Assembly (NCBI RefSeq): GCF_002813775.1
Contig: NZ_CP020370.1
Coordinates: 5,295,501 to 5,359,500, forward strand
Direction of reading: 5' to 3'
DNA length: 64,000 nucleotides
Origin: Candidatus Thiodictyon syntrophicum
GTDB lineage: Bacteria; Pseudomonadota; Gammaproteobacteria; Chromatiales; Chromatiaceae
Shown: positions 1 through 64,000 of the stretch, piece by piece
Layout of the letters: each line of letters starts with the position of its first letter
Numbering within the stretch: the stretch's first letter is position 1
Program-made: the position numbers and the translations under genes
Notes under the pieces: generated by a model
What the model was told of the DNA's origin: nothing
What the model saw: only the letters and a program-made list of their open reading frames with translations
Database searches by the model: none

Positions 1-1
1 C

Positions 2-685
2 TATTTCAAGACTGCTGCAGCGGGCGCCCTGCTCGCCGCCGCCCTCGTCAGCAACTCCGCCCTCGGCCAATATGCGGACACCCTCGTGAATTTTTCCGCG
101 TCGGGCGGTGTGACGCAGGGTATCTATACCTATACCTATGTCGGCAGCGACCTCCCCACGAATGCGTTCATCTTCATCACCAACACCACCAGCTTTGGAT
201 TTGAGAAGTCCAACTTCCAGGTGGCAAATCTCGCTCAACTGACCAACACCGCCGTTGCGACCTATAACCTGTCCTATTACGTCGAACTCTACGCCGCCGC
301 GCCGGACTCCAACGACACCATCCGCTTCCAGCAGATCGGTCTGGGCGCGGACGTGAACTCCGGCCAGAACAACATCGGGACCCAGAAGGATATCGTCGGT
401 CAGGCGACCGTGGTCGTTCCCGTCCCGGACTTCGACGCGACGCTCAATACCACGCCGACCTCGCTCGCCGCGACCGTCAACTGCGGCGTCTGCCGTAAGT
501 TCCTGGTGACCGACACCATCACCATGCAGTACGGCGCGGGGATCCGCGGTATCGTCAACAGCGTCAGCAACTCCTACGACACCAAGCCGCTGGACGTGCC
601 GGAACCGGCCACCCTGGCCCTCTTCGGTCTGGGCTTGGCTGGCTTGGGCGCCCGCAACCTGCGCCGCAAGAACAAGGCCGGCTGA
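2..685 (+). CDS. PEP-CTERM sorting domain protein, 5' end outside window
   Basis: The open frame runs in from the left edge with 227 residues visible. The first residues look like the end of a signal peptide (alanine/leucine stretch, then SNSALGQYADT). The start codon lies upstream, and the internal ATG near 86 is not the start. The C-terminus carries VPEPATLALFGLGLAGLGAR followed by a basic tail, the tripartite PEP-CTERM signal (VPEP, hydrophobic helix, Arg/Lys tail). Family knowledge: such proteins are exported, then processed by an exosortase, and often end up in extracellular polymer or the cell surface. The middle is Thr/Asn/Ser-rich, with two cysteines in a CGVC motif near the end, and matches no enzyme I recognise. 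No exosortase gene is in this window. Confidence 0.85.
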   Translation, partial: YFKTAAAGALLAAALVSNSALGQYADTLVNFSASGGVTQGIYTYTYVGSDLPTNAFIFITNTTSFGFEKSNFQVANLAQLTNTAVATYNLSYYVELYAAAPDSNDTIRFQQIGLGADVNSGQNNIGTQKDIVGQATVVVPVPDFDATLNTTPTSLAATVNCGVCRKFLVTDTITMQYGAGIRGIVNSVSNSYDTKPLDVPEPATLALFGLGLAGLGARNLRRKNKAG

Positions 686-738
686 CACGGCAGCCTTCAA
701 GTCAGCAAGCGCCGCAGGATCGCGGCGCACGCGCAAGG

Positions 739-763
739 CGGCCCCAAGCGGGGCCGTTTTTTT
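739..763 (+). terminator. Rho-independent terminator after the PEP-CTERM gene
   Basis: A perfect 7-bp GC stem (CGGCCCC / GGGGCCG) with a four-base loop AAGC is followed directly by seven T. It lies 54 bp after the stop codon, on the same strand. Confidence 0.85.
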
Positions 764-1469
764 GCCCGCAGGAAAGACCCGGTCGTTGCCCCGTGCAGGA
801 TGGGCGTGAGATTGCGTAGGTATTCGGTACGTGTTGGAGCCGTAGCCTGGATGGAGCGCAGCGCAATCCAGGTCTTCGCTGCAAGTGCCCCGCGCCAGAC
901 GCGGCATCCGCCCCGTCCGGAACCTTCCGCAGCCGCCGCCAACCCTCACGACGGCCGATCCGCAAGCCTTAATAGGTACCGACGAGATTAGGTACCGACG
1001 AGGCCGCCCCGGATTCCGCTGCGCTCCATCCGGGCTACGGGACTGGGAGCGCCGCACCCCAGTGCGGCGCGATCTCGCAGATAGCCCCGCCGGTTTGGGT
1101 TGAGCAGAGTCTGCGCCGCACTGGGGTGCGGCGCTCCCAGTAGCCGTCTCTCGTTCCCACGCTCCAGCGTGGGAATGCCGCGCGGGCGCTCCGCGTCCAG
1201 TCTTGGCGCTGGACACTGATCGCCTGCCAGACCAGCATCCGGTCGAACGGGTCTTGGTGCAGGGGCGGGAGGCGGCCCAACCCGGGCCGGACGGGGCATT
1301 CGCCCCGTCCGCAACGTTTTGTCCGGCCTCGCGAACCAGCATTACGCTTCGGCGTAAGGAACAAACCTTCGGGACGGGGCGAATGCCCCGTCCCGCCCGA
1401 GGGTTGCAAGACCCGTCCGGCTCGGGTGTCGCGCCATGCTTCAAACCCTCTCCCGAACACAGAACGGCA
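764..1469. repeat. Composite intergenic repeat block, copy 1
   Basis: No credible gene here; the short frames are repeat translations. Visible units: a palindrome around ATGGAGCGCAGCG (845-872 and 1010-1041); a 28-base perfect inverted repeat built on CCGCACCCCAGTGCGG (1043-1070 with 1113-1140, 42-base loop); a GTTCCCACGCTCCAGCGTGG unit (about 1151-1200); and a unit of about 113 bp bounded by inverted GACGGGGCATTCGCCCCGTC and its complement (1290-1402). The 911-1041 and 1290-1402 units recur at 3211-3323 and 3091-3202. They look like dispersed REP-like elements. Confidence 0.75.
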
Positions 1470-1820
1470 TCAAATCGGCAAGTAGGCGATGCGATTGACC
1501 CATTCGCTGGGCGTCGTCACCGTGGCGATCAGGATCAGGTCCGCGGCAGCAGCCGCGACGGACATGGATTGAGGCACGATCAGCAGCCCCGGACTCGGAC
1601 GGAAGACGATGAATTGCGCGAAGTGGCGGGGCATGGTCCGCTGGTCATGTGATACCAGGATGCGACCTTGCTCGGCGGCAAGTCGCAGGACATCGGGGTC
1701 GGCCAGTCCGCGCACCCCAGCGGCAGTGGCGGGCTGGAAATCGATTGACGGGAACCGACGCAAGGTCGCTAGGACGATATTCTGGTTGAGGTCGGCGTCG
1801 GCCTGGAAAAGGACCTGCAT
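1470..1820 (-). CDS. DUF5615-type PIN-like toxin candidate
   Basis: 116 residues from the ATG at 1820; longer upstream frames would run into the neighbouring gene. The pattern MQVLFQADADLNQNIV, then ADPDVLRLAAEQGRILVSHD, then TMPRHF matches the DUF5615 PIN-like family: an N-terminal acidic pair, a central DPDVL block and a conserved SHD with an acidic residue. These proteins are predicted Mg-dependent RNases and are usually paired with a DUF433 protein. That is the case here: the DUF433 stop lies 13 bp upstream on the same strand. The C-terminus runs through AAADLILIATVTTPSEWVNR to the stop and looks complete. Confidence 0.75.
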   Translation of the reverse strand: MQVLFQADADLNQNIVLATLRRFPSIDFQPATAAGVRGLADPDVLRLAAEQGRILVSHDQRTMPRHFAQFIVFRPSPGLLIVPQSMSVAAAAADLILIATVTTPSEWVNRIAYLPI

Positions 1821-1833
1821 GAGGTCACGCCGT

Positions 1834-2166
1834 TTACGCCGCCGAACGCCGGGCGTCGCGAAGCGCGCGATACCACAGCGGATCTTGCTCGTGGGCGGCC
1901 TGGCGCAGTGCGCCCAAGGCGGCTTCGCCTTGGGCCAGATAGGCATCAACCTGCGCGCGATGGGCCAGATAATAGGTCAGCGCCGCATCGACCTGCTGCA
2001 GCGTCAAGACCGGGAAGGATTGGGCGATGGCCTCGGCACTCTGCCCGTTGAGAAAAGCCCAGACGATCGAATCCAGTGAGACGCGGCTACTGCGGACCCG
2101 ATAGGCGCCGGCGGTTACCTCGACTGACTGATCGCTTGCCGACTGATCGCTTATGGGTTGAGTCAT
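1834..2166 (-). CDS. DUF433 domain protein, probable antitoxin partner
   Basis: 110 residues from the ATG at 2166. The core VTAGAYRVRSSRVSLDSIVWAFLNGQSAEAIAQSFPVLTLQQVDAALTYYLAHR is typical of DUF433, a small winged-helix-like fold. It reads: strand, conserved S/D-x-I, G-x-S-x-E-x-I-x-x-x-F-P, then helix with A-L-x-Y-Y. The C-terminal 40 residues are alanine-rich and probably contact the partner. It is first in a two-gene leftward operon with the DUF5615 gene 13 bp downstream. A toxin-antitoxin role follows from pairing and family knowledge; nothing in the sequence proves toxicity. Confidence 0.75.
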   Translation of the reverse strand: MTQPISDQSASDQSVEVTAGAYRVRSSRVSLDSIVWAFLNGQSAEAIAQSFPVLTLQQVDAALTYYLAHRAQVDAYLAQGEAALGALRQAAHEQDPLWYRALRDARRSAA

Positions 2167-2203
2167 GTCCTCGCTCCTGATCTGCGCGCCCCCGGCGGCG
2201 GCA

Positions 2204-2425
2204 TCAGATAAGTATAGGGTCGCCGCGCACCGGCTGCCGGCAGGGCATCCAAGGCTGAAGCCCTGGACTCCGGCCCGGGGCGGCCAGCGCCAGGCGTAAA
2301 GTGCGCCGCGCGCAGACCAACACCTGGTTCTGCGGATCGGCAAGCAGGTCGGCAGCCACCGGCGACAGCCGGTGCCTGGCGGAGGCAATCCATATAAACA
2401 CGCAGGTATCGACGATCAGCCTCAC
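2204..2425 (-). pseudogene. Truncated VapC-like PIN toxin
   Basis: A GTG at 2425 overlaps the antitoxin stop (GTGA overlap) and gives VRLIVDTCVFIWIASARHR, then LSPVAADLLADPQNQVLVCA. This is the N-terminal third of a PIN toxin, with the first catalytic Asp in IVDT. PIN toxins are about 130 residues long and continue with a helix carrying a conserved Glu. Here homology stops after about 40 residues and the frame runs through a palindromic repeat (CCAAGGCTGAAGCCCTGGAC at about 2250; a second copy is at about 32167). The remaining catalytic acids are missing, so the product should be inactive. Confidence 0.65.
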
Positions 2426-2697
2426 TGTGCCTGCCCCGTCGTCGGCGTCTGCGCCAAACCGTTGAAGGCGGCAGCCAGGCCGTCCGGCAGCGGCTCCCAA
2501 AAGGCGTCCGGCAATTCGTAACCCTCCTCCCGGGGCCCCTGACCCAGGGGCCGCGGCACCGTACGGGGCGGCGCTATGGGGATCAACTCGGCGACCGGGA
2601 CATTACGCCGGGCGATCACGACCCGCTCACCGCGCGCCACGGCGGCAAGATAGCCCGAGAGCTTGGCCTTGATTTCATGAACATTTACTTGGATCAC
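2422..2697 (-). CDS. Phd/YefM-family antitoxin
   Basis: 91 residues. It begins MIQVNVHEIKAKLSGYLAAV and continues ARGERVVIARRNVPVAELIP. This is the standard Phd/YefM N-terminal DNA-binding fold: a strand, a helix ending in LSxYL, then a G-E-x-x-x-I-x-x-R-x-x-x-V-A-x-L-x-P segment. The C-terminal part (from about residue 50) is proline-rich, then acidic, as expected of the disordered toxin-binding tail. Its stop overlaps the GTG of the truncated PIN toxin. The antitoxin looks intact while the toxin is broken, so it may survive only as a DNA-binding autoregulator or as a relic. Confidence 0.8.
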   Translation of the reverse strand: MIQVNVHEIKAKLSGYLAAVARGERVVIARRNVPVAELIPIAPPRTVPRPLGQGPREEGYELPDAFWEPLPDGLAAAFNGLAQTPTTGQAQ

Positions 2698-3355
2698 GAT
2701 GTGGTCTGAGTGTTGGTTAGTAACTTAGTCATAAATCTAGCAGGTCAGCGCACACCTTGCTCCCCTACTTCCGCGTGGGAGCCGACGGCGCTTAGCTTAA
2801 CTAACGGCAGGGGCGAATGCCGCGTCTGCCCGGAAGCGTCCCCCGTGGGAGCGGCTTCAGCCGCGATGAGGCCAGGGCCGTTTGCGCGGTCGCGTCGCGG
2901 CTGAAGCCGCTCCCACCGGGTGCCGCCTTGCGCCGAACAGGGCATGGGGCCCGTCCTCTCGTTCCCACGCTCCGGAGATTGTGAAAGTATTCGAGCGTGT
3001 ACTCGTAGTGCGCTCCCAGAGGGCCTCCAGCAGCGTCGCAGCGGCCCTCTGGCCCGCCGGGGTTTCGCGCACGGTTGGGGGCTTGCGCCGGACGGGGCAT
3101 TCGCCCCGTCCGCAACGTTTTATCCGGGCTCGCGAACCAGCGCAACGCTTCGGCGAAGGAGTAAACGATCGGGACGGGGCGAATGCCCCGTCCCGCCCGA
3201 GGGGCCTGCGCCCCGTCCGGAACCTGCCGCAGCCGCCGCCAACCCTCACGACGGCCGGTCCGCAGGCATTTAAGGTACCGACGAGGCCGCCCCGGATTCC
3301 GCTGCGCTCCATCCGGGCTACGGGGGCCGGACTGGAAGCGAGCTTTAGCTCCGGG
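2698..3355. repeat. Composite intergenic repeat block, copy 2
   Basis: No gene seen. It contains an inverted repeat GTGGGAGCGGCTTCAGCCGC (about 2845-2865) with its complement (about 2896-2917), a partial GTTCCCACGCTCC unit near 2963, then copies of both large units of block 1 directly abutting: the GACGGGGCATTCG-bounded unit (3091-3202) and the unit ending in the ATGGAGCGCAGCG palindrome (3211-3323). The order of the two units is reversed relative to block 1. Confidence 0.75.
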
Positions 3356-3739
3356 CTAGGCCTTGTCCTTCCAGCCGAACCAGCCGCGCTTCTGCTGCAT
3401 GCCGGTATCGGGGTCGATGCGTTCCTTGGTATCGCGCCAGCCGAACCAGCGCCGCTGCTGCACGACCCCCGTCTGCGGGTGGATGCGGGTACCCATGTCA
3501 CTGTTCCACAAGAACCCGGTCTTCTGGAGTACCCCGGAATCCGGATCGATCCGCATCCCCGTGCCCCGCCACCCGAAGAGCCCGCGCTCCTGAATGGCAC
3601 CGCTCGCCTGATCGACCCGTCGATTGGTATTCTTCCAGCCGAACAGCCGTTCCTTTTGTACCCGCCCGGTATCGGGGTGGATGCGATAGGCGCCGTCGTC
3701 ATCAATGCCGAGCTGCTGTTTCAATTCATCTGAAATCAT
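3356..3739 (-). CDS. FGW-repeat protein of unknown function
   Basis: 127 residues, soluble, no signal peptide. After MISDELKQQLGIDDDG the protein consists of five tandem units of about 23 residues with the pattern R-I-D/H-P-D/Q-T/S-G-x-x-Q-x-x-x-x-F-G-W-K/R-x-T (FGWKNT, FGWRGT, FLWNSD, FGWRDT, FGWKDK). I do not recognise the family. The ATG at 3739 overlaps the TGA of the upstream TelA-family gene by four bases, so it is translationally coupled to it. By context it belongs to the TelA/XpaC operon and may be an envelope-stress accessory; that role is inference. Confidence 0.7.
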   Translation of the reverse strand: MISDELKQQLGIDDDGAYRIHPDTGRVQKERLFGWKNTNRRVDQASGAIQERGLFGWRGTGMRIDPDSGVLQKTGFLWNSDMGTRIHPQTGVVQQRRWFGWRDTKERIDPDTGMQQKRGWFGWKDKA

Positions 3740-4878
3740 GGTTGCTGCCTCAAGGCACGCGTGGTGTAACCTTCCCCTGGACTGCCCCCCTCGGACTTGG
3801 CCGAGGCGGCACTCAGGGCCCGGCGCAGGTCCCCCTCCAGCCGCTCCAACTCCTGACTGGCCAGGGCGCGGGCGCGCTTGCCCTCGTCGGCGATCTTGAG
3901 CCCCTCCTCGATGGTCGCAATCAGGGACTCATTGGCGTGGCGGACCACCTCGATGTCGAAGACCCCGCGCTCGATCTCGCGGCGCGCCTGGGTGTTGGCG
4001 CTCTTGAGGTTGTCGGCGTTGGCGCGGAGCAGGTCGTTGGTGAGATCGGTGGCCGCGCGCAGGGTGTCGGCGGCCTGACCGGAGCGGTAGATGGTGACGG
4101 CCTGGGCCAACTGCTGGCGCCATAGGGGAACAGTGTTGACCAGGGTGGAGTTGATCTTGTTGATCAGCCCCTTGTCATTCTCCTGCACGAGCCGGATGCT
4201 GGGCAGGCCCTGCATGGTGACCTGACGGGTGAGTTTGAGATCGTGGACGCGCCGCTCCAGGTCGTCGCGCACCCCGCGCAGGTCGCGCAGTTGCTGGGCC
4301 TGCACCATATCGCCGGCCGATTCGACCCGCGCGGTCTGGGCCGGAATGACCGACTCGTCGAGTTCGCGCAGCTTGGCCTCGCCGGCCTCGATGTACTGCT
4401 CCAGGGCGCGGAAGTAGTCCAGGTTGGCCTGATAGAGCCGATCCAGTGAGGTTACATCGGTGAGCAGTTGGGTCTTGTGACGCTCCAGGGTCCGGCCGAT
4501 GGCCTCGATCTGATCGCGCACCGCCTCGTATTCCTCCAGAAAGCGGGCGATCGGCCGCCCCTGGCCCATGATCCTGGCAAAGAAGCCGGGCTTGCGGTTA
4601 GGGTCCAGGGCCGCGACGTCAAAGCCCTTGAGCGTGGTAACCATCTCGCTCAAGGCCGCCCCGGCGGGGCCGATATCCTTGGCGCGCACGCCCTCCAACA
4701 TCCGGTCGGAGATCTGGGTCAACTGCTCCTGGGCCTTGGCCCCGAAGAACATGACCGAATGGCTATCGGTCAGGTCGAGTTCCCGGAGCAGGGCGGTGAC
4801 CGCCGGGTCCGCCGCGGTGCCGACGCTCGGGGTCAGGCTGGTGGGGCTGGTCTGCACCAAATCGGTGTGTGCGGTCAC
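3736..4878 (-). CDS. TelA/KlaA-family toxic anion resistance protein
   Basis: 380 residues from a GTG at 4878. GGAGG lies eight bases upstream (4886-4890), which decides against the TTG at 4917. The protein is long, helical and soluble. Characteristic TelA segments are visible: GFDVAALDPNRKPGFFARI, then RFLEEYEAVRDQIEAIGRTLERHKTQLLTDVTSLDRLY, ending in a TNDLLRANADNLK-type helix and a basic tail. The family was named for tellurite resistance, and many members are linked to envelope stress or colicin tolerance. A role in tellurite is not shown here. It follows an XpaC-family gene after 122 bp, a common pairing, and is coupled to the FGW-repeat gene. An 11-bp inverted repeat sits in the upstream gap. 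Confidence 0.85.
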   Translation of the reverse strand: MTAHTDLVQTSPTSLTPSVGTAADPAVTALLRELDLTDSHSVMFFGAKAQEQLTQISDRMLEGVRAKDIGPAGAALSEMVTTLKGFDVAALDPNRKPGFFARIMGQGRPIARFLEEYEAVRDQIEAIGRTLERHKTQLLTDVTSLDRLYQANLDYFRALEQYIEAGEAKLRELDESVIPAQTARVESAGDMVQAQQLRDLRGVRDDLERRVHDLKLTRQVTMQGLPSIRLVQENDKGLINKINSTLVNTVPLWRQQLAQAVTIYRSGQAADTLRAATDLTNDLLRANADNLKSANTQARREIERGVFDIEVVRHANESLIATIEEGLKIADEGKRARALASQELERLEGDLRRALSAASAKSEGGSPGEGYTTRALRQQP

Positions 4879-4918
4879 TGAGGGGCCTCCGGGATGGGTT
4901 CTGACGTATTTTTCCAAG

Positions 4919-5001
4919 GCGATTTCCCGACGATGTGTTATCAGAGGAGCGGGGCGCCCTGCCCCAACTCCTTACCTATCAGGTGTCTCTGGGAAATCGC
5001 C
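4919..5001. repeat. 11-bp inverted repeat between telA-like and xpaC-like genes
   Basis: GGCGATTTCCC at 4919-4929 is matched exactly by GGGAAATCGCC at 4991-5001, with about 61 bases between. The distal arm touches the stop codon of the upstream gene. It could fold in the mRNA and affect processing or termination between the two genes; this is inference. Confidence 0.5.
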
Positions 5002-5960
5002 TAAGCGATACCCTCGCGCTCAAGCTGCTTCTTCAGCACCTCGATCTGGATGTCGAGATCCAGAACATCGGTCTCCAGCAGGCTTTGCCGCTGCTGCGCG
5101 AAGACCTCCTCGACCGTGACCAGGACGTTGCGGAAGTTCTGCTCCAGTTCCCGGGAGTCGGCGCGCTGGTGGGTGCGCGCATAGCCCTCGGCGACCTGCT
5201 GCACGCCCTCCAGGTAGACGTTCAGAAACTTGCGCGCCCGGTACAGGTCGGTCGGCCGGTCCGCGATCTGATCGAGGATACCGCGCCCCTGGGCACCCAG
5301 GCGCGTCAGGCGCGCCTTGAGCTCCGGGTTGCTCAGGGTCGCGGCCGTGTGTTCCAGGTCCAGGAGCCGACCCTCGGCCTCGGCCAGGGCCGCGGCCACC
5401 CGGCGCGTCTGGGCATCGCCGCTGCCGAAGGGGCGCCACCGGACCAGCGGCTCGAAGCCGTAGGACCAGTGGAACCCAAGGGCCGCCACCGCCGCGAAGG
5501 CCAGGCTGATCGCCACCCCGTGCCCCACCGCGAAGTGGGCCGTGACCCCGGCGCCGAGCGCGGTGAGGATCCCGCCCAGCGTCTTGCGCGGCCAGCGCCA
5601 CAGGCGGGCGAACCGCGCCTGTGGCTCGCGATGATCACCCCGCAGGCCGCGCTGGGTCAGCCAGGCCCCGGCGATCAAGAGCAGAAACCCTGCCGCATCC
5701 GCCAGGAATTTACCGAAATGACCGCTCGCCAGGGCAATCACGGCGCCCCACAGCAGCGGCGTCGGCAAGACCCACAGCAGCGCGCCCCGCCAGGGCGGGA
5801 CCCACTGGGAAGCGGGCAGGAACAGGTTGCCCAGGCCCGCCGGCAGCAGCGTCGGGCGCTCCCGGGGGGTGCCCTGGTTGACCTTGACCAGCCGCGGCGG
5901 CTGGTTCGTAACCAGGTTCCGCGTTGGTTCCCGGGGTCGTTCGGGGGGAATGCTCACCAC
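5001..5960 (-). CDS. XpaC-family (5-bromo-4-chloroindolyl phosphate hydrolysis) membrane protein
   Basis: 319 residues from a GTG at 5960 with GAGGA a few bases upstream; a second GTG follows immediately. Two clear hydrophobic segments lie near residues 60-100 (WRGALLWVLPTPLLWGAVIAL and FLADAAGFLLLIAGAWL) and more near 135-165. A basic loop and a long soluble helical C-terminus follow (EGRLLDLEHTAATL, ARKFLNVYLEGVQQVAEGYA, LEQNFRNVLVTVEEVFAQQ). This layout and the YLEGVQQV segment fit XpaC/PF10112. Despite the name, no catalytic phosphatase motif is seen. Members are often next to TelA genes, as here. Confidence 0.75.
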   Translation of the reverse strand: MVSIPPERPREPTRNLVTNQPPRLVKVNQGTPRERPTLLPAGLGNLFLPASQWVPPWRGALLWVLPTPLLWGAVIALASGHFGKFLADAAGFLLLIAGAWLTQRGLRGDHREPQARFARLWRWPRKTLGGILTALGAGVTAHFAVGHGVAISLAFAAVAALGFHWSYGFEPLVRWRPFGSGDAQTRRVAAALAEAEGRLLDLEHTAATLSNPELKARLTRLGAQGRGILDQIADRPTDLYRARKFLNVYLEGVQQVAEGYARTHQRADSRELEQNFRNVLVTVEEVFAQQRQSLLETDVLDLDIQIEVLKKQLEREGIA

Positions 5961-5975
5961 AGGGTCCTCGGTCGG

Positions 5976-6101
5976 TCAAAAGACGAACAGGGCCTGGCAG
6001 GAGACCAGGCCGACGCTCCAGACCAGCAGGGTCATGCCGACGAGGCGTAGCATCAGCGACCGCCGCGGGATCTGGACAGGGGGGTGTTGCAGGTCGGACA
6101 T
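5976..6101 (-). CDS. 41-residue single-pass membrane peptide
   Basis: ATG at 6101, TGA at 5976-5978. The product begins MSDLQHPPVQIPRRS, then has one hydrophobic helix (about residues 17-35, MLRLVGMTLLVWSVGLVSC) and ends in QALFVF. Two arginines before the helix predict a cytoplasmic N-terminus. It lies 15 bp upstream of the XpaC-family gene on the same strand and is probably the first gene of the operon. There is only a weak ribosome site (CGAGA). It is not a known family to me. Support is the clean frame, helix and spacing. Confidence 0.55.
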   Translation of the reverse strand: MSDLQHPPVQIPRRSLMLRLVGMTLLVWSVGLVSCQALFVF

Positions 6102-6133
6102 GGTCTCGTCTGGTTCTGGGGTTGGGGCAGGGC

Positions 6134-6340
6134 GGACGCCGATGGGTGCGATCAGAACTGATGTGTTGACGCCGATCCCGTACCCTACAGCGACCGGACC
6201 TTCTCCCGGGCTGGGCGTCGTTGTCGTTGTCGTTGTCGTAATCGAACAATCCGATCACGACAACGACAACGACAACGACCAGGACAGCATACCCGGGATC
6301 TCGGTCACCACATCAGTTCTGATCGCAGCCGACGCCGATG
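6134..6340. repeat. GTCGTT-hairpin element, double (palindromic) copy
   Basis: The core is 6217-6279: four GTCGTT-type units, TAATCGAACAATCCGATCA, then the reverse complement, able to fold into a hairpin with 20 or more paired bases. The motif GTGCGATCAGAACTGATG flanks it on the left (6146-6163), and its near-complement (CATCAGTTCTGATCGCA) lies on the right (6311-6327). The whole 200 bp is therefore an imperfect palindrome. Related copies are at 11212-11282, 24877-24984 and 46870-46976. The region 6102-6474 between the divergent genes holds nothing else recognisable; promoters for both operons should lie here. Confidence 0.8.
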
Positions 6341-6474
6341 TCCCTCAAGTGTGGGGGTGCATAGGTCCCATCCCAACGCGCCGACGGGACCCGGAGTGAA
6401 CGGCACGGTATCATTAGCACCTTCGCCCCCGCGCCCCAGGGCCGGCGGGGCCACCCTCGGGCCCGGATAAACGC

Positions 6475-9075
6475 ATGAAAAAACCGCGCAAGGTCGGCGC
6501 CGCGGCGCCCAAGTCCCCGCAACAGTCGGCAGCGGCGCTGCTGGCCCTGGCCCAAGGCCAGGCCGCGGCGGGGCGCTGGCGGGAGGCGACCGCCGCCTTC
6601 AAGGATCTGCTCAAGATCGAGGACCGCCCCGAGTGGCGGCTGGAGCTCGCCGCGGCCTACGCCGGACGAGCGCGGGAACTGGCGGCCAAGGGCATGCCCA
6701 AGGAGGCCCTCACCCTCTGGGAGAACCGCGCCCTGGTCGCCCCGCAACTGCCCCCGGAGTTGGACTACTGCGCCCTGCTCCTGCGCCAGGGTAAGGTCCA
6801 GGCGGTCCTGGACCTGCTGGCCCGGGCGGGCGGGCGCCTGGAGGGCGCGGCCCTGACCGCCCTGCGTTCCCACCTGGCCGCGCTGCATCTCGCGGGCGAG
6901 GCGGCGGTGGCGGCCGGGCTGGCGGCCGATGATCCGATTCGCGTTCTGGGGCCGACCGCCGCCGCGGCCCTGGACGCCTACTGCCGGGGCGACGACGCGG
7001 CCCTGCACGAGGCCCTGGCCGCCATCCCCTTCCGCTCCCCCTATCGCGACCTGGCGCAGGTCCTCAAGGCCCTGCAGCGGGCCCCGGCGGCACCCGCCGA
7101 GGCCGCCGCGCTGCTTGAACGGGTCGGCGACGACTCCGGCTTTGCCCCCCTGCGCCGGGCCTGTACCCTGGCCCTGGGTCCCCCGGAGACACTCCCGGCC
7201 CGGCTGGCGGACGCCGGGGATCAGACCCGCCGCTTCGCCCTGACCCTGGCCGGCTGGGGAGATGAACGCCAGGCCCTGTGGGAGGAGACGCACCGCGTCG
7301 GCGGGACCGGTCCCCAGGCCCTGCTGCGCCTGCTGCAGCGCCGTCGCGCCCTCCTGGGCGAGGACTGGGCGCGGCGCCAGGCCCTGCGCCTGCTGGTCCC
7401 CGGCTTTCCCAAGAGTGCGGCCCTGATCACCGAGGGAGGCGGGCGACGCCTGTCCCCGGACGAGCGCCTGCTGGTCACCGCCTGGCACGCTGAGGAGAGC
7501 CGCAACCCCTGGGACGCGATCGAGGCCTGGGGTGCCTATGCCGACCATTTGATTGAGACCGGACCGGGACCGGCCGGCAGCGACGCCGCCTTGCGCGTCG
7601 CTCTGGTCCTGCGCCGGGTGGACAGCCACCACGACTTCCTGTCCGGGGTGGCCCCCTCCCAGGACCCGGAGAACCCGGATTCGGCCCTGGCCGACGCGCT
7701 CGCCCTGAGCCTCACCTATGACCCCGACGACCGCGACACCTATGAACGCCTGGTCCGCTACTACCTGCGCGGCGACCGCCTCAAGGACGCCCGCCCCCTG
7801 CTGGAACAGGGTCTCAAGCGCTTCCCCAAGGACCTGGGCCTGCTGACCGCGGCCATGGACGCGGCGCTCGCCGGGGACGCCTTCAAGAAGGCGGCGCGCT
7901 ATGCCCACGAGATCCTGGCCCTGGACCCGATCAATAGCGGCGCCCGCGAGCGCCTGGTCAAGGCCCATCTGGCCCATGCCCGCAAACAGGTCCGCGCCGC
8001 CCGCTACGACCTGGCGCGCAAGGAACTCGACGAGGCCGGGCAGTGGGACCAGGACGGGCGGCGGCGCGAGCAGCGCGCCCTGTTCGCCGGCCTGCTCGAC
8101 CTGATCGAGGACGAGTCCCGCGGCCGGGATACCCTGCGCGCACAGATTGCCGCCCTGGGCGGCGGCCTGTCCGCCGCCCTGGCCCTGAGCCTGGAGGCGT
8201 TCGCCATCGGCCGCACCGCGGCCTGGGCACTTAAGGCGGTCGGCAGCGCCAAGCCCCAGGCCCCCACGCAGGCGGACCTGAGCGCCTTCCTGGCGCGGCT
8301 GCGCGCCTATCTGGAAGGGGGTGAAGGGCTCGCGACCGAGTTGCAGCGCCTGTTCGACAAGCCGCTGAGCATCGCCGCCAAGTGGCCCCTCACCCTGGCC
8401 GAGTCGGAAGCCGCCTGCGACACCCTGCGCCGGGCCGGCCTGACCCTGGCGCGGCAGGCCTTCGCCGCGGCCGCACTCAAGCGTTGGCCGGACACACCCG
8501 TGTTCGTGCTGCATCAGTTCGAGTCGCGCCGGACGGGCCGCCGCAGTCACCCGGACCGCGCCGAGCTGGGCCGACTGGAAGACGCCTGGGCCCGGGCGCG
8601 CGAGGCAGGAGACGAACGTACCGCCCATCGTATCGAACAGGTCATCGACCAGTATGCCCCGCCGCCGTTCTTCCCAGGCCTGCCCGGCGGGTTCTTCACC
8701 GACGCATTCGACGACGATGACGACGATGGGCCGGACCCGGGCCAGTTCCCGATGCCGCCGGACGCGGCCATGCGCGCCATCATCGAGATCATGGGGATCG
8801 ATCAGGTGCTCAAGATCGCCGGGCTCAGCGCCCAGGAGCGCGCCGAGTTCAAGCGGCGGGAGCGCGAGGTGGGCCGGGCGCGGATGATCGATGAGGTGCT
8901 CGAACTGATGCGCGAGGAACTGCCCGACTTCGGCGCCGGGATGCCGCCCGCCCCGGGTCCCGGCACCCGCGGCGCTCCGCCTGGCGGGGGCCCCAAGGGC
9001 AAGCGCAAGACGCCGCGGGCGACTGATCCAGAGCCCCCGGACGACGACGCCCCCGAGCAATTTGAACTCTTCTAG
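6475..9075 (+). CDS. Large TPR-like helical repeat protein with chaperone-gene neighbours
   Basis: 866 residues, soluble, very rich in Ala, Leu and Arg. The N-terminus (AAALLALAQGQAAAGRWREATAAFKDLLKIE) and the region near residues 415-520 (YERLVRYYLRGDRLKDARPLLEQGLKRFPKDLGLLTAAMDAAL) look like tetratricopeptide repeats. From about residue 735 there is an acidic Asp cluster (FDDDDDDG). A helical segment IIEIMGIDQVLKIAGLSAQERAEFK follows, then a Pro/Gly-rich basic linker and an acidic end. It is followed after 11 bp by a J-like gene and then a GrpE-like gene, so it probably serves an Hsp70 system as client binder or scaffold. That role is inferred from neighbours only. Long antisense frames over this gene are GC-driven shadows. 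Confidence 0.75.
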   Translation: MKKPRKVGAAAPKSPQQSAAALLALAQGQAAAGRWREATAAFKDLLKIEDRPEWRLELAAAYAGRARELAAKGMPKEALTLWENRALVAPQLPPELDYCALLLRQGKVQAVLDLLARAGGRLEGAALTALRSHLAALHLAGEAAVAAGLAADDPIRVLGPTAAAALDAYCRGDDAALHEALAAIPFRSPYRDLAQVLKALQRAPAAPAEAAALLERVGDDSGFAPLRRACTLALGPPETLPARLADAGDQTRRFALTLAGWGDERQALWEETHRVGGTGPQALLRLLQRRRALLGEDWARRQALRLLVPGFPKSAALITEGGGRRLSPDERLLVTAWHAEESRNPWDAIEAWGAYADHLIETGPGPAGSDAALRVALVLRRVDSHHDFLSGVAPSQDPENPDSALADALALSLTYDPDDRDTYERLVRYYLRGDRLKDARPLLEQGLKRFPKDLGLLTAAMDAALAGDAFKKAARYAHEILALDPINSGARERLVKAHLAHARKQVRAARYDLARKELDEAGQWDQDGRRREQRALFAGLLDLIEDESRGRDTLRAQIAALGGGLSAALALSLEAFAIGRTAAWALKAVGSAKPQAPTQADLSAFLARLRAYLEGGEGLATELQRLFDKPLSIAAKWPLTLAESEAACDTLRRAGLTLARQAFAAAALKRWPDTPVFVLHQFESRRTGRRSHPDRAELGRLEDAWARAREAGDERTAHRIEQVIDQYAPPPFFPGLPGGFFTDAFDDDDDDGPDPGQFPMPPDAAMRAIIEIMGIDQVLKIAGLSAQERAEFKRREREVGRARMIDEVLELMREELPDFGAGMPPAPGPGTRGAPPGGGPKGKRKTPRATDPEPPDDDAPEQFELF

Positions 9076-9086
9076 ACGAGCGAGCG

Positions 9087-9380
9087 ATGAGCGACCCCTA
9101 CCTCACCCTTGGACTGCCCCCGGACGCGGACGACGCCGCGGTCTACGCCGCCTATCTGGCGGCCGTCAAGACCTGCCCGCCGGAGCGCGACCCCCAGCGC
9201 TTCCAGGCCCTGCGTACCGCCTACGAGTCGCTGCGCACCCACCGCGCCCGCCTCGCGACGGCCCTGTTCAACCAGGAACCGCCGACCCTGCTCGAGGTCC
9301 TGGACCGCGCCGACCCGGTGGGCGCACCCCGCCGACCGGCCCGGGCGCTCTTCGACGCCCTGCTGCGCGGGGGTGACTGA
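9087..9380 (+). CDS. J-domain-like protein lacking the HPD motif
   Basis: 97 residues. MSDPYLTLGLPPDADDAAVYAAYLAAVKTCPPERDPQRFQALRTAYESLR is a J-domain signature: helix I with Y-x-x-L-G-L, helix II A-Y-x-x-x-V, then F-x-x-L-R-x-A-Y-E-x-L in helix III. The HPD tripeptide that stimulates Hsp70 ATPase is replaced by a PPERDP loop. After the domain only about 45 residues remain (TLLEVLDRADPVGAPRRPARALFDALL). The ATG is 11 bp after the TPR gene, and its stop overlaps the next start. It is probably a J-like (type IV) co-chaperone that recruits Hsp70 without classical stimulation, or an inactive scaffold. Confidence 0.75.
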   Translation: MSDPYLTLGLPPDADDAAVYAAYLAAVKTCPPERDPQRFQALRTAYESLRTHRARLATALFNQEPPTLLEVLDRADPVGAPRRPARALFDALLRGGD

Positions 9381-10039
9381 TGGCCCCCGACGAGCGTGCG
9401 CAATTGATCGAGCGCTTCACCGCCTACCTGGACGCCGCGGATGATCCCGCGAGCGCCGCGGCGGCTGACGCGGCGCCCGGTCCGCAGGCCCCGGACCTCT
9501 TCACCCTGCTGGCGGAAGTCGCCGCCCTGAAGAACGAGGTCAAGATCGAGTCACGCCAGGTGAAGGGCGCCCTGGATCAGTTCCGCGACGCCTTCGACCT
9601 GGTACGCCAGGCCCAGAACGCGCAGCAGGAGGCCCAGACCCAACGCACCGAGGCCGAGCGGCGCGCCCGCGAGGACACGCAGCGCGACCTGTTGCTGGAA
9701 CTCCTGGAACTGCGTGACCGGCTCCAGGCTGCGGCGGATCAGGCGCAGCGCTACCGCCCCGGGTGGCTGGCCCGCCGCGGCGGCGCCGCGGCCTTCGTCA
9801 CCGCCATGGCCGCGGGGCTCGGCATGAACCTGCGCCGCCTGGACGACACCCTCGCCCGCCGCGGCGTCCAGCCGCTGCCGGCCTTGGGCCAGCGCTTCGA
9901 CCCCCAGACCATGCACGCCGCCGAGGTCGGACGCGACCTCAAGCAGGCGGCGGGCCTGGTCCTCACCGAGGTGCGCCGCGGCTTCGTGCAGGGGGAGCGG
10001 CTGCTGCGGCCGGCGGAGGTTGTCGTCAATCGTTTGTGA
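9380..10039 (+). CDS. GrpE-like nucleotide exchange factor homologue
   Basis: 219 residues. A long coiled coil (about 55-125: LFTLLAEVAALKNEVKIESRQ, then DAFDLVRQAQNAQQEAQTQRTEAERRAREDTQRDLLLELLELRDRLQAA) is followed by a small C-terminal beta-type domain (RFDPQTMHAAEVGRDLKQAAGLVLTEVRRGFVQGERLLRPAEVVV). The end matches the GrpE C-terminal pattern F-D-P-x-x-H-x-A-V ... G-Y-x-x-x-x-R-x-L-R-P-A-x-V-x-V. It is not the housekeeping GrpE by context (no dnaK/dnaJ). It overlaps the J-like gene by one base. With the TPR and J-like proteins it suggests a specialised Hsp70 branch whose Hsp70 is encoded elsewhere. Confidence 0.8.
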   Translation: MAPDERAQLIERFTAYLDAADDPASAAAADAAPGPQAPDLFTLLAEVAALKNEVKIESRQVKGALDQFRDAFDLVRQAQNAQQEAQTQRTEAERRAREDTQRDLLLELLELRDRLQAAADQAQRYRPGWLARRGGAAAFVTAMAAGLGMNLRRLDDTLARRGVQPLPALGQRFDPQTMHAAEVGRDLKQAAGLVLTEVRRGFVQGERLLRPAEVVVNRL

Positions 10040-10074
10040 TATATTTTTTTCGCGTTCCGTATCAGGTCTGACCC

Positions 10075-10593
10075 ATGCCCACCGCACCCTCCCCGCTCAT
10101 CGACGACCGCGCCAGCGGTGACCTGAATGCCAGCCTGGGCACCCGCTGGCAGTTCATCGCCGACACCGTCATGGGCGGCGTCTCGCGGGGCGGGCTGGCC
10201 GCTGAGGTCGTCGATGCCCGGCCCTGCCTGCACCTGACCGGTCAGGTCAGCCTGGCGCACAACGGCGGTTTCATCCAGGCGGGTCTGGACCTCGGAACGG
10301 CCGGCCTGGTGGATGCCCGGGGCTGGAGCGGGATCGAATTGGTGGTCCGGGGCAATGACGAGACCTATAACCTGCACCTGCGCACGGTCGACACCCGGAT
10401 CGTCTGGCAGTCGTATCGCGCCTCGTTCCGGGCGCAGCCGCGCTGGGAGACGGTGCGGCTGCCCTTCGGGACCTTTGAGCCCTACCGGATCGACTGCCCG
10501 CTGGACCTGGCCGTCCTGCGGCGCCTGGGGCTGGTCGCGATCGGCCGGGAGATGACGGCCGACCTGTGTCTCGCGCGTGTTGCCTTTTACTGA
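10075..10593 (+). CDS. CIA30-family (NADH dehydrogenase assembly intermediate-like) protein
   Basis: 172 residues, no signal peptide. The pattern WQFIADTVMGGVSRGGL (D-x-V-M-G-G-x-S), then HNGGFIQAGLDL, WSGIELVVRGNDETYNLHLRT and PWETVRLPFGTFEPYR-like text (here RWETVRLPFGTFEPYR) is diagnostic of the CIA30/galactose-binding-like beta-sandwich domain. Bacterial members are of uncertain function; the eukaryotic relatives assist complex I assembly. It starts 35 bp after the grpE-like gene and may be read through with it. Its 3' end overlaps an opposite-strand ATPase remnant by seven bases. Confidence 0.85.
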   Translation: MPTAPSPLIDDRASGDLNASLGTRWQFIADTVMGGVSRGGLAAEVVDARPCLHLTGQVSLAHNGGFIQAGLDLGTAGLVDARGWSGIELVVRGNDETYNLHLRTVDTRIVWQSYRASFRAQPRWETVRLPFGTFEPYRIDCPLDLAVLRRLGLVAIGREMTADLCLARVAFY

Positions 10594-11060
10594 TGGTCGG
10601 GCCTTGATCTGAGGTCCGTGTGATCGCGCCGGTATCCACCGCAGCGAGTCATTGCCGCACCTTCCCCAAGGCCGCGCACCCAGGCGTCGGCGACTGATCG
10701 AACCGTGGCAGCAGACGCATCGCCCCTCTCCTGGCCGAGTACCCAGTCCTCGCCGACTGCGCTCAGGAACTCGCCGGTGCGCAGCGTGCCGCGAAACCGG
10801 GCTCCATCCGGGTGATCGGCGAGGCAGGCGGCGACCGCGGTGCCGTCGTCACGGGTGTTCAGCACCCAGACCTCGTCATCGCGCAGTTCATCGATCAGGT
10901 AGGGCGAGTGGCTGGTGGCGACGATCTGCAACTCAGGGTGCCGGTCCAGCGCCTGCCGCAGCCGTTGGATCAGGTCTGCCTGCGCCCGCGGGTGCAAGGA
11001 CTGGTCGATGTCGTCGATCAGCAGCAGCCGCGGGCAGTCGGCGGCGTTGAGCACCGCCAA
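10587..11060 (-). pseudogene. C-terminal remnant of an AAA/ABC-type (OLD-like) ATPase
   Basis: About 157 codons remain. Walker B (PRLLLIDDIDQSLHP), the D-loop-like RAQADLIQRLRQAL and the switch His region IVATSHSPYLIDEL are present, as in OLD/RecF-like ATPases that use an LxxHP motif. The Walker A half is absent: upstream sequence turns into palindromic repeats at about 11066. There is no proper start codon (only TTG/GTG inside the domain) and no ribosome site. The C-terminal part (GEDWVLGQERGDASAATVRSVADAW) looks native. It is a gene decapitated by repeat insertion or deletion. Confidence 0.65.
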
Positions 11061-11065
11061 TGCCG

Positions 11066-11200
11066 TTAAGTTAAGCCCTTCTGGCTCCCACGCTCCCGCG
11101 TGGGAGCAAGTGCGGGCGCTCCGCGTCCAGTACCAAGACCGGACGCGGAGCGCCCGCTCGGCATTCCCACGCTGGAGCGTGGGAACGAGAAGCCGTTCTC
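11066..11200. repeat. Palindromic repeats truncating the ATPase remnant
   Basis: Contains CTCCCACGCTCCCGCGTGGG (about 11080) and an inverted pair of GGGCGCTCCGCGTCC units (about 11113 and 11139) ending in ATTCCCACGCTGGAGCGTGG. This is the same family as in the block at 1151-1200. Nothing coding is visible. Confidence 0.7.
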
Positions 11201-11211
11201 ACGGGCCGGGC

Positions 11212-11282
<71 letters not shown>

Positions 11283-11300
11283 GGTACCATCTGCTCCTGC

Positions 11301-11777
11301 TCAGATGTACTTGACATCCAGGATCTCCAACTCCCGCTTGCCCCCGGGGGCGTCGACCACGCCGACATCGCCCTCGCTCTTGCCGATCAGGGCACGGGCG
11401 ATGGGGGAACTGATGGAGATCATGCCCTGCTTGAGATCCGCCTCGTCGTCGCCGACGATCTGGAAGCTGCGCTCCTCGTCCTTTTCGACCTCCAGGACCA
11501 GGACGGTCGCGCCGAAGACGACGCGCCCGGTAGGCGGGAGCTTGGTGACGTCGATGATCTGGGCATTGGAGAGCTTGCCGTCCAGGTCCTTGATGCGGCC
11601 CTCGATGAAACTCTGCTGCTCGCGGGCGGCGTGGTATTCGGCGTTCTCCTTGAGGTCGCCGTGGGCGCGCGCCTCGGCGATCGCCTCGATGACCCGCGGG
11701 CGCTCGATGCGCTTGAGGCGCTCCAGTTCCTCACGCAGTTTCTCGGCGCCGCGGGCGGTGAGAGGTACCTTGCTCAT
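11301..11777 (-). CDS. greA: Transcription elongation factor GreA
   Basis: 158 residues, the usual GreA length. The N-terminal coiled coil begins [21 protein letters not shown] and carries the basic/acidic tip [21 protein letters not shown], where Asp and Glu (DLKENAEY) reach the RNA polymerase active site. The C-terminal FKBP-like domain follows ([21 protein letters not shown] to [14 protein letters not shown]). It stimulates cleavage of backtracked RNA. It lies 11 bp after carB on the same strand, the common carA-carB-greA arrangement in gammaproteobacteria. Confidence 0.97.
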
Positions 11778-11788
11778 TCGTGGAGTCC

Positions 11789-14995
<3,207 letters not shown>

Positions 14996-15009
14996 GGTTT
15001 AAGAATATT

Positions 15010-15472
15010 GCCGCAAATGAACGCAAAAAGACGCAAATGAATTAGATCAGTCGGCGGTCATCGTGCTCGAAAACCAGACGGCGGACTTGCAGCCGTGGTG
15101 ACCCGAAATTCAGAAGCAGCGCGACGTGCAGTCCGGTAGCACGCAGGTAATTTATCACCTGAGCCTCATGCTCGGGGACGAAACAGCGCACGGCCTTCAG
15201 CTCAACCAAAAGGCTACGCGCAACGACGAGATCAGCAGCGAAAGAGCCAACGACCAGCCCCTTGTAACGGACATCGAGGACGACCTGGCGTTGAAAGTCT
15301 ATTCCCTGGGCAGCAAGCTCCATGCACAGCGCGTTCTCATAGACCGACTCCAGAAACCCCGCTCCCAGGTTATTGCTGACCTCGAACGCACAACCGATCA
15401 CCCGCCTGGAGATAGGCTCAGCGCCGACGGGCAACTCATCATTATTTGCGTCCATTTGCGTTCATTTGCGGC
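15010..15472. mobile_element. GxxExxY gene cassette bounded by inverted ATTTGCG repeats
   Basis: Inverted arms of about 30 bases (15010-15040, CCGCAAATGAACGCAAAAAG...; 15443-15472, ATTTGCGTCCATTTGCGTTC...) enclose exactly one gene. Its ATG lies inside the right arm and its stop abuts the left arm. It sits between carA and carB, which are normally adjacent. The same repeat occurs alone at 23753-23782 and as an inverted pair at 63513-63642. No transposase is encoded, so mobility is inferred from structure only. Confidence 0.6.
15042..15455 (-). CDS. GxxExxY protein (PD-(D/E)XK-like fold)
   Basis: 137 residues. The family motif GFLESVY is at residues 33-39, preceded by ISRRVIGCAFEVSNNLGAGF. A nuclease-like core follows: YKGLVVGSFAADLVV (Asp), then LLVELKAV (E-x-K), then HEAQVINYLRATGLHVALLLNFG. 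The acidic/ELK arrangement resembles PD-(D/E)XK nucleases; the biochemical role of the family is not established. The first residues, MDANND, come from the bounding ATTTGCG repeat. It sits on the same strand between carA and carB, where it is an intruder. Confidence 0.85.
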   Translation of the reverse strand: MDANNDELPVGAEPISRRVIGCAFEVSNNLGAGFLESVYENALCMELAAQGIDFQRQVVLDVRYKGLVVGSFAADLVVARSLLVELKAVRCFVPEHEAQVINYLRATGLHVALLLNFGSPRLQVRRLVFEHDDRRLI

Positions 15473-15482
15473 TTCTTCATCT

Positions 15483-16616
15483 TCATCTTCCTCTTTCGTT
15501 CATAAGAGCGATGAAGTGGTCGAACACCGGTGCCACGTCGTGCGGCCCCGGGCTGGCCTCCGGGTGGCCCTGGAAGCTGAAGGCCGGGCAGTCGCGGCGT
15601 GCAATGCCTTGCAGGGAGCCGTCGAAGAGCGAGCGGTGGGTCGCCTCCAGACAGTCGGGCAGGCTCGCCTCGTCCACCGCAAAGCCGTGGTTCTGGCTGG
15701 AGATCATGACCCGCCCGGTCTTGAGATCCTGCACCGGATGGTTGGCCCCGTGATGACCGAACTTCATCTTGACGGTCCGCGCCCCGCTCGCGAGCCCCAA
15801 CAACTGGTGCCCGAGGCAGATGCCGAACAGCGGGATGCCGCTCTCAAGCAACTCACGGATGGCGGTGATGGCATAGTCGCAGGGCTGCGGGTCACCGGGT
15901 CCGTTGGACAGGAAAACCCCGTCCGGGGCTTGGGACAGCACTGCCGCCGCCGGGGTCCGGGGCGGCACCACGGTCACCCGGCAACCGCGGCTCACCAGCA
16001 TCCGCAGGATGTTGCGTTTGATGCCGTAGTCATAGGCGATGACGTGGTAGGGAGGCTCGGCCTCCAGGTCCCGATGGCCGTGCGCCAGACTCCATACCCC
16101 CTGGGTCCAGCCATAGGGCTCGCTGGTGCCGGCGTGCTGGGCCAGGTCCATGCCCTTGAGCCCCGGGAAGGCGCGCGCCGCGGTCAGGGCGGCGGTCTCA
16201 TCCACCCCCTCCCCCGCCATCAGGCAGCCGTTCTGGGCGCCCTTCTCGCGCAGCAGGCGGGTCAGCCGCCGGGTGTCGATCCCGGCGATGCCCGGCACCC
16301 CCTGGCGCAGCAGATAGTCGTCCAGCCGCTCGCGCATCCGGAAGTTGCTGGGCAGCAGCGGCAGGTCACGAATGATCAGACCGGCGGCCTGGACCCCCGA
16401 CGACTCCTCGTCCTCCGGGTTCACGCCCGTGTTGCCGATGTGCGGATAGGTGAGGGTGACCAGTTGGCGCAGGTACGACGGGTCCGTCAGGATCTCCTGA
16501 TACCCACTCATGGCGGTGTTGAAGACCACCTCGCCGACGCTCGAACCGTCGGCGCCGATCGAGGTTCCCCGAAAGACGCAACCGTCTTCCAGGACCAGAA
16601 CTGCTGGCTTTTTCAA
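15483..16616 (-). CDS. carA: Carbamoyl-phosphate synthase small (glutaminase) subunit
   Basis: 377 residues from a TTG at 16616, with GGAGA six to seven bases upstream. This start gives the normal CarA N-terminus ([20 protein letters not shown]), and the longer frame adds a proline-rich non-homologous stretch. The class I amidotransferase half shows the oxyanion region FLSNGPGDP, the nucleophile Cys in [14 protein letters not shown], and His/Glu in [11 protein letters not shown]. It hydrolyses glutamine and channels ammonia to CarB. The GxxExxY cassette separates it from carB; its stop is only 11 bp from that cassette. Confidence 0.95.
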
Positions 16617-16967
16617 GGATTTCTCCGAATCGGGAGGCGGCGTGGCCGGCACTGCGGGGGCCGCGATAGACCACCGGGACAACAGCGGGCGCGGGCACTG
16701 ATGATTCGGACAAAGCGGCACCGAATCCGCGGGGATTCTAAAGGTCCGGCGCCCGACTGTCCACGCGGGGAACGGGCAAGGCGCGATCGCTCCCGATGCA
16801 GGGGGGCCACCGCGGCTCGGGGGCGGCGGCGAATCGCTGCGATCGAGATCGGCAGGGCGGCTCAAATTCGGGGAAAAACGGTTCTGGACATGGGGTGCAC
16901 TTTAGTTGCACCATCCGCAAACTGGACTGAGCATCGCTTCCGAAAACCACCAGCAGCGGAGATCACC
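16617..16967. promoter_or_regulatory. Divergent carA / kbp intergenic region with a dyad
   Basis: 351 bp separate the divergent starts and should hold both promoters. The only clear structure I see is a short dyad GGTGCAC-TTTAG-TTGCACC (about 16894-16912), 56 bp before the kbp ATG. It could be an operator or a hairpin. No recognisable arginine or purine operator was identified. Confidence 0.35.
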
Positions 16968-17405
16968 ATGGGTCTGTTCGATTTTCTGAAGGGCACCGGC
17001 AAGAAAGTCTTCGGCAGCGAGGCCGAGGCGAGTGAGAAGATCAAGGCCGAGATCGAGAAAGACAATCCGGGCATCAAGGATCTCAATGTCACCTACGACA
17101 AGGGCGTGGTGTCGCTCTCCGGCACCGCCGCCAGCCCCGAGGCGATGGAGAAGGCGGTCCTGATGGCCGGCAACGTCCATGGCGTGTCTGAGGTCAAGGC
17201 CGACCAGCTCACCGCCCCGCCCCAGACCGTCGAGGTCGACTTCTACATCATCCAGGCGGGCGACAACCTCTCGGCCATCGCCAAGCGTGTCTACGGCAAC
17301 GCCAGCGCCTACCCGCGCATCTTCGAGGCCAACCGGGAGGTCATCAAGGACCCGGACCTCATCTTCCCGGGGCAGAAGATCCGCATCCCCAAGGACGTCG
17401 CCTAG
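16968..17405 (+). CDS. kbp: BON-LysM potassium-binding protein Kbp/YgaU
   Basis: 145 residues from an ATG with GGAG seven bases upstream. MGLFDFLKGTGKKVFGSEAE leads into a BON domain (about 25-85: LNVTYDKGVVSLSGTAASPEAMEKAVLMAGNVHGVSEV), then a LysM domain (about 95-142: DFYIIQAGDNLSAIAKRVYG, ANREVIKDPDLIFPGQKIRIP). Domain order, length and both termini match E. coli Kbp (149 residues), a cytoplasmic K+-binding protein needed at high external potassium. It has no signal peptide, in line with that. tmcA follows after nine bases, probably in the same transcript. Confidence 0.92.
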   Translation: MGLFDFLKGTGKKVFGSEAEASEKIKAEIEKDNPGIKDLNVTYDKGVVSLSGTAASPEAMEKAVLMAGNVHGVSEVKADQLTAPPQTVEVDFYIIQAGDNLSAIAKRVYGNASAYPRIFEANREVIKDPDLIFPGQKIRIPKDVA

Positions 17406-17414
17406 CCATACCGG

Positions 17415-19637
17415 TTGGACTGCGACCACCGGGTCCCGGCCCTGGCCCGCCATCTGCGGGCGAGGGCCGGGGCCCTGGGTCACCGCCTCACCCTGGTCCT
17501 GAGCGGCGATCCACATTGGAGCGCCGCTGCCGCCCGGTCCGCCGCCGCCGCTTGCGCGGACGGCCCCGCGCTCTGGCTCAGCGACCGCCCGCTGCACCCC
17601 GCCGCCCGCCCCCTCGACGCCGCCACCCGCCTGCTGGGCGGGGAGTGCGACCTGCTCATCTACGACGCCTGGTCCGGCTTCGACCCGGACGGGTTCGGCG
17701 CCGCCACCGGGACCCTGCGCGGCGGCGGACTCCTGATCCTGCTCTGCCCGCCGCTGGACGACTGGGCGGGCCTCCCCGATCCCCAGGCCGCGCGCATCGC
17801 CCCCTGGCCCCTGGGCCTGGAGGCCGTGACCGGCCGCTATATCGCACGGCTGGTGCGGGTCCTGCGCGACCAGCCCGGGGTGAGGATCCTTGCGCAAGGG
17901 GCGAGCGACCATGGGCCTGACCCCCTAGTGCCGACCCCGCCCGACGCCCCCGCCGTCGGCTTCGGCCACGCCGACACCCGCGACGCCAGCCAACCCGCCA
18001 CCCCGGACCAGGCAGACGCCGTCGCGGCCATCCTGCGTCACGCCCGCGGTCGCCCCCACCGGCCCCTGGTGCTGACCGCGCATCGCGGGCGCGGCAAGAG
18101 CGCGGCCCTGGGGATCGCCGCCGCCCGCTTGCTCCGCGGCGCAGACACCGCGGTCCCCGGCCCCCGCCTGGTCCTGGTCACGGCGCCGCGCCGCGCCGCC
18201 GCCGCGGCACTCTTCGCGCACGCCGCCCTGGCCTGGCCGGGGGCGCGGCCCGACGGCAGCGGGCTGCGCGCGGGTGAGCGGGCAATCCAGTTCCTGGCGC
18301 CCGACGCGCTCTGCGAGAACCCGATCGGCGCCGACCTGCTGCTGGTGGACGAGGCCGCTGGCATCCCCGCCCCCCTGCTGGCCCGGCTCCTGGAACACTA
18401 CCCGCGGGTGGTCTTCGCCACCACGGTCCACGGCTACGAGGGCACCGGCCGCGGCTTCGACCTGCGCTTCCGGGCGACCCTGGACCGGCGCACCCCCCAC
18501 TGGCGCGGCCTGACCCTGGAGGCCCCCATCCGCTGGTCCCCGCACGACCCCCTGGAGGCCCTGATGTTCCGCGCCCTGTTGCTGGACGCCGCCCCGGCGA
18601 CGGCCGCGGACTTGCTGGGGGACGCGCAGGCCCCGGTCGAACGCCTGGACCGCGCCGCCCTGGCGGCCGACGACCACACCCTGGGGCAGGTCTTCGGTCT
18701 CCTGGTCCTGGCGCACTACCAGACCCGGCCGCTCGATCTGCGCCTGCTGCTCGACGCACCCGGGGTGCGGGTCCTGGTCCTGCGCCTGGGCGGGCAGGTC
18801 GCCGCGACGCTGATCGCCGTGACCGAGGGGGGTCTCACGGACCCCGAGCTGCTGCGCGCCGTCTACGACGGGCGCCGCCGCCCGCGCGGCCACCTGCTCC
18901 CCTTCACCCTGTCCGCCCACGGCGGCCTCCCGGACGCCCCCCGCCTGGGCTGGCTGCGGGTGATCCGCATCGCCGTACACCCGGCGCTGCGCCGCCGCGG
19001 GCTGGGGCGGCGACTGCTGCACGGCCTGTTGCGGGAGGCCAGGGGCGAGGGGATCGACCTGCTGGGGTCGAGCTTCGGTGCCACACCCGAGCTGATCGGG
19101 TTCTGGACGCGCTGCGGCTACCGGCCGGTGCAGATCGGCACCAGCCGCAACGCCGCCAGCGGCGAACACGCCCTGGTCGTGCTGCGCACCGCCAGCCGCG
19201 CGGGCTCACTCTGGCGCACCGCCGCCCGGTCCCGGCTGGCCGGGCGACTCCCGGTCCTGCTGCCCGGACCGCTGCGGCGCCTCGACCCGACGGTTACCGC
19301 GGCCCTGATCGCGGCCCTGGGCAGGGTCGACAAAAGCGCCGCCGCGGACCCTGACGGGAACTCTGCCGATGACCTGGAACTGCGCTCCTTCGCCGCCGGC
19401 CACCGCACCCTGGAGGCGGCGCTGCCCGCCCTCGCCGCCCTGACCCGCCGCCGCCTCGCAGCGGCCCTGAACAGCGGCCAACTCGACGGCCCCGCCGCCG
19501 CCCTGCTGGCCGCCGCCGCCGCCCAATTGCGGCCGGTCGCCGAACTGGTGGCGGTCTTTGAAGCCCCCGGCCGCGAGGCCCTGATCGCGACCCTGCGCAC
19601 GATCGTCGCCCGCCTGCTGCCCGCCCGGCCCCTGTAG
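17415..19637 (+). CDS. tmcA: tRNA(Met) cytidine acetyltransferase TmcA
   Basis: 740 residues from a TTG nine bases after kbp. It forms N4-acetylcytidine at the wobble base of elongator tRNA-Met using acetyl-CoA and ATP. Visible parts: an N-terminal domain; an RNA-helicase-like ATPase with Walker A AHRGRGKSAALG near residue 216 and Walker B LLLVDEAAGIPAPLL near 310; the VVFATTVHGYEGTGRGF block; a GNAT acetyltransferase domain (WLRVIRIAVHPALRRRGLG near 520); and a C-terminal helical domain. It is about 70 residues longer than the E. coli enzyme, mostly Ala/Arg-rich inserts. The stop codon lies inside a GTAGGGTCCGCTGTGCGG palindromic repeat. Confidence 0.93.
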   Translation: MDCDHRVPALARHLRARAGALGHRLTLVLSGDPHWSAAAARSAAAACADGPALWLSDRPLHPAARPLDAATRLLGGECDLLIYDAWSGFDPDGFGAATGTLRGGGLLILLCPPLDDWAGLPDPQAARIAPWPLGLEAVTGRYIARLVRVLRDQPGVRILAQGASDHGPDPLVPTPPDAPAVGFGHADTRDASQPATPDQADAVAAILRHARGRPHRPLVLTAHRGRGKSAALGIAAARLLRGADTAVPGPRLVLVTAPRRAAAAALFAHAALAWPGARPDGSGLRAGERAIQFLAPDALCENPIGADLLLVDEAAGIPAPLLARLLEHYPRVVFATTVHGYEGTGRGFDLRFRATLDRRTPHWRGLTLEAPIRWSPHDPLEALMFRALLLDAAPATAADLLGDAQAPVERLDRAALAADDHTLGQVFGLLVLAHYQTRPLDLRLLLDAPGVRVLVLRLGGQVAATLIAVTEGGLTDPELLRAVYDGRRRPRGHLLPFTLSAHGGLPDAPRLGWLRVIRIAVHPALRRRGLGRRLLHGLLREARGEGIDLLGSSFGATPELIGFWTRCGYRPVQIGTSRNAASGEHALVVLRTASRAGSLWRTAARSRLAGRLPVLLPGPLRRLDPTVTAALIAALGRVDKSAAADPDGNSADDLELRSFAAGHRTLEAALPALAALTRRRLAAALNSGQLDGPAAALLAAAAAQLRPVAELVAVFEAPGREALIATLRTIVARLLPARPL

Positions 19638-19654
19638 GGTCCGCTGTGCGGACC
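19634..19654. repeat. GTAGGGTCC-GGACC palindromic repeat
   Basis: GTAGGGTCCGCTGTGCGGAC. Copies are at 26187-26207, 29107-29127 with 29142-29162 (inverted pair), 33399-33419 and 33540-33560, plus a decayed copy at 33435-33454. Here it contains the tmcA stop codon. Confidence 0.75.
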
Positions 19655-19733
19655 GGCGATTCCGATCGGAACGGAACTTAAAACCCCGCTAGACTGAGCA
19701 ACGGTTCCCAGACGGTTCCCGGAGGACCAAGCC

Positions 19734-20369
19734 ATGTACACCAACGCCCAGTACCAGACGCGCGACGACCGGCCGGTCGACGACCAGATCGTCAACCTCC
19801 ACGACCTCAGTTGGGAGGACTATGAGCGCCTGCTGACCATGCGCGGCGACTGCTGCGCCCCGCGTATCAGTTATCTGGATGGAGAGGTCGAGATCATGAG
19901 CCCATCCCAGACCCACGAGGCCATCAAGTCGCTGCTCGGATGCCTGGTGGAGACCTATTGTCTGGAACGCGACATCACCTTCAACACCTATGGCTCCTGG
20001 ACCCTCAAGGCCCAGGATTGCTCGCGGGCCGCCGAGCCGGACGAGTGCTGGACCTTTGGCGACGGACCAGCCGAGCGGCCGCACCTGGCCATCGAGGTCG
20101 TCTGGACCTCGGGGCGGATCGACAAGCTCGACATCTATCGCAAGCTCGGCGTCGCCGAGGTCTGGTACTGGCGCAAGGGCCGGGTCCAGCCCTATTGCCT
20201 GCGCGGCGAACGCTACGTGCCGGTCACCGCCAGCGAGGTCCTGCCGGGCCTCAACCTGGACCTGCTCTGCGGATTTCTCGACCGGCCCTCGACCTCGGAG
20301 GCCATCCGCGGCTATCGGCAGGCGCTCGCCCTCACACCGTCCCCATCGGCGTCAGGGAAAACCCCTTGA
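19734..20369 (+). CDS. Uma2-family putative restriction endonuclease-like protein
   Basis: 211 residues. The Uma2/DUF820 fold is seen as LHDLSWEDYERLL, then ISYLDGEVEIMSPSQTHEAI, AAEPDECWTFG, HLAIEVVWTSGRIDKLDIYRKLGVAEVWYW. The acidic residues in AEPDECW and the E of IEVVW match the PD-(D/E)XK core (P-D ... E-V). Such genes are abundant in cyanobacteria and purple sulfur bacteria, are often multi-copy, and have no proven function. The C-terminus overlaps the 3' end of the convergent desaturase gene by 38 bp. A second Uma2 gene lies at 21705-22262. Confidence 0.85.
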   Translation: MYTNAQYQTRDDRPVDDQIVNLHDLSWEDYERLLTMRGDCCAPRISYLDGEVEIMSPSQTHEAIKSLLGCLVETYCLERDITFNTYGSWTLKAQDCSRAAEPDECWTFGDGPAERPHLAIEVVWTSGRIDKLDIYRKLGVAEVWYWRKGRVQPYCLRGERYVPVTASEVLPGLNLDLLCGFLDRPSTSEAIRGYRQALALTPSPSASGKTP

Positions 20370-21519
20370 GGTTCCGTGCAAACCGCTCCAAGGCCTGGAT
20401 GCCGGTGGCCTCCGCCTGACGGCACCAGTCCTGCAGGTTGCCGAGCAGGACCTCCTGGCTGGCCGCGCCGCGCCCCCAGATCGCCTGGAGGCGTTCGCGG
20501 AACTGGTAGACGGTAGCGAGCGTCTGGTTCTGCGCCAGCAGTCGCTCCAGGTTCACGCGGGCGGCGGCATCGAGCCGGTTGCCCTCACGCTCAAGCAGGC
20601 GGCGGCTCTGCCGGATCAGGCGGCGACAGTGCCCGGCGTCGCGGCACAGTTCGGCCCGCGACACCGGGGCCAGGACCTCTTTGGTATAGCGCGCGAAGAC
20701 GTGCAGATGGCTCGTCACCACGGCGCTGAGGGTGTCCATGTCGACCAGGGTCTTGCCCCGGATGATGGTCAACCGGGGCGCGACGCGCTTGATGCGGGCG
20801 AGCCCGAGCGCACTCAAGGCTCGGATATAGAGCCAACTCAGGTCGAACTCCCACCACTGGGAGGACAGCCGCGCGGAACTCGGGAAGGCGTGGTGGTTGT
20901 TGTGCAACTCCTCACCGCCGATGATCAGGCCCCAGGGGACTATGTTGGTGGAGGCATCCGCGGTCTCGAAGTTGCGGTAGCCCCAATAGTGACCGACGCC
21001 ATTGATGATGCCGGCCGCCGTGACCGGCACCCAGAGCATCTGCACGGCCCAGATCACCGGACCGTAGAGCCCGAACAGCAAGAGATCCAAGCCGAGCATC
21101 AGGGCCAGCCCCTGCCAGCGCCAGGGGGTGTAGAGGCGGCGCTCCAGCCAGTCGTCTGGGGTCGCGTGGCCATAGCGCTCCAGCGTCCGCGAGTCGGCCG
21201 CCGCCGCCGCGTAGACCTCCGCGCCCTGGGTCAGCACCCGGCGCAGCCCCAGGACCTGCGGGCTGTGCGGGTCCAGCGCCGTCTCGCACTTGGCATGGTG
21301 TAGCCGGTGGACCGCCACCCACTCCTTGGTAACCATGCCGGTGGTCAGCCACAGCCAGAAGCGGAACACATGGGCGACCGCCGGGTGCAGGTCCAGGGCG
21401 CGGTGGGCTTGGGCACGGTGCAGAAAGATGGTCACCGCGGCGATGGTCAGATGGGTCATGGCGAGCGTAATCACTACCGCCTGCCAGAACGAGACGTCGA
21501 GGATGCCGTGCAGGGTCAT
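20332..21519 (-). CDS. Membrane fatty-acid (acyl-CoA delta-9 type) desaturase
   Basis: 395 residues from the ATG at 21519, which fits family N-termini better than the longer frame. The three histidine boxes that bind the di-iron centre are present: HRAQAH, HRLHHAK and HNNHHAFP. Membrane segments surround ILDVSFWQAVVITLAMTHLT, VAHVFRFWLWLTTG, GLALMLGLDLLLFGLYGP and WAVQMLWVPVTAAGI. The GHYWGYRNFET segment is typical of bacterial acyl-CoA or acyl-lipid delta-9 desaturases. It introduces cis double bonds with O2, which is notable in a lineage dominated by anaerobic phototrophs. The last 130 residues are an extra soluble helical tail (RDAGHCRRLIRQSRRLLERE). Confidence 0.9.
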   Translation of the reverse strand: MTLHGILDVSFWQAVVITLAMTHLTIAAVTIFLHRAQAHRALDLHPAVAHVFRFWLWLTTGMVTKEWVAVHRLHHAKCETALDPHSPQVLGLRRVLTQGAEVYAAAAADSRTLERYGHATPDDWLERRLYTPWRWQGLALMLGLDLLLFGLYGPVIWAVQMLWVPVTAAGIINGVGHYWGYRNFETADASTNIVPWGLIIGGEELHNNHHAFPSSARLSSQWWEFDLSWLYIRALSALGLARIKRVAPRLTIIRGKTLVDMDTLSAVVTSHLHVFARYTKEVLAPVSRAELCRDAGHCRRLIRQSRRLLEREGNRLDAAARVNLERLLAQNQTLATVYQFRERLQAIWGRGAASQEVLLGNLQDWCRQAEATGIQALERFARNLKGFSLTPMGTV

Positions 21520-21704
21520 GGAAGTTCCAGTAAGAAAAGGAGGGATGGGTGGGGGCACGGAACGGTCGGGCCAGGGCGGCCCGCGGGGTCCGGACTCTTG
21601 AGACAACGGCGCGGCGGTGACTGCTCAGGCGATCCGACCAACGGTTGTGCCAGGGATATCGGCCAGCCGACGGGGGCCGTGCGGTGCACCGGGCCAATTG
21701 GCCC

Positions 21705-22262
21705 TCAGGCAAACACCTCATCGAGATGGATCAGGGTGCCATACCAGGTTTCCAGCGTATCCCCCCGCCCCCGCGTCTCCCGGTGCCGATAGCCCTGGGG
21801 TCCAGGCCCCGAATAGACCTCGACCGCCCCTTCTTCAGCGAGCACCAGCCAATAGACCGACACGCCGGCCATGGCATAGATCCCGGCCTTGGCCCGATCG
21901 ACCCCGACGCTGGTCACGGCGACCTCCACCACCAACTCCGCGGTCGTGGGGTGATGGGTACGAAAGCGCTCGATGTCCCCGAACACGATGGCGATATCGG
22001 GCTCCGGTTCCGAGGCCGCCAGCGTCAACGGGTCCTCCTTGCGCAACTGATAGCCCGCCGGTAGCCCCGCAGCAAGCCGGTCGTAGAGGCGATGGGCAAG
22101 GAAGGTGTGCAGCGGCGATTTCGTCATCTTCTCGACAATCACCCCATTCAACAATTCAGTCTTGACCGCCACCAGCCCCAGGTCCAGTAGCGCGTGATAC
22201 CCACTGACCGACAGCGGGGCGACCTGCCGTCGCACGGCCGGACGTTCGAGTAGCTCAATCAT
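21705..22262 (-). CDS. Uma2-family putative endonuclease-like protein, second copy
   Basis: 185 residues from the ATG at 22262. Core motifs: LSVSGYHALLDLGLVAVKTELLNGVIVEKMTKSPLH, SEPEPDIAIVFGD (the P-D of the nuclease core), TAELVVEVAVTSVGVDRAKAGIYAMAGVSVYWLV (E-V). It is shorter and diverged from the Uma2 gene at 19734, so the two are not a recent duplication. Function is unknown as for all Uma2 proteins. It is a single gene, with no partner on either side in the same orientation. Confidence 0.85.
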   Translation of the reverse strand: MIELLERPAVRRQVAPLSVSGYHALLDLGLVAVKTELLNGVIVEKMTKSPLHTFLAHRLYDRLAAGLPAGYQLRKEDPLTLAASEPEPDIAIVFGDIERFRTHHPTTAELVVEVAVTSVGVDRAKAGIYAMAGVSVYWLVLAEEGAVEVYSGPGPQGYRHRETRGRGDTLETWYGTLIHLDEVFA

Positions 22263-22682
22263 GGAAAGCTCGGACCTCTGGACACCGGGAGAGTCTGGTT
22301 ATTTGGTACCCCGTCGCGCACTTCGCAAGCCTCCGCGATGCTGCTGGTCGCGCATAGCGACGCGGCGCGTCCTGCCGGACGGGCATTTGCCCCGTCCGCA
22401 AGGTTTCGGCTGCCTCGCCCACGTCAAATCCTCCACTGCGCAGTTCCGGACAGTATTTGAACTTGAGCAGCAGACAGACCGAGAATTCACCGCCGCGGCA
22501 GGCGACCCAGTCCACAAGTACCCGGCTTCGCCCGTCTATGGTCTTAATCCACGAGCGCAAGCTCGGGCTGGCCTGCTCCGCGGAGTTACCTCCGGCGCGC
22601 CGTGCAGCGGAGTCGCGACGCGACCTGAGCCGATTTCGAGCATAATCCGCCGCCACGCCCTTTCGCCACCGGATGCCTGACC
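22263..22682. repeat. Intergenic region with a partial GACGGGGCATTCG-type repeat
   Basis: 420 bp between the divergent Uma2 and mepA genes. A decayed copy of the repeat core (GACGGGCATTTGCCCCGTCC, 22378-22397) is followed by GCAAGGTTT, as in the copies at 1290 and 3091. A minus-strand frame around 22430-22520 reads with coding-like composition but matches no family I know. Otherwise I see nothing. Confidence 0.5.
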
Positions 22683-23552
22683 ATGCCCCCAAGCCGCGCC
22701 CTGCCCTGCCCCGTCCGCACCCGCCTGGCGGTCCTGCCCGCGCTGTGCGCCCTCTGGTGCTGGTCCGGGTCGGCCCCGGCCGCAAGCGCCTGGGCGGCAA
22801 TCGCGACCCCCAGCCGGGGCCCGTCCGAGGTCATCGGGACCCCTGCCAACGGCTGCGTGGGCGGGGCGGGCGCGCTGCCGGAGAGCGGCCCGGGCTTTGT
22901 GAGCGTACGCCGCGCCCGGCACCGCTTTTTCGGCCACCCGGACCTGCTGCGCCTGGTCCAGGACCTGGGGCGGACGGCGGCGCGGCGCAATTTCGGCCTG
23001 GTGATGATCGGGGATCTGAGCCAGCCGCGCGGTGGTCAGATGCCCTCATCCCACCACAGCCATCAGAACGGGTTGGACGTGGATGTCTGGTTCACCCTGG
23101 CGCCGACGGCGCAGGCGGCGCGGCAGTTGATGGACGACCGGCCGGACCCGCCGAGCATGGTCCAGCCCGGGACTCTGGCCAGCAGCGGCGCCTGGGGCGA
23201 GCCCCAGCGCTTCCTGCTGGAGACGGCAGCCCGCAACCCGGCGGTCGACCGAATCTTCGTCAACCCCGGGATCAAGCGGGCGGTGTGTAACGAGGCGCAG
23301 GGCGACCGCGCCTGGCTGCGTAAGCTGCGCCCCTGGTGGGGCCACGACGCGCACTTCCATGTGCGCATCCGCTGCCCGGCCGGCAGCCCCCAATGCGAGC
23401 CCCAGGCGGCGATTCCGGCGGGTGAAGGCTGCGGGGCCGACCTGGCCTGGTGGTTCAAGCCGCAGGCGAAGGGCACCACCAGAAAGAAGGGTGAGCCCCG
23501 GGCCGAGCCCATCGCCCCCGCCGCCTGCATGGCCCTGCTGCGCGACAACTAG
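22683..23552 (+). CDS. mepA: Penicillin-insensitive murein endopeptidase MepA
   Basis: 289 residues with an N-terminal signal peptide (VRTRLAVLPALCALWCWSGSAPAASAWA). LAS-type metallopeptidase motifs are clear: MIGDLSQPRGGQMPSSHHSHQNGLDVDVWF supplies the first zinc His and Asp, and WWGHDAHFHVRIRC supplies the C-terminal H-x-H. Conserved cysteines (NGCVGG, ICPAG-like, EGCGADLAWW, AACMALL) form the disulfides known in MepA. It cleaves D-Ala-meso-DAP cross-links in the periplasm. It is monocistronic here. Confidence 0.95.
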   Translation: MPPSRALPCPVRTRLAVLPALCALWCWSGSAPAASAWAAIATPSRGPSEVIGTPANGCVGGAGALPESGPGFVSVRRARHRFFGHPDLLRLVQDLGRTAARRNFGLVMIGDLSQPRGGQMPSSHHSHQNGLDVDVWFTLAPTAQAARQLMDDRPDPPSMVQPGTLASSGAWGEPQRFLLETAARNPAVDRIFVNPGIKRAVCNEAQGDRAWLRKLRPWWGHDAHFHVRIRCPAGSPQCEPQAAIPAGEGCGADLAWWFKPQAKGTTRKKGEPRAEPIAPAACMALLRDN

Positions 23553-23752
23553 TGCCGCACGATGGAAATGCTCGGACCATTGGGCGCGCCACGACCCGAG
23601 GGTGCGCCGTGCGCACCCTCGCTCCGGCCTTGATTTTGCCTTCCTGAATTACCGGTTATCGTTGGCCACGGGGTGGGGTCGCGGGACTGGTGGGGTAACA
23701 TCAGCCCCTTTGCCCTCAGCATCACGTCCACTTGGGGATCAAATGCTCGTCT
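23553..23752. other. Convergent intergenic region with a small hairpin
   Basis: It contains GAGGGTGCG-CCGTG-CGCACCCTC (about 23598-23621), a strong short stem without a T-run, between the ends of mepA and the convergent yvcK-like gene. It may terminate or protect one of the transcripts. Nothing coding is seen. Confidence 0.4.
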
Positions 23753-23782
23753 TTATTTGCGTTCATTTGCGTTCATTTGCGG
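23753..23782. repeat. ATTTGCG repeat forming the 3' end of the yvcK-like gene
   Basis: ATTTGCGTTCATTTGCGTTC and one more unit. It matches the arms of the GxxExxY cassette at 15010-15472 and the pair at 63513-63642. Here it is a solitary copy. Confidence 0.75.
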
Positions 23783-24799
23783 ACCAATCCTCTCAGGCTC
23801 ATCCGCAAGGCACCGCTCCAGCGCCTGGGTGAGCAGTGCCGGTTCGTGAAACAGGCAGTCCCCCGCCGCCACCTGCGCAACCACCACCTTCACCCCCTCC
23901 AGTTCCGGACAGGGCCGGGAGGCGGGCCACAGCACCCGATCGAAGACCGCCACGCCCAGCACCTCCCGGGTCCAGCGCAACAGGGCCGCCGCCTCCAGCA
24001 GGCCCACCGGACCGCGCTCCGGATGCAGGTTGGCGATCAGCACCCGCGGGGCCCGGGAGGCGGCCACCGCGGCCCGGAAATCGGGCAACAACAGGGCCGG
24101 CAGGATACTGGTCATGAAACTGCCCGGACCAAACAGGATCAGGTCCGCGTCCACCACCGCCTGGACGGCCTCCGGGGTCGCCGCCACCTGAGGGTCCAGC
24201 CAGATGGCCGGCGGGACCTCGGTCATGGCATCCAGGTGCATCTCCCCGCGCACCGGCCGACCGTCCGCGTAGCGCGCGGCCAGGTGCGACGCGGACTCGC
24301 ACATGGGTATCAGGCGCAGCTCGACCCCCAGGAGTTCGCGCACCAGGTCGATGGCGTGGAGCGGACGCGGGGAGAGCTGGTCCAGGGCCAGCATCATCAG
24401 ATTGCCCAGGCTGTGCCCGGAGAGCGCCCCCGCATCGACGAAGCGATACTCCAGGAGCAGGCTGCCCAGGGTCGGCTGGGCCACCACCTGATTGAGACAG
24501 TTGCGGATATCCCCCCAGGCGATCCCCCCGGCCTGCTCCCGGATCCAACCGGTCGAGCCCCCGTTGTCCGTGGTGGCGACGACCCCCACGAGCCGCTCAC
24601 CGAGGAAGCTCAAGGCGCGCAGGGTCCGCCCCAGCCCGGTCCCCCCACCGATGGCCACCACCCGACCCAGGGCCGCGAGACGCGGCGGGATCATGGTCCC
24701 GTCGCGCCCGGCCCCGGCAGCGGGCGGGCGCACCCGGCGGGTCGCCGGGGCCTCATGGAGGGTCCCGCCGCCGCAGCCGGGAGAAGCAAAGAGGGGCAT
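23753..24799 (-). CDS. yvcK: YvcK/YbhK (CofD-like) gluconeogenesis factor family protein
   Basis: 348 residues from the ATG at 24799; a GTG three codons earlier and an ATG at 24694 are alternatives. Signature segments: VVAIGGGTGLGRTLRALSFL, GVVATTDNGGSTGWIR, GIAWGDIRNCLNQ, LSGHSLGNLMMLALDQLS, DADLILFGPGSFMTSILP. This is close to E. coli YbhK. Family members bind UDP-GlcNAc and link central carbon supply to cell-wall synthesis. The extreme C-terminus (MNANERK) and the stop codon are encoded by an ATTTGCG repeat (23753-23782), so the original end has been replaced. Confidence 0.88.
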   Translation of the reverse strand: MPLFASPGCGGGTLHEAPATRRVRPPAAGAGRDGTMIPPRLAALGRVVAIGGGTGLGRTLRALSFLGERLVGVVATTDNGGSTGWIREQAGGIAWGDIRNCLNQVVAQPTLGSLLLEYRFVDAGALSGHSLGNLMMLALDQLSPRPLHAIDLVRELLGVELRLIPMCESASHLAARYADGRPVRGEMHLDAMTEVPPAIWLDPQVAATPEAVQAVVDADLILFGPGSFMTSILPALLLPDFRAAVAASRAPRVLIANLHPERGPVGLLEAAALLRWTREVLGVAVFDRVLWPASRPCPELEGVKVVVAQVAAGDCLFHEPALLTQALERCLADEPERIGPQMNANERK

Positions 24800-24876
24800 A
24801 GATCGCACCGCCTGAAGAAATCATAAAGAACGGTTCACTAATAAATTAAGCGAGTCCGTTAAAGACTGCTCTTAGC

Positions 24877-24984
24877 GTCGTTGTCGTTGTCGTTGTCGTA
24901 ATCGAGGTTAATCGTAGTGCCCCGGATTCTCTCGCACCCCAAATTGCATCGCCGATCCGATTACGACAACGACAACGACAACGA
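24877..24984. repeat. GTCGTT-hairpin element with long loop
   Basis: GTCGTTGTCGTTGTCGTTGT...AATCG at 24877-24904 pairs with CGATTACGACAACGACAACG... at about 24957-24984, with about 50 bases between, longer than in the other copies. The region 24800-25365 holds no recognisable gene. Frames at 25030-25300 are Arg/Pro-rich and unsupported. Confidence 0.75.
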
Positions 24985-25365
24985 TTGGGTTTGTGTTTAG
25001 CTTGTTACTAATGGTCCGAACGTAAACACCACAGGTAGGCGTGGGGTCGGCCGCCGGATGATCTTCCCCGTCAGCCAATGGCCCGGCACCCCGGGTGCCG
25101 CCCGGCGCACGCGAGACCGTACGCGGCGCAAGGCCATCATCGACGATCGAGCCGACGACTTCAACGTGGCGGAGTTGGACGGAACCCAGTGCCGGCCGCG
25201 ACCGGCTGACAGGGGCCTGGGCGCGCCGCGGCAGCCGGACCCGCGTTTCTCGCATGGACCGGACAAGACCTGCTCCGACCACCGTCCGGTCGGCTGCTCC
25301 TTGCCCCACCGACGGGAGTCGAAATATGCTTGCCTGACTTGAACCTGGCCCCTGGGAGCACGCCC

Positions 25366-26157
25366 ATGACCCCGACCGCGTTCCGCCGCACCGCCCTGGC
25401 CCTGGCCCTGACCGTCGTCGGCCTCCCGTCGGCCAGGGCGGTAGTCAGCTATGACGGCTTCAACGACTATGCGATCGGCTCCTCGATCTGGGGTCAGGAC
25501 GGCGGCTCCGGCTGGGGCCGTAGCTGGCAGGACGGCGGGCTGGAGGTCCAGGTGACCGCTCCCGGCCTGACCTATGCCGGGCTGCCGACGGCACCCGGGG
25601 CCGCGACCTCCCTGCCCCCGAGCAGCTCGGTCGCCTGGTATACCCGATTGTTGGCCGCCCCGGTGGGCATCGACAACAGCACCCTTTATCTGAGCTTTCT
25701 GCTGCGCCCGGAGGCGGGGCAGCCGCTCAGCGACTATGGCGGGTTGAATATCGGCGACCTGTTCGTCGGCAAGTCCGGGATCAACGCGGGCAGCGACCCC
25801 CGCTACGGCCTGGAGGGACCGATCGATATCATCTCCCCGTCAGGGGTGGCGGCGAGCCCCGGGGAGACGGTCTTCCTGGTGCTCAAGGCCAGTTTCCGTC
25901 CGGGCAACGACCACTTCGACCTCTTCGTCAATCCGCTCCCCGGCCTGCCTGAACCCGCGACGGCGAACGCCACCAAGCGGGACCTCGACATCGGCACAAC
26001 GGATTTCATCGCGATCAACAACGCCGGCAATTGGACCATCGACGAGATCCGCATCGGCGACAGCTTCGCCGCCGTTTCCGGGGCCCCGGTGCCGGGCGTG
26101 CCGGCCCTGTTGCTGGGGGGGCTTGGGGTGCTGGCCGCGCGGCGTGTGCGGTCTTGA
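25366..26157 (+). CDS. Exported protein with PEP-CTERM-like C-terminal anchor
   Basis: 263 residues from the ATG at 25366, with GGGAG eight bases upstream (the ATG-like start at 25330 has none). The signal peptide is RRTALALALTVVGLPSARAVV. The mature part begins SYDGFNDYAIGSSIWGQDGGSGWGRSWQ, a pattern common in exported beta-sandwich proteins of PEP-CTERM genomes. The end, GAPVPGVPALLLGGLGVLAARRVRS, has the motif-helix-Arg arrangement of PEP-CTERM variants (VPxxP type). It is probably handled by an exosortase encoded elsewhere. Ligand and role are unknown. Confidence 0.75.
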   Translation: MTPTAFRRTALALALTVVGLPSARAVVSYDGFNDYAIGSSIWGQDGGSGWGRSWQDGGLEVQVTAPGLTYAGLPTAPGAATSLPPSSSVAWYTRLLAAPVGIDNSTLYLSFLLRPEAGQPLSDYGGLNIGDLFVGKSGINAGSDPRYGLEGPIDIISPSGVAASPGETVFLVLKASFRPGNDHFDLFVNPLPGLPEPATANATKRDLDIGTTDFIAINNAGNWTIDEIRIGDSFAAVSGAPVPGVPALLLGGLGVLAARRVRS

Positions 26158-26186
26158 GTACCGGGGGGCGGGTCCGCGTGCGGCTC

Positions 26187-26207
26187 GGTCCGCGCAGCGG
26201 ACCCTAC
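26187..26207. repeat. GTAGGGTCC-GGACC palindromic repeat
   Basis: GGTCCGCGCAGCGGACCCTA. This inverted-orientation copy contains the pbpC stop codon, just as another copy contains the tmcA stop. Confidence 0.7.
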
Positions 26208-28339
26208 CGTACATAGACCCGCACGCGGCTCGCACGGCCGCGCCCATCGACGACCGAAATGGCGGCGTAACCGGGGCCAGCCGGCCGCCACTGGGTGGTG
26301 CGGGCAAAGGGCTCCTGCCCGATCGGCCGCCCGTCGGCGAACCAGGTAAAGGGCGGATAGCCGTTGCGGACCTTGAGCGCCAGGGTGGCGGGGGTGCCGT
26401 CGGCCTGATCCGGGCCCAGGTCCAGCCGGGCCCCGTCGGGCGGGAAGGCGATCTCGGGTCCGGCGGGGGCGGCGCCCACCCCGGCATCGCGCACCCGCGC
26501 CTGGCGCAGCGTCGCCGGCAGGGCATTGGTGGCGGCCGTCAACACCCCCGGGGGGGCGCCCGGCAGCGGCACCCGGGGACCCAGGCGCGCAAAGCAGTCG
26601 AGCAGGATGGGGACCGCCGCCTCGACCCCCTTGAGGCCAGGGACCGGGGCACCGTCCGGGCGGCCCACCCAGACCCCGACGACATGGCGACCGTCGTAGC
26701 CAATGGCCCAGGCGTCGCGGTAGCCGTAGGAGGTCCCGGTCTTGTAGCTGATGCCCTGGGGCGCGGCGTCACCGGGGGCCGGGACCGCGGACAGGATCGA
26801 GCTGAGATACCAGGCGGCGCGGGCGTCCAGCACCCGAGGCCCGGGGGCGGCGGCGGGTCCGTCCCGGGTCTCGTGCAGGTCCAGCGCCTCCCCGCCGCGG
26901 GCGATGGCCCCGTAGATCCGCACCAGATCGAACAGGCTCAGGCCCAGCCCCCCCAGCCCGATCGCGAGCCCCGGCGGCGCGCCCGGCGCCAGCACCGCCG
27001 TCGCACCGGCGCGGCGCATCCGCGCGAGCAGGCGCGCCGGCCCCACCGCGTCCAGGAGTTGCACCGCCGGGACATTGAGCGACAGGGCGAGCGCCCGGCG
27101 CACCGTCACGGTCCCCTGGAAAGAGCGATCGAAGTTGCCCGGCACATAGCCCGCGAAGGCGGTCGGCCGGTCCTCGATGAGACTCTCCGGGTGGGCGATA
27201 CCCGACTCGAAGGCGAGCCCGTAGATCAGCGGCTTGAGCGTGGAGCCCGGGGAGCGCAGGGCACGGGTCATATCCACATGGCCGGCCCGGTCCCCATCGA
27301 AGAGCCCGGCGGACCCGACCGCCGCCAGCACCTCGCCGCTGCCGTGGTCGGCCGCCAGCACGGCGACCGAGACCCGCGGGTCGATGGCCGCCGCCCGCTC
27401 CGTCGCCAGGGTCTCCAGGCGGCCTTGCAGGCCGGCGTCCAGGGTCACCCGGTGGACGGCACGCCCGGGAAACTCATGCGCCAGCCGCACGCCCAGGTGG
27501 GGGGCGAGCATGGGAAAGGGGCGCCGGCGGGCAGGGACCGGCTCCCGGAGGGCGGCGGCGGCGGCCGGCGCATCGATCAGACCCAGTGCCAGGGCGCGCC
27601 CCAGCACCCGGTCGCGCGCGCGCCGCGCCGCGGCCGGATGACGGTCGGGCCGCCGCGCCTCCGGGGCCTGCGGCAGCGCGACCAGGAGGGCCGCCTCGGC
27701 GTCGCTCAGGCGCCCGGGCTCCTTGCCGAGCCAGGCGAGGGACCCGGCGCGCAGCCCCTCCAGGTTGCCGCCGTAGGGGGCGACCGTCAGATAGGCATTC
27801 AGGATCTGCCCCTTGTCCGCCACCCGCTCCAGCGCCAGGGCGCCCAGGGCCTGCCGGACCTTCCCGCCCGGTGAACGCGTCGCGCCCCCGTCCAAGAGCC
27901 GGGCGAGCTGCATGGTCAGGGTGGACCCGCCCGAGACGATGTGCCCGCGCCGCACCAGTTGGGCCGCCGCCCGCACCAGGGCCAGCGGATCGACCCCGGG
28001 GTGGGCATAGAAACGCCGGTCCTCCATCGCCAGCAGGAGCGCGACGAAGCGCGGGTCCACCGCCGCCGGATCGAGCGGCAGGCGCCAGCGCCCGCCGTCC
28101 ACGGTGAAGGGGCGCAGCAGGCGGTCCTCGCGGTCCAGGACCACCGTGGAGGTCGGCACCGCCAGGTTCGGCGCGGGCGTGCCGGCCACCAGGACGGTGA
28201 GAACGAGCCAGGCGCCCAGGGCCAGCAGGGCGGCGCCGGAGAGGGTCCACCAGAGGCGGCAGGCGAAGCGACCGCCCGCGGCCTGCGCGGCGGGGCCGCC
28301 AACCAACGCATTGCAAGGCTTCAAAGCCTTCCCAACCAA
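26204..28339 (-). CDS. pbpC: Penicillin-binding protein 1C
   Basis: 711 residues from a TTG at 28339. A TTG at 28306, 14 bp past the upstream stop, is equally possible; neither has a good ribosome site. One membrane helix (about 28-52, LWWTLSGAALLALGAWLVLT) is followed by a GT51 glycosyltransferase domain (LAMEDRRFYAHPGVDPLALVRA, SGGSTLTMQLARLL), a transpeptidase domain with SPGSTLKP and KTGTS, and a PBP1C C-terminal domain (NGYPPFTWFADGRPIG). It polymerises and cross-links peptidoglycan. The usual alpha-2-macroglobulin (yfhM) neighbour is absent; a toxin-antitoxin pair lies upstream. Confidence 0.93.
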   Translation of the reverse strand: MVGKALKPCNALVGGPAAQAAGGRFACRLWWTLSGAALLALGAWLVLTVLVAGTPAPNLAVPTSTVVLDREDRLLRPFTVDGGRWRLPLDPAAVDPRFVALLLAMEDRRFYAHPGVDPLALVRAAAQLVRRGHIVSGGSTLTMQLARLLDGGATRSPGGKVRQALGALALERVADKGQILNAYLTVAPYGGNLEGLRAGSLAWLGKEPGRLSDAEAALLVALPQAPEARRPDRHPAAARRARDRVLGRALALGLIDAPAAAAALREPVPARRRPFPMLAPHLGVRLAHEFPGRAVHRVTLDAGLQGRLETLATERAAAIDPRVSVAVLAADHGSGEVLAAVGSAGLFDGDRAGHVDMTRALRSPGSTLKPLIYGLAFESGIAHPESLIEDRPTAFAGYVPGNFDRSFQGTVTVRRALALSLNVPAVQLLDAVGPARLLARMRRAGATAVLAPGAPPGLAIGLGGLGLSLFDLVRIYGAIARGGEALDLHETRDGPAAAPGPRVLDARAAWYLSSILSAVPAPGDAAPQGISYKTGTSYGYRDAWAIGYDGRHVVGVWVGRPDGAPVPGLKGVEAAVPILLDCFARLGPRVPLPGAPPGVLTAATNALPATLRQARVRDAGVGAAPAGPEIAFPPDGARLDLGPDQADGTPATLALKVRNGYPPFTWFADGRPIGQEPFARTTQWRPAGPGYAAISVVDGRGRASRVRVYVR

Positions 28340-28614
28340 TACTGGGGACGCCGCCGATGATGCGACACGGCCAACACCTGAACCGCTCCCGCGGTCTCGC
28401 GGTACAACACGTTATAGGGAAATCGCTTCATACCGATACGTCGGACGTCCGGGCCTTTTTCAACGGAATATCTGCGCGGCGATTCGCACACGACCGCCAT
28501 GACGCGCTCGAACTCGGCCAGGTACGTGAAACCGAGCCCCGGCCGCTTTGACTCATACCAGGCGATGCACTCAAGATATTCTGCTTCCGCGGCCGGGTGG
28601 AAGCAGTAGGTCAT
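28321..28614 (-). CDS. ParE/RelE-superfamily toxin
   Basis: 97 residues. YCFHPAAEAEYLECIAWYESKRPGLGFTYLAEFERVMAVVCESPRRY, then RRIGMKRFPYNVLYRETAGAVQVLAVSHHRRRPQYW matches the ParE/RelE fold: helix hairpin, central R-x-x-x-x-x-F-P-Y-x-V-x-Y strand and a C-terminal AVxHxxRxPxYW. It overlaps the antitoxin stop by four bases. Family members poison gyrase (ParE) or cleave mRNA (RelE); which applies here cannot be read from sequence. Its 3' end overlaps the first possible start of pbpC. Confidence 0.9.
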   Translation of the reverse strand: MTYCFHPAAEAEYLECIAWYESKRPGLGFTYLAEFERVMAVVCESPRRYSVEKGPDVRRIGMKRFPYNVLYRETAGAVQVLAVSHHRRRPQYWLGRL

Positions 28615-28835
28615 CGCAGTAGCGCCATCGCCTTGCGTCTGACTTCGGCGGCCGACACCGGCTGCACAATCCCTTCATCGAGTTCCACCGCCCTGCGTCT
28701 GGCTTCCGCCAGCCAATCGTCCTCGACCTCGGCTTCTGAGGGAAGATCCAGACTCAGCAGTAGCCTTTGGGCGAGCGTCGCCCGCTCCTGCTCCGGGAGA
28801 TAGAGCGCCGCGCGTTCAATTTCTTGCAGGTTCAT
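28611..28835 (-). CDS. Addiction module antitoxin (PF09720 type)
   Basis: 74 residues: MNLQEIERAALYLPEQERATLAQRLLLSLD, then EAEVEDDWLAEARRRAVELDEGIVQPVSAAEVRRKAMALL. This is the usual short antitoxin with an L-x-x-x-E-R-x-x-L-A-x-x-L-L-x-S-L start, a D-x-W-x-x-E-x-x-R-R helix, and a V-x-x-x-E-V-x-x-K/R end. It is paired with the ParE-like toxin by a four-base overlap and probably autoregulates the operon. Confidence 0.88.
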   Translation of the reverse strand: MNLQEIERAALYLPEQERATLAQRLLLSLDLPSEAEVEDDWLAEARRRAVELDEGIVQPVSAAEVRRKAMALLR

Positions 28836-29239
28836 CTGGGTTCCTCCGTCGGCCCAGCGCCAACGTCTTTAAGTGATTTGACTATATCATCCCGGCGCCA
28901 CTGCACAAGCTCCGAGCGGCGCCGGTAGTCGCCGCGGCCAGGCCCGCAAGCGGGCGCGGGACCGGCTAACGGCCATGGCAGCAAGACCAGCCGCCCCGGA
29001 CCATGAAAGGCGTGTGTGGAAGCGGCTTGCGGCGCCAGCAGGCCACCGCAGCTTGGGCTGAGGCCTTGATCATCGTTCCGGCCACGTCAGTCACGACGAG
29101 GCCGCTGGTCCGCACAGCGGACCCTACGGCGGCGCCAACCCGTAGGGTCCGCTGTGCGGACCTTACGCGCCGGCCGCAACGATGATCGAGGCCGCGGCTG
29201 AAGCCCCTCCCACCGGGTCCCGACCTGAGGTTTGCGGGG
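28836..29239. repeat. Intergenic region with inverted GTAGGGTCC repeats
   Basis: 404 bp. GGTCCGCACAGCGGACCCTA (29107-29126) faces its complement (29142-29162) with 14 bases between, a potential 21-bp stem. A partial GCGGCTGAAGCCCCTCCCAC unit is at about 29193. A TATATC-rich stretch near 28880 may hold the antitoxin promoter. No gene seen. Confidence 0.65.
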
Positions 29240-32140
29240 TCAGTCCGCCTTGGGCCGGATGGCCTTCCTGGCCTCCGCCGGCATGGGCCGTTGGAGGTTC
29301 AGCGCCAGCAACCGGCGAAGAATCTCCTCGTCGGGCAGTTGCGCGGTGTAGTCCGTCCATCCGTAGGCCGCTGCCACTGCTGCATCAAGGGTCTGGTGTG
29401 CGTAGTTGAGCCAGGCCGGCGGTTTGTTGTAGAGGTTGGTGAGGGTCCGCGTCTTCAGCTCGGCCTCATGCCCTGGCGCGGGGACGATCCGATCCGGATA
29501 GCCGGGGACCACCTCGGGGACCCGCTCGATCCACTCCTTTGGATTCAACCAGCTTTCGCGACGCTCGTTCAGGCTGTAAGCGGCTTCGGCAATCCTGGCG
29601 GCGACCGCGCGCCGGTCGGCCGCCACGGTCGGCAGGACGGCGCCCGACTCCAGGGCCTCGGTCGGCCCCTTGGTATCTGCCGGGGTCAGGCCATCGGGGA
29701 AGGGGAAGGTTCGGAATGTGCTTGATGAGGTGTAGCGCGGACGGTTTTCTAGGCTTGTACCCATCTTGAGAGCCCAGACTCTATGCGGCCGGGAGTGCAG
29801 CACGCCAAACGTTGCGTCGTCCTCACGCACGATGACCACGAGATTCTTGTCAGGCATCGTCGCAGCGTTGAGCCAGACGAAAACGCGGTGCTTCGAGACT
29901 TCTGGCGTGGCGATATACCGACTGACGAGGGATAAGGCGGCGCGTAAACCGGGGGCTGGTTCGTTGAATTGCCACCAGTAACGTTTCCGACGCTCGCGGG
30001 CGACTCCTTGTCGTGCCGGAAATACGCAAACGCGGACGTGCTCAAAGGGTGCCTCGTAAAGGCTGGCATCCGCCTCGTCCATGTCGGCGAAATCGATGAT
30101 CCAGTTATCCAGGTGTCGGCGCGTTACATCGAGCCCGTTGACCCACGGCTTGAGCACGTCGGAAGTCGGCTTTCCGTGAATGTTTGGTAGCAAGAGCCAG
30201 CCGCGTGCCGTTACCCCAGGGATATCGAAGGCCCCACCTTTTGTCGGACCCTGGATGGCCGCTCGCAGGTTTGCGGACAGCACTCTCGCACCAGTTAGGT
30301 CGTTCTCGTGCTCCGCGGTTGAACCTGATAGGTCGGCGTAGATGGCTGGGATGGGGTTGCCGTCAAGTACAATGGGTCGCTCGGCGGCAGTCGCAGCAAA
30401 GGCCACCAGCGACACCCGCACCGCCGCCCCCTCATTGATCCAAGGCTCATCCGACCAGGCGTTGAAGATGGCGCCGGTCTCGACGATGCGGTCCAGGACC
30501 TTGCGATTCGCCCCGCCGCGAATGCTGTTGGTGGCGACCAGCCCGGCGTAGCGCGTCTTGCCCGCGGCAATCTGCGCCCGCGCCTTCTCGAACCAATAGG
30601 TCACCAGGTCGGCGCCGCCCGGTACTCGGCCATCGTAGCGCTTGCGCAGCCGTGTCACATACTGCGCGCCCAAGCCGCCGAGCATCTTCTTGTCACCCAG
30701 AAACGGCGGATTCCCCACGATCACATCGGCCACCGGCCATTCGGCCTCGGTGCCGTCCGGGTTGATCAAGGCATCCCGATGCTGGATCGCGTCCAATGGC
30801 TTCAGGATGGGGTCCTTGCTGTACTGGTAGCCGTTGCGTCGGCACCATTGAATATCGCCGATCCACACCGTCACGCGGGCCAGTTCGGCGGCGAACTCGT
30901 TGATCTCCAGCCCCAGGATATTGTGCGGTCCGGTCTGCAGAAACTCATCCGTGGTCGGGATGCCAAGGTCCCTGGCCTCCACCTGGACGCGCTTCTCCAG
31001 GTCGCGGAGCGCCTTGAGGGCCAGGTAGAGGAAGTTCCCGGACCCACAGGCCGGGTCCAACACCCGAAATTCATAGAGCCGCAGCAGAAATCCTTGATAG
31101 GCATCGCGGGCCTTACGCGTTGGCCCCTTTTTGCCTTGCCCCGCCTGGATGATGGCCTGAGCCGCTTCCCACTCCAGCAGCAGGGGCTGGGTCACCACCG
31201 GATCGATCAGCTTGCCGATCGTGTCGACGTCGGTGTAGTGGGCGCCCAGGGGTGCGCGGGCAGCCGGGTCGAGCCCGCGCTCGAACAGGGTCCCGAAGAT
31301 GGTGGGGTCGATCGCGCACCAGTCCATGTCGCGCGCGGCGGAGTGCAATTCAACCAAGTCGGCCGGCGACAGCGGGGGGATGTCGATGGTATTGAAGAGC
31401 CCGCCGTTGAACCAGGCGATGTCATGGTCGCCATATTCACCATGCGGGCTTTGCATCGCCGCGAACAGCGTACCCAGGCGCTTGGCGGCCTTTCCCGGAT
31501 CGCCTTGTGCATTCTTCAGCAGATCGGCGAAGAGGTCGCCCGGCAGCAGCCGTTCATCCTCGGCGAAGAGACAGAACAGGCACTGTACCAGGAAATGGGC
31601 CACGCGCTGCCAATCCTCGCCCCGCTTGCGCATGGTCTCGGCGAGGTTGGCGAACTTGGTCGCGGCCTCCTTGGTGATGGCTTGGCACGACTTGGTGGGC
31701 TTGAGTTTCTCGGGGTCGGTGAAGACCCAGCGCAGAATCTCGCGCTGCGCGGGGTCGCTCAGGTCATGGATGCGGATTTCGCGGGGTTCGTCGGGGTAGC
31801 CGGTAAAGGCGGTATGGATGATGATCCGCTCGCGGTCGGCGACGACCAGCAGCGGCGGGCTCTCCAGATTCAGGGCATAGTCCGTGAGCTGCTTGAGCGC
31901 GCCGTTCAGGTCACGGCCGGGCTTCTTGTTTTCCCAGCCGAAACACCCCCGCCGCCAGACATCCGCCCAGCCCTCGCCCCCGCCGGATTTCCTGGCGCCG
32001 CGCTCGAAGCAGTAGTTGTCGGCATCCCGGGGCTTGGGGACACCGAGCAGGTCGCACAGGTCGCTGAACCACTGTTGGGCGCCGGCCCGTTCGGTCAGCG
32101 GGTTGTCCTTCCAGGCGGCGATGAACTCGTCGGGTGTCAC
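29240..32140 (-). CDS. MmeI-like (type IIL) restriction-methylation fusion enzyme
   Basis: 966 residues from a GTG at 32140, with AGGAG about ten bases upstream. The N-terminal nuclease shows Asp60, nine residues, Glu70-Asn71-Lys72 (WADVW...GWENK), the same D-x9-E-x-K spacing as MmeI. A helical linker follows, then an N6-adenine methyltransferase with motif I DPACGSGNF (362-370) and motif IV NPPF (477-480), a target-recognition region (about 620-840: KPWVNGLDVTRRHLDNWIIDF, ENRPRYTSSSTFRTFPFPDGL) and a C-terminal helical part ending in AIRPKAD. Such enzymes cut at a fixed distance and methylate one strand for protection, so no separate methylase is needed. No other restriction gene is nearby. 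Confidence 0.88.
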   Translation of the reverse strand: MTPDEFIAAWKDNPLTERAGAQQWFSDLCDLLGVPKPRDADNYCFERGARKSGGGEGWADVWRRGCFGWENKKPGRDLNGALKQLTDYALNLESPPLLVVADRERIIIHTAFTGYPDEPREIRIHDLSDPAQREILRWVFTDPEKLKPTKSCQAITKEAATKFANLAETMRKRGEDWQRVAHFLVQCLFCLFAEDERLLPGDLFADLLKNAQGDPGKAAKRLGTLFAAMQSPHGEYGDHDIAWFNGGLFNTIDIPPLSPADLVELHSAARDMDWCAIDPTIFGTLFERGLDPAARAPLGAHYTDVDTIGKLIDPVVTQPLLLEWEAAQAIIQAGQGKKGPTRKARDAYQGFLLRLYEFRVLDPACGSGNFLYLALKALRDLEKRVQVEARDLGIPTTDEFLQTGPHNILGLEINEFAAELARVTVWIGDIQWCRRNGYQYSKDPILKPLDAIQHRDALINPDGTEAEWPVADVIVGNPPFLGDKKMLGGLGAQYVTRLRKRYDGRVPGGADLVTYWFEKARAQIAAGKTRYAGLVATNSIRGGANRKVLDRIVETGAIFNAWSDEPWINEGAAVRVSLVAFAATAAERPIVLDGNPIPAIYADLSGSTAEHENDLTGARVLSANLRAAIQGPTKGGAFDIPGVTARGWLLLPNIHGKPTSDVLKPWVNGLDVTRRHLDNWIIDFADMDEADASLYEAPFEHVRVCVFPARQGVARERRKRYWWQFNEPAPGLRAALSLVSRYIATPEVSKHRVFVWLNAATMPDKNLVVIVREDDATFGVLHSRPHRVWALKMGTSLENRPRYTSSSTFRTFPFPDGLTPADTKGPTEALESGAVLPTVAADRRAVAARIAEAAYSLNERRESWLNPKEWIERVPEVVPGYPDRIVPAPGHEAELKTRTLTNLYNKPPAWLNYAHQTLDAAVAAAYGWTDYTAQLPDEEILRRLLALNLQRPMPAEARKAIRPKAD

Positions 32141-32203
32141 TGGGTCCTGTCTCCTGCATTGCGCCGCCAAGGCTGAAGCCTTGGACTCCAGGCCGCTACG
32201 GGC

Positions 32204-33211
32204 TCAGCGCGGGGTGCCGCCGCCGAGCATCGTAAAGACCTGGAGGAAGCCGTTGGCGACGCTGGCGCCCAAGCGGTCGGCGAAGCTCTCGAACAGGTCC
32301 TTCTTCTTCGTATAGTTGACCAGGGTCTCGGCGCCGATCACTTCGCGGGCGACTGAGCTTGCACTGCCCAAGCCGTCCACCAGGCCCAGGGTGAGCGCCT
32401 GGTCACCGTTCCAGAAGAGGCCACTGAAGAGTTCGTCGCCGCCCTTGAGGCGGTCGCCGCGGCCGGTCTTGACCGCGGTGATGAATTGCTGGTGCAGTTG
32501 GTCGAGTACCGTTTGGATGAATTGGCGCTGGGCCTCGGGGAGCGGTGAGAAGGGGTCGAGGATGCCCTTGTTGGCGCCGGACGCCAGCAGGCGCCGTTCG
32601 ACGCCTAAGTCCTTCATGGCATCAACGAAACCGAAGGCGTCGATACGCACGCCGATGGAGCCGACCAGGCTCGCCTTGTCGGCGTAGATCTTGTCGGCGG
32701 CGACCGCGACGTAATAGGCGCCGGAGGCGCAGATATCCACGGCCACGGCATAGACGGGCAGGTCATGGCCCTTGTCCTTTTTGTATTTCTCCTTGAGCCG
32801 GCGGACCTCGTCATTGATATAGCCGGATTGGACCGGGCTGCCGCCGGGGCTGTTGATACGCAGGATGACGCCCTTGACGCGCGGTGCCTCGAAGGCGTCG
32901 CGCAGGGCCGAGATCACCCGGTCGGCGCTCGCCTCGCTGTCGGCTGAGATGACCCCCTTCACCTGGACCAGCGCGGTATGGTCCTGGCCGGCCTTGAGCC
33001 CCTCCCAGGCGCTGCGCGACAGGGCCACCGCCAGGATGCCGACGAGATAGAGCAGGATCAGGAGCTTGAAGATGTTCCCCCAGCGCCGGCCGCGACGCTG
33101 GTCCCCCAGGTATTCCAGGGCCACGCGGTTGATCAGGGCGCGTTCCCAGTCCGGGTCGCCGGGGGCGGGCATGGGCTCGGTGCGACGCTGCCAGAATTTC
33201 CAGTTCATCAT
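32204..33211 (-). CDS. sppA: Signal peptide peptidase SppA (S49 family)
   Basis: 335 residues with one N-terminal membrane anchor (about 44-66, WGNIFKLLILLYLVGILAVAL). The S49 core is clear: VKGVISADSEASADRVISAL, GVILRINSPGGSPVQSGYI, the nucleophile Ser in DICASGAYYVAVAADKIY, and the conserved Lys-Ala-Ser in ADKASLVGSIGVR. This is the short single-domain type, about half the E. coli SppA. It degrades leftover signal peptides at the membrane. It is monocistronic, with repeats on its 5' side. The MmeI-like gene lies 63 bp downstream. Confidence 0.93.
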   Translation of the reverse strand: MMNWKFWQRRTEPMPAPGDPDWERALINRVALEYLGDQRRGRRWGNIFKLLILLYLVGILAVALSRSAWEGLKAGQDHTALVQVKGVISADSEASADRVISALRDAFEAPRVKGVILRINSPGGSPVQSGYINDEVRRLKEKYKKDKGHDLPVYAVAVDICASGAYYVAVAADKIYADKASLVGSIGVRIDAFGFVDAMKDLGVERRLLASGANKGILDPFSPLPEAQRQFIQTVLDQLHQQFITAVKTGRGDRLKGGDELFSGLFWNGDQALTLGLVDGLGSASSVAREVIGAETLVNYTKKKDLFESFADRLGASVANGFLQVFTMLGGGTPR

Positions 33212-33587
33212 TCTTTCTCGGGTGAAGGGTGCTACGGCGTTATGTCACGCCCTTTCAGGGCTAAGCCGATTAAACGACACGATCCCAGGGCGTTGCCCTG
33301 GGCTGGTATGTTCGACCCCGTTGGGGCCGGTACGTGATACATGTAAGATGCGACAGGATGCCGGGCCTCCCGCCTGACGCAGTCGATCCAGGGCCTTTGG
33401 TCCGCACAGCGGACCCTACGGGCCGCGACCAACCGGAGGGTCCGCTATGCGAACTGAGCGCCGCCCTAACCTTGGGAACTGCCCAAGCAACCGCATCCCG
33501 GCCATCTGCCGCAGCCAGTCCGGCAATCGCGGCGAGCCCGTAGGGTCCGCTGTGCGGACCGAGCGCCGCTGTAGCCTTGGGAACTGC
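33212..33587. repeat. Intergenic repeats between gph and sppA
   Basis: 376 bp without a gene. GGTCCGCACAGCGGACCCTA at 33399-33418, a decayed copy at 33435-33454, and GTAGGGTCCGCTGTGCGGAC at 33540-33559. CAGGGCGTTGCCCTG (about 33286-33300) and a GTACGTGATACATGTAAG-type stretch near 33330 belong to other short repeat families. Two near-identical segments, CTTGGGAACTGC(C/T)CAAGCAACCGCA at about 33471 and about 33575, suggest a local duplication of about 105 bp. Confidence 0.65.
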
Positions 33588-34256
33588 TCAAGCAACCGCA
33601 GCCCCGTCCGTCTGCCGCAGCCAGTCCGGGATGGCGGCGAGCGAGTTCAAACAGGCCAGGGGGCGCAGGGCGCGCAGCCGCTCGGGTGCGTGGACCCCGT
33701 AACAGACGGCCAGGGCGCCGGCGCCGGCATTCGCGGCCATCTGCAGGTCGTATTCGGTGTCGCCGATCATCAGGGTGCAGGCGGGCGCGACGCCCAACTC
33801 GTCCATGATCTCCAGCAACATTTGGGGGTGCGGCTTGGAAAAGCTCTCGTCGGCACAGCGGGTGGCCTGAAAATGCCCGGCAAGCCCGGTCTCGGCCAGG
33901 GACAGGTCGAGCCCCCGGCGGCTCTTGCCGGTGGCCACCGCGAGCAGATAGCCCGCGGCGCCCAGCCGCTCCAGGGTCTCCAGTGCGCCCGGAAAGAGCG
34001 CCGCGGGGGTGGTATTGTCCACCAGGAAGTGCCGCCGGTAGTGGTGGGCGACCCGCTGTCGCTGCGCCGCATCGGCGGCGGGCCACAGGCGCGCCATGGC
34101 CTCGTCCAGCCCGAGACCAATGATGTCGGCGGCGGCCTCCCGGCTGGGCCTGGGTTGGCCGACCTCGAGGAAGGCGGCCTGGAGGCAGTCGACGATGCGT
34201 GCCTGCGAGTCCATCAGGGTGCCGTCCCAGTCGAAGACGATGAGTGAAAAGCTCAT
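33588..34256 (-). CDS. gph: HAD-family phosphoglycolate phosphatase-like hydrolase
   Basis: 222 residues from the ATG at 34256. HAD motif I FDWDGTLMDS (nucleophile Asp), cap-domain start FLEVGQPRPSREAAADIIGLGL, motif II VATGKS, and motifs III/IV KPHPQMLLEIMDELG...LMIGDTEYDLQMAANAGAG. This is the Gph-like subfamily that salvages 2-phosphoglycolate or similar small phosphate esters. Its start overlaps the rluC stop; the same rluC-HAD pairing is common in gammaproteobacteria, where this partner has never been assigned a firm substrate. Confidence 0.88.
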   Translation of the reverse strand: MSFSLIVFDWDGTLMDSQARIVDCLQAAFLEVGQPRPSREAAADIIGLGLDEAMARLWPAADAAQRQRVAHHYRRHFLVDNTTPAALFPGALETLERLGAAGYLLAVATGKSRRGLDLSLAETGLAGHFQATRCADESFSKPHPQMLLEIMDELGVAPACTLMIGDTEYDLQMAANAGAGALAVCYGVHAPERLRALRPLACLNSLAAIPDWLRQTDGAAVA

Positions 34257-35449
34257 CCCGGCCCGCCCCCGCCCGACTCCGCACCGGGGTCGCCCGCCGC
34301 CAGGCGCGCCAAGACCTGTTCCAACTCGGCCGGCAGCGGCGACTCCACCCGCAGCGGCGCGTCCATGTACTCGGCGCGCACGCCAAGCGCGCTGGCGTGC
34401 AGGAACAGCCGGCCGAGCCCCAGGGCCTTGAGGCGCCGATTGGCCTCGAAGTCGCCGTATTTGGGGTCCCCCGCGAGCGGGGTCCCCAGGTGGGCGGCAT
34501 GGACGCGGATCTGGTGGGTGCGCCCGGTGATCAGGCGCGCCTCGACCAGGGTCGCCCACCCCGCAGCACCGTCGACCCCGGCCAGCGGCAATCGGCGCAG
34601 GCGGCGAAATTGCGTCCGCGCCTCCTTGCCGGCGACGCGGTCCACCTTGACCACCCGCTCGCCGCCCTGGTCGAGGTTCTTGGTCAGGGGGGCGTCCACC
34701 GTGACCTCCGCGTCCGACAGGTCGCCCAGGATCAGGGCCAGATAGCGCTTGTCCATGGCGCCGGCGCGGATCAGCCGGTGCAGTTCGCGCAACGTGCTGC
34801 GGCGCTTGCTGATCGCCAGACACCCGGAGGTGTCGCGGTCCAGCCGGTGCACCAGTTCCAGTTCGGCCCCGGGGCGCAGTTGCCGCAGTGACTCGATCAG
34901 CCCATAGGACAGGCCGCTGCCGCCGTGCACGGCGAGCCCGGAGGGCTTGTCGATCACCAGCAGGCGCTCGTCCTCGAACAGGATGGCCGCGGCGAGGCGG
35001 TCCAATTGGCTGTCCGGGGCCCGCACCGGGGCCTCGGGCGTGGGGGTGCGCAGGGGCGGAATCCGCACCAGGTCGCCGGTCTTGAGCCGGTAGTCGGCTT
35101 GTATCCGGCCCTTGTTGACACGGACCTCGCCGCGGCGCAGAACCCGGTAGAGGTGGCTGCGCGGGACGCCCTTCAAGTGTCGCAGCAGGAAGTTGTCGAT
35201 GCGCTGACCCGCCGACTCCGGGTCGACGCAGACCACGACTACGGCGGGGACGCGCTCGAGGAGGGTCGGCGGGGGCGCGGCGGCCGGGGCCTTGACCGGC
35301 GCTGGACGACGCGCGGCAGCCCCCTTGGCCGGGCCGGGATCGGGCTCTTTGCGCGAGCCGGGACCCGAGCGGGGATAGAAACGGGACTGACGTGGGTTCA
35401 ACGGGTTCGCACCCGATCCCGCGGCTTCATTGCTGGCATAAGGATTCAC
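34253..35449 (-). CDS. rluC: 23S rRNA pseudouridine synthase RluC
   Basis: 398 residues from a GTG at 35449. The first 75 residues are a Pro/Ala/Arg-rich extension absent from most RluC, so the true start may lie further in. The S4 RNA-binding domain is at about 80-135 (AGQRIDNFLLRHLKGVPRSHLYRVLRRGEVRVN). The catalytic domain has the Asp204 motif HRLDRDTSG, then the LDQGG block, GRTHQIRVHAAHLG and GDPKYGD. It makes pseudouridines 955, 2504 and 2580 of 23S rRNA in E. coli. It is divergent from rne, the classical rluC/rne arrangement, and overlaps gph downstream. Confidence 0.92.
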   Translation of the reverse strand: MNPYASNEAAGSGANPLNPRQSRFYPRSGPGSRKEPDPGPAKGAAARRPAPVKAPAAAPPPTLLERVPAVVVVCVDPESAGQRIDNFLLRHLKGVPRSHLYRVLRRGEVRVNKGRIQADYRLKTGDLVRIPPLRTPTPEAPVRAPDSQLDRLAAAILFEDERLLVIDKPSGLAVHGGSGLSYGLIESLRQLRPGAELELVHRLDRDTSGCLAISKRRSTLRELHRLIRAGAMDKRYLALILGDLSDAEVTVDAPLTKNLDQGGERVVKVDRVAGKEARTQFRRLRRLPLAGVDGAAGWATLVEARLITGRTHQIRVHAAHLGTPLAGDPKYGDFEANRRLKALGLGRLFLHASALGVRAEYMDAPLRVESPLPAELEQVLARLAAGDPGAESGGGGPG

Positions 35450-36000
35450 TGTTAGTATTCGGCGCTTGCGCTGGCGAGCGAAAGACTCAAGAACGTTTTC
35501 GTCGGCGGTGCGCGCAGCCCTGAGGCCCCGTGCGCGCCGCGTCGGCGCCGGTCGCCGGACGAGCCCGGCGGGCCAAGGTTTAAAGAAAGGTTCGAGATGG
35601 CGGTTCGATAGGCCGGCTCCCAATGGGCCGGTGTCGGTGCAGTCCGCGGGTCGACGTGGATTCTACACCCTGGCCGCCCGGCGCGCCCCGCGGCGCAAGG
35701 CACGCGCATGGTCGACCCCCAGACACCGCTTTAACGGCGGGACGCCGCCCAGACCGGGGGCGCCCCAAATAAACGCGGTCACGCCTCGAGGCGCGACCCT
35801 AACACTTAGAAATCGGACGCGCATGTCCTGCCCCGGTGCGGCCCGCGATCATCGCGGCCCGCCGGCGAGACACCGGACCCCGGCCGCGCGCCGCCGCCCT
35901 TGCGGCGGCGCCGCCCGGCCCCGCGGCGGCTGACGGCCGCCGCGTGCCGCCGGGGCTGGCCATCGGCGGGACCTGCGCCCGGAATAAGAAAAGGAACAAG
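35450..36000. promoter_or_regulatory. rluC/rne divergent region and rne 5' leader
   Basis: 551 bp between divergent starts. In E. coli the long rne 5' UTR binds RNase E for autoregulation, so a long leader is expected here; I cannot identify the hairpin by eye. The stretch is GC-rich with an A-rich ribosome-binding segment (AAAAGGAACAAG) right before the rne ATG. No gene seen. Confidence 0.4.
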
Positions 36001-39000
36001 ATGAAAAGAATGCTGATCAACGCGACTCAGCCGGAAGAGTTGCGCGTGGCGACCGTCGATGGTCAAATCCTCTATAACCTCGATATCGAATCCCCCGGCC
36101 GCGAACAGAAAAAGGCCAACATTTACAAAGGCACCATTACCCGTGTCGAGCCGAGCCTGGAGGCCGCCTTCGTCGACTACGGCGCCGACCGCCACGGCTT
36201 CCTGCCGCTGAAAGAAATCTCCCGCATCTATTTCGAGCCCGACACCGCCAAGCCCGGAACCCGCATCAATATCAAGGAGGTGGTGCGCGAGGGCCGCGAG
36301 GTGGTGGTGCAGATCGACAAGGAGGAGCGCGGCAGCAAGGGCGCGGCGCTCACCACCTTCGTCTCGCTCGCCGGCCGCTATCTGGTACTGATGCCCAACA
36401 ACCCGCGCGCCGGCGGGGTGTCGCGCCGCATTGAGGGCCAGGACCGCAGCGAACTGCGCGATGTCATGAGCCAGCTCGCCATCCCCGACGACATGGGGCT
36501 CATCGTGCGCACCGCCGGTGTGGGCAAGAACACCGAAGAACTCCAGTGGGATCTGGACTACCTGCTCCAGCTCTGGCGCGCGATCGAGTCGTCCGCTGCC
36601 GGGCGCCGCGCGCCCTTCCTGATCTATCAGGAGAGCGACGTCATCATCCGCTCCATCCGTGACTACCTGCGGGTGGACATCGGCGAGATCGTGATCGACG
36701 ACCGGGCCGTCTATGACCGGGCCGAGGCCTTCATGCGCCAGGTGATGCCGGGCAACCTGAAGAAGCTGCGGATCTACCAGGACGAGGTGCCGCTCTTCAC
36801 CCGCTACCAGATCGAGAGCCAGATCGAGACCGCCTTCCAGCGCGAGGTGCGCCTGCCCTCCGGCGGCTCCATCGTCATCGATCACGGCGAGGCCCTGACC
36901 GCCATCGACATCAACTCCTCGCGCGCCACCAAGGGCGCGGATATCGAAGAGACGGCGCTCAACACCAACCTGGAGGCCGCCGACGAGATCGCCCGCCAGT
37001 TGCGCCTGCGCGACTTGGGCGGGCTCTTCGTCATCGACTTCATCGATATGACCCCGCCCAAGAACCAGCGCGCGGTGGAAGACCGGCTGCGCGATGCCTT
37101 GAAGCACGACCGCGCCCGCGTCCAGGTGGCACGCATCTCCCGCTTCGGGCTGCTGGAAATGTCGCGCCAGCGCCTGCGGCCGTCGCTGGGTGACTCCACC
37201 ACCAGCGAGTGCCCGCGCTGCCATGGGCAGGGCAAGATCCGCGGCGTCGAGTCGCTCGCGCTGTCCATCCTGCGCATCATCGAAGAGGAGGCGATGAAGG
37301 ACAGCTCGGAGCGCATCATCGCCCACCTGCCGGTCAGCGTGGCCACCTTCCTGCTCAACGAAAAGCGCCGCGCCATCCTGGAGCTCGAGGCGCGTCAGGA
37401 GGTCCAGGTCCTGTTGCTGCCCAACAAGCACATCGAGACCCCGGACTATCAGATCGAGCGCCAGCGCAGCCAGGACCTGACCAAGCAACCCGACGAGCGG
37501 CCCAGCTACGAGCTGGCCGTCCTGCCCCAGTCGGTCGGCGGCACCCACGCGCGGGCGAGCGAGTCGACCCGCAGCGAAGAGCCGACGGTCAAGGCCATCA
37601 CCCCGACCTCCCCCATGCCCACGCGGGAACCGGCGCCCGAGCCGGAGCGGCCCGATAACGCCTGGACCGCCCGCGCCCCCGAGCGCGAGCCCGCGCGCTA
37701 TGCCGATCCCCAGGACCCCCAGACCCAGGATCGACCGGCCGCGGAAAACCTGCTCAAGCGCATCTGGACCGGGCTCTTCGCCCCCCGCGTAGAACCCATC
37801 GCGCAGCCGCCCATTCGTCCGATCGACACCGAGGAGCGGGCCAACCGGACCGAGCGCCCGCCGCAGGGCGGCCAGCGCCGGCCCGACCAGGGTCAGCGCC
37901 CGCGCGGCGAAGAGGGCCGACGCGAGGGGCGGCGTGACGAAGGTCGTGACCAGCGCCCGGGGGCGGCGGCACCCGCCCAGGGTCGCGGCGAGCCGGAGCG
38001 CCCGCGTACCGGCGGTCGCGGGGCCGAGCGCCAAGGCGTGCGGCCGGGCGAGCGGCAGACTGAGCGGCCCACCGAGCGCGGAGCCGAGCGCCCGGGTGAC
38101 AAGCCCGCCGATCGGACCACGGGTCGGACCCCGGATCGGATCGCGGAACGGCCCGAAGACCAAGCGGCCGACCGGGGCGCCGAGCGCAACAGCGGCCGCG
38201 AGGCCCAGCGCGCCCAGCCGCGGCCGGACGGCGCGCGGCCCGAGACCGGGGAGCAACCGCGTGAGCGCCGTGAGGGCGAGCCGCGCAGCCGCCGCGGCGG
38301 TCGCGGTCGCGGGCGGCGTGACGAGCCGGGGGTCGGCGATGAGGCCCGCGCCGCCGGTGGTCAGCGGGAAGCTGCCCCTGAGCCTGGTCGGGAGCCCAAC
38401 CGGGAGCCGACCGGCGCAACCCCACGGGAGGCCCGGTCCCCCGGCCAGGCGCCGCGGGGGCACCAGACCCGCGAGCGCACCCCGGCGGGTCCGCCCGCAG
38501 CCGACCAGGACGCGGCGCGGGAGCGGCCCTGGACCGACCAGGCACGCCACACCGCCGCGGGCGAATCCGCCCCGGACGCGGTGAACCCTGGCGCACAGCC
38601 CCCGGTCGAGACCCTGGTCGCGGTCAGTGCGCTCGCCTTGACCGAGGTCGCCGACCAGTCCGCGCCCGGCGACCAGGCACTGCGGACGCCGGCCCTGGAC
38701 GCGGCACCCGTCGCCCCGACCCCGGCCACCGCCCCGGTCGGCGACGACACAGTCGGCGCCTTCGAGGCCCCCGCCGCGCCCCCGCACTGGGACCGGGACG
38801 CGGCCACGGCCGAGCGCTCCGCACACCAGCACGCCGCCACCACGGCCCCCGACCCCTGGGCCCGGACCGCCATCCCCACCGCCCCGGAGGAGGACCACTG
38901 GGACGACGACGACTACGACACCTACCCGGTCTATCCCACGGCGGCGGCCACTGACGCGGTCCCGGCCGGTGCGGCCGGGCCGCACCTCACCGCCGACCAG

Positions 39001-39903
39001 GGCGCGGAGTTGGAGGGCGACGAGGACGAGTCCGACACCGACCCGGGCGATGGGGACGACCCCGCCGAGGGCACCGACGCGGCCGTCCAGGACCCGGCCG
39101 GCCGCCCCCGGCCCCGGCGTCGCCGCGGCGGCCGCAATCGGCGGCGTCCCGGCGCCGAGGCCGCCCGCGCCGCGGCGACCGACGATGCCACTGACGAGAC
39201 GACGCCGGCCAGCGCCGAGAGCGCCGACGAACCGCGGAACGACCTCGGCCCACGACCAGGTGCCCCGGACGCGGCACCCCAAGGCCCGGTCGTGCCGCCG
39301 CAGAGCGCTTTGACCCCGCCCGCACCAGGCGGCGAGTCCCAGCGCGCGCCGGATGGCGACCAGCCCGGCGAATTCGTCGCTGTAACCCAGCCGGCCTTGG
39401 GCGCGGTCGCGGCCACGGACGCAGGGGCCCCGTCATCGGCCAGCGACATGGATGCCGGACAAGCCCCGGCGCCGGTCGCCGAAACGACGCCCGAGGCAGT
39501 GCCGCCCCCAGTCGCCGCAGCGCCGGCCGAGCCTACACCGGTCGCCGAAATGCCGGCCGATCAGGCGCCGCCCCTGACCCCGACCCCGGCCGCGGCCCCG
39601 GCCGACCATGCGCCAGCCCTGACCCCGGTCGCCGAAGCGCCTGCGGAATTGACACCGCCCCCGGTCGCCGAAGCACCGGCCGAGCCCGCACCGCCACCGA
39701 CCCCGGTCGCCGAAGCACCGGCCGAGCCCGCGCCACCCCCGCCCCCGGTCACCGCCGCGCCGGCCCCGCTCGCCGACGTACCCGCCGAGCCGGCGCCCGT
39801 CGCCGCCACGACCGCGGAGCAACTGTCGCCCCCGGCACCCGCCGCTGACGCACCTGCCGAGCAAGCACCGACTCCGGCCCGCGACGAGCACGCCGCCCTC
39901 TGA
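36001..39903 (+). CDS. rne: Ribonuclease E with very long disordered tail
   Basis: 1300 residues from the ATG at 36001 (AAGGAA upstream). The S1 domain is at about 36-120 ([30 protein letters not shown]). The catalytic DNase-I-like domain follows, with Asp in TAIDINSS and FVIDFIDM. The Zn-link CPRCHGQGK is near 403, and the small domain ends at about 500. From about 515 on the protein is disordered and of low complexity: an Arg/Glu/Gly/Pro-rich stretch (about 600-880), an acidic stretch with DDDD, a second basic patch [15 protein letters not shown] near 1040, and a final 170 residues of degenerate [13 protein letters not shown]-type repeats. It is 240 residues longer than the E. coli enzyme. 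It degrades mRNA and matures rRNA/tRNA and should scaffold a degradosome. Confidence 0.96.
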
Positions 39904-40191
39904 CCAAAGCGGGGCTGCACCCCCGAGGGCTGAACGGGGTTAGCTGCGGGATCGCGCCGCACTGGGGTGCGGCGCTCCCAGGCCGGGCCGGACTGGAAGC
40001 GAGGCTTGACTTAATGGCAGTGCGCTGCGCGTGGGAGCCGGCAGCGCTTGACGTAACGACATTGCGCGCCAGCCTTGCTCATAACCTCCGGCCACCTCAA
40101 GGGCGACATCCGTCGCGGCCTGGGGGCCGCTCCTACGCCGTAGGAGCGGCCCCCAGGCCGCGACGGGTTGCCGCAAGGGCACTGGCCGGCG
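39904..40191. repeat. Palindromic repeats between rne and an exported protein gene
   Basis: GCGCCGCACTGGGGTGCGGC (39954-39973) is the family seen at 1043-1140. A perfect 25-bp inverted repeat with three-base loop, GTCGCGGCCTGGGGGCCGCT...CTAC (40112-40136 with 40140-40164), would form a very stable hairpin. No gene seen. Confidence 0.75.
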
Positions 40192-40887
40192 TTATGACCA
40201 AGGCCGACTCACCCGGCGCCTGGTATTCACCCTGGTCAGCAGCAAGCAAGCGCCGATCCCCAGCAGCCCCAGCGTACCGGGTAGCGGCACCACATTACAG
40301 GGATCACCGACGCCATATTGATTCACGTAGTTCGTATCCTTGGTGAGCGCGGCTTGCCAGGTAAAGGTAAAGCTGGGATTGGTGCTGATATCGACGCCGG
40401 AAAAAAAATACTGTGAGGCCCCGCCGGTATAGCAGGAACCGGTATCGGCGGCTGGTTGAGGGCCCGCGAGCCCGACGTACAATTCGGTCTGGGCTTTGAC
40501 CAGCACCTGCTCCCGGTAATAGGCAAAGTTCTGAAACTGCACATTGGGCGGGAAGGGATAAAGCGCCAACTTTACGATCGCCTCTGAATTTATTTCATAA
40601 AGGTTGGTGGTCAAAAAACGACCGATATTGATGCTGGGAGCCTCAGGGTAGCTGTAGTAGCGATAAAAAACAGTATCGCTGGTAAGCTTCTGCAACGTGC
40701 ACTCAGCGTCGGCGAACGACGCGATGACGTCCGTGGCGGTAAAAGGTTTGTCGAACGTAGGGGTTTGGGGCACGTCACAATCAGCGTTCGCAGGGGCCGC
40801 GAAGGCAATCGTCAGGACCGAAAGCGCCGCGAGCACTCGCACCGCGGCAAGCCATCGACCGCGCCTGAAGGGATTGAAGATCTGCAT
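40192..40887 (-). CDS. Exported protein with VPLPG-type PEP-CTERM anchor
   Basis: 231 residues. The signal peptide (RVLAALSVLTIAFAAPANA) is cleaved before DCDVPQTP. The mature part, with aromatic-rich stretches (VFYRYYSYPEAPSINIGRF), is of lower GC than its neighbours. The end NVVPLPGTLGLLGIGACLLLTRVNTRRR has the motif-helix-basic tail of exosortase substrates. Several cysteines (CDVP, AECTL, GSCY, DPCN) may form disulfides. No further family is recognised. Its stop codon is close to the 25-bp hairpin. Confidence 0.75.
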   Translation of the reverse strand: MQIFNPFRRGRWLAAVRVLAALSVLTIAFAAPANADCDVPQTPTFDKPFTATDVIASFADAECTLQKLTSDTVFYRYYSYPEAPSINIGRFLTTNLYEINSEAIVKLALYPFPPNVQFQNFAYYREQVLVKAQTELYVGLAGPQPAADTGSCYTGGASQYFFSGVDISTNPSFTFTWQAALTKDTNYVNQYGVGDPCNVVPLPGTLGLLGIGACLLLTRVNTRRRVSRPWS

Positions 40888-40958
40888 GTCTGAACCTCGC
40901 TATGGACGTTGGGGAATTAAAAGATCAAGACCGGCGCCTCCGCCGGGGCTGAGAGCGC

Positions 40959-41177
40959 TTAACATTCCATCATTTCAAACATCACCGAATGCCGACCCGG
41001 CCGCAAATTTGTACCGATTTCCAACGGCGGCACCGGAACGTAACTGGTCAGCGCATCACCGGTGTCAGTATCGAACAGTTTGACGACTGTTCGAGCGAAT
41101 GCCACAGACGCAAACATCATCAACGATATCAAACATATCGCTTTAATGCCGCGCCGGGTTCCAGTTAAACACCGCAT
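40959..41177 (-). CDS. Small exported protein, unknown
   Basis: 72 residues from the ATG at 41177, with an AGCAGG-like site upstream. The basic N-terminus and helix (RRGIKAICLISLMMFASVAFA) form a signal peptide. The mature product is about 45 residues: RTVVKLFDTDTGDALTSYVP, then PPLEIGTNLRPGRHSVMFEMMEC with one terminal Cys. Low GC like the neighbouring exported gene 70 bp downstream, which is on the same strand and may be co-transcribed. Confidence 0.55.
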   Translation of the reverse strand: MRCLTGTRRGIKAICLISLMMFASVAFARTVVKLFDTDTGDALTSYVPVPPLEIGTNLRPGRHSVMFEMMEC

Positions 41178-41327
41178 ATGCCGAACCTGCTTACGAAAGA
41201 GACTACCCGTTGGCGGCCCTGACCCCGGCCGAGTCCGTACGGATACGTCCTCGTGACGAGACAGATTCTGTCGCGCGCCCACCCCTGCCCAGCGTCCCTT
41301 CCACACCGGCGTGGCTGAGGCTAATCC

Positions 41328-41453
41328 ATGCCCAATGCCCCGTCAACCCATCAGGAGAAATTCCGTTCCTATTGCGAACACTACCCTGAAAATGCGCGAT
41401 TCCAAACACGGTTCACAGTCGAGACTCGCAGCGACGGCCAACGCACCAACTGA
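41328..41453 (+). CDS. Possible 41-residue peptide or gene fragment
   Basis: ATG at 41328 with GAGG about eight bases before it, stop at 41451-41453. The product (MPNAPSTHQEKFRSYCEHYP, then ENARFQTRFTVETRSDGQRTN) has protein-like composition, unlike repeat translations nearby. It could be a small gene or the head of a lost one; no family is recognised. Confidence 0.25.
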   Translation: MPNAPSTHQEKFRSYCEHYPENARFQTRFTVETRSDGQRTN

Positions 41454-41586
41454 CCACCTGCCGCCCGCCCCTCGGCGGGTATGTTCCCCTGCCCCAGCCG
41501 CTCGGCCGAAGCCCCGAAGGGCACGGTTGTCAACACCGGGCCTTGTTCCCATTGACAACGCCCGCCGCAGCGTTGATCCTTCCTCC

Positions 41587-41662
41587 ATGAAGGCGCAAGA
41601 ACTGCTGAACGAGCGATCTGCTCGCCGATTTCTGGCGTCAAGTCGACGCCCGGAGGAACTGA
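41587..41662 (+). pseudogene. Internally deleted DUF6516-like toxin gene remnant
   Basis: The start reads MKAQELLNER. Then, after a frame change, the sequence reads SDLLADFWRQVDARRN and stops two bases before the next ATG. The second piece resembles the end of DUF6516-type proteins (LL-x-D-F-W-x-x-V), which normally sit directly upstream of an HVO_A0114-type regulator, as here. About 80 middle residues are missing. Assignment rests on position and the short C-terminal match. Confidence 0.45.
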
Positions 41663-41663
41663 C

Positions 41664-41981
41664 ATGAACGCGGTCACCATTGGCATCGCCAGCCGCGACG
41701 AGACCAACGCCCGCTTTCTGCGGGCGATGGCCGGCGAGCCGCAAGGCGCCTGGAGCACCTTCGCCAGCGTCGCCGATTTGTGGCGGACCCTGACACCGAA
41801 ACGCTGGGGGCTCCTGCTGGCACTGGCCGGCGCTGGACCGGTCAGTGTGCGCGAGGCCGCGCGCCGGGTCGGACGTGATGTGAAAGCGGTCCATACCGAT
41901 GTGCAGATATTGCTAAACGCCGGGCTGCTGGAAAAGACCCCCGCTGGTGCGATTGACTTTCCCTTCGTGAACTTCCGTTAA
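41664..41981 (+). CDS. HVO_A0114-type winged-helix DNA-binding regulator/antitoxin
   Basis: 105 residues. TLTPKRWGLLLALAGAGPVSVREAARRVGRDVKAVHTDVQILLNAGLLEKT is a winged-helix domain with the R-x-V-x-R-D-V-K-x-V-H-x-D-V-x-x-L-x-x-x-G-L signature of the family. It ends early (IDFPFVNFR) compared with relatives, which continue for a few strand residues. GGAGG lies about ten bases upstream. It normally controls an operon with a DUF6516-like toxin; here only a deleted remnant of that partner remains, so the regulator is orphaned. Confidence 0.7.
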   Translation: MNAVTIGIASRDETNARFLRAMAGEPQGAWSTFASVADLWRTLTPKRWGLLLALAGAGPVSVREAARRVGRDVKAVHTDVQILLNAGLLEKTPAGAIDFPFVNFR

Positions 41982-42119
41982 GTTGTAGAAACCGTCCCCA
42001 GCGTTTAAGGTTGCCGCCTTTCGCCGTCCCGATCGGCCCTTGCGACCTCGCCCCGGCAGTCGGGGTCCGGACGGGGCGACGTCTTGACCCCCTACCCCGC
42101 TTACGGATTGCCCGACCCC

Positions 42120-42737
42120 ATGCTCCAGGTGGCGAAGCTCGAATGTCGGCGCGGCGACCGTTTGCTGTTCTGCGCACTGGACTTTCAGATCGAGGCCGGA
42201 ACCCTGCTGCATGTGCGCGGGCGCAACGGCAGCGGCAAGACGACCCTGCTGCGGACCCTCTGCGGGCTCTTTACCCAGGACGCCGGCGAGGTGTACTGGA
42301 AGGGCGAATCGATCCGGACCCTGGCGGAGGATTTCCGGAGGGATCTCTTGTATCTGGGCCATCTGAACGGCATCAAAGGGGACCTGACCGGAGTGGAGAA
42401 TCTGCGCCTGGCGGCAACGCTCGACGGCGACCGGGTGGGCCGCGACGCGCTCTGGGCGGCACTGGGGCGGCTGGGGCTTGCCGGCTTCGAGGACCTGCCG
42501 ACACGGATGCTGTCGCAGGGACAGAAAAAGCGGGTGGCCCTGGCGCGGCTGATCCTGAGCCGGGCGCCGCTGTGGATCCTGGACGAGCCCTTTACCGCGC
42601 TGGACCTGGACGCGGTGGACCTGCTCCAGGGCCTGATCGCCGGTCATGTGGCGGCGGGCGGACTCGCGGTGCTTACCACCCACCAGGCGGTGCCCCTGAC
42701 CTCGGGTCAGGGGCGTCACCTGGATCTGGGCGCCTGA
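42120..42737 (+). CDS. ccmA: Heme exporter ATP-binding protein CcmA
   Basis: 205 residues from the ATG at 42120, the usual CcmA length; a TTG at 42084 would add 12 residues. Walker A GRNGSGKTTLLRTLCG, ABC signature MLSQGQKKRVALARLI, Walker B LWILDEPFTALD, switch TTHQAVP. With CcmB it forms the ABC transporter that, with CcmC/D, loads heme onto CcmE and releases holo-CcmE by ATP hydrolysis. It is first in the ccm operon. Confidence 0.96.
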   Translation: MLQVAKLECRRGDRLLFCALDFQIEAGTLLHVRGRNGSGKTTLLRTLCGLFTQDAGEVYWKGESIRTLAEDFRRDLLYLGHLNGIKGDLTGVENLRLAATLDGDRVGRDALWAALGRLGLAGFEDLPTRMLSQGQKKRVALARLILSRAPLWILDEPFTALDLDAVDLLQGLIAGHVAAGGLAVLTTHQAVPLTSGQGRHLDLGA

Positions 42738-42758
42738 GCGCGCAAGGACTTAAGACAG

Positions 42759-43430
42759 ATGTTCAGGGTTTTCTGGAGCGTCCTGCACCGCGATCTGCTG
42801 TTGGCCCTGCGGCGGCGTACCGACGTGCTGACCACACTCTTTTTCTTCGTGATCGTGGTGAGTCTGTTCCCGCTGGGCGTGGGGACCGAGCGGGCGGTGT
42901 TGCGGGTCCTGGGCCCGGGCGTGGTCTGGGTGGCGGCCCTGCTGGCGTCCATGCTGGCCCTGGAGCGGCTATTCGCCGCAGACTATGAGGACGGGACCCT
43001 GGAGCAACTGTTGTTGACCGATCAGCCGCTGGTGCTGCTGACCCTTGCCAAGGTCACGGCCCATTGGCTCTTGACCGGATTGCCCTTGGTGTTGATCGCG
43101 CCCCTGGTCGGGATGCAGTATCACCTGACGGACTCGAGCGTCGCCGTCATGATGCTGTCGCTGCTCCTGGGCACCCCGGTGCTGAGCCTGATCGGGGCCA
43201 TCGGCGCGGCCCTGACGCTCGGGCTGCGCGGCGGCGGGATCCTCCTGGCACTTTTGATCCTGCCGCTCTACATCCCGGTGCTGGTTTACGGGGCCGGAGC
43301 CGTGACGGTCGGCGCCGTTGCGCTCGGCGAGGCCCAGCCCTATCTGACTCTGCTCGCGGCCTTCCTGGTGGCCGCACTCGCCCTGGCGCCCGTAGCTTGC
43401 GCCGCCGCCCTGCGGATCTCGATTGAATAG
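42759..43430 (+). CDS. ccmB: Heme exporter membrane subunit CcmB
   Basis: 223 residues, six membrane helices. MFRVFWSVLHRDLLLALRRRTDVLTTLFFFVIVVSLFPLGVG is typical, followed by PGVVWVAALLASMLALERLFAADYEDGTLEQLLLT and the C-terminal helices. It is the permease part of the CcmAB transporter. It lies 21 bp after ccmA and overlaps the first in-frame TTG of ccmC. Confidence 0.96.
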   Translation: MFRVFWSVLHRDLLLALRRRTDVLTTLFFFVIVVSLFPLGVGTERAVLRVLGPGVVWVAALLASMLALERLFAADYEDGTLEQLLLTDQPLVLLTLAKVTAHWLLTGLPLVLIAPLVGMQYHLTDSSVAVMMLSLLLGTPVLSLIGAIGAALTLGLRGGGILLALLILPLYIPVLVYGAGAVTVGAVALGEAQPYLTLLAAFLVAALALAPVACAAALRISIE

Positions 43431-43443
43431 CACGGATATCCCG

Positions 43444-44205
43444 ATGACAAAACCCTGGTCCAGATTCGCCGCTCCGGCTAGCTTTTATCCACTGGCGGGC
43501 CGGCTGATCCCCGTGTTCTGGTTACTGGCGGCGGCCTTCATCCTGGTCGCGCTCTATTGGGGCTTTTTTCAGACCCCGGACCAGCTCGGCGGCAGCAACG
43601 CCCAGAAGGACTATTACCGGATCATCTTTATCCATGTCGGCACGGCCTGGATGTCGATGTGGCTCTATGCGGTGCTGGTCGCCTGGGCGGCGGTGGGGCT
43701 GGTATTCAAGACGCGGCTGTCCTTCATGATGGCCAATGCCATTGCGCCGACCGGGGCCATCTTCACCTTCCTGGCCCTGTGGACCGGGGCCATCTGGGGG
43801 CGCCCGAGTTGGGGCACCTATTGGGATTGGGACCCGCGCCTGACCTCGGAGCTGATCCTGTTCTTTCTCTATATCGGTTACATCGCCCTGCACTCGGCCA
43901 TCGACGACAGCCGGCGCGCCGACCGGGCGGCCGCGCTCCTGGCGATCGTCGGCCTGGTGATGGTGCCGGTGATCTTCTGGTCCATCAACTGCCCGGACCC
44001 CAACCAGTGCGCGGCGCTGCATCAGCGCTCGGGACTGAGCAAGGTCGACGGCAATATCCTGTTCGCAATGCTCACCATGACCCTGGGACTCTGGATGTAC
44101 TCATTCGCAACGACCCTGATGCGCGTGCGCGGCATCATCCTCACCCGCGAGGCCGAGGCCGCCTGGGTCCAGGACCTGGTGCGGGCTCAGGCGCGGGGAT
44201 CATGA
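43444..44205 (+). CDS. ccmC: Heme transporter CcmC
   Basis: 253 residues from the ATG at 43444; an upstream TTG overlaps ccmB. It has six membrane helices and the tryptophan-rich periplasmic motif WGRPSWGTYWDWDPRLTSELILFFLY. Two flanking histidines bind heme (IFIHVGTAWMSMWLY and IALHSAIDD). It places heme on CcmE. The loop FWSINCPDPNQCAALHQRSGLSK is a variant of the family's conserved periplasmic loop. It is coupled to ccmD by an ATGA overlap. Confidence 0.96.
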   Translation: MTKPWSRFAAPASFYPLAGRLIPVFWLLAAAFILVALYWGFFQTPDQLGGSNAQKDYYRIIFIHVGTAWMSMWLYAVLVAWAAVGLVFKTRLSFMMANAIAPTGAIFTFLALWTGAIWGRPSWGTYWDWDPRLTSELILFFLYIGYIALHSAIDDSRRADRAAALLAIVGLVMVPVIFWSINCPDPNQCAALHQRSGLSKVDGNILFAMLTMTLGLWMYSFATTLMRVRGIILTREAEAAWVQDLVRAQARGS

Positions 44206-44390
44206 ATATCATGAATAAGATACTGGAATTCCTTTCACAAGGCGGTTACGGCGGTTACATCTGGAGCGCCTACGGCATGACCCTGGCGCTGCTGGTCATC
44301 GAGACACTGGGGCTGCGCCGCGGCCAGCGGGCGATTCTGGCACGGCTGCAGCGCCTGCTGCGGCTGCGCAACGCGGGAGACAAGCAATGA
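44202..44390 (+). CDS. ccmD: Small heme exporter subunit CcmD
   Basis: 62 residues: ILEFLSQGGYGGYIWSAYGMTLALLVIETLGLRRGQRAIL. One membrane helix is preceded by the GGYxxYIWSAYG motif and followed by a basic cytoplasmic tail. It holds CcmC and CcmE together. It overlaps ccmC (ATGA) and ccmE (its TGA lies in AATGAAG). An alternative ATG lies 12 bases in. Confidence 0.93.
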   Translation: MNIMNKILEFLSQGGYGGYIWSAYGMTLALLVIETLGLRRGQRAILARLQRLLRLRNAGDKQ

Positions 44391-44869
44391 AGGCAAGACA
44401 CAAGCGACTGGTGCTGGTGGGCGTGGCGATCCTGGGCGTCGGCGCCGCGGCGACGCTCGCCATCAGCGCCCTGCAAAGCAATATCTCCTATTTCTTCAGC
44501 CCGTCGCAGGTGCTGGCGAAAGAGGCCCCGGCCGATCGGGTCTTTCGTCTCGGCGGGCTGGTCAACAAGGGGTCGCTGAACCGCGGGGCGGACGGGCTGA
44601 CCGTGACCTTCGACGTGACCGACCTGGCGCAGAGCGTCAAGGTCTCCTATACCGGCATACTCCCGGACCTTTTCAAGGAAGGCCAGGGGGCCGTGACCAG
44701 GGGACGCCTGGGACCCGACGGGGTCTTCTATGCGGAAGAGGTGCTGGCCAAACACGATGAGGCCTACATGCCGCCCGAGGTCGCGGACAGTCTCAAGACG
44801 GCCCAGTCCCAAGGCGCGCCGGCCGCCGCCGCGACGACCTCGGCGGCGCGCCCCGGGGGGGCACAATGA
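44387..44869 (+). CDS. ccmE: Heme chaperone CcmE
   Basis: 160 residues. An N-terminal anchor helix (RLVLVGVAILGVGAAATLAI) precedes a periplasmic OB-fold. The covalent heme site is His123 with Tyr127 in AKHDEAYMPPEV, the H-x-x-x-Y type. The end is Ala/Ser-rich and disordered. It carries heme from CcmABCD to CcmF/H. Confidence 0.96.
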   Translation: MKARHKRLVLVGVAILGVGAAATLAISALQSNISYFFSPSQVLAKEAPADRVFRLGGLVNKGSLNRGADGLTVTFDVTDLAQSVKVSYTGILPDLFKEGQGAVTRGRLGPDGVFYAEEVLAKHDEAYMPPEVADSLKTAQSQGAPAAAATTSAARPGGAQ

Positions 44870-46848
44870 TCCCTGAACTCGGACACTTCGCCCTGATCCT
44901 GGCCTTGGGCCTCGCCGTCACCCAGGCGATCTTCCCGCTCTGGGGCTCATTCAACGGCCGCCGCGCCTGGATGGAACTGGCCCGCCCCCTGGCCCTGGGT
45001 CAGTTGACCTTTCTCTTCCTGGCCTTCGCCTGTCTGATGCAGGCCTTCCTGACCAGCGATTTTTCGGTGGTCTATGTCGCCACCAACTCCAACAGCCTGC
45101 TGCCTGATCTCTATAAGATGTCCGCCGTGTGGGGCGCCCATGAGGGCTCGCTCCTGCTGTGGGCACTGTTGCTGGCCGGCTGGGGGGCGGCGGTCGCGCT
45201 CTTCAGCCGCAACCTGCCGTTACCGATGATCGCGCGCGTGATCGCGGTCCAGGCGATGATCGCCATCGGCTTTCTGCTCTTCATGCTGCTGACCTCCAAC
45301 CCCTTCGAGCGCATCTTCCCGGTGCCGCTGGAGGGCCGGGATTTGAATCCGCTGCTGCAGGACTTCGGGCTCGCCATCCACCCGCCGATGCTCTATATGG
45401 GCTACGTGGGCTTCTCGGTCGCCTTCGCCTTCGCCATCGCGGCACTGATCGGCGGGAAGCTGGACGCGGCCTGGGCGCGCTGGTCGCGGCCCTGGACCAC
45501 GGTCGCCTGGGTCTTCCTCACCATCGGCATCGCGCTCGGCTCCTGGTGGGCCTACTACGAACTGGGCTGGGGCGGCTGGTGGTTCTGGGACCCGGTGGAG
45601 AACGCCTCTTTCATGCCCTGGCTGGTGGGCACCGCCCTGATCCATTCGCTGGCGGTCACCGAGAAGCGCGGGGCCTTCAAGAGTTGGACCGTGCTGCTCG
45701 CCATCGCCGCCTTCTCGCTGTCGCTGCTCGGGACCTTCCTGGTGCGCTCCGGGGTCCTGACCTCGGTCCACGCCTTTGCCACCGACCCGGCGCGCGGGAC
45801 CTTCATCCTCGCCTTTCTGGTCATCGTCATCGGCGGCTCGCTGGCGCTCTATGCCTGGCGCGCCCCGGCGATCTCCGCGGGCGGACGCTTCGATCTCGTC
45901 TCGCGCGAGAGCTTTCTACTGATCAACAACCTGCTGCTCGCCGCCTTGGCGGCCCTGGTGCTCTTCGGCACCCTGGCCCCGCTGATCTACGAGGCGGCCG
46001 GCTGGGGCAAGATCTCGGTCGGTTTCCCCTGGTTCAACATGATGTTCGTGGCGCTCTCCCCGCTCCTGGTGCTGGCCATGGGCATCGGCCCCCTCACCCG
46101 CTGGAAGCACGATGACGCGGACCGCCTGCTGCGCCTGCTCTGGCTGGCGCTGGCGGTGAGCCTGATCATTGGGGTGGTCACCGCGACCGGCCTGGTCCTG
46201 CCGGGAAATTTCCATGTGGGACTGGGGCTCGGGCTCACCGCCTGGCTCGTCCTCACCCACCTGATCGCCCTGGGCGAGCGGGTGACCCAGCGCGGATTGC
46301 GCGGGTTCACGACCGACTTGGGCGGTCAGGGCCGCAGTTGGTACGGCATGTGGCTGGCCCACGTCGGCATCGCCGTCTCCATCGTCGGCGTGACCATGGT
46401 CACCAGCTTCGGGATCGAGACCGACGTGCGGATGTCGCCCGGCGCGGTCCACGAGACGGCCGGCTATCGCTTCCAATTCAACGGTGTCACGACCATCGTC
46501 GGCCCCAACTACCAGGCCAGACGGGGCGAGTTCCGCATCTTCCGGGGCGACCGGCAGATCGCCGTCCTGCAACCGGAGAAGCGCGCCTATGTGGCCGGCG
46601 GCATGCCCATGACCGAGGCGGGGATCGACCCCGGGCTGCTGCGCGACCTCTATGTGTCACTGGGTGAGCCGGTCGGCGATCAGGGCGACTGGGCGGTGCG
46701 GCTCTACTACAAGCCCTATGTACGCTGGATCTGGCTCGGCGGCATCCTGATGGCCTTGGGCGGCCTCTTGGCGGTCAGCGACCGGCGCTATCGCACGGCC
46801 CGCCGCACCAGCGCCGCGACCTTGCCGGCCGGCGCGGCGGCGGCCTGA
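44866..46848 (+). CDS. ccmF: Heme lyase subunit CcmF
   Basis: 660 residues with about 15 membrane helices. The WWD heme-handling motif is WGGWWFWDPVENASFMPWL. Heme-b and periplasmic His regions include SAVWGAHEGSLLLW, IHPPMLYMGYVG and WLAHVGIAVSIVG. It joins heme to apocytochrome c with CcmH/I. It overlaps ccmE by four bases. After it a GTCGTT hairpin interrupts the otherwise tightly packed operon for 177 bp. Confidence 0.97.
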   Translation: MIPELGHFALILALGLAVTQAIFPLWGSFNGRRAWMELARPLALGQLTFLFLAFACLMQAFLTSDFSVVYVATNSNSLLPDLYKMSAVWGAHEGSLLLWALLLAGWGAAVALFSRNLPLPMIARVIAVQAMIAIGFLLFMLLTSNPFERIFPVPLEGRDLNPLLQDFGLAIHPPMLYMGYVGFSVAFAFAIAALIGGKLDAAWARWSRPWTTVAWVFLTIGIALGSWWAYYELGWGGWWFWDPVENASFMPWLVGTALIHSLAVTEKRGAFKSWTVLLAIAAFSLSLLGTFLVRSGVLTSVHAFATDPARGTFILAFLVIVIGGSLALYAWRAPAISAGGRFDLVSRESFLLINNLLLAALAALVLFGTLAPLIYEAAGWGKISVGFPWFNMMFVALSPLLVLAMGIGPLTRWKHDDADRLLRLLWLALAVSLIIGVVTATGLVLPGNFHVGLGLGLTAWLVLTHLIALGERVTQRGLRGFTTDLGGQGRSWYGMWLAHVGIAVSIVGVTMVTSFGIETDVRMSPGAVHETAGYRFQFNGVTTIVGPNYQARRGEFRIFRGDRQIAVLQPEKRAYVAGGMPMTEAGIDPGLLRDLYVSLGEPVGDQGDWAVRLYYKPYVRWIWLGGILMALGGLLAVSDRRYRTARRTSAATLPAGAAAA

Positions 46849-46869
46849 TGGCGGGAAGCGGACGTCCGG

Positions 46870-46976
46870 GTGCGATCAGAACTGATGCGGTGACCGAGAT
46901 CCCGGTTACGCTGTCGTTGTCGTTGTCGTTGTCGTTGTCGAATAATCCGACCACGATTACGACAACGACAACGACG
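46870..46976. repeat. GTCGTT-hairpin element inside the ccm operon
   Basis: GTGCGATCAGAACTGATG (46870-46887), then GGTGACCGAGATCCCGG, then GTCGTTGTCGTTGTCG... (46913-46940) and its complement ending about 46976. The left part is the same as in the 6134-6340 element. It sits between ccmF and ccmG, which are adjacent in most ccm operons, and could alter transcript stability or processing there. Confidence 0.8.
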
Positions 46977-47025
46977 CCCCCGGAAGTCCCGTACCATTAG
47001 TATTAATTCGGATTGAGGATCGATA

Positions 47026-47568
47026 ATGGCAGGCTCCACCACCCGCTACCTGGTACCGCTCGGTGCCTTTCTGGCGCTCGCCGCCCTGCTCTTCTACGGG
47101 CTCGGGTTGGACCCCGGCAAGGTCCCCTCGCCGCTGGTGGACAAACCCTTGCCGGCCTTTGAGCTTGAGTCGCTGAAGGAACCGGGCAAGCTGATCAGCT
47201 CCGAGGCCCTCAAGGGCCAGGTCTCATTGGTGAACGTCTGGGCGTCCTGGTGCCCGTCCTGCCGCCAGGAACACGCGCAACTGGTGCGCGTGGCACGCGA
47301 GTCCGGGGTGCAGGTGGTCGGCTTCAACTGGAAGGACGAGCGGGCGGCGGCGCTCGAGATGCTGCAACGCTTCGGTGACCCCTATGCCATGATCTTCTTC
47401 GACCCGACCAACAAGGTGGGGATCGACCTGGGGGTCTATGGCGCACCCGAGACCTTCATCGTCGACCCCGCGGGCATCATCCGCCATAAGCGCATCGGAC
47501 CGATCGACGACCAGGTCTGGCGCGACGAGATGCTGCCGGTGATCACGAAGTACACACCCAAAGGATAG
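47026..47568 (+). CDS. ccmG: Thiol:disulfide interchange protein CcmG/DsbE
   Basis: 180 residues. A membrane anchor (TRYLVPLGAFLALAALLFYGL) precedes a thioredoxin fold with active site Cys76-Pro-Ser-Cys79 in NVWASWCPSCRQEH. The acidic groove (GFNWKDERAAALEML) and GVYGAPETFIVDPAG with the cis-Pro are present. It reduces the apocytochrome c CxxCH thiols. AGGAT-like text precedes the ATG. ccmH follows after three bases. Confidence 0.96.
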   Translation: MAGSTTRYLVPLGAFLALAALLFYGLGLDPGKVPSPLVDKPLPAFELESLKEPGKLISSEALKGQVSLVNVWASWCPSCRQEHAQLVRVARESGVQVVGFNWKDERAAALEMLQRFGDPYAMIFFDPTNKVGIDLGVYGAPETFIVDPAGIIRHKRIGPIDDQVWRDEMLPVITKYTPKG

Positions 47569-47571
47569 CCC

Positions 47572-48063
47572 ATGAGTCCGAGACGCCTCCTCGCCCCAGC
47601 CCTGCTGGCCGCCCTGCTCGCCGGGGGGGGCGCCACCGCCTTTACCCTCCAGGAGTTCAGCTTCGACACCCCGGCCCAGGAACAGTCCTTCCGTGACCTG
47701 ACCAGCAAGCTGCGCTGTCTGGTGTGCCAGAATGAGTCCCTGGCCGCGTCCCAGTCGGACCTGGCGCAGGATCTCCGCAAAGAGGTCTATGCGATGATGC
47801 GCGCGGGCAAGTCCCAGGACGAGATCACGACCTTCCTGGTCGATCGCTACGGCGACTTCGTCCTGTATGAACCGCCGGTCAAACCGTCCACCTACCTGCT
47901 GTGGTTCGGTCCCTTTGCCCTGGTCGCCATCAGCGGCTTCTTCCTGCTGCGGGCCCTGCGCCGCCAGGGCACCGCGCCGGCGGAAACCCTGAGCGCGGCC
48001 GACCAGGCCCGTATCGAGCAACTCCTCGCCGCGACCGGCGACCCCAAAGAACCAGCCAAATGA
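47572..48063 (+). CDS. ccmH: Cytochrome c maturation protein CcmH (CcmL type)
   Basis: 163 residues: signal peptide, periplasmic three-helix domain with Cys49-x-x-Cys52 in LRCLVCQNESLAAS, the GDFVLYEPPVKPSTYLLWFGPF block and one C-terminal membrane helix. It is the short form that works with a separate CcmI. It binds and reduces apocytochrome c. Its stop overlaps the ccmI start. Confidence 0.96.
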   Translation: MSPRRLLAPALLAALLAGGGATAFTLQEFSFDTPAQEQSFRDLTSKLRCLVCQNESLAASQSDLAQDLRKEVYAMMRAGKSQDEITTFLVDRYGDFVLYEPPVKPSTYLLWFGPFALVAISGFFLLRALRRQGTAPAETLSAADQARIEQLLAATGDPKEPAK

Positions 48064-49388
48064 TCATCTTCTGGATACTTGCCGCCGGGCTCACGGGCCT
48101 GGCCGTGCTCTTTATCGTCTGGCCGCTGCTGCGCGTCCCGACCGCGGATACGGCGCCGAGCCAAGGGCAGTTGAACCTGGAGGTCTTTCGGCGCCGCCGC
48201 GACGAATTGGACGGCGACCTCGCGGCAGGCGTCCTGGTCCGGGAACAATACGACGCGGCCCGCAAGGACCTGGAGCGGGAACTGCTCTATGACTTGGGTG
48301 GGGACGCGGACGCGGCCCCCGGGGGCGTCGCCGTGTCACGCCGCAGCGACGACGGCCGGGCGCCCGTCCTGGCCCTGATCCTGGGCGTCGCGCTCCCGGT
48401 GGCCACCGTGCTTGCCTACCTGCAACTGGGTGATCAGGGCGTCATCCCGCGGATCGAGGCGGCCGGGGCTGAGACGGGCGAGGCCGCCCCGGCCGACCTT
48501 CAGGCGGCACAGTCCCTGGAGGTCCTGGCGCAGGGGCTGGCCGAACGGATGCAGAAGGCCCCCGACAACCTGGACGGCTGGCTGATGCTCGGGCGCACCT
48601 ATTTCGCGATCGGGCAGCCGGCGAAGGGCCTGGAGGCCCTGGAGCGCGCCTACCAACTCGCCCCCGAACAGGCCGGCGTGCTCGCCGCCTACGCCGAGGC
48701 CTTGGGCGCCAACGCGGGTAACCGCCTGAGCGGTCGCCCGGCGGAACTGATCCGCACCGCCCTGCGCCTGGAGCCCGCCAACCCCAATGCCCGCTGGCTC
48801 GCCGGGATGCTGGACTATCAGGAGGGGCGCTTCAGCGCGGCGGTGCAGGCCTGGCAGGGGCTCTTGAGCGAATTGGACCCGGCCGGGCAGGAGGCGCAGC
48901 AACTCGGTGAGATGATCGCCGAGGCCCAGGGCCAGGCGGGCACGCCGTCGGCGGCCGCCGCGGCACCAGCGTCGGGCGCGAACGCCGCCGCACCCGCCCC
49001 GGCGGTCGCCGGTCAGGCGGGGACCGCGGCCGGGGGCACCGGGGCGCGCATCCAGGTGAGCGTCACGCTCGCCCCCGCGCTGGCCGCCCAGGCCACCCCC
49101 GACGACACGGTGTTCGTCTTCGCCCGCGCCCCGGCCGGACCGCCCATGCCGCTGGCGGTGCAGCGCCTCAAGGTCGCCGATCTGCCCGCGACCCTCAGCC
49201 TGGACGACAGCATGGCCGTCATCCCGACCCTGCGCCTCTCCGGCTACCCGGAGGTCTTGGTCGGTGCCCGCATCTCCAAGAGCGGGCAGGCCACACCGGC
49301 CGCCGGTGACCTGGAGGGTCAGACCGGCCCGGTCAAGGCGTCCGGGGGCGCCGCGGTCGTCGTGGCGATCGACCGCGTGAGGCCCTAG
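48060..49388 (+). CDS. ccmI: Cytochrome c maturation protein CcmI
   Basis: 442 residues from the ATG at 48060 (ATGA overlap with ccmH). Membrane helices at 1-25 (IIFWILAAGLTGLAVLFIVWPLL) and about 102-122 flank a cytoplasmic loop with RRRDELDGDLAAGVL. A periplasmic TPR domain (about 160-290: DGWLMLGRTYFAIGQPAKGLEALERAYQLAPEQ) and an Ala/Pro linker lead to a beta-domain ending in VVVAIDRVRP. It chaperones the C-terminus of apocytochromes. The last four bases overlap the convergent ybhB-like gene. Confidence 0.93.
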   Translation: MIIFWILAAGLTGLAVLFIVWPLLRVPTADTAPSQGQLNLEVFRRRRDELDGDLAAGVLVREQYDAARKDLERELLYDLGGDADAAPGGVAVSRRSDDGRAPVLALILGVALPVATVLAYLQLGDQGVIPRIEAAGAETGEAAPADLQAAQSLEVLAQGLAERMQKAPDNLDGWLMLGRTYFAIGQPAKGLEALERAYQLAPEQAGVLAAYAEALGANAGNRLSGRPAELIRTALRLEPANPNARWLAGMLDYQEGRFSAAVQAWQGLLSELDPAGQEAQQLGEMIAEAQGQAGTPSAAAAAPASGANAAAPAPAVAGQAGTAAGGTGARIQVSVTLAPALAAQATPDDTVFVFARAPAGPPMPLAVQRLKVADLPATLSLDDSMAVIPTLRLSGYPEVLVGARISKSGQATPAAGDLEGQTGPVKASGGAAVVVAIDRVRP

Positions 49389-49885
49389 GACCGGTCGCCG
49401 AACTTCCGGTAAGTGCCGACCAGCGCGGTATAGGCCAGGATGTGGTCCTCCATGGCCAGCAGCAGGTCGTTCTTGGTGGGATTACCCAGTTCGGCCGGAA
49501 GTCGCGTGTCCAGGGCATACAACCGGTGGAAATAGCGGTGACGGCCGCTGGGCGGACAGGGACCGCCATAGTCGGTGCGACCCCAACTGTTGAGCCCCGC
49601 GACGCACCCCGCGGGCAGGGCCGCGGGCAGGGCCGCGGCGCCGGCACCCTCGGCCAGTCCGGCCGCGGTGGGCGGGAGGTTGTAGAGAATCCAATGATCC
49701 CATACCATACGGGGAGCGGCGGGGTCCGGGGCGTCCGGGTCATCGACGATCAGGACCAGACTCTCGGTACCCTCCGGGAGGCCCTGCCAGTAAAGTCCGG
49801 GGGAAACATTCGCCCCTTCGCAGGTATACTTAGGGGGAACCTCGCCACCCTCATCGAATGCGTCAGATTTGAGAACCAGTGTCAT
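49385..49885 (-). CDS. YbhB/YbcL family (PEBP/Raf-kinase-inhibitor-like) protein
   Basis: 166 residues from the ATG at 49885, with GGAGG eight bases upstream; longer frames are not supported. LKSDAFDEGGEVPPKYTCEGANVSPGLYWQGLPEGTESLVLIVDDPDAPD is the PEBP ligand-pocket pattern (D-P-D-A-P). WDHWILYNLP, GRTDYGGPCPPSGRHRYFHRLYALD and the C-terminal GTYRKFGD follow. It is cytoplasmic with no known physiological role. It is convergent with the ccm operon. Confidence 0.92.
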   Translation of the reverse strand: MTLVLKSDAFDEGGEVPPKYTCEGANVSPGLYWQGLPEGTESLVLIVDDPDAPDPAAPRMVWDHWILYNLPPTAAGLAEGAGAAALPAALPAGCVAGLNSWGRTDYGGPCPPSGRHRYFHRLYALDTRLPAELGNPTKNDLLLAMEDHILAYTALVGTYRKFGDRS

Positions 49886-50069
49886 CTTCTGCCTCCGCGG
49901 GCCTGCTAAATTATCAACCAGTGTGGGAACATTATCGGCGATTCGGTCGCGCAATGTACCCCGGGCCGCCCCGCTTGGCGCTGATGATGAAACTTTGGTA
50001 ATTTTGTACCCGATAATCGGCAGTCCGGGCCCCGCACCAGCCCCAGCAAGGCAACCGCGGACCGGCGCG

Positions 50070-50222
50070 GACCGGAAAAAAAATACAACCTGTGAGGCTG
50101 ATTGAGTGGAACTCTCTGCTGCCCACCTGGTCATCGGGTCATGAGGACAAAATCGCCCTAGAGACGGTTTTACCCCTCCCTAGCTGTGCGTCCTTCGGCG
50201 GCCGAATGGCCGCCTTTTTTTT
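50070..50222 (+). ncRNA. Candidate small RNA ending in an intrinsic terminator
   Basis: A strong terminator at 50197-50222 has no plus-strand gene within 800 bp upstream, the nearest being ccmI. The preceding AT-richer stretch from about 50078 (AAAAAAATACAACCTGTGAGG) includes GAGTGGAACTCTCTGC, a short dyad. I cannot match it to a known RNA family. Its 5' end is a guess. Confidence 0.3.
50197..50222 (+). terminator. Rho-independent terminator
   Basis: A perfect 7-bp stem GGCGGCC / GGCCGCC with loop GAAT is followed by eight T. Confidence 0.85.
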
Positions 50223-50492
50223 GCTCTTATTTTTATAATGTTACCGGAAGGAACCGGAGCCGTACGAGGTTCACTGGGACCCCAACATCCGGGCCGGAAA
50301 ATCCTCGACCGTGCCATCCGCGACCCGACGACGGTCAATTCCCACCAAGACAATCTGCACGGCCCCACCGGTCCGAGCGGGGAGTTACGGTATAATTTCG
50401 CGTTCATGACGAGACCGATCGGGAGGCGGTACGCCGCCCCCCCGACCTGCGCCGCCCCGTCACGCCAGCCACCACGCAATACAGGATCTCCG

Positions 50493-52538
50493 ATGTCTGA
50501 TTACAACGCCGAGGACGTCCGCAACATCGCCCTGCTCGGGCACGCCGGCAGCGGCAAGACCACCCTGGTCGAGGCCCTGCTTGCCGCCGCTGGCGCCATC
50601 GCCGCGCCGGGCAGCGTCGCCAAGGGGACGACGGTGTGCGACTTCGACCCGCTGGAGAAGGAGCTGCAGCACTCGCTGGACTCCGCCATCACCAGCCTCG
50701 ACAACCGCGGCAAGCATATCAACATCATCGACACCCCCGGCTATCCGGACTTCCTGGGGCGCAGCATCTCGGTGCTGCCGGCGGTCGAGACCGCCGCCGT
50801 GGTCATCAATGCCCAGGCCGGGATCGAGTCGGTCACCCAGCGGGTCATGAAGCTGTTGGACAACCGGCACCTGTGTCGACTGATCATCGTCAACCAGATC
50901 GATGTCCCCGGCGTGGATCTGGGCGTGCTCACGACCCAGATCCGCGAGACCTTCGGCGCCGAGTGTCTGCCCATCAACCTGCCGGCGGACGGCGGCTCCC
51001 GGGTCATTGATTGCTTCTTCCAGCCCCAGGGCGAGGGCGCGGACTTTTCCTCGGTCGCCCAGGCCCATGGGCACATCATCGACCAGGTGGTGGAGGTCGA
51101 CGAGGCCCTGATGGAGATTTACCTGGAACAGGGACAGGACCTGGCGCCGGAGCAACTCCATGACCCCTTCGAGACGGCGTTGCGCGAAGGCCATCTGATC
51201 CCGATCTGTTACTGCTCCGCCACCTCCGGGGCCGGCATCCCGGAGCTGCTGGAGATCCTGGTCCGCCTGATGCCCAACCCGTCCGAGGGCAACCCCCCCG
51301 TCTACCTTAAGGGTGAGGGTGCCACGCTGGAGCCGGTCGCGGTCGCCCCGGACCCGACCAAACACGCGCTGGCCCATGTGTTCAAGATCATCAACGACCC
51401 CTTCCGCGGCAAGCTCGGCATCTTCCGCATCCACCAGGGACGCATCAGCCAGAACAGCCAACTCCTGATCGGCGACGCCCGTAAGCCGTTCAAGGTCAAT
51501 CACCTGTTTCGGCTCAACGGCAACGAGCAGATCGAGGTGGCGGACGGCGTCCCCGGGGACATCCTGGCCGTGGCCCGGGTGGACGAGATCCACTTCGATG
51601 CGGTGCTGCACGACTCACACGATGAAGACCATCATCACCTGAGCACCATGGAGTGCCCCGTCCCCCTGTTCGGGCTCGCCATTACCACGGCTAAGCGCGG
51701 TGACGAACAGAAACTCAACGACGCCCTGCATAAGCTACAGGCCGAGGACCCTTGCTTCCACGTCGAGCACCACGCCGCGACCAACGAGACCATCATGCGC
51801 GGTCTGGGTGAGCTGCATCTGAAGGTCCTGCTGCGGCGGCTCTCCGAGCAGTTCCATGTGGACGTGGAGACCCGCCCGCCGAGTATCCCCTACCGCGAGA
51901 CCATCTCCGCCAAGGCCGAGGGGCACCATCGGCACAAGAAGCAGACCGGCGGCGCCGGTCAGTTCGGCGAGGTCTTCCTGCGGGTGGAGCCCTTGGCGCG
52001 CGGGGCGGGGTTTGAGTTCGAGGACGCCACGGTGGGTGGGGTCATCCCCGGCAACTTCATTCCCTCGATCGAAAAGGGTGTGCGCCAGGTGCTCGCTGAC
52101 GGCGCCATTGCCGGTTACCCGCTCCAAGACGTACGCGTGACCGTCTATGACGGCAAGTTCCACCCGGTGGACTCCAAGGACATCGCCTTCTCCACCGCCG
52201 GGCGCAAGGCCTTCATCGACGCCATCGACAAGGCGCGACCGGTGATCCTGGAGCCGATCGTCAAGATCCGCGTAGTCGCCCCGGACTCCTGCATGGGCGA
52301 CCTGGCGGGTGACCTCTCCGGACGGCGGGGACGCATCAGCGGCAGCGAGTCGCAGAGCGGCGGGCGCATCGTCATCGACGGCGAGGTACCGCTGGCGGAA
52401 TTGAGCGGCTATGACGCCCGCCTGAAGGCCCTGACCGGGGGCGAGGGTACCTATGGTATCGAGCTCAGCCGCTATGAGCCGGTACCGGCCGCGATCCAGA
52501 AACAGTTGGCGGACGCCTATCAGCGTAGCGAGGACTAG
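50493..52538 (+). CDS. EF-G-like translational GTPase (FusA2 type)
   Basis: 681 residues from the ATG at 50493 (AGGA upstream). G1 GHAGSGKT (16-23), G3 DTPGYPDF (80-87), G4 is NQID (134-137) instead of the usual NKxD, G5 region CSATSG. Domains II-V of EF-G follow: GRISQNSQLLIG, ATNETIMRGLGELHLKVLLRRL, YRETISAKAEGHHRHKKQTGGAGQFGEV, VDSKDIAFSTAGRKAF, DLSGRRGRISGSES. It is about 20 residues shorter than canonical EF-G and not in a str operon, so it is likely the second, non-housekeeping EF-G-like protein, whose ribosomal role is unsettled. It is monocistronic. Confidence 0.88.
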   Translation: MSDYNAEDVRNIALLGHAGSGKTTLVEALLAAAGAIAAPGSVAKGTTVCDFDPLEKELQHSLDSAITSLDNRGKHINIIDTPGYPDFLGRSISVLPAVETAAVVINAQAGIESVTQRVMKLLDNRHLCRLIIVNQIDVPGVDLGVLTTQIRETFGAECLPINLPADGGSRVIDCFFQPQGEGADFSSVAQAHGHIIDQVVEVDEALMEIYLEQGQDLAPEQLHDPFETALREGHLIPICYCSATSGAGIPELLEILVRLMPNPSEGNPPVYLKGEGATLEPVAVAPDPTKHALAHVFKIINDPFRGKLGIFRIHQGRISQNSQLLIGDARKPFKVNHLFRLNGNEQIEVADGVPGDILAVARVDEIHFDAVLHDSHDEDHHHLSTMECPVPLFGLAITTAKRGDEQKLNDALHKLQAEDPCFHVEHHAATNETIMRGLGELHLKVLLRRLSEQFHVDVETRPPSIPYRETISAKAEGHHRHKKQTGGAGQFGEVFLRVEPLARGAGFEFEDATVGGVIPGNFIPSIEKGVRQVLADGAIAGYPLQDVRVTVYDGKFHPVDSKDIAFSTAGRKAFIDAIDKARPVILEPIVKIRVVAPDSCMGDLAGDLSGRRGRISGSESQSGGRIVIDGEVPLAELSGYDARLKALTGGEGTYGIELSRYEPVPAAIQKQLADAYQRSED

Positions 52539-52793
52539 CCGGCGTTGAAAAGCAGATAGCTCGCCCCGCATGTGCGGGGAGCGCGCGAGCGGCGCTGGAC
52601 ACTGCGATGCCGACGGCTGGCGGCCCGCCGATCCGGGCGACGACGGACACCCCGCGCAGCGGCGGCGTCAGTGCGCCTGACGCGGCGGGTGCGGCCCGCC
52701 GTCGGCCGCGCCACCGGGCACTGCAAGTGTCCAACAGCGGCCCTAAGGCCCGTTCCAATCAACCAAGTACGGCACTGACCAGGAGCAAACAGC

Positions 52794-52901
52794 ATGACCA
52801 AAGAACGCAGCCCCAAGAAAGAGACCAAGAAAAAATCCGGCCTGAACCTGAAGGAGAAGCGCGCCGCGAAAAAAACCAAGCAGGACAACAAGCCCCAGTA
52901 G
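52794..52901 (+). CDS. 35-residue lysine-rich basic protein
   Basis: ATG at 52794 with AGGAG nine bases upstream, TAG at 52899-52901. The product is MTKERSPKKETKKKSGLNLK followed by EKRAAKKTKQDNKPQ. It has 14 Lys/Arg in 35 residues, no hydrophobic segment, and is probably nucleic-acid binding or disordered. The good ribosome site and clean composition shift against the GC-rich flanks support a real gene. Composition alone gives no function. Confidence 0.65.
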   Translation: MTKERSPKKETKKKSGLNLKEKRAAKKTKQDNKPQ

Positions 52902-53299
52902 AGTTGCAACCGGATGTCGCCTGCCGCCCAGGGCGCGCCGTGCACCAGCCCGGCGCGTTTGCCGCTGTGGATACCGGCCTGCGCAAGGCGATGCCAGGTC
53001 GCTGGGCAGCGTATGCGAGCCCTGGATGAGGCAAGCCCAGCGCGACGTTTTCCCGCCGGCCGCGGTCCCGGCACGACCCATGACTGACCAAGTGGGGCGC
53101 ACCCGCGCAGCAGCTCGCGGTTTACGGGAGGCCCAAGACCATCGGCGGATATTCCGCCGCCCCGTCCGTAACAAAATCTTTACATATTTCTGCAATCCCT
53201 GACGCCCATCACAGAGCGAATTCATGCCTTGGGCCATGCTTTGGCTACACGCAAGAGCACCACAAGAGTGCCACCCAACGCAGCGCCGGGAGCAAGAAA
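52902..53299. promoter_or_regulatory. Intergenic region between two very small genes
   Basis: 398 bp. The first 250 bp are GC-rich with no feature I can support. From about 53170 the DNA becomes AT-richer (AAAATCTTTACATATTTCTG) and probably holds the promoter of the 54-residue gene at 53300. Confidence 0.35.
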
Positions 53300-53464
53300 A
53301 TGTCACCTAAACTGATCCTCTGGCTGGTCGTGTCACTCCTAGCCACCACCTGGTACGCGCTCGACCCGGAGGCCGGCGGCCCCTTCTTCGCGGCCCCAAC
53401 CCATGACATCGCGCTCGCCGATGTGGTCCCCACACTGCGCCCGCAGATTGCCCGCAATCCTTAG
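53300..53464 (+). CDS. 54-residue exported or membrane peptide
   Basis: ATG at 53300 with GGGAG about nine bases upstream, TAG at 53462-53464. The start MSPKLILWLVVSLLATTWYA is a signal peptide or anchor helix. The rest, LDPEAGGPFFAAPTHDIALA then DVVPTLRPQIARNP, is short and uncharged. No family is recognised. It is convergent with the HTH regulator at 53569. Confidence 0.55.
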   Translation: MSPKLILWLVVSLLATTWYALDPEAGGPFFAAPTHDIALADVVPTLRPQIARNP

Positions 53465-53568
53465 GCCGCCATCACTTAAGTCGGCGTCACTGTCCGCGCG
53501 TCTTGCGCGGATACAGGGGGATTGCCGCCACCGACTCAAGGCCGCCCGCGGGCCGTCAGCGAACCGCC

Positions 53569-53952
53569 CTACGGCTTCTTGGCGCGCTTGGACTTGACCG
53601 CGGGCAGCGTCTGCGCCAGTTCGCGCAGGCGCACCCGGCTGTCGTCGTCGGTGGCGCGATAGCGGGCGATCAGTGCGGCCTCGTCCTGGTCGAGCGCGGG
53701 GTTGTCGTCCAGGCACAGGAGCCAGGTGGGGCTGACGGTGCCCAGGGCCGCGGCCAGGACCATGGACTCCTCCAGACCCATCCGCCGCAGGCCCTGCTCA
53801 TAGTTGCTGATGCGGGACTTGGAGTAGCAGCCGGTGCGCTCGGCCAGTTCGCTCAGCGACAGTTGCTGGTCGTGACGGGCCTCACGCAGGCGGTTGCCGA
53901 TACGCTGGGTCAGGTCGGCGATGGGATCGATCGTGACGGCGGTGTCGCTCAT
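53569..53952 (-). CDS. Cro/C1-type helix-turn-helix regulator
   Basis: 127 residues from the ATG at 53952 (AGAGG upstream). The HTH at about 16-70 reads IGNRLREARHDQQLSLSELAERTGCYSKSRISNYEQGLRRMGLEESMVLAAALG, the XRE pattern with S-x-I-S-N-Y-E-x-G. The following WLLCLDDNPALDQDEAALIARYRATDDDSRVRLREL is a short phage-repressor-like dimerisation tail without a peptidase domain. The end is basic. Targets unknown; its stop faces the 54-residue gene. Confidence 0.85.
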   Translation of the reverse strand: MSDTAVTIDPIADLTQRIGNRLREARHDQQLSLSELAERTGCYSKSRISNYEQGLRRMGLEESMVLAAALGTVSPTWLLCLDDNPALDQDEAALIARYRATDDDSRVRLRELAQTLPAVKSKRAKKP

Positions 53953-54287
53953 GGGGGCCTCTTGGATGTTTGCTCTGCACGATGGTAAGGGTAGCCCAGG
54001 TCTGACACGGTTTGCATCCCATTCCGAGATAACCCGGCGCCGCCGATGGCGCCACACCGGGCCGCGGTGGTGACGTCACGCGGCGCGGCGCGCCCGCCCC
54101 GCCACGGGTTGCTTCAGCAGCACCCGAACCAAACACGAAGTGGAGCGGTCGGTCGCGGCGACCGGGCCGCGGGAGTTTCGGTCCCAGGTCGTTCCATTTT
54201 GCGGACTTACCCCCATTCTTGCTAACGGATCATGTTCGACCGCCGCGGGTTCAGCACCCGGAAGACCGTAACCACAGGGCCCTATCC
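53953..54287. promoter_or_regulatory. Divergent HTH-regulator/folE intergenic region
   Basis: 335 bp between divergent genes. It contains a dyad-like GTGACGTCACG (about 54069-54079) and otherwise GC-rich unstructured sequence. Promoters for both genes are expected here; none can be named with confidence. No coding frame is supported. Confidence 0.3.
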
Positions 54288-54926
54288 ATGTCCGAAAAAC
54301 CTAAGCTGTCTAAGGTCCTTGCCGAGGCACGCTACGCGGCCACCTTCGAGGCCGAGTCCGAAGAAGAGGTCTACGACCGTAAGAAGGAGGCCCTGGTACG
54401 CTCCATGCTTCAGGAGATCGGCGAGGACCCCGACCGGGAAGGTCTGCGCCGCACCCCGTTGCGCGTGGCCAAGGCGATGGACTTCCTGACCAGCGGCTAT
54501 CAGCTCTCGGCCGCAGAGATCATCAAGAAGGCACTGTTCGTTGAGGACGTGAAAGAGATGGTGGTGATCCGCGACATCGAGTTCTACTCCATGTGCGAGC
54601 ACCACATGCTGCCCTTCTTTGGTCATGCCCACGTCGGCTATCTGCCCAACGGCAAGGTGGTCGGCCTGTCCAAGGTCGCCCGGGTGGTCGACTGCTTCGC
54701 CCGCCGCCTCCAGGTCCAGGAGCGCCTCACCAACCAGGTAGCCGACGCCCTGATCGAGCACCTGGGCGCCCATGGTGTGGCCGTGGTCATGGAGGCAAGT
54801 CACACCTGCATGATGATGCGCGGGGTCCAGAAGCAGCGCAGCACCACCGTCTCCAGCGCCATGCGCGGGTCCTTCGAGACCAACCAACTCACCCGCGCCG
54901 AGTTCATGTCCTTCATCCGCGCCTGA
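54288..54926 (+). CDS. folE: GTP cyclohydrolase I
   Basis: 212 residues from the ATG at 54288. Conserved type I motifs: [20 protein letters not shown], zinc Cys/His in [45 protein letters not shown] and the second Cys in [14 protein letters not shown]. Catalytic His are present (EHHML, ASHTC). It opens the GTP ring to dihydroneopterin triphosphate for folate. It is monocistronic. Confidence 0.96.
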
Positions 54927-55320
54927 GCGGCGTCGTGCCGCCGACAGCGGCAGCACCCGGTGGGGACCTCGGTTACCGCTCGACGAAGCGATCCAGGACC
55001 GCCACCCGCCCGGGCTGAGACTCGCGCAGCGCGCCGATCTGCCGGTACAGCACGGCGGATGCCGCCTTAATCGTCGTTCCGGTCAGCCGTGGCCTATGGT
55101 GAACCGGAGGTCGAGGCTTCAGCCGGTGGCGGCCTCTGACGCATCCTCGTGGAACTGCGTCGGCGTCGGCACCGCCGACCGGCTAAAGCCTCGGCCTCCA
55201 GTTCGGGGGATCGCCCGGGAGGTTGTCGACCCAGGGGGCGTCGGGGTCGCACCCGACCGGCACCGCGCGCCGCTGCCGCGCTAGAATGCCCACCCGCCCC
55301 CAGTCCCGGAATCCGCCCAT
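54927..55320. repeat. Intergenic region with a long imperfect inverted repeat
   Basis: GGAGGTCGAGGCTTCAGCCG (about 55107-55126) is matched in inverse by CCGGCTAAAGCCTCGGCCTC (about 55179-55198). Arms are near 28 bases with a few mismatches and a 50-base loop. A short minus-strand frame ending at 54973 (LYRQIGALRESQPGRVAVLD, then RFVER) may be the tail of a lost gene. Otherwise nothing. Confidence 0.5.
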
Positions 55321-56799
55321 TTGAACCCGCTCAAGCGCCTCGCCTCCCAGACCGCCATCTACGGGGTCAGCAGTGTCCTGGGACGCTTCCTCAACTACCT
55401 GCTGGTACCGCTGCTGACCTACACCTTCGCCCCGGCGCAGTATGGTGTGGTAGCGGAGTTCTATGCCTACATGGGCTTTCTGGCGGTGCTTCTCACCTTC
55501 GGGCTGGAGACCGGGTATTTTCGCTTCCGCGCCGGCGGCGAGCAGGCGCCGGCCGTGGTCTACGCCACCGCCCTGCGGGTCATGCTGGTCGCGAACCTCG
55601 CCTTTCTGCTCGGCGCCTGGCTGCTGCGCCAGCCGGCCGCGGATCTGCTGCGCCACCCGCTGCACCCCGAGTACATCTGGTGGTGCGCCGCCATCCTGGC
55701 CTTCGACTCCATCGGTGCCATCGCCTTCGCACGCCTGCGGGCGGAGAACCGGGCGGTCCGCTTTGCCCTGATCAAGGTGCTCGAGATCGCGCTGAACGTG
55801 GGGCTCAACCTCTTCTTCATCCTGGGGCTCAAGGCGGCCTTCGAGACCGACCCCGGCTCCGTGCCCGGCCGCCTGTGGGACCCCGCCATCGGGATCGGCT
55901 ATGTGTTCATCGCCAACCTAGCGGCGAGCCTGCTCAAGCTCCTCATGCTGGCACCCCAGTTCCGGGGTGGGCTGGCCGGGTTCGATTCCGCCCTCTTGCG
56001 CCGCCTGATCCGCTATTCCCTGCCGATGGTGATCATCGGCCTGGCGGGCATCGTCAATGAGATGCTGGACCGGGCGGCGCTCAAGTACCTGCTGCCCTAT
56101 GACGACACCACCAACATGGCGCAACTCGGCATCTACAGCGCCTGCTACAAACTCTCGATCCTGATGACGCTCTTCATCCAGGCCTTCCGCTATGCCGGCG
56201 AGCCCTTCTTCTTCGCCTATGCCAGGCACGAGGACGCCCGCCGCGTCTATGCCATCGTGCTCAACTGGTTCGTCATCTGCTGCGTCTTCCTCTTTCTCCT
56301 GGTCACCCTGTTCCTGGACGTCTTCCAGTATTTCGTCGGCGCGGCCTATCGGGAGGGGCTCACCGTGGTCCCGGTGCTGCTGTTCGCCAACCTGCTGCTC
56401 GGCATCTATGTGAACCTCTCCATCTGGTACAAGCTCACCGATCGGACCCTGCTGGGGGCCGCGGTCTCACTCATCGGCGCGGCCATCACCGTCGGCGTGC
56501 TGCTCACCCTGATCCCGCGCTACGGCTATGCCGGAGCGGCCTGGGCGCACCTCGCCTGCTACAGCGCCATGGTCGTGATCTCATACCTGCTGGGGCGGCG
56601 TTACTATCCGGTCCCCTACGACCTCAAGCGAGTCTTCGGGTATCTGGCCCTGGGGCTCGGGCTCTACGGGGCGAGCCGGGTCCTGGTGGACGCTCTGGGC
56701 TTCCCGCCGGCGCTCGTGGGGCTCGCACTGATGGTCCTGTTCTTCGCGCTGGTGTTCGCCGTTGACGGGCGGGCGCTGATCCGCCGCCGCGGGACTTGA
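55321..56799 (+). CDS. Wzx-like polysaccharide flippase (MOP superfamily)
   Basis: 492 residues from a TTG at 55321, with 12-14 membrane helices. The start LASQTAIYGVSSVLGRFLNYLLVPLLTYTFAPAQYGVVAEFYAY is a classical Wzx/PST beginning. A central RYSLPMVIIGLAGIVNEMLDRAALKYLLP and the C-terminal YGYAGAAWAHLACYSAMVVISYLLGRRYYPVPYD repeat the fold. It probably flips lipid-linked sugars for O-antigen, capsule or exopolysaccharide. No glycosyltransferases are adjacent, which is unusual for such a gene. Confidence 0.88.
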   Translation: MNPLKRLASQTAIYGVSSVLGRFLNYLLVPLLTYTFAPAQYGVVAEFYAYMGFLAVLLTFGLETGYFRFRAGGEQAPAVVYATALRVMLVANLAFLLGAWLLRQPAADLLRHPLHPEYIWWCAAILAFDSIGAIAFARLRAENRAVRFALIKVLEIALNVGLNLFFILGLKAAFETDPGSVPGRLWDPAIGIGYVFIANLAASLLKLLMLAPQFRGGLAGFDSALLRRLIRYSLPMVIIGLAGIVNEMLDRAALKYLLPYDDTTNMAQLGIYSACYKLSILMTLFIQAFRYAGEPFFFAYARHEDARRVYAIVLNWFVICCVFLFLLVTLFLDVFQYFVGAAYREGLTVVPVLLFANLLLGIYVNLSIWYKLTDRTLLGAAVSLIGAAITVGVLLTLIPRYGYAGAAWAHLACYSAMVVISYLLGRRYYPVPYDLKRVFGYLALGLGLYGASRVLVDALGFPPALVGLALMVLFFALVFAVDGRALIRRRGT

Positions 56800-56825
56800 G
56801 GCCCGGCGCGGATGCGCTATGCTGA

Positions 56826-56984
56826 CCCGAATACGCTGACCGGCGCCCGGTCGGGACCCTGGCGACCCTCTACCCGGATGACTCGCTCGTCCGCCTGGCG
56901 ACCCGCCGCGGCGTGCTGGTGATGGGCATGGGCGACGAGACCATGGATATACTCAATCCCCAGGCGCTGGGGGCCGATGGTTGA
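56826..56984 (+). pseudogene. Possible C-terminal gene fragment
   Basis: A 52-codon open frame without a start codon. Its second half (YPDDSLVRLATRRGVLVMGM, then GDETMDILNPQALGADG) looks like real protein. The family is not recognised. It is probably the tail of a decayed gene between the flippase and the lipoprotein operon. Confidence 0.25.
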
Positions 56985-56998
56985 GCCTTGGCGGTATC

Positions 56999-57721
56999 CT
57001 AAACGCCTGTGCGGCCCTGCGTCGGGGCCAAACTCCGCGCGCAGCGGTCGGCGGCAGTCTGCATCACCTCCTTGAGCCGCTGCCCCCCGTTGACCTGAAA
57101 ATCGTGGCGATCGATCTGGAGTGCCGGATCAGGCGTGAGGGAAGAAACTGCGCAGGCGTTCTGCCACAGAATCACCCCCGTGGGGCTAAGGATGCGCGCA
57201 TGGGCCTGGAGTATGTACTGGTAGGTCGCCCACGCCAGTGGCCGATAGGCCAGCAGGTTGATATCGGTTGCGACTTCCAAGGTATAACGGCCCGGGGCCT
57301 GGACCTTTCCTGCCGCGGCCGTTCCGGAACGCAACTGCGTAACCAAATCCAGGTTCAATGACAGCTCTTTGCCAAGAATATCCCGCAACGATGAAGCGAT
57401 CAGTTCGCTCGGACTCGGCGGCGTCGACGGCCGCCCTTCAGGGCGCGTCAGGGCATCCGTTGCAGCGGTTAAACCAACTGCAATGATCGCTTCGGCCGGG
57501 CTCGTTGCAGTGGCGATCGATGACCTTCCCACGCCACCCGCAGTCATCACGTTCAGCGGTGGCCCCGTCATTGCGATGACGGCAATTTTCTCGGCTTTAA
57601 GATTCACCGGCAACCCACTCCCGTCCGGCTTCACCGGGGATACCCCGGTGCAGCCGGACAGCAGGGCGAGGGTAAACGCCGTCAACCTCAGGCTTGCGTG
57701 CATCTTCATTGCCTTATTCAT
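56999..57721 (-). CDS. Lipoprotein of the RCC1/Lon-like operon
   Basis: 240 residues. The signal ends in the lipobox LALLSGC (Cys near 24), so it should be lipidated and probably sits in the outer membrane. The mature start has KIAVIAMTGPPLNVMTAGGVGRSSI, then SPSELIASSLRDILGKELSLNLDLV, APGRYTLEVATDINLLAYRPLAWATYQYILQAHARILSPTGVILWQNACAVSS. The layout resembles lipoproteins that form small beta-domains with a final helix (RLKEVMQTAADRCARSL). It is the last gene of a five-gene leftward operon, 19 bp after the RCC1 gene. Unknown function. Confidence 0.75.
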   Translation of the reverse strand: MNKAMKMHASLRLTAFTLALLSGCTGVSPVKPDGSGLPVNLKAEKIAVIAMTGPPLNVMTAGGVGRSSIATATSPAEAIIAVGLTAATDALTRPEGRPSTPPSPSELIASSLRDILGKELSLNLDLVTQLRSGTAAAGKVQAPGRYTLEVATDINLLAYRPLAWATYQYILQAHARILSPTGVILWQNACAVSSLTPDPALQIDRHDFQVNGGQRLKEVMQTAADRCARSLAPTQGRTGV

Positions 57722-57740
57722 CGTCCAACGATTGGATTGT

Positions 57741-59984
57741 TTAGGGGGCCACCACGACCACCCGTACCGGGCTGCGGCGCTCGCTGCTGGTGCCGTCGCC
57801 GAGCTGGCGGCGCAGGTTGCGCCCCCAGGTCCAGAGGCTGCCGTCGGTCTTGCGGGCCAGGCTGTGGTTCATGCCGACCGCCGCCGCCGCGACGGCGCTC
57901 AGGACCCGGGTCGGAATCGACCGATCGGTGTTGGTGCCGTCGCCGAGCTGGCCGTGCTCATTGTCCCCCCAGGCCCAGAGGGTAGCGTCGGTCTTCAGGG
58001 CCAGGGTGTGGTACCAGGCGCTGGTCACGGCCTTGACCCCGGTCAGGACCTGGACCGGACTCGCGCGATCCGTGGTGGTGCCGTCGCCGAGCTGGCCATA
58101 GGCGTTGTGCCCCCAGGCCCAGAGGCTGCCGTCGGTCTTCAGCGCCAGGCTGTGCCCCCAGCCGACCGCGACGGCCGCGACCTCGGTGAGGATCAGGCCC
58201 GGGGTCGGCTGATCCGTGGTCGAGCCGTCGCCGAGCTGGCCATATTTGTTCCAGCCCCAGGTCCAGAGGCTGCCGTCGGTCTTGAGCGCCAGGCTATGGC
58301 CGGAACCCGCCGCTACGGCCGCGACACCGCTCAGAACCTCGACGGGGCTTGAGCGATCCGTGGTCGTGCCGTCGCCGAGCTGGCCATCCCAGTTATTCCC
58401 CCAGGCCAGCAGGCGACCGTCGGTGGTGACGGCCAGGGTGTGGTAGGTCCCGGCCGCCACGACCGCCACGCCGTCCAGGACTTGCACCGGACTCGGACGT
58501 TTGGTGGTGGTGCCGTCGCCGAGTTGGCCGTAGCGGTTCCAGCCCCAGGCCCAGAGGCTGTCGTCGGTCTGGATGGCGAGACCATGCCGCCAGCCGGCCG
58601 CCACGGCCAGGGCCCGGCCGCGGATCTGGACGCGCCGCACGCCGGCCTCGGGTGGATCATCGGCGTTCTGCCCCCAGACCCAGAGTACGCCGTCGGTGCC
58701 GATGGCCAGACTGCGGTACTCGCCCGCGGCAATCCGCTGCAGGTCGTGGGGATTGTCGGGCGGGAGCAGGATCCGGACGGGACTCAGGCAGGCGGTGGTT
58801 CGCCCATTACCAAGTTGGCCCTTCTCGTTGGCCCCCCAGGCCCAGAGGTCGCCCTGGGTGTCGATGGTCAGGGTGTGATGGGCCCCGGCGGCCACGGCCG
58901 CCACCCCGGTGCGGACCAGGATCGGACTGGCGCGATCCGTCGTGGTCCCGTCGCCGAGCTCGCCATGCTGGTTCCACCCCCAGGCCCACAGGCTGCCATC
59001 GGTCTTGATGGCCAGGCTGTGGTTCAGACCGGCCGCCAGCGCCGCGACCTCGGTCGTAACCTGGACCGGACCGAGGCGATCCGTGGTGGTGCCATCGCCG
59101 AGCTGACCAAAGCCATTCACCCCCCAGGCCCAGAGACTGCCGTCGGTCTTGAGCGCCAGGGTGTGCCAGGCGCCGGCGGCAACGCCCGCCACCCCCGCGG
59201 CCAAGACCTGCACCGGAGCATGCCGATCCGTGGTCGTACCGTCACCGAGTTGGCCGGATTCGTTGATCCCCCAGGCCCACAGGCTGCCGTCGGTCTTGCG
59301 CGCCAGGCTGTGCCAACCGCTGGCGGCCACGGCCGCCACCCCGGTCAGCACCTGGACCGGTGCCAGTCGATCCGTGGTCGTGCCGTCCCCGAGCTGGCCC
59401 TTCTCATTGGCCCCCCAGGCCCAGAGGCGGCCGTCGGCCTTCAGGGCCAGGGTATGATGGGCGCCCACCGCCACGGCCGTGACCCCGGTCAGGACCTGGA
59501 CCGGTGTCAGGCGGTCGACCCCGGTCCCGTCACCGAGTTCGCCACTGCGGTTCACCCCCCAGGCCCATAGACTGCCGTCGGTCTTCAGCGCCAGGGTATG
59601 CAGCGCACCGGCGGCCACGGCCGTGCCCCCGGTCAGGACCTGGACCGGCGTCAGGCGGTCGGTGTGGGTGCCGTCGCCGAGTTGGCCCCGCTCGTTGGCC
59701 CCCCAGGCCCACAGACCCCCGTCGGACGCAATGGTGAAGCCGTGTCCGTACCCGCCGGCAACCCGCTGCATACGCAGGTCGCCGACCGCCGCGACTGCGG
59801 GCGGCGCGGACGGCACCGGCTCGGGTTCGACCCCGGCAACCGGGGTGGTCCCGGGCGGCACCGGTGACTCCGGCGCCTGGGTGTGACCGGGCGAGAGGTT
59901 CAGAAGCAGCACGAGAGCGTAGGCCAGTCGCGCGATCCTGGGGTTCCTCGGTCGGCAATGATGGCGCGCGGGGCGGATCTTCAT
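57741..59984 (-). CDS. Secreted 14-repeat RCC1 (double beta-propeller) protein
   Basis: 747 residues from the ATG at 59984; longer frames extend into the upstream gene. The signal peptide (RIARLAYALVLLLNLSPGHTQA) is followed by a Pro-rich linker, then 14 RCC1 units of about 47 residues with the core G-S-L-W-A-W-G-x-N-x-x-G-Q-L-G-D-G-T-T-T-D-R-x-x-P-V-Q-V-L-T. Units 7 and 8 diverge (GNGRTTACLSPVRILLP; WVWGQNADDPPEAG), which splits the protein into two seven-bladed propellers. Such proteins bind partner proteins or surfaces; no catalytic site is seen. It starts 26 bp after the Lon-like gene and is followed after 19 bp by a lipoprotein gene. The ligand is unknown. Confidence 0.88.
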   Translation of the reverse strand: MKIRPARHHCRPRNPRIARLAYALVLLLNLSPGHTQAPESPVPPGTTPVAGVEPEPVPSAPPAVAAVGDLRMQRVAGGYGHGFTIASDGGLWAWGANERGQLGDGTHTDRLTPVQVLTGGTAVAAGALHTLALKTDGSLWAWGVNRSGELGDGTGVDRLTPVQVLTGVTAVAVGAHHTLALKADGRLWAWGANEKGQLGDGTTTDRLAPVQVLTGVAAVAASGWHSLARKTDGSLWAWGINESGQLGDGTTTDRHAPVQVLAAGVAGVAAGAWHTLALKTDGSLWAWGVNGFGQLGDGTTTDRLGPVQVTTEVAALAAGLNHSLAIKTDGSLWAWGWNQHGELGDGTTTDRASPILVRTGVAAVAAGAHHTLTIDTQGDLWAWGANEKGQLGNGRTTACLSPVRILLPPDNPHDLQRIAAGEYRSLAIGTDGVLWVWGQNADDPPEAGVRRVQIRGRALAVAAGWRHGLAIQTDDSLWAWGWNRYGQLGDGTTTKRPSPVQVLDGVAVVAAGTYHTLAVTTDGRLLAWGNNWDGQLGDGTTTDRSSPVEVLSGVAAVAAGSGHSLALKTDGSLWTWGWNKYGQLGDGSTTDQPTPGLILTEVAAVAVGWGHSLALKTDGSLWAWGHNAYGQLGDGTTTDRASPVQVLTGVKAVTSAWYHTLALKTDATLWAWGDNEHGQLGDGTNTDRSIPTRVLSAVAAAAVGMNHSLARKTDGSLWTWGRNLRRQLGDGTSSERRSPVRVVVVAP

Positions 59985-60010
59985 GGTGCTGTTCCTGATA
60001 CCCGGATGCT

Positions 60011-61276
60011 TCACTGGTGATCGCCGCACACCGCGAACTCCTCGGCCGCGACGTCCAGAAACTCTCTGAGAACAGGCTGGGTCGCGCCGTCCGGAGCCGG
60101 CAGCGGCGCGCGCGTGAGCACGGCAAAAAAGCGCCCCTGCGCCGGGCGGCCGAAGGGGGGGTTGATCCGCGCGGGGAGCGTCAGCGGCAGCCGCTGGTCC
60201 TTCTGCACCAGCCAGGGCCTGGGGTCCGACCGCAGATCCTCGAACACCTGGCCCGGTGCATCGAAATAATAGACATAGAGCCAACCGGCCGCGCCGGGCC
60301 TGACCTCCAGCGAAATCGCATCGGCTGCGGCGAGACAGGTGCCGCTCGGACAGTGGCGCGGGGAGCGATCACCGTTGCGGTGTGCCACGCTGCAGTCGGC
60401 CCTGAAGGTCACCGGCAGCGACCCCCAGCAGCGCTCGATGACGGCGGGGTCCGAGGACAGGCGCGAGCAAGGTCCGGACAGCATGGCATAGAGGATCAGC
60501 AGGCCGCCGATCAGGAGCGTCACCAGGGCTGCCGCCAACCGGGGCTTGCGCCAACCGGGGCGCAGGACGGGTTTGCGCCAGTTGAGGGCACCGACGATCG
60601 CTCGACGGCGACTGCCCAACCAGCCGCGCCAAGGCGATCCAAACGGGACTGGACCCGGCTCGCAACGCGCCTCCGGGGGCCAGTCCGACCCCATCTCCGC
60701 CAGGGCCGCCACCCCCACGCACTGGAGACCTGACGCGATCAAGCCGTGCAGCAGGCGCTGCTCCTCACTGGTCAGGGCCGCCAGATTCTCCCGCGCCAGG
60801 ACCAGCAGCGGGGCCGCGTGGGGTCGCTGTGCCAGCGCGTGCGCCAGCGCCGCGAGCTTCTCGGCCATTCGCCCGACCGGGACGACCGCGCCGTCGCGCT
60901 TGACCTGGCCACTGGCGATCAAAGTCCGGCCCGCGAGCCGCGGGAGGCAGCCGCGGGCCAGCTTGTCCGCGAGCACGAGCGCCAGGGTGTAGCTCGCGCC
61001 GCAGACCTGGGACCCGTCGGCCACCACCAGTTCCACCATGAGCTGGCCGTCGGGGACCGCCGACCGACAGCCGCCGCACAGGCGTTCGGTCCGGATGGCG
61101 GCCTCGATCTCCTCGTCCTTGCGCAGTTCATGGGCCGTGGGGCCAGCCAGGGTCATCCGCGTGTAGTACCCCGGCTGACCCCAATCGATGACGCGCACCG
61201 CCGCCAGGCCGTGCTCGCGGTTGCCGGCCAGCGGGAAATGGACCAAGGCGTGGCGCGGCCCCGGCTCCCTGGTCAC
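60011..61276 (-). CDS. Membrane protein with Lon-protease-like and DUF4384-like domains
   Basis: 421 residues from a GTG at 61276 that overlaps the upstream stop (GTGA). The N-terminal half resembles the Lon (S16) proteolytic fold: VADGSQVCGASYTLALVLADKLA, then RTLIASGQVKRDGAVVPVGRMAEKLAAL, then APLLVLARENLAAL. These line up with the Lon segments around the catalytic Ser and the G-x-V-x-P-V-G-x-x-x-E-K-L Lys. The Ser position carries VCG, so a Cys may replace it or activity may be lost. A membrane helix (RLAAALVTLLIGGLLILYAML) is near 250-275. The outer part AISLEVRPGAAGWLYVYYFDAPGQVFEDL looks like DUF4384. Assignments are by eye and remote. It is third in the operon. Confidence 0.55.
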   Translation of the reverse strand: MTREPGPRHALVHFPLAGNREHGLAAVRVIDWGQPGYYTRMTLAGPTAHELRKDEEIEAAIRTERLCGGCRSAVPDGQLMVELVVADGSQVCGASYTLALVLADKLARGCLPRLAGRTLIASGQVKRDGAVVPVGRMAEKLAALAHALAQRPHAAPLLVLARENLAALTSEEQRLLHGLIASGLQCVGVAALAEMGSDWPPEARCEPGPVPFGSPWRGWLGSRRRAIVGALNWRKPVLRPGWRKPRLAAALVTLLIGGLLILYAMLSGPCSRLSSDPAVIERCWGSLPVTFRADCSVAHRNGDRSPRHCPSGTCLAAADAISLEVRPGAAGWLYVYYFDAPGQVFEDLRSDPRPWLVQKDQRLPLTLPARINPPFGRPAQGRFFAVLTRAPLPAPDGATQPVLREFLDVAAEEFAVCGDHQ

Positions 61277-61821
61277 TGCGGGACCAATTCCAGACGGACG
61301 CGATGGACCCGTTGCCACAGGGGTTCGTCGCGTTGCCAAAAGCCCACCAGCTCACCGTAGGCATCCGGGTGTCCGGCCAGCCAGACCAGGCCCTCGCTAT
61401 CGACGAGTTGGAAGCCTCCGGGGGTCGTGACGATGAGCGCCGGCGCGACCGCCACGGTAATGCGCCAGGCCTGGCCATCCAGGTCGGCCGGGATCAAGGC
61501 GACGCTGTAGTGCTCCCCCACCAGGTGCAGGGGGCCGACCGCGGGGGTCTCGTCCGCCGCCGCCAGCAACTGGAGCGGCTGAGGGCCCAACCCCTGCACC
61601 TGCCAGGCGGCCAGTGAGCGCGCCCGCTCGCGGTGGCGCAGCCACGCCAGGCGGTCACGCGTGACGGACGAGCGGGCCAACAGGCGGCGCTGCGGCGGCG
61701 TCAAGGGCGCTCGAGCGTGCAGCACCGCCCCCAGGCGCTCGTCGTCAAGCCGCTGGGTGTCGTCGGGGTCCGCCGCCGCAATGGCATCGAGGACGTCTTG
61801 GATCAGTCGGCCCTTGTTCAT
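61273..61821 (-). CDS. Unknown soluble protein of the RCC1/Lon-like operon
   Basis: 182 residues: MNKGRLIQDVLDAIAAADPD, a helical start with LTPPQRRLLARSSVTRDRLAWLRHRERARSLAAWQVQGLGPQ, then a beta-rich half (GPLHLVGEHYSVALIPADLDGQAWRITVAVAPALIVTTPGGFQLVDSEGLVWLAG). No membrane segment and no cysteine pair. The N-terminal helical part before a beta-domain is reminiscent of anti-sigma or adaptor proteins, given the sigma-like protein encoded 11 bp upstream. That is a guess. It overlaps the next gene by four bases. Confidence 0.65.
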   Translation of the reverse strand: MNKGRLIQDVLDAIAAADPDDTQRLDDERLGAVLHARAPLTPPQRRLLARSSVTRDRLAWLRHRERARSLAAWQVQGLGPQPLQLLAAADETPAVGPLHLVGEHYSVALIPADLDGQAWRITVAVAPALIVTTPGGFQLVDSEGLVWLAGHPDAYGELVGFWQRDEPLWQRVHRVRLELVPQ

Positions 61822-61832
61822 GCTCTACTACC

Positions 61833-62783
61833 TCAGGACTCCAGATCGCGGCGCACCCAGGGGGCAATCTTGCGGACCCCGGCGGCGACGCGGTTGCGAT
61901 GGGTCTGGCGGGTATGGCCGTAGCGCTCTTGAAAGGCACGGTCGGACATGGGCGGCACCAGAACCCGGTACTCCAGGATCAGGGCGGCCCGCTCGGGTGG
62001 CGTCAGTCCCGCGGGGCTATCCGGATGATCGATGTAATAGTCGATGGTCTCACCGAGATCGTCCGGCAGTTGCGCGGCCAAGGCCGGATCATCCTGCATC
62101 TCTCCTATATCCAGGTGGGGCAGGAAGGCATAGAGATAAGCGAGTACGCCATCGACAGTGGCGATGTCGTCGAGCGCGGGGCCAGCCCCGGGGCGCTGCG
62201 ATTGCGCGAGGACGGCAGCCGCGAGCCAGGCGGGGTCCTCCAGCCGCCGCAAGGTCCAGACGCGCTCGGGACCCGTCAGGTCGACCGCCGCCCGCTCCAG
62301 GTCGCGGCGCACCCGGGCGAGCAGGCGCTGGATGCGCACCCAGTTGCGCAACCGGTGCTGCCCGGTGGGACCGTCGATCTCGAATCGCGCCTCGTAGAAA
62401 TAGTGCGACAGGGTCTGCCAGAGGATCGCCCGGGCCCGCGCATCCTCGCCCTGGCCCCAGGCGGCACAGAGCGCAGCGAGGCTGCGCGCGAGCTGCCCGG
62501 CCAGCCGCGGCGGGCTGTGGAAGAGGCGCAGGCACTGCGCCCAGCACGAATCCGCCCCGGGGCCATCCTCACCGAGCCGCGCGGCGCGGATGCGCCCCTC
62601 CAGGTCCAGGCCCACATGACGGGTGATCCAGGTCTCGACTGAGGCCGCCAGGTGCGCCGGATCGCAGCCGGCGCACCCATCGCAGATCGCATCCAGCAAG
62701 ACCTGGGCGTGGGTGACGACACAGACGCGGTGCAGCCGGCGCTTGTAGTCGCGCCATTGACCCTGCAGGAAGTCGTAAACCAT
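61833..62783 (-). CDS. Unknown helical protein with possible sigma-region-4-like C-terminus
   Basis: 316 residues from the ATG at 62783; longer frames have no support. It is mostly helical. The N-terminus has a Cys-rich patch (ICDGCAGCDPAHL). The C-terminus, AGLTPPERAALILEYRVLVPPMSDRAFQERYGHTRQTHRNRVAAGVRKIAPWV, has the spacing of a helix-turn-helix of sigma region 4 or a transcriptional activator (RAFQERYGHTRQTHRNRV). A real sigma region 2 is not evident. It is first of the five-gene leftward operon, followed after 11 bp. A regulatory role is inference. Confidence 0.55.
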   Translation of the reverse strand: MVYDFLQGQWRDYKRRLHRVCVVTHAQVLLDAICDGCAGCDPAHLAASVETWITRHVGLDLEGRIRAARLGEDGPGADSCWAQCLRLFHSPPRLAGQLARSLAALCAAWGQGEDARARAILWQTLSHYFYEARFEIDGPTGQHRLRNWVRIQRLLARVRRDLERAAVDLTGPERVWTLRRLEDPAWLAAAVLAQSQRPGAGPALDDIATVDGVLAYLYAFLPHLDIGEMQDDPALAAQLPDDLGETIDYYIDHPDSPAGLTPPERAALILEYRVLVPPMSDRAFQERYGHTRQTHRNRVAAGVRKIAPWVRRDLES

Positions 62784-63143
62784 CTGCGCAGCTCCCGTCC
62801 CGGGCGAGTGTCCGCACGGTCGCGGCGCGTGAGGCCCCGAACGGGGTGACGCCGTGCCCTGTCGACAGCAAGGGGCTATTCTCCAAGTAGTTATTTTTTC
62901 GGAGAGCACCCGCGCCCGCCATCAGAAGCGCGCTACGGACGACCGTCCTGAGGATCAGGATACCTTGCGACGCGGGGCCGTCAAGGGGGTCTTGGTCATA
63001 ATACCGGCCGCTGGCCCGAACGGCGCAGAGCGCGTGACACCGCTGGCGAGATTGGGCAAACGCAAACGATGGGTTTCGCTGCGCTCTACCCATCCTACGG
63101 GACTGGAGCAATGTCGCGAGAGCGGTACCGGCGAGCGCTCGCC
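62784..63143. repeat. Intergenic region between dsrR and the five-gene operon
   Basis: 360 bp. A GATGGGTTTCGCTGCGCTCT...ACCCATCCTACG unit (about 63067-63100) is a relative of the ATGGAGCGCAGCG palindromes. An AT-rich patch near 62880-62900 may hold the operon promoter. dsrS, which follows dsrR in Allochromatium, is not present. Confidence 0.45.
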
Positions 63144-63458
63144 TCAGTCCTCGGTCGGCGGCTGGTAGCTGGGATCTTGGGGGTTAAGGAAGATGAAGTG
63201 GAACTGCCCCGGCGCGAGTTCGACATAGTCCATGGTCGCCTGATTGAGCAGCGGCACCTGCTCCGGGGTCATCACGACCTCGATTGCGCCACACTTGATG
63301 CGGATGTCGTCCTCGGTCGCCTCATCGAACCCGATCCGGTAATCGAAGGCCCCGTCGGGCTGCCGCTGGGCCGCCAGGCGCAACGCCAAGCCCTCGGCCT
63401 CGCCCTGCTGCGCGGCCGCCTGGACCTGCGCCGCCGCGGCCTTGGTTAGTGTGAACAT
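63144..63458 (-). CDS. dsrR: DsrR, cysteine-less A-type (IscA-like) protein
   Basis: 104 residues. The HesB/IscA fold is visible: FTLTKAAAAQVQAAAQQGE, LALRLAAQRQPDGAFDYRIGFDEAT, CGAIEVVMTPEQVPLLNQATMDYVEL, FIFLNPQDPSYQPP. The C-terminal C-G-C that binds iron in IscA is missing (NPQDPSYQ), and the only Cys is in IKCG. This matches DsrR of Allochromatium vinosum, an A-type protein without Fe-S function that is needed for normal Dsr protein production during sulfur oxidation. Its position right after dsrN is that of the dsr operon. The gap to dsrN (204 bp) holds an inverted ATTTGCG pair. Confidence 0.85.
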   Translation of the reverse strand: MFTLTKAAAAQVQAAAQQGEAEGLALRLAAQRQPDGAFDYRIGFDEATEDDIRIKCGAIEVVMTPEQVPLLNQATMDYVELAPGQFHFIFLNPQDPSYQPPTED

Positions 63459-63512
63459 TTCGCACCCATTAAAAATGATGTCTTATGAGGATCAACCCAA
63501 AAAGAGGATTTG

Positions 63513-63642
63513 GCCGCAAATGAACGCAAATAAGCGCAAATAGAACTGTTGGTGAGCATCGTCACGGGTGTCACCCGGACGGTGAACGGGCATAACAGGC
63601 CACGCCTTTGATTATTTGCGTCTATTTGCGTTCATTTGCGGC
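63513..63642. repeat. Inverted ATTTGCG repeat pair between dsrN and dsrR
   Basis: GCCGCAAATGAACGCAAATA... (63513-63541) and ATTTGCGTCTATTTGCGTTC... (63612-63642) face each other with 70 bases between. Same family as the arms of the GxxExxY cassette, here without a gene inside; it may be an empty or decayed version. Confidence 0.75.
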
Positions 63643-63662
63643 AAAAACTACTTGTTCCGGGA

Positions 63663-64000
63663 TCAAGCGCCCAGGCAGCGGCGCACATGGGCAAGAAAGC
63701 GCCCCGTCCAGTTCAGTCCACCCACATCGCGCAGGTGGGCATAGCTTGCGAGCAGATTGCCCTGCACGACCCCATCGCAGCGCCCGTCGATGCCCACACC
63801 ACGCAGGACCTCGTAAGCGTAGGTCCAGTCCGGATCGGGCGCAACCACGGCGGAGTGGTGAAACTCGTGCGCCTGGACCTCGCGGGGTACGGCACCCGGC
63901 GCCGACGCAGGCCACGGAAAGGCGGCCGTCTCGCGCAGACTCACATAGCCCCGGCCCTGGGGCCGCACCTGCATCTGCACCTCGGCCGCCAATGCACCGA
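63663..64000 (-). CDS. dsrN: DsrN, cobyrinate a,c-diamide synthase-like amidotransferase, 3' part
   Basis: 112 residues are visible, open through the right edge. The C-terminal CobB/CobQ glutaminase end is clear: GRGYVSLRETAAFPWP, AHEFHHSAVVAPDPDWTYAYEVLRGVGIDGRCDGVVQGNLLASYAHLR, then NWTGRFLAHVRRCL. His in EFHHS and HLR is conserved. With dsrR next, it is DsrN, which amidates siroheme to siroamide for reverse dissimilatory sulfite reductase. A cobalamin-pathway cbiA/cobB is the alternative. The rest of the dsr operon would lie to the right. Confidence 0.82.
   Translation of the reverse strand, partial: GALAAEVQMQVRPQGRGYVSLRETAAFPWPASAPGAVPREVQAHEFHHSAVVAPDPDWTYAYEVLRGVGIDGRCDGVVQGNLLASYAHLRDVGGLNWTGRFLAHVRRCLGA

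Follow-up and report, generated by a model that had tools for sequence, protein, structure and literature searches.

What do five closely packed genes beside the dsr cluster of Candidatus Thiodictyon syntrophicum do? The genome of this bacterium (G000) comprises 7,738,984 bases and its chromosome 6,837,296; the window analysed here is a 64,000-nucleotide stretch of that chromosome. Five minus-strand open reading frames (ORFs), in the order A-B-C-D-E, follow dsrN and a dsrR-like gene on the same strand (Table 1). A description made from the DNA letters, the sequence-only reading, had presented them as one operon for signalling from cytoplasm to surface or for surface assembly. Re-reading the ORFs confirmed the positions of all five genes and the gaps of 11, -4, 26 and 19 bp between them. 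Genes A to D look like genuine genes under purifying selection (dN/dS 0.21-0.45 in nine pairs, against loci L006 and L007 and, for B, also L008). We put the probability that A, B and C form a protease-operated sigma, anti-sigma and protease switch at roughly 0.55. Signalling as a general idea is supported, while surface assembly is no longer the preferred reading and is kept as a less likely rival. Elsewhere in the window, a long ORF at 35836-39903 resembles, on reading, ribonuclease E extended by a very long tail rich in Pro, Ala and Arg, and coincides with a GC peak of 0.79.

Table 1. Positions in the window of the five genes, selected parts of gene C, the upstream promoter and the neighbouring dsr gene.
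Feature	Position	Strand	Remarks
dsrR-like gene (IscA type)	63144..63458	-	PF01521 26.9 bits, cut-off 26.3; neighbour, not a member of the module
Sigma-70-type promoter TTGACG-16-TATCCT	62957..62984	-	173 nt upstream of gene A
Gene A, 316 aa	61833..62783	-	Sigma-like; sigma region 4 at C-terminal residues about 234-312
Gene B, 182 aa	61273..61821	-	Two domains; model pLDDT 81; flanked by A and C in each of the seven loci
Gene C, 421 aa, GTG start	60011..61276	-	Predicted membrane-anchored, Lon-like, with DUF4384-like domain outside
Ser95 codon of C	60992..60994	-	Aligns with E. coli Lon catalytic Ser679; invariant in 7/7 aligned copies
Lys140 codon of C	60857..60859	-	Aligns with E. coli Lon catalytic Lys722; invariant in 7/7 aligned copies
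Membrane helix of C, residues 248-266	60479..60535	-	Predicted; mean hydropathy 2.43 over 19 residues
DUF4384-like extracytoplasmic domain of C, residues about 317-391	60104..60328	-	From profile comparison
Gene D, 747 aa	57741..59984	-	RCC1 repeats, 491 bits against cut-off 21.7; signal-peptide-like start (by reading)
Gene E, 240 aa	56999..57721	-	Lipobox LSGC at residues 21-24; not conserved

The conserved unit and its genomic settings

Co-occurrence of the five families across Chromatiaceae, which the sequence-only reading had proposed as a check, was found in part. A, B and C are neighbours in constant order in 7 of 210 Chromatiaceae genomes, so the conserved unit is A-B-C, and D and E are not general members. 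Among 55 related genomes, matches numbered four for C, five each for A and B, and two for E. In the 210 Chromatiaceae genomes, B matched 11 at E-values up to 0.01 (seven strong; four weak, in G114, G574, G136 and G166) and A matched eight (the same seven strong; one weak, in G153). In 369 genomes of the class, B was strong only in its own genome and weak in G045, G201, G285 and G299. The very low E-values of the 210-genome searches are partly self-matches because the profiles contain those loci (all seven in profile A5; six, without G006, in A4). Single-sequence queries matched G007 (A, 1.1e-9; B, 1.5e-14), and a B profile built without the loci concerned reached G148 at 1.1e-48 and G135 at 1.6e-24 in a search of 146 genomes. 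When one group at a time was left out, B was recovered at E 1e-26 or better, C at 3e-11 or better, and A at 5.5e-10 or better, with the exception of A in G135 (locus L031). That gene is weakly tied in sequence (E 0.016 against 3.8 for the best shuffle; no BLASTP hit at 1e-4), and its identification as A is based chiefly on position. Weak B matches in G101 and G128 were set aside as module loci, as no A or C stands among the neighbours read there.

D accompanies only the dsr-linked copies. It follows C in G000, G001 and G004, its orthologues in L006 and L007 share 71-72 percent of residues, and it has no match in L022, L030 or L031. In G006, the C match stops at residue 330 near a contig end; a different contig holds fragments of D and the tail of E. 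The RCC1 repeats expected in D were found, as 13 stretches of PF00415 and 14 of PF13540. The dsr-linked module of G004 has a second RCC1 protein nearby (L007 1120-4251, 1043 aa), which also contains CARDB and InlB-like repeats. E is essentially private: its two matches among the 55 related genomes are its own genome and a 30-residue match in one relative. We therefore rejected E as a member of a conserved system and, judging by these comparisons, it is a weak part of the five-gene cluster.

The seven copies occupy three kinds of setting. Four follow dsrN or dsrR (G000, G001, G004 and G006), the G007 copy (L022) sits among TrbI/TraK conjugation genes, and those of G148 (L030) and G135 (L031) are near CsgG and FlgT-like genes. 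CsgG exceeds its Pfam cut-off in both L030 and L031, FlgT_N exceeds it in L030 and falls below it in L031, and LPP20-like genes stay below theirs. L022 and L030 share a further neighbour, a protein of 466-500 aa without a Pfam match, encoded divergently beside A (L022 12740-14140; L030 10005-11507; 33 percent identity), which may be a membrane partner of the version with a short C. In L030, a TPR protein (13311-14990) begins with a region that matches NHL and Vgb-lyase weakly, short of the Pfam cut-offs, suggesting that a propeller near this second version of the module is possible.

One interpretation of these settings is that A-B-C is an operon for envelope assembly or maintenance. In this view C would serve D and other exported proteins as a membrane scaffold or protease, and A would be a conventional DNA-binding protein that regulates the operon. 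The CsgG, FlgT_N and LPP20-like genes near L030 and L031, the neighbour shared by L022 and L030, and the position of D beside C in the dsr-linked copies all speak for this interpretation. However, the envelope neighbours vary while A-B-C remains constant, and the predicted location of the Lon-like domain of C and the structural matches of A, both described below, also count against it. We consider it unlikely.

Alternatively, A-B-C could be a phage- or plasmid-defence switch resembling the CRISPR-associated CalpL/CalpT/CalpS system that has lost its CRISPR input. The conjugation genes around L022 are consistent with this, as is a helicase matching DrmD of DISARM (L030 1922-4819; PADLOC E 1.8e-96) three genes from C; given this helicase, the L030 copy may lie in a defence neighbourhood. 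However, this helicase was the one match among ten neighbour proteins scanned with PADLOC, four of the seven copies are at the dsr cluster, and L031 is near CsgG genes. The plasmids searched contained no relative of A, B or C, and none of the 62 stretches of viral contigs that fit a search pattern is a relative of B. With the domain comparisons of C given below, these results make a defence role improbable.

The three proteins of the core

In C, the sequence-only reading had proposed a Lon-like domain inside the cell and a DUF4384-like domain outside it, and comparisons support both. A profile drawn from the N-terminal 180-210 residues of seven C copies found Lon proteases as its best PDB matches (E 0.0013) and CalpL weakly (E 0.53). 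Compared with E. coli Lon, C scored 24.9 against at most 19.1 in 100 shuffles that preserve composition and not helix patterns, at a low hhalign probability of 7 percent. The L030 copy matched the PADLOC models CRISPR-Lon (E 0.00095), CARF-TM-Lon and SAVED-Lon at E-values of about 0.001-0.003, the L031 copy matched CRISPR-Lon at 0.018, and the window copy matched none of the PADLOC Lon-type models. That the nearest PADLOC models are defence effectors agrees with a defence role, but the SAVED-Lon matches cover the Lon part alone and neither SAVED nor CARF was found in C (SAVED by Pfam in six copies). C resembles Lon (family S16) in its Ser-Lys dyad and the surrounding pattern. It differs from Lon in that it is predicted to be membrane-anchored and contains no recognisable AAA+ module (no AAA match by Pfam in six copies); its entire cytoplasmic part would measure about 245 residues.

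The Lon-like domain might instead be a pseudo-enzyme that only binds, with B as an adaptor and not a substrate. The remoteness of the Lon similarity, including the failure of six C copies to reach the Pfam Lon model, would agree with this. However, the serine and lysine are kept in all seven aligned copies although identity to the window copy falls to 24-29 percent in the distant ones. We regard loss of catalysis as improbable too, if anything slightly more so than a defence role.

Based on hydropathy, C is predicted to have a membrane anchor after the Lon-like domain. A hydrophobic stretch (1.77-2.56) occurs at the matching position in the five other copies tested, and the window copy has a second, weaker one (1.73; residues 175-193) within the Lon-like domain. 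Because no hydrophobic stretch precedes it, the Lon-like domain is predicted to be cytoplasmic, which argues against the envelope reading. Beyond the anchor, three C copies compared with 11 DUF4384 sequences by profile-profile alignment gave a probability of 95.6 percent and a score of 48.4, against at most 20.6 in 200 shuffles. C did not reach the DUF4384 Pfam model, which has no match anywhere in its own genome; we call the domain DUF4384-like because the Pfam gathering score is missed and the profile-profile match is clear. The domain is present in three of the four dsr-linked copies (window, G001 and G004). The L022 and L030 copies stop at the membrane helix and L031 has a short tail; as two copies are without an extracytoplasmic domain, the core module does not include the sensor.

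The helix-turn-helix or sigma-like character proposed for A was borne out by its C-terminal region. Structure and profile comparisons identified the region 4 helix-turn-helix domain typical of ECF sigma factors, and the best structural matches of A are sigma factors, a result that also weighs against an ordinary DNA-binding regulator of an envelope operon. Full-length structural alignments mean little because rmsd exceeded 15 in 32 of the 50 VIA rows for A, and sigma region 2 was not demonstrated in them. Foldseek alone, run with a model of A, gave nothing significant. Against sigma factors, hhalign probabilities were low (15-34 percent), and the three dsr-linked A proteins alone scored 25.6, barely above the best shuffle (25.1), in a comparison whose shuffles keep composition and not helix patterns and whose controls contain no unrelated helix-turn-helix family. 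The trimmed region-4 alignment (A8) is poorly aligned between subfamilies, and the region-4 profile gave a single, non-significant match in a PDB sequence search (sigmaE, E 1.5). A did not reach a Pfam sigma model, and Pfam, NCBIfam and PADLOC scans returned no informative family; a PADLOC JetB match of the L030 copy (E 0.0052) was taken as chance. In G006, gene A is divided between two frames; the cause may be faulty assembly or genuine damage to the gene. We infer that A functions as a sigma factor.

B is modelled as helices at residues 3-75, a weakly predicted stretch at about 76-97 and a beta-sandwich at 98-181, and it has no hydrophobic stretch. Its N-terminal domain scored below the best of 60 shuffles against both RseA (9.0 versus 14.0) and FecR (8.9 versus 16.4) and showed no similarity to any PDB chain. 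In the structural list for B, CalpT10 ranked 36th, behind unrelated sandwich folds, SOD1 and MATH domains among them. Foldseek with the B model and PDB sequence searches gave nothing useful, the best sequence match in the PDB being a Contactin fragment (E 0.0086). Pfam scans found no family of the expected type, and NCBIfam and PADLOC scans of B were also without result. B is proposed to be both the anti-sigma factor of A and the protease substrate of C.

The dsrS position and the promoter

The dsr genes have been reported in the order dsrABEFHCMKLJOPNRS in the part of the source consulted (PMC3368242). We named dsrN, dsrR and dsrS from gene order, similarity among genomes and that published order. 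The dsrR-like gene is the last dsr gene before the module and, in relatives, lies between dsrN and dsrS. The order dsrN-dsrR-dsrS occurs in the congeners G002, G005 and G007, none of which has the module beside its dsr genes; G007 carries a divergent A-B-C at another site and has kept dsrS. Whole-genome searches found dsrS in all three of these genomes and in none of the four with A-B-C at the dsr cluster. G148 and G135 also keep dsrS (63 and 50 percent identity). G003, a further member of the genus, has no dsrN match, and in G001 and G004 dsrR too is absent from the stretch examined. Because dsrS is absent from all four dsr-linked genomes and in place in relatives, we conclude that the module stands at the dsrS position. 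As the four genomes belong to one genus, this may reflect a single event. The accessible part of a report on the Cad16T genome describes dsrS as missing and non-essential for sulfur oxidation and gives no explanation for its absence (PMC5944118). A itself is not dsrS, since dsrS of a relative has no match in the window or the whole genome.

Searches of the gaps for dsrS remnants gave short matches only. The best (26 bases, E 2e-4), between the L008 gap and a stretch downstream of dsrS in L068, was read as a dispersed repeat. In the window, the gap between dsrR and A spans 62784-63143. Within it, at 63068-63095, lies the element GGATGGGTAGAGCGCAGCGAAACCCATC, present in the window in one copy, which looks like a dispersed repeat.

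The promoter upstream of A is the sole match between 56700 and 63500 (0.4 expected), and TTGACG-16-TATCCT or TATTCT also precedes A in L006, L007 (beyond the aligned slice) and L008. A pattern drawn from these promoters has one site in the window, but 17 of 100 shuffles give one or more. The site fits a transcript starting at A, which is not proof of one.

A proposed switch and its known counterparts

The preferred reading of A-B-C as a switch is based on gene order, co-occurrence, region 4 of A, the Lon-like signature and dyad of C, the DUF4384-like domain and the conserved promoter. In the mechanism we propose, A would be a sigma-like factor that B keeps inactive through its helical N-terminal domain, and B would dock through its beta domain on C. 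C would sit in the inner membrane and expose to the cytoplasm a Lon-type Ser-Lys peptidase domain that works without ATP. The dsr-linked C would probably be triggered through its DUF4384-like domain outside the membrane; for the short copies, a different envelope partner would provide the trigger. Once triggered, C would cut B, most likely near residues 76-97, and the freed A would switch on genes, probably those whose products are secreted or belong to the envelope, D being an example. Both the trigger and the regulon are inferred.

CalpL, CalpT and CalpS are a type III CRISPR-associated Lon protease, an anti-sigma factor and a sigma factor. The SAVED domain of CalpL binds cyclic tetra-adenylate, and CalpT docks on the protease through its C-terminal domain. 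The likeness to A-B-C lies in three types of partner: a Lon-type peptidase lacking an AAA+ ATPase, a protein of two domains whose small C-terminal one is rich in beta structure, and a sigma-like factor. In contrast to CalpL, C showed no SAVED domain, is predicted to be membrane-anchored and in three copies carries a DUF4384-like domain outside. B (182 aa) is smaller than CalpT (33 kDa), and inspection by eye recognised no cas genes among the A-B-C neighbours read around the window locus, L006, L007, L008, L022, L030 and L031. In RseA/DegS/sigmaE and FecR/FecI, an envelope signal also reaches a sigma factor through an inhibitor, but there the anti-sigma factor spans the membrane, whereas here the protease would do so; B has no hydrophobic stretch and no sequence similarity to RseA or FecR. 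Release of a sigma factor by proteolysis of its soluble inhibitor is known from two CRISPR systems. In Craspase (Cas7-11-Csx29), which acts with Csx30 and CASP-sigma, the protease is thought, according to the part of the report consulted, to relieve sigma inhibition in this way (PMC10028731). A-B-C would work similarly, but Craspase employs an RNA-guided CHAT protease from a CRISPR locus and A-B-C a Lon-like domain.

The sequence-only reading knew of no described system with this composition. The wiring of the three core genes closely resembles that of CalpL/CalpT/CalpS, and we found no description of a non-CRISPR, membrane-anchored form (including Lon-like with anti-sigma, or Lon with DUF4384) in the open-access literature, subscription papers being largely outside the scope of the search. 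The locus tags of these genes had no match in the papers on Thiodictyon syntrophicum searched.

We speculate further, as a possible but doubtful extension, that A-B-C is a CRISPR-independent sister of the Calp system. Its membrane-tethered Lon-type peptidase would relay an envelope signal to transcription, and in one branch of Thiodictyon the module would have replaced dsrS, coupling a sigma factor to the oxidation of sulfur stored outside the cytoplasm. The available part of one report states that this organism fixes about 26 percent of bulk inorganic carbon in its part of Lake Cadagno (PMC6413534). If the proposed switch is real, its core would be a signalling unit of general use, able to work with different sensors, it would give a hint at the origin of the Calp system, and it would provide a testable regulator at the dsr cluster.
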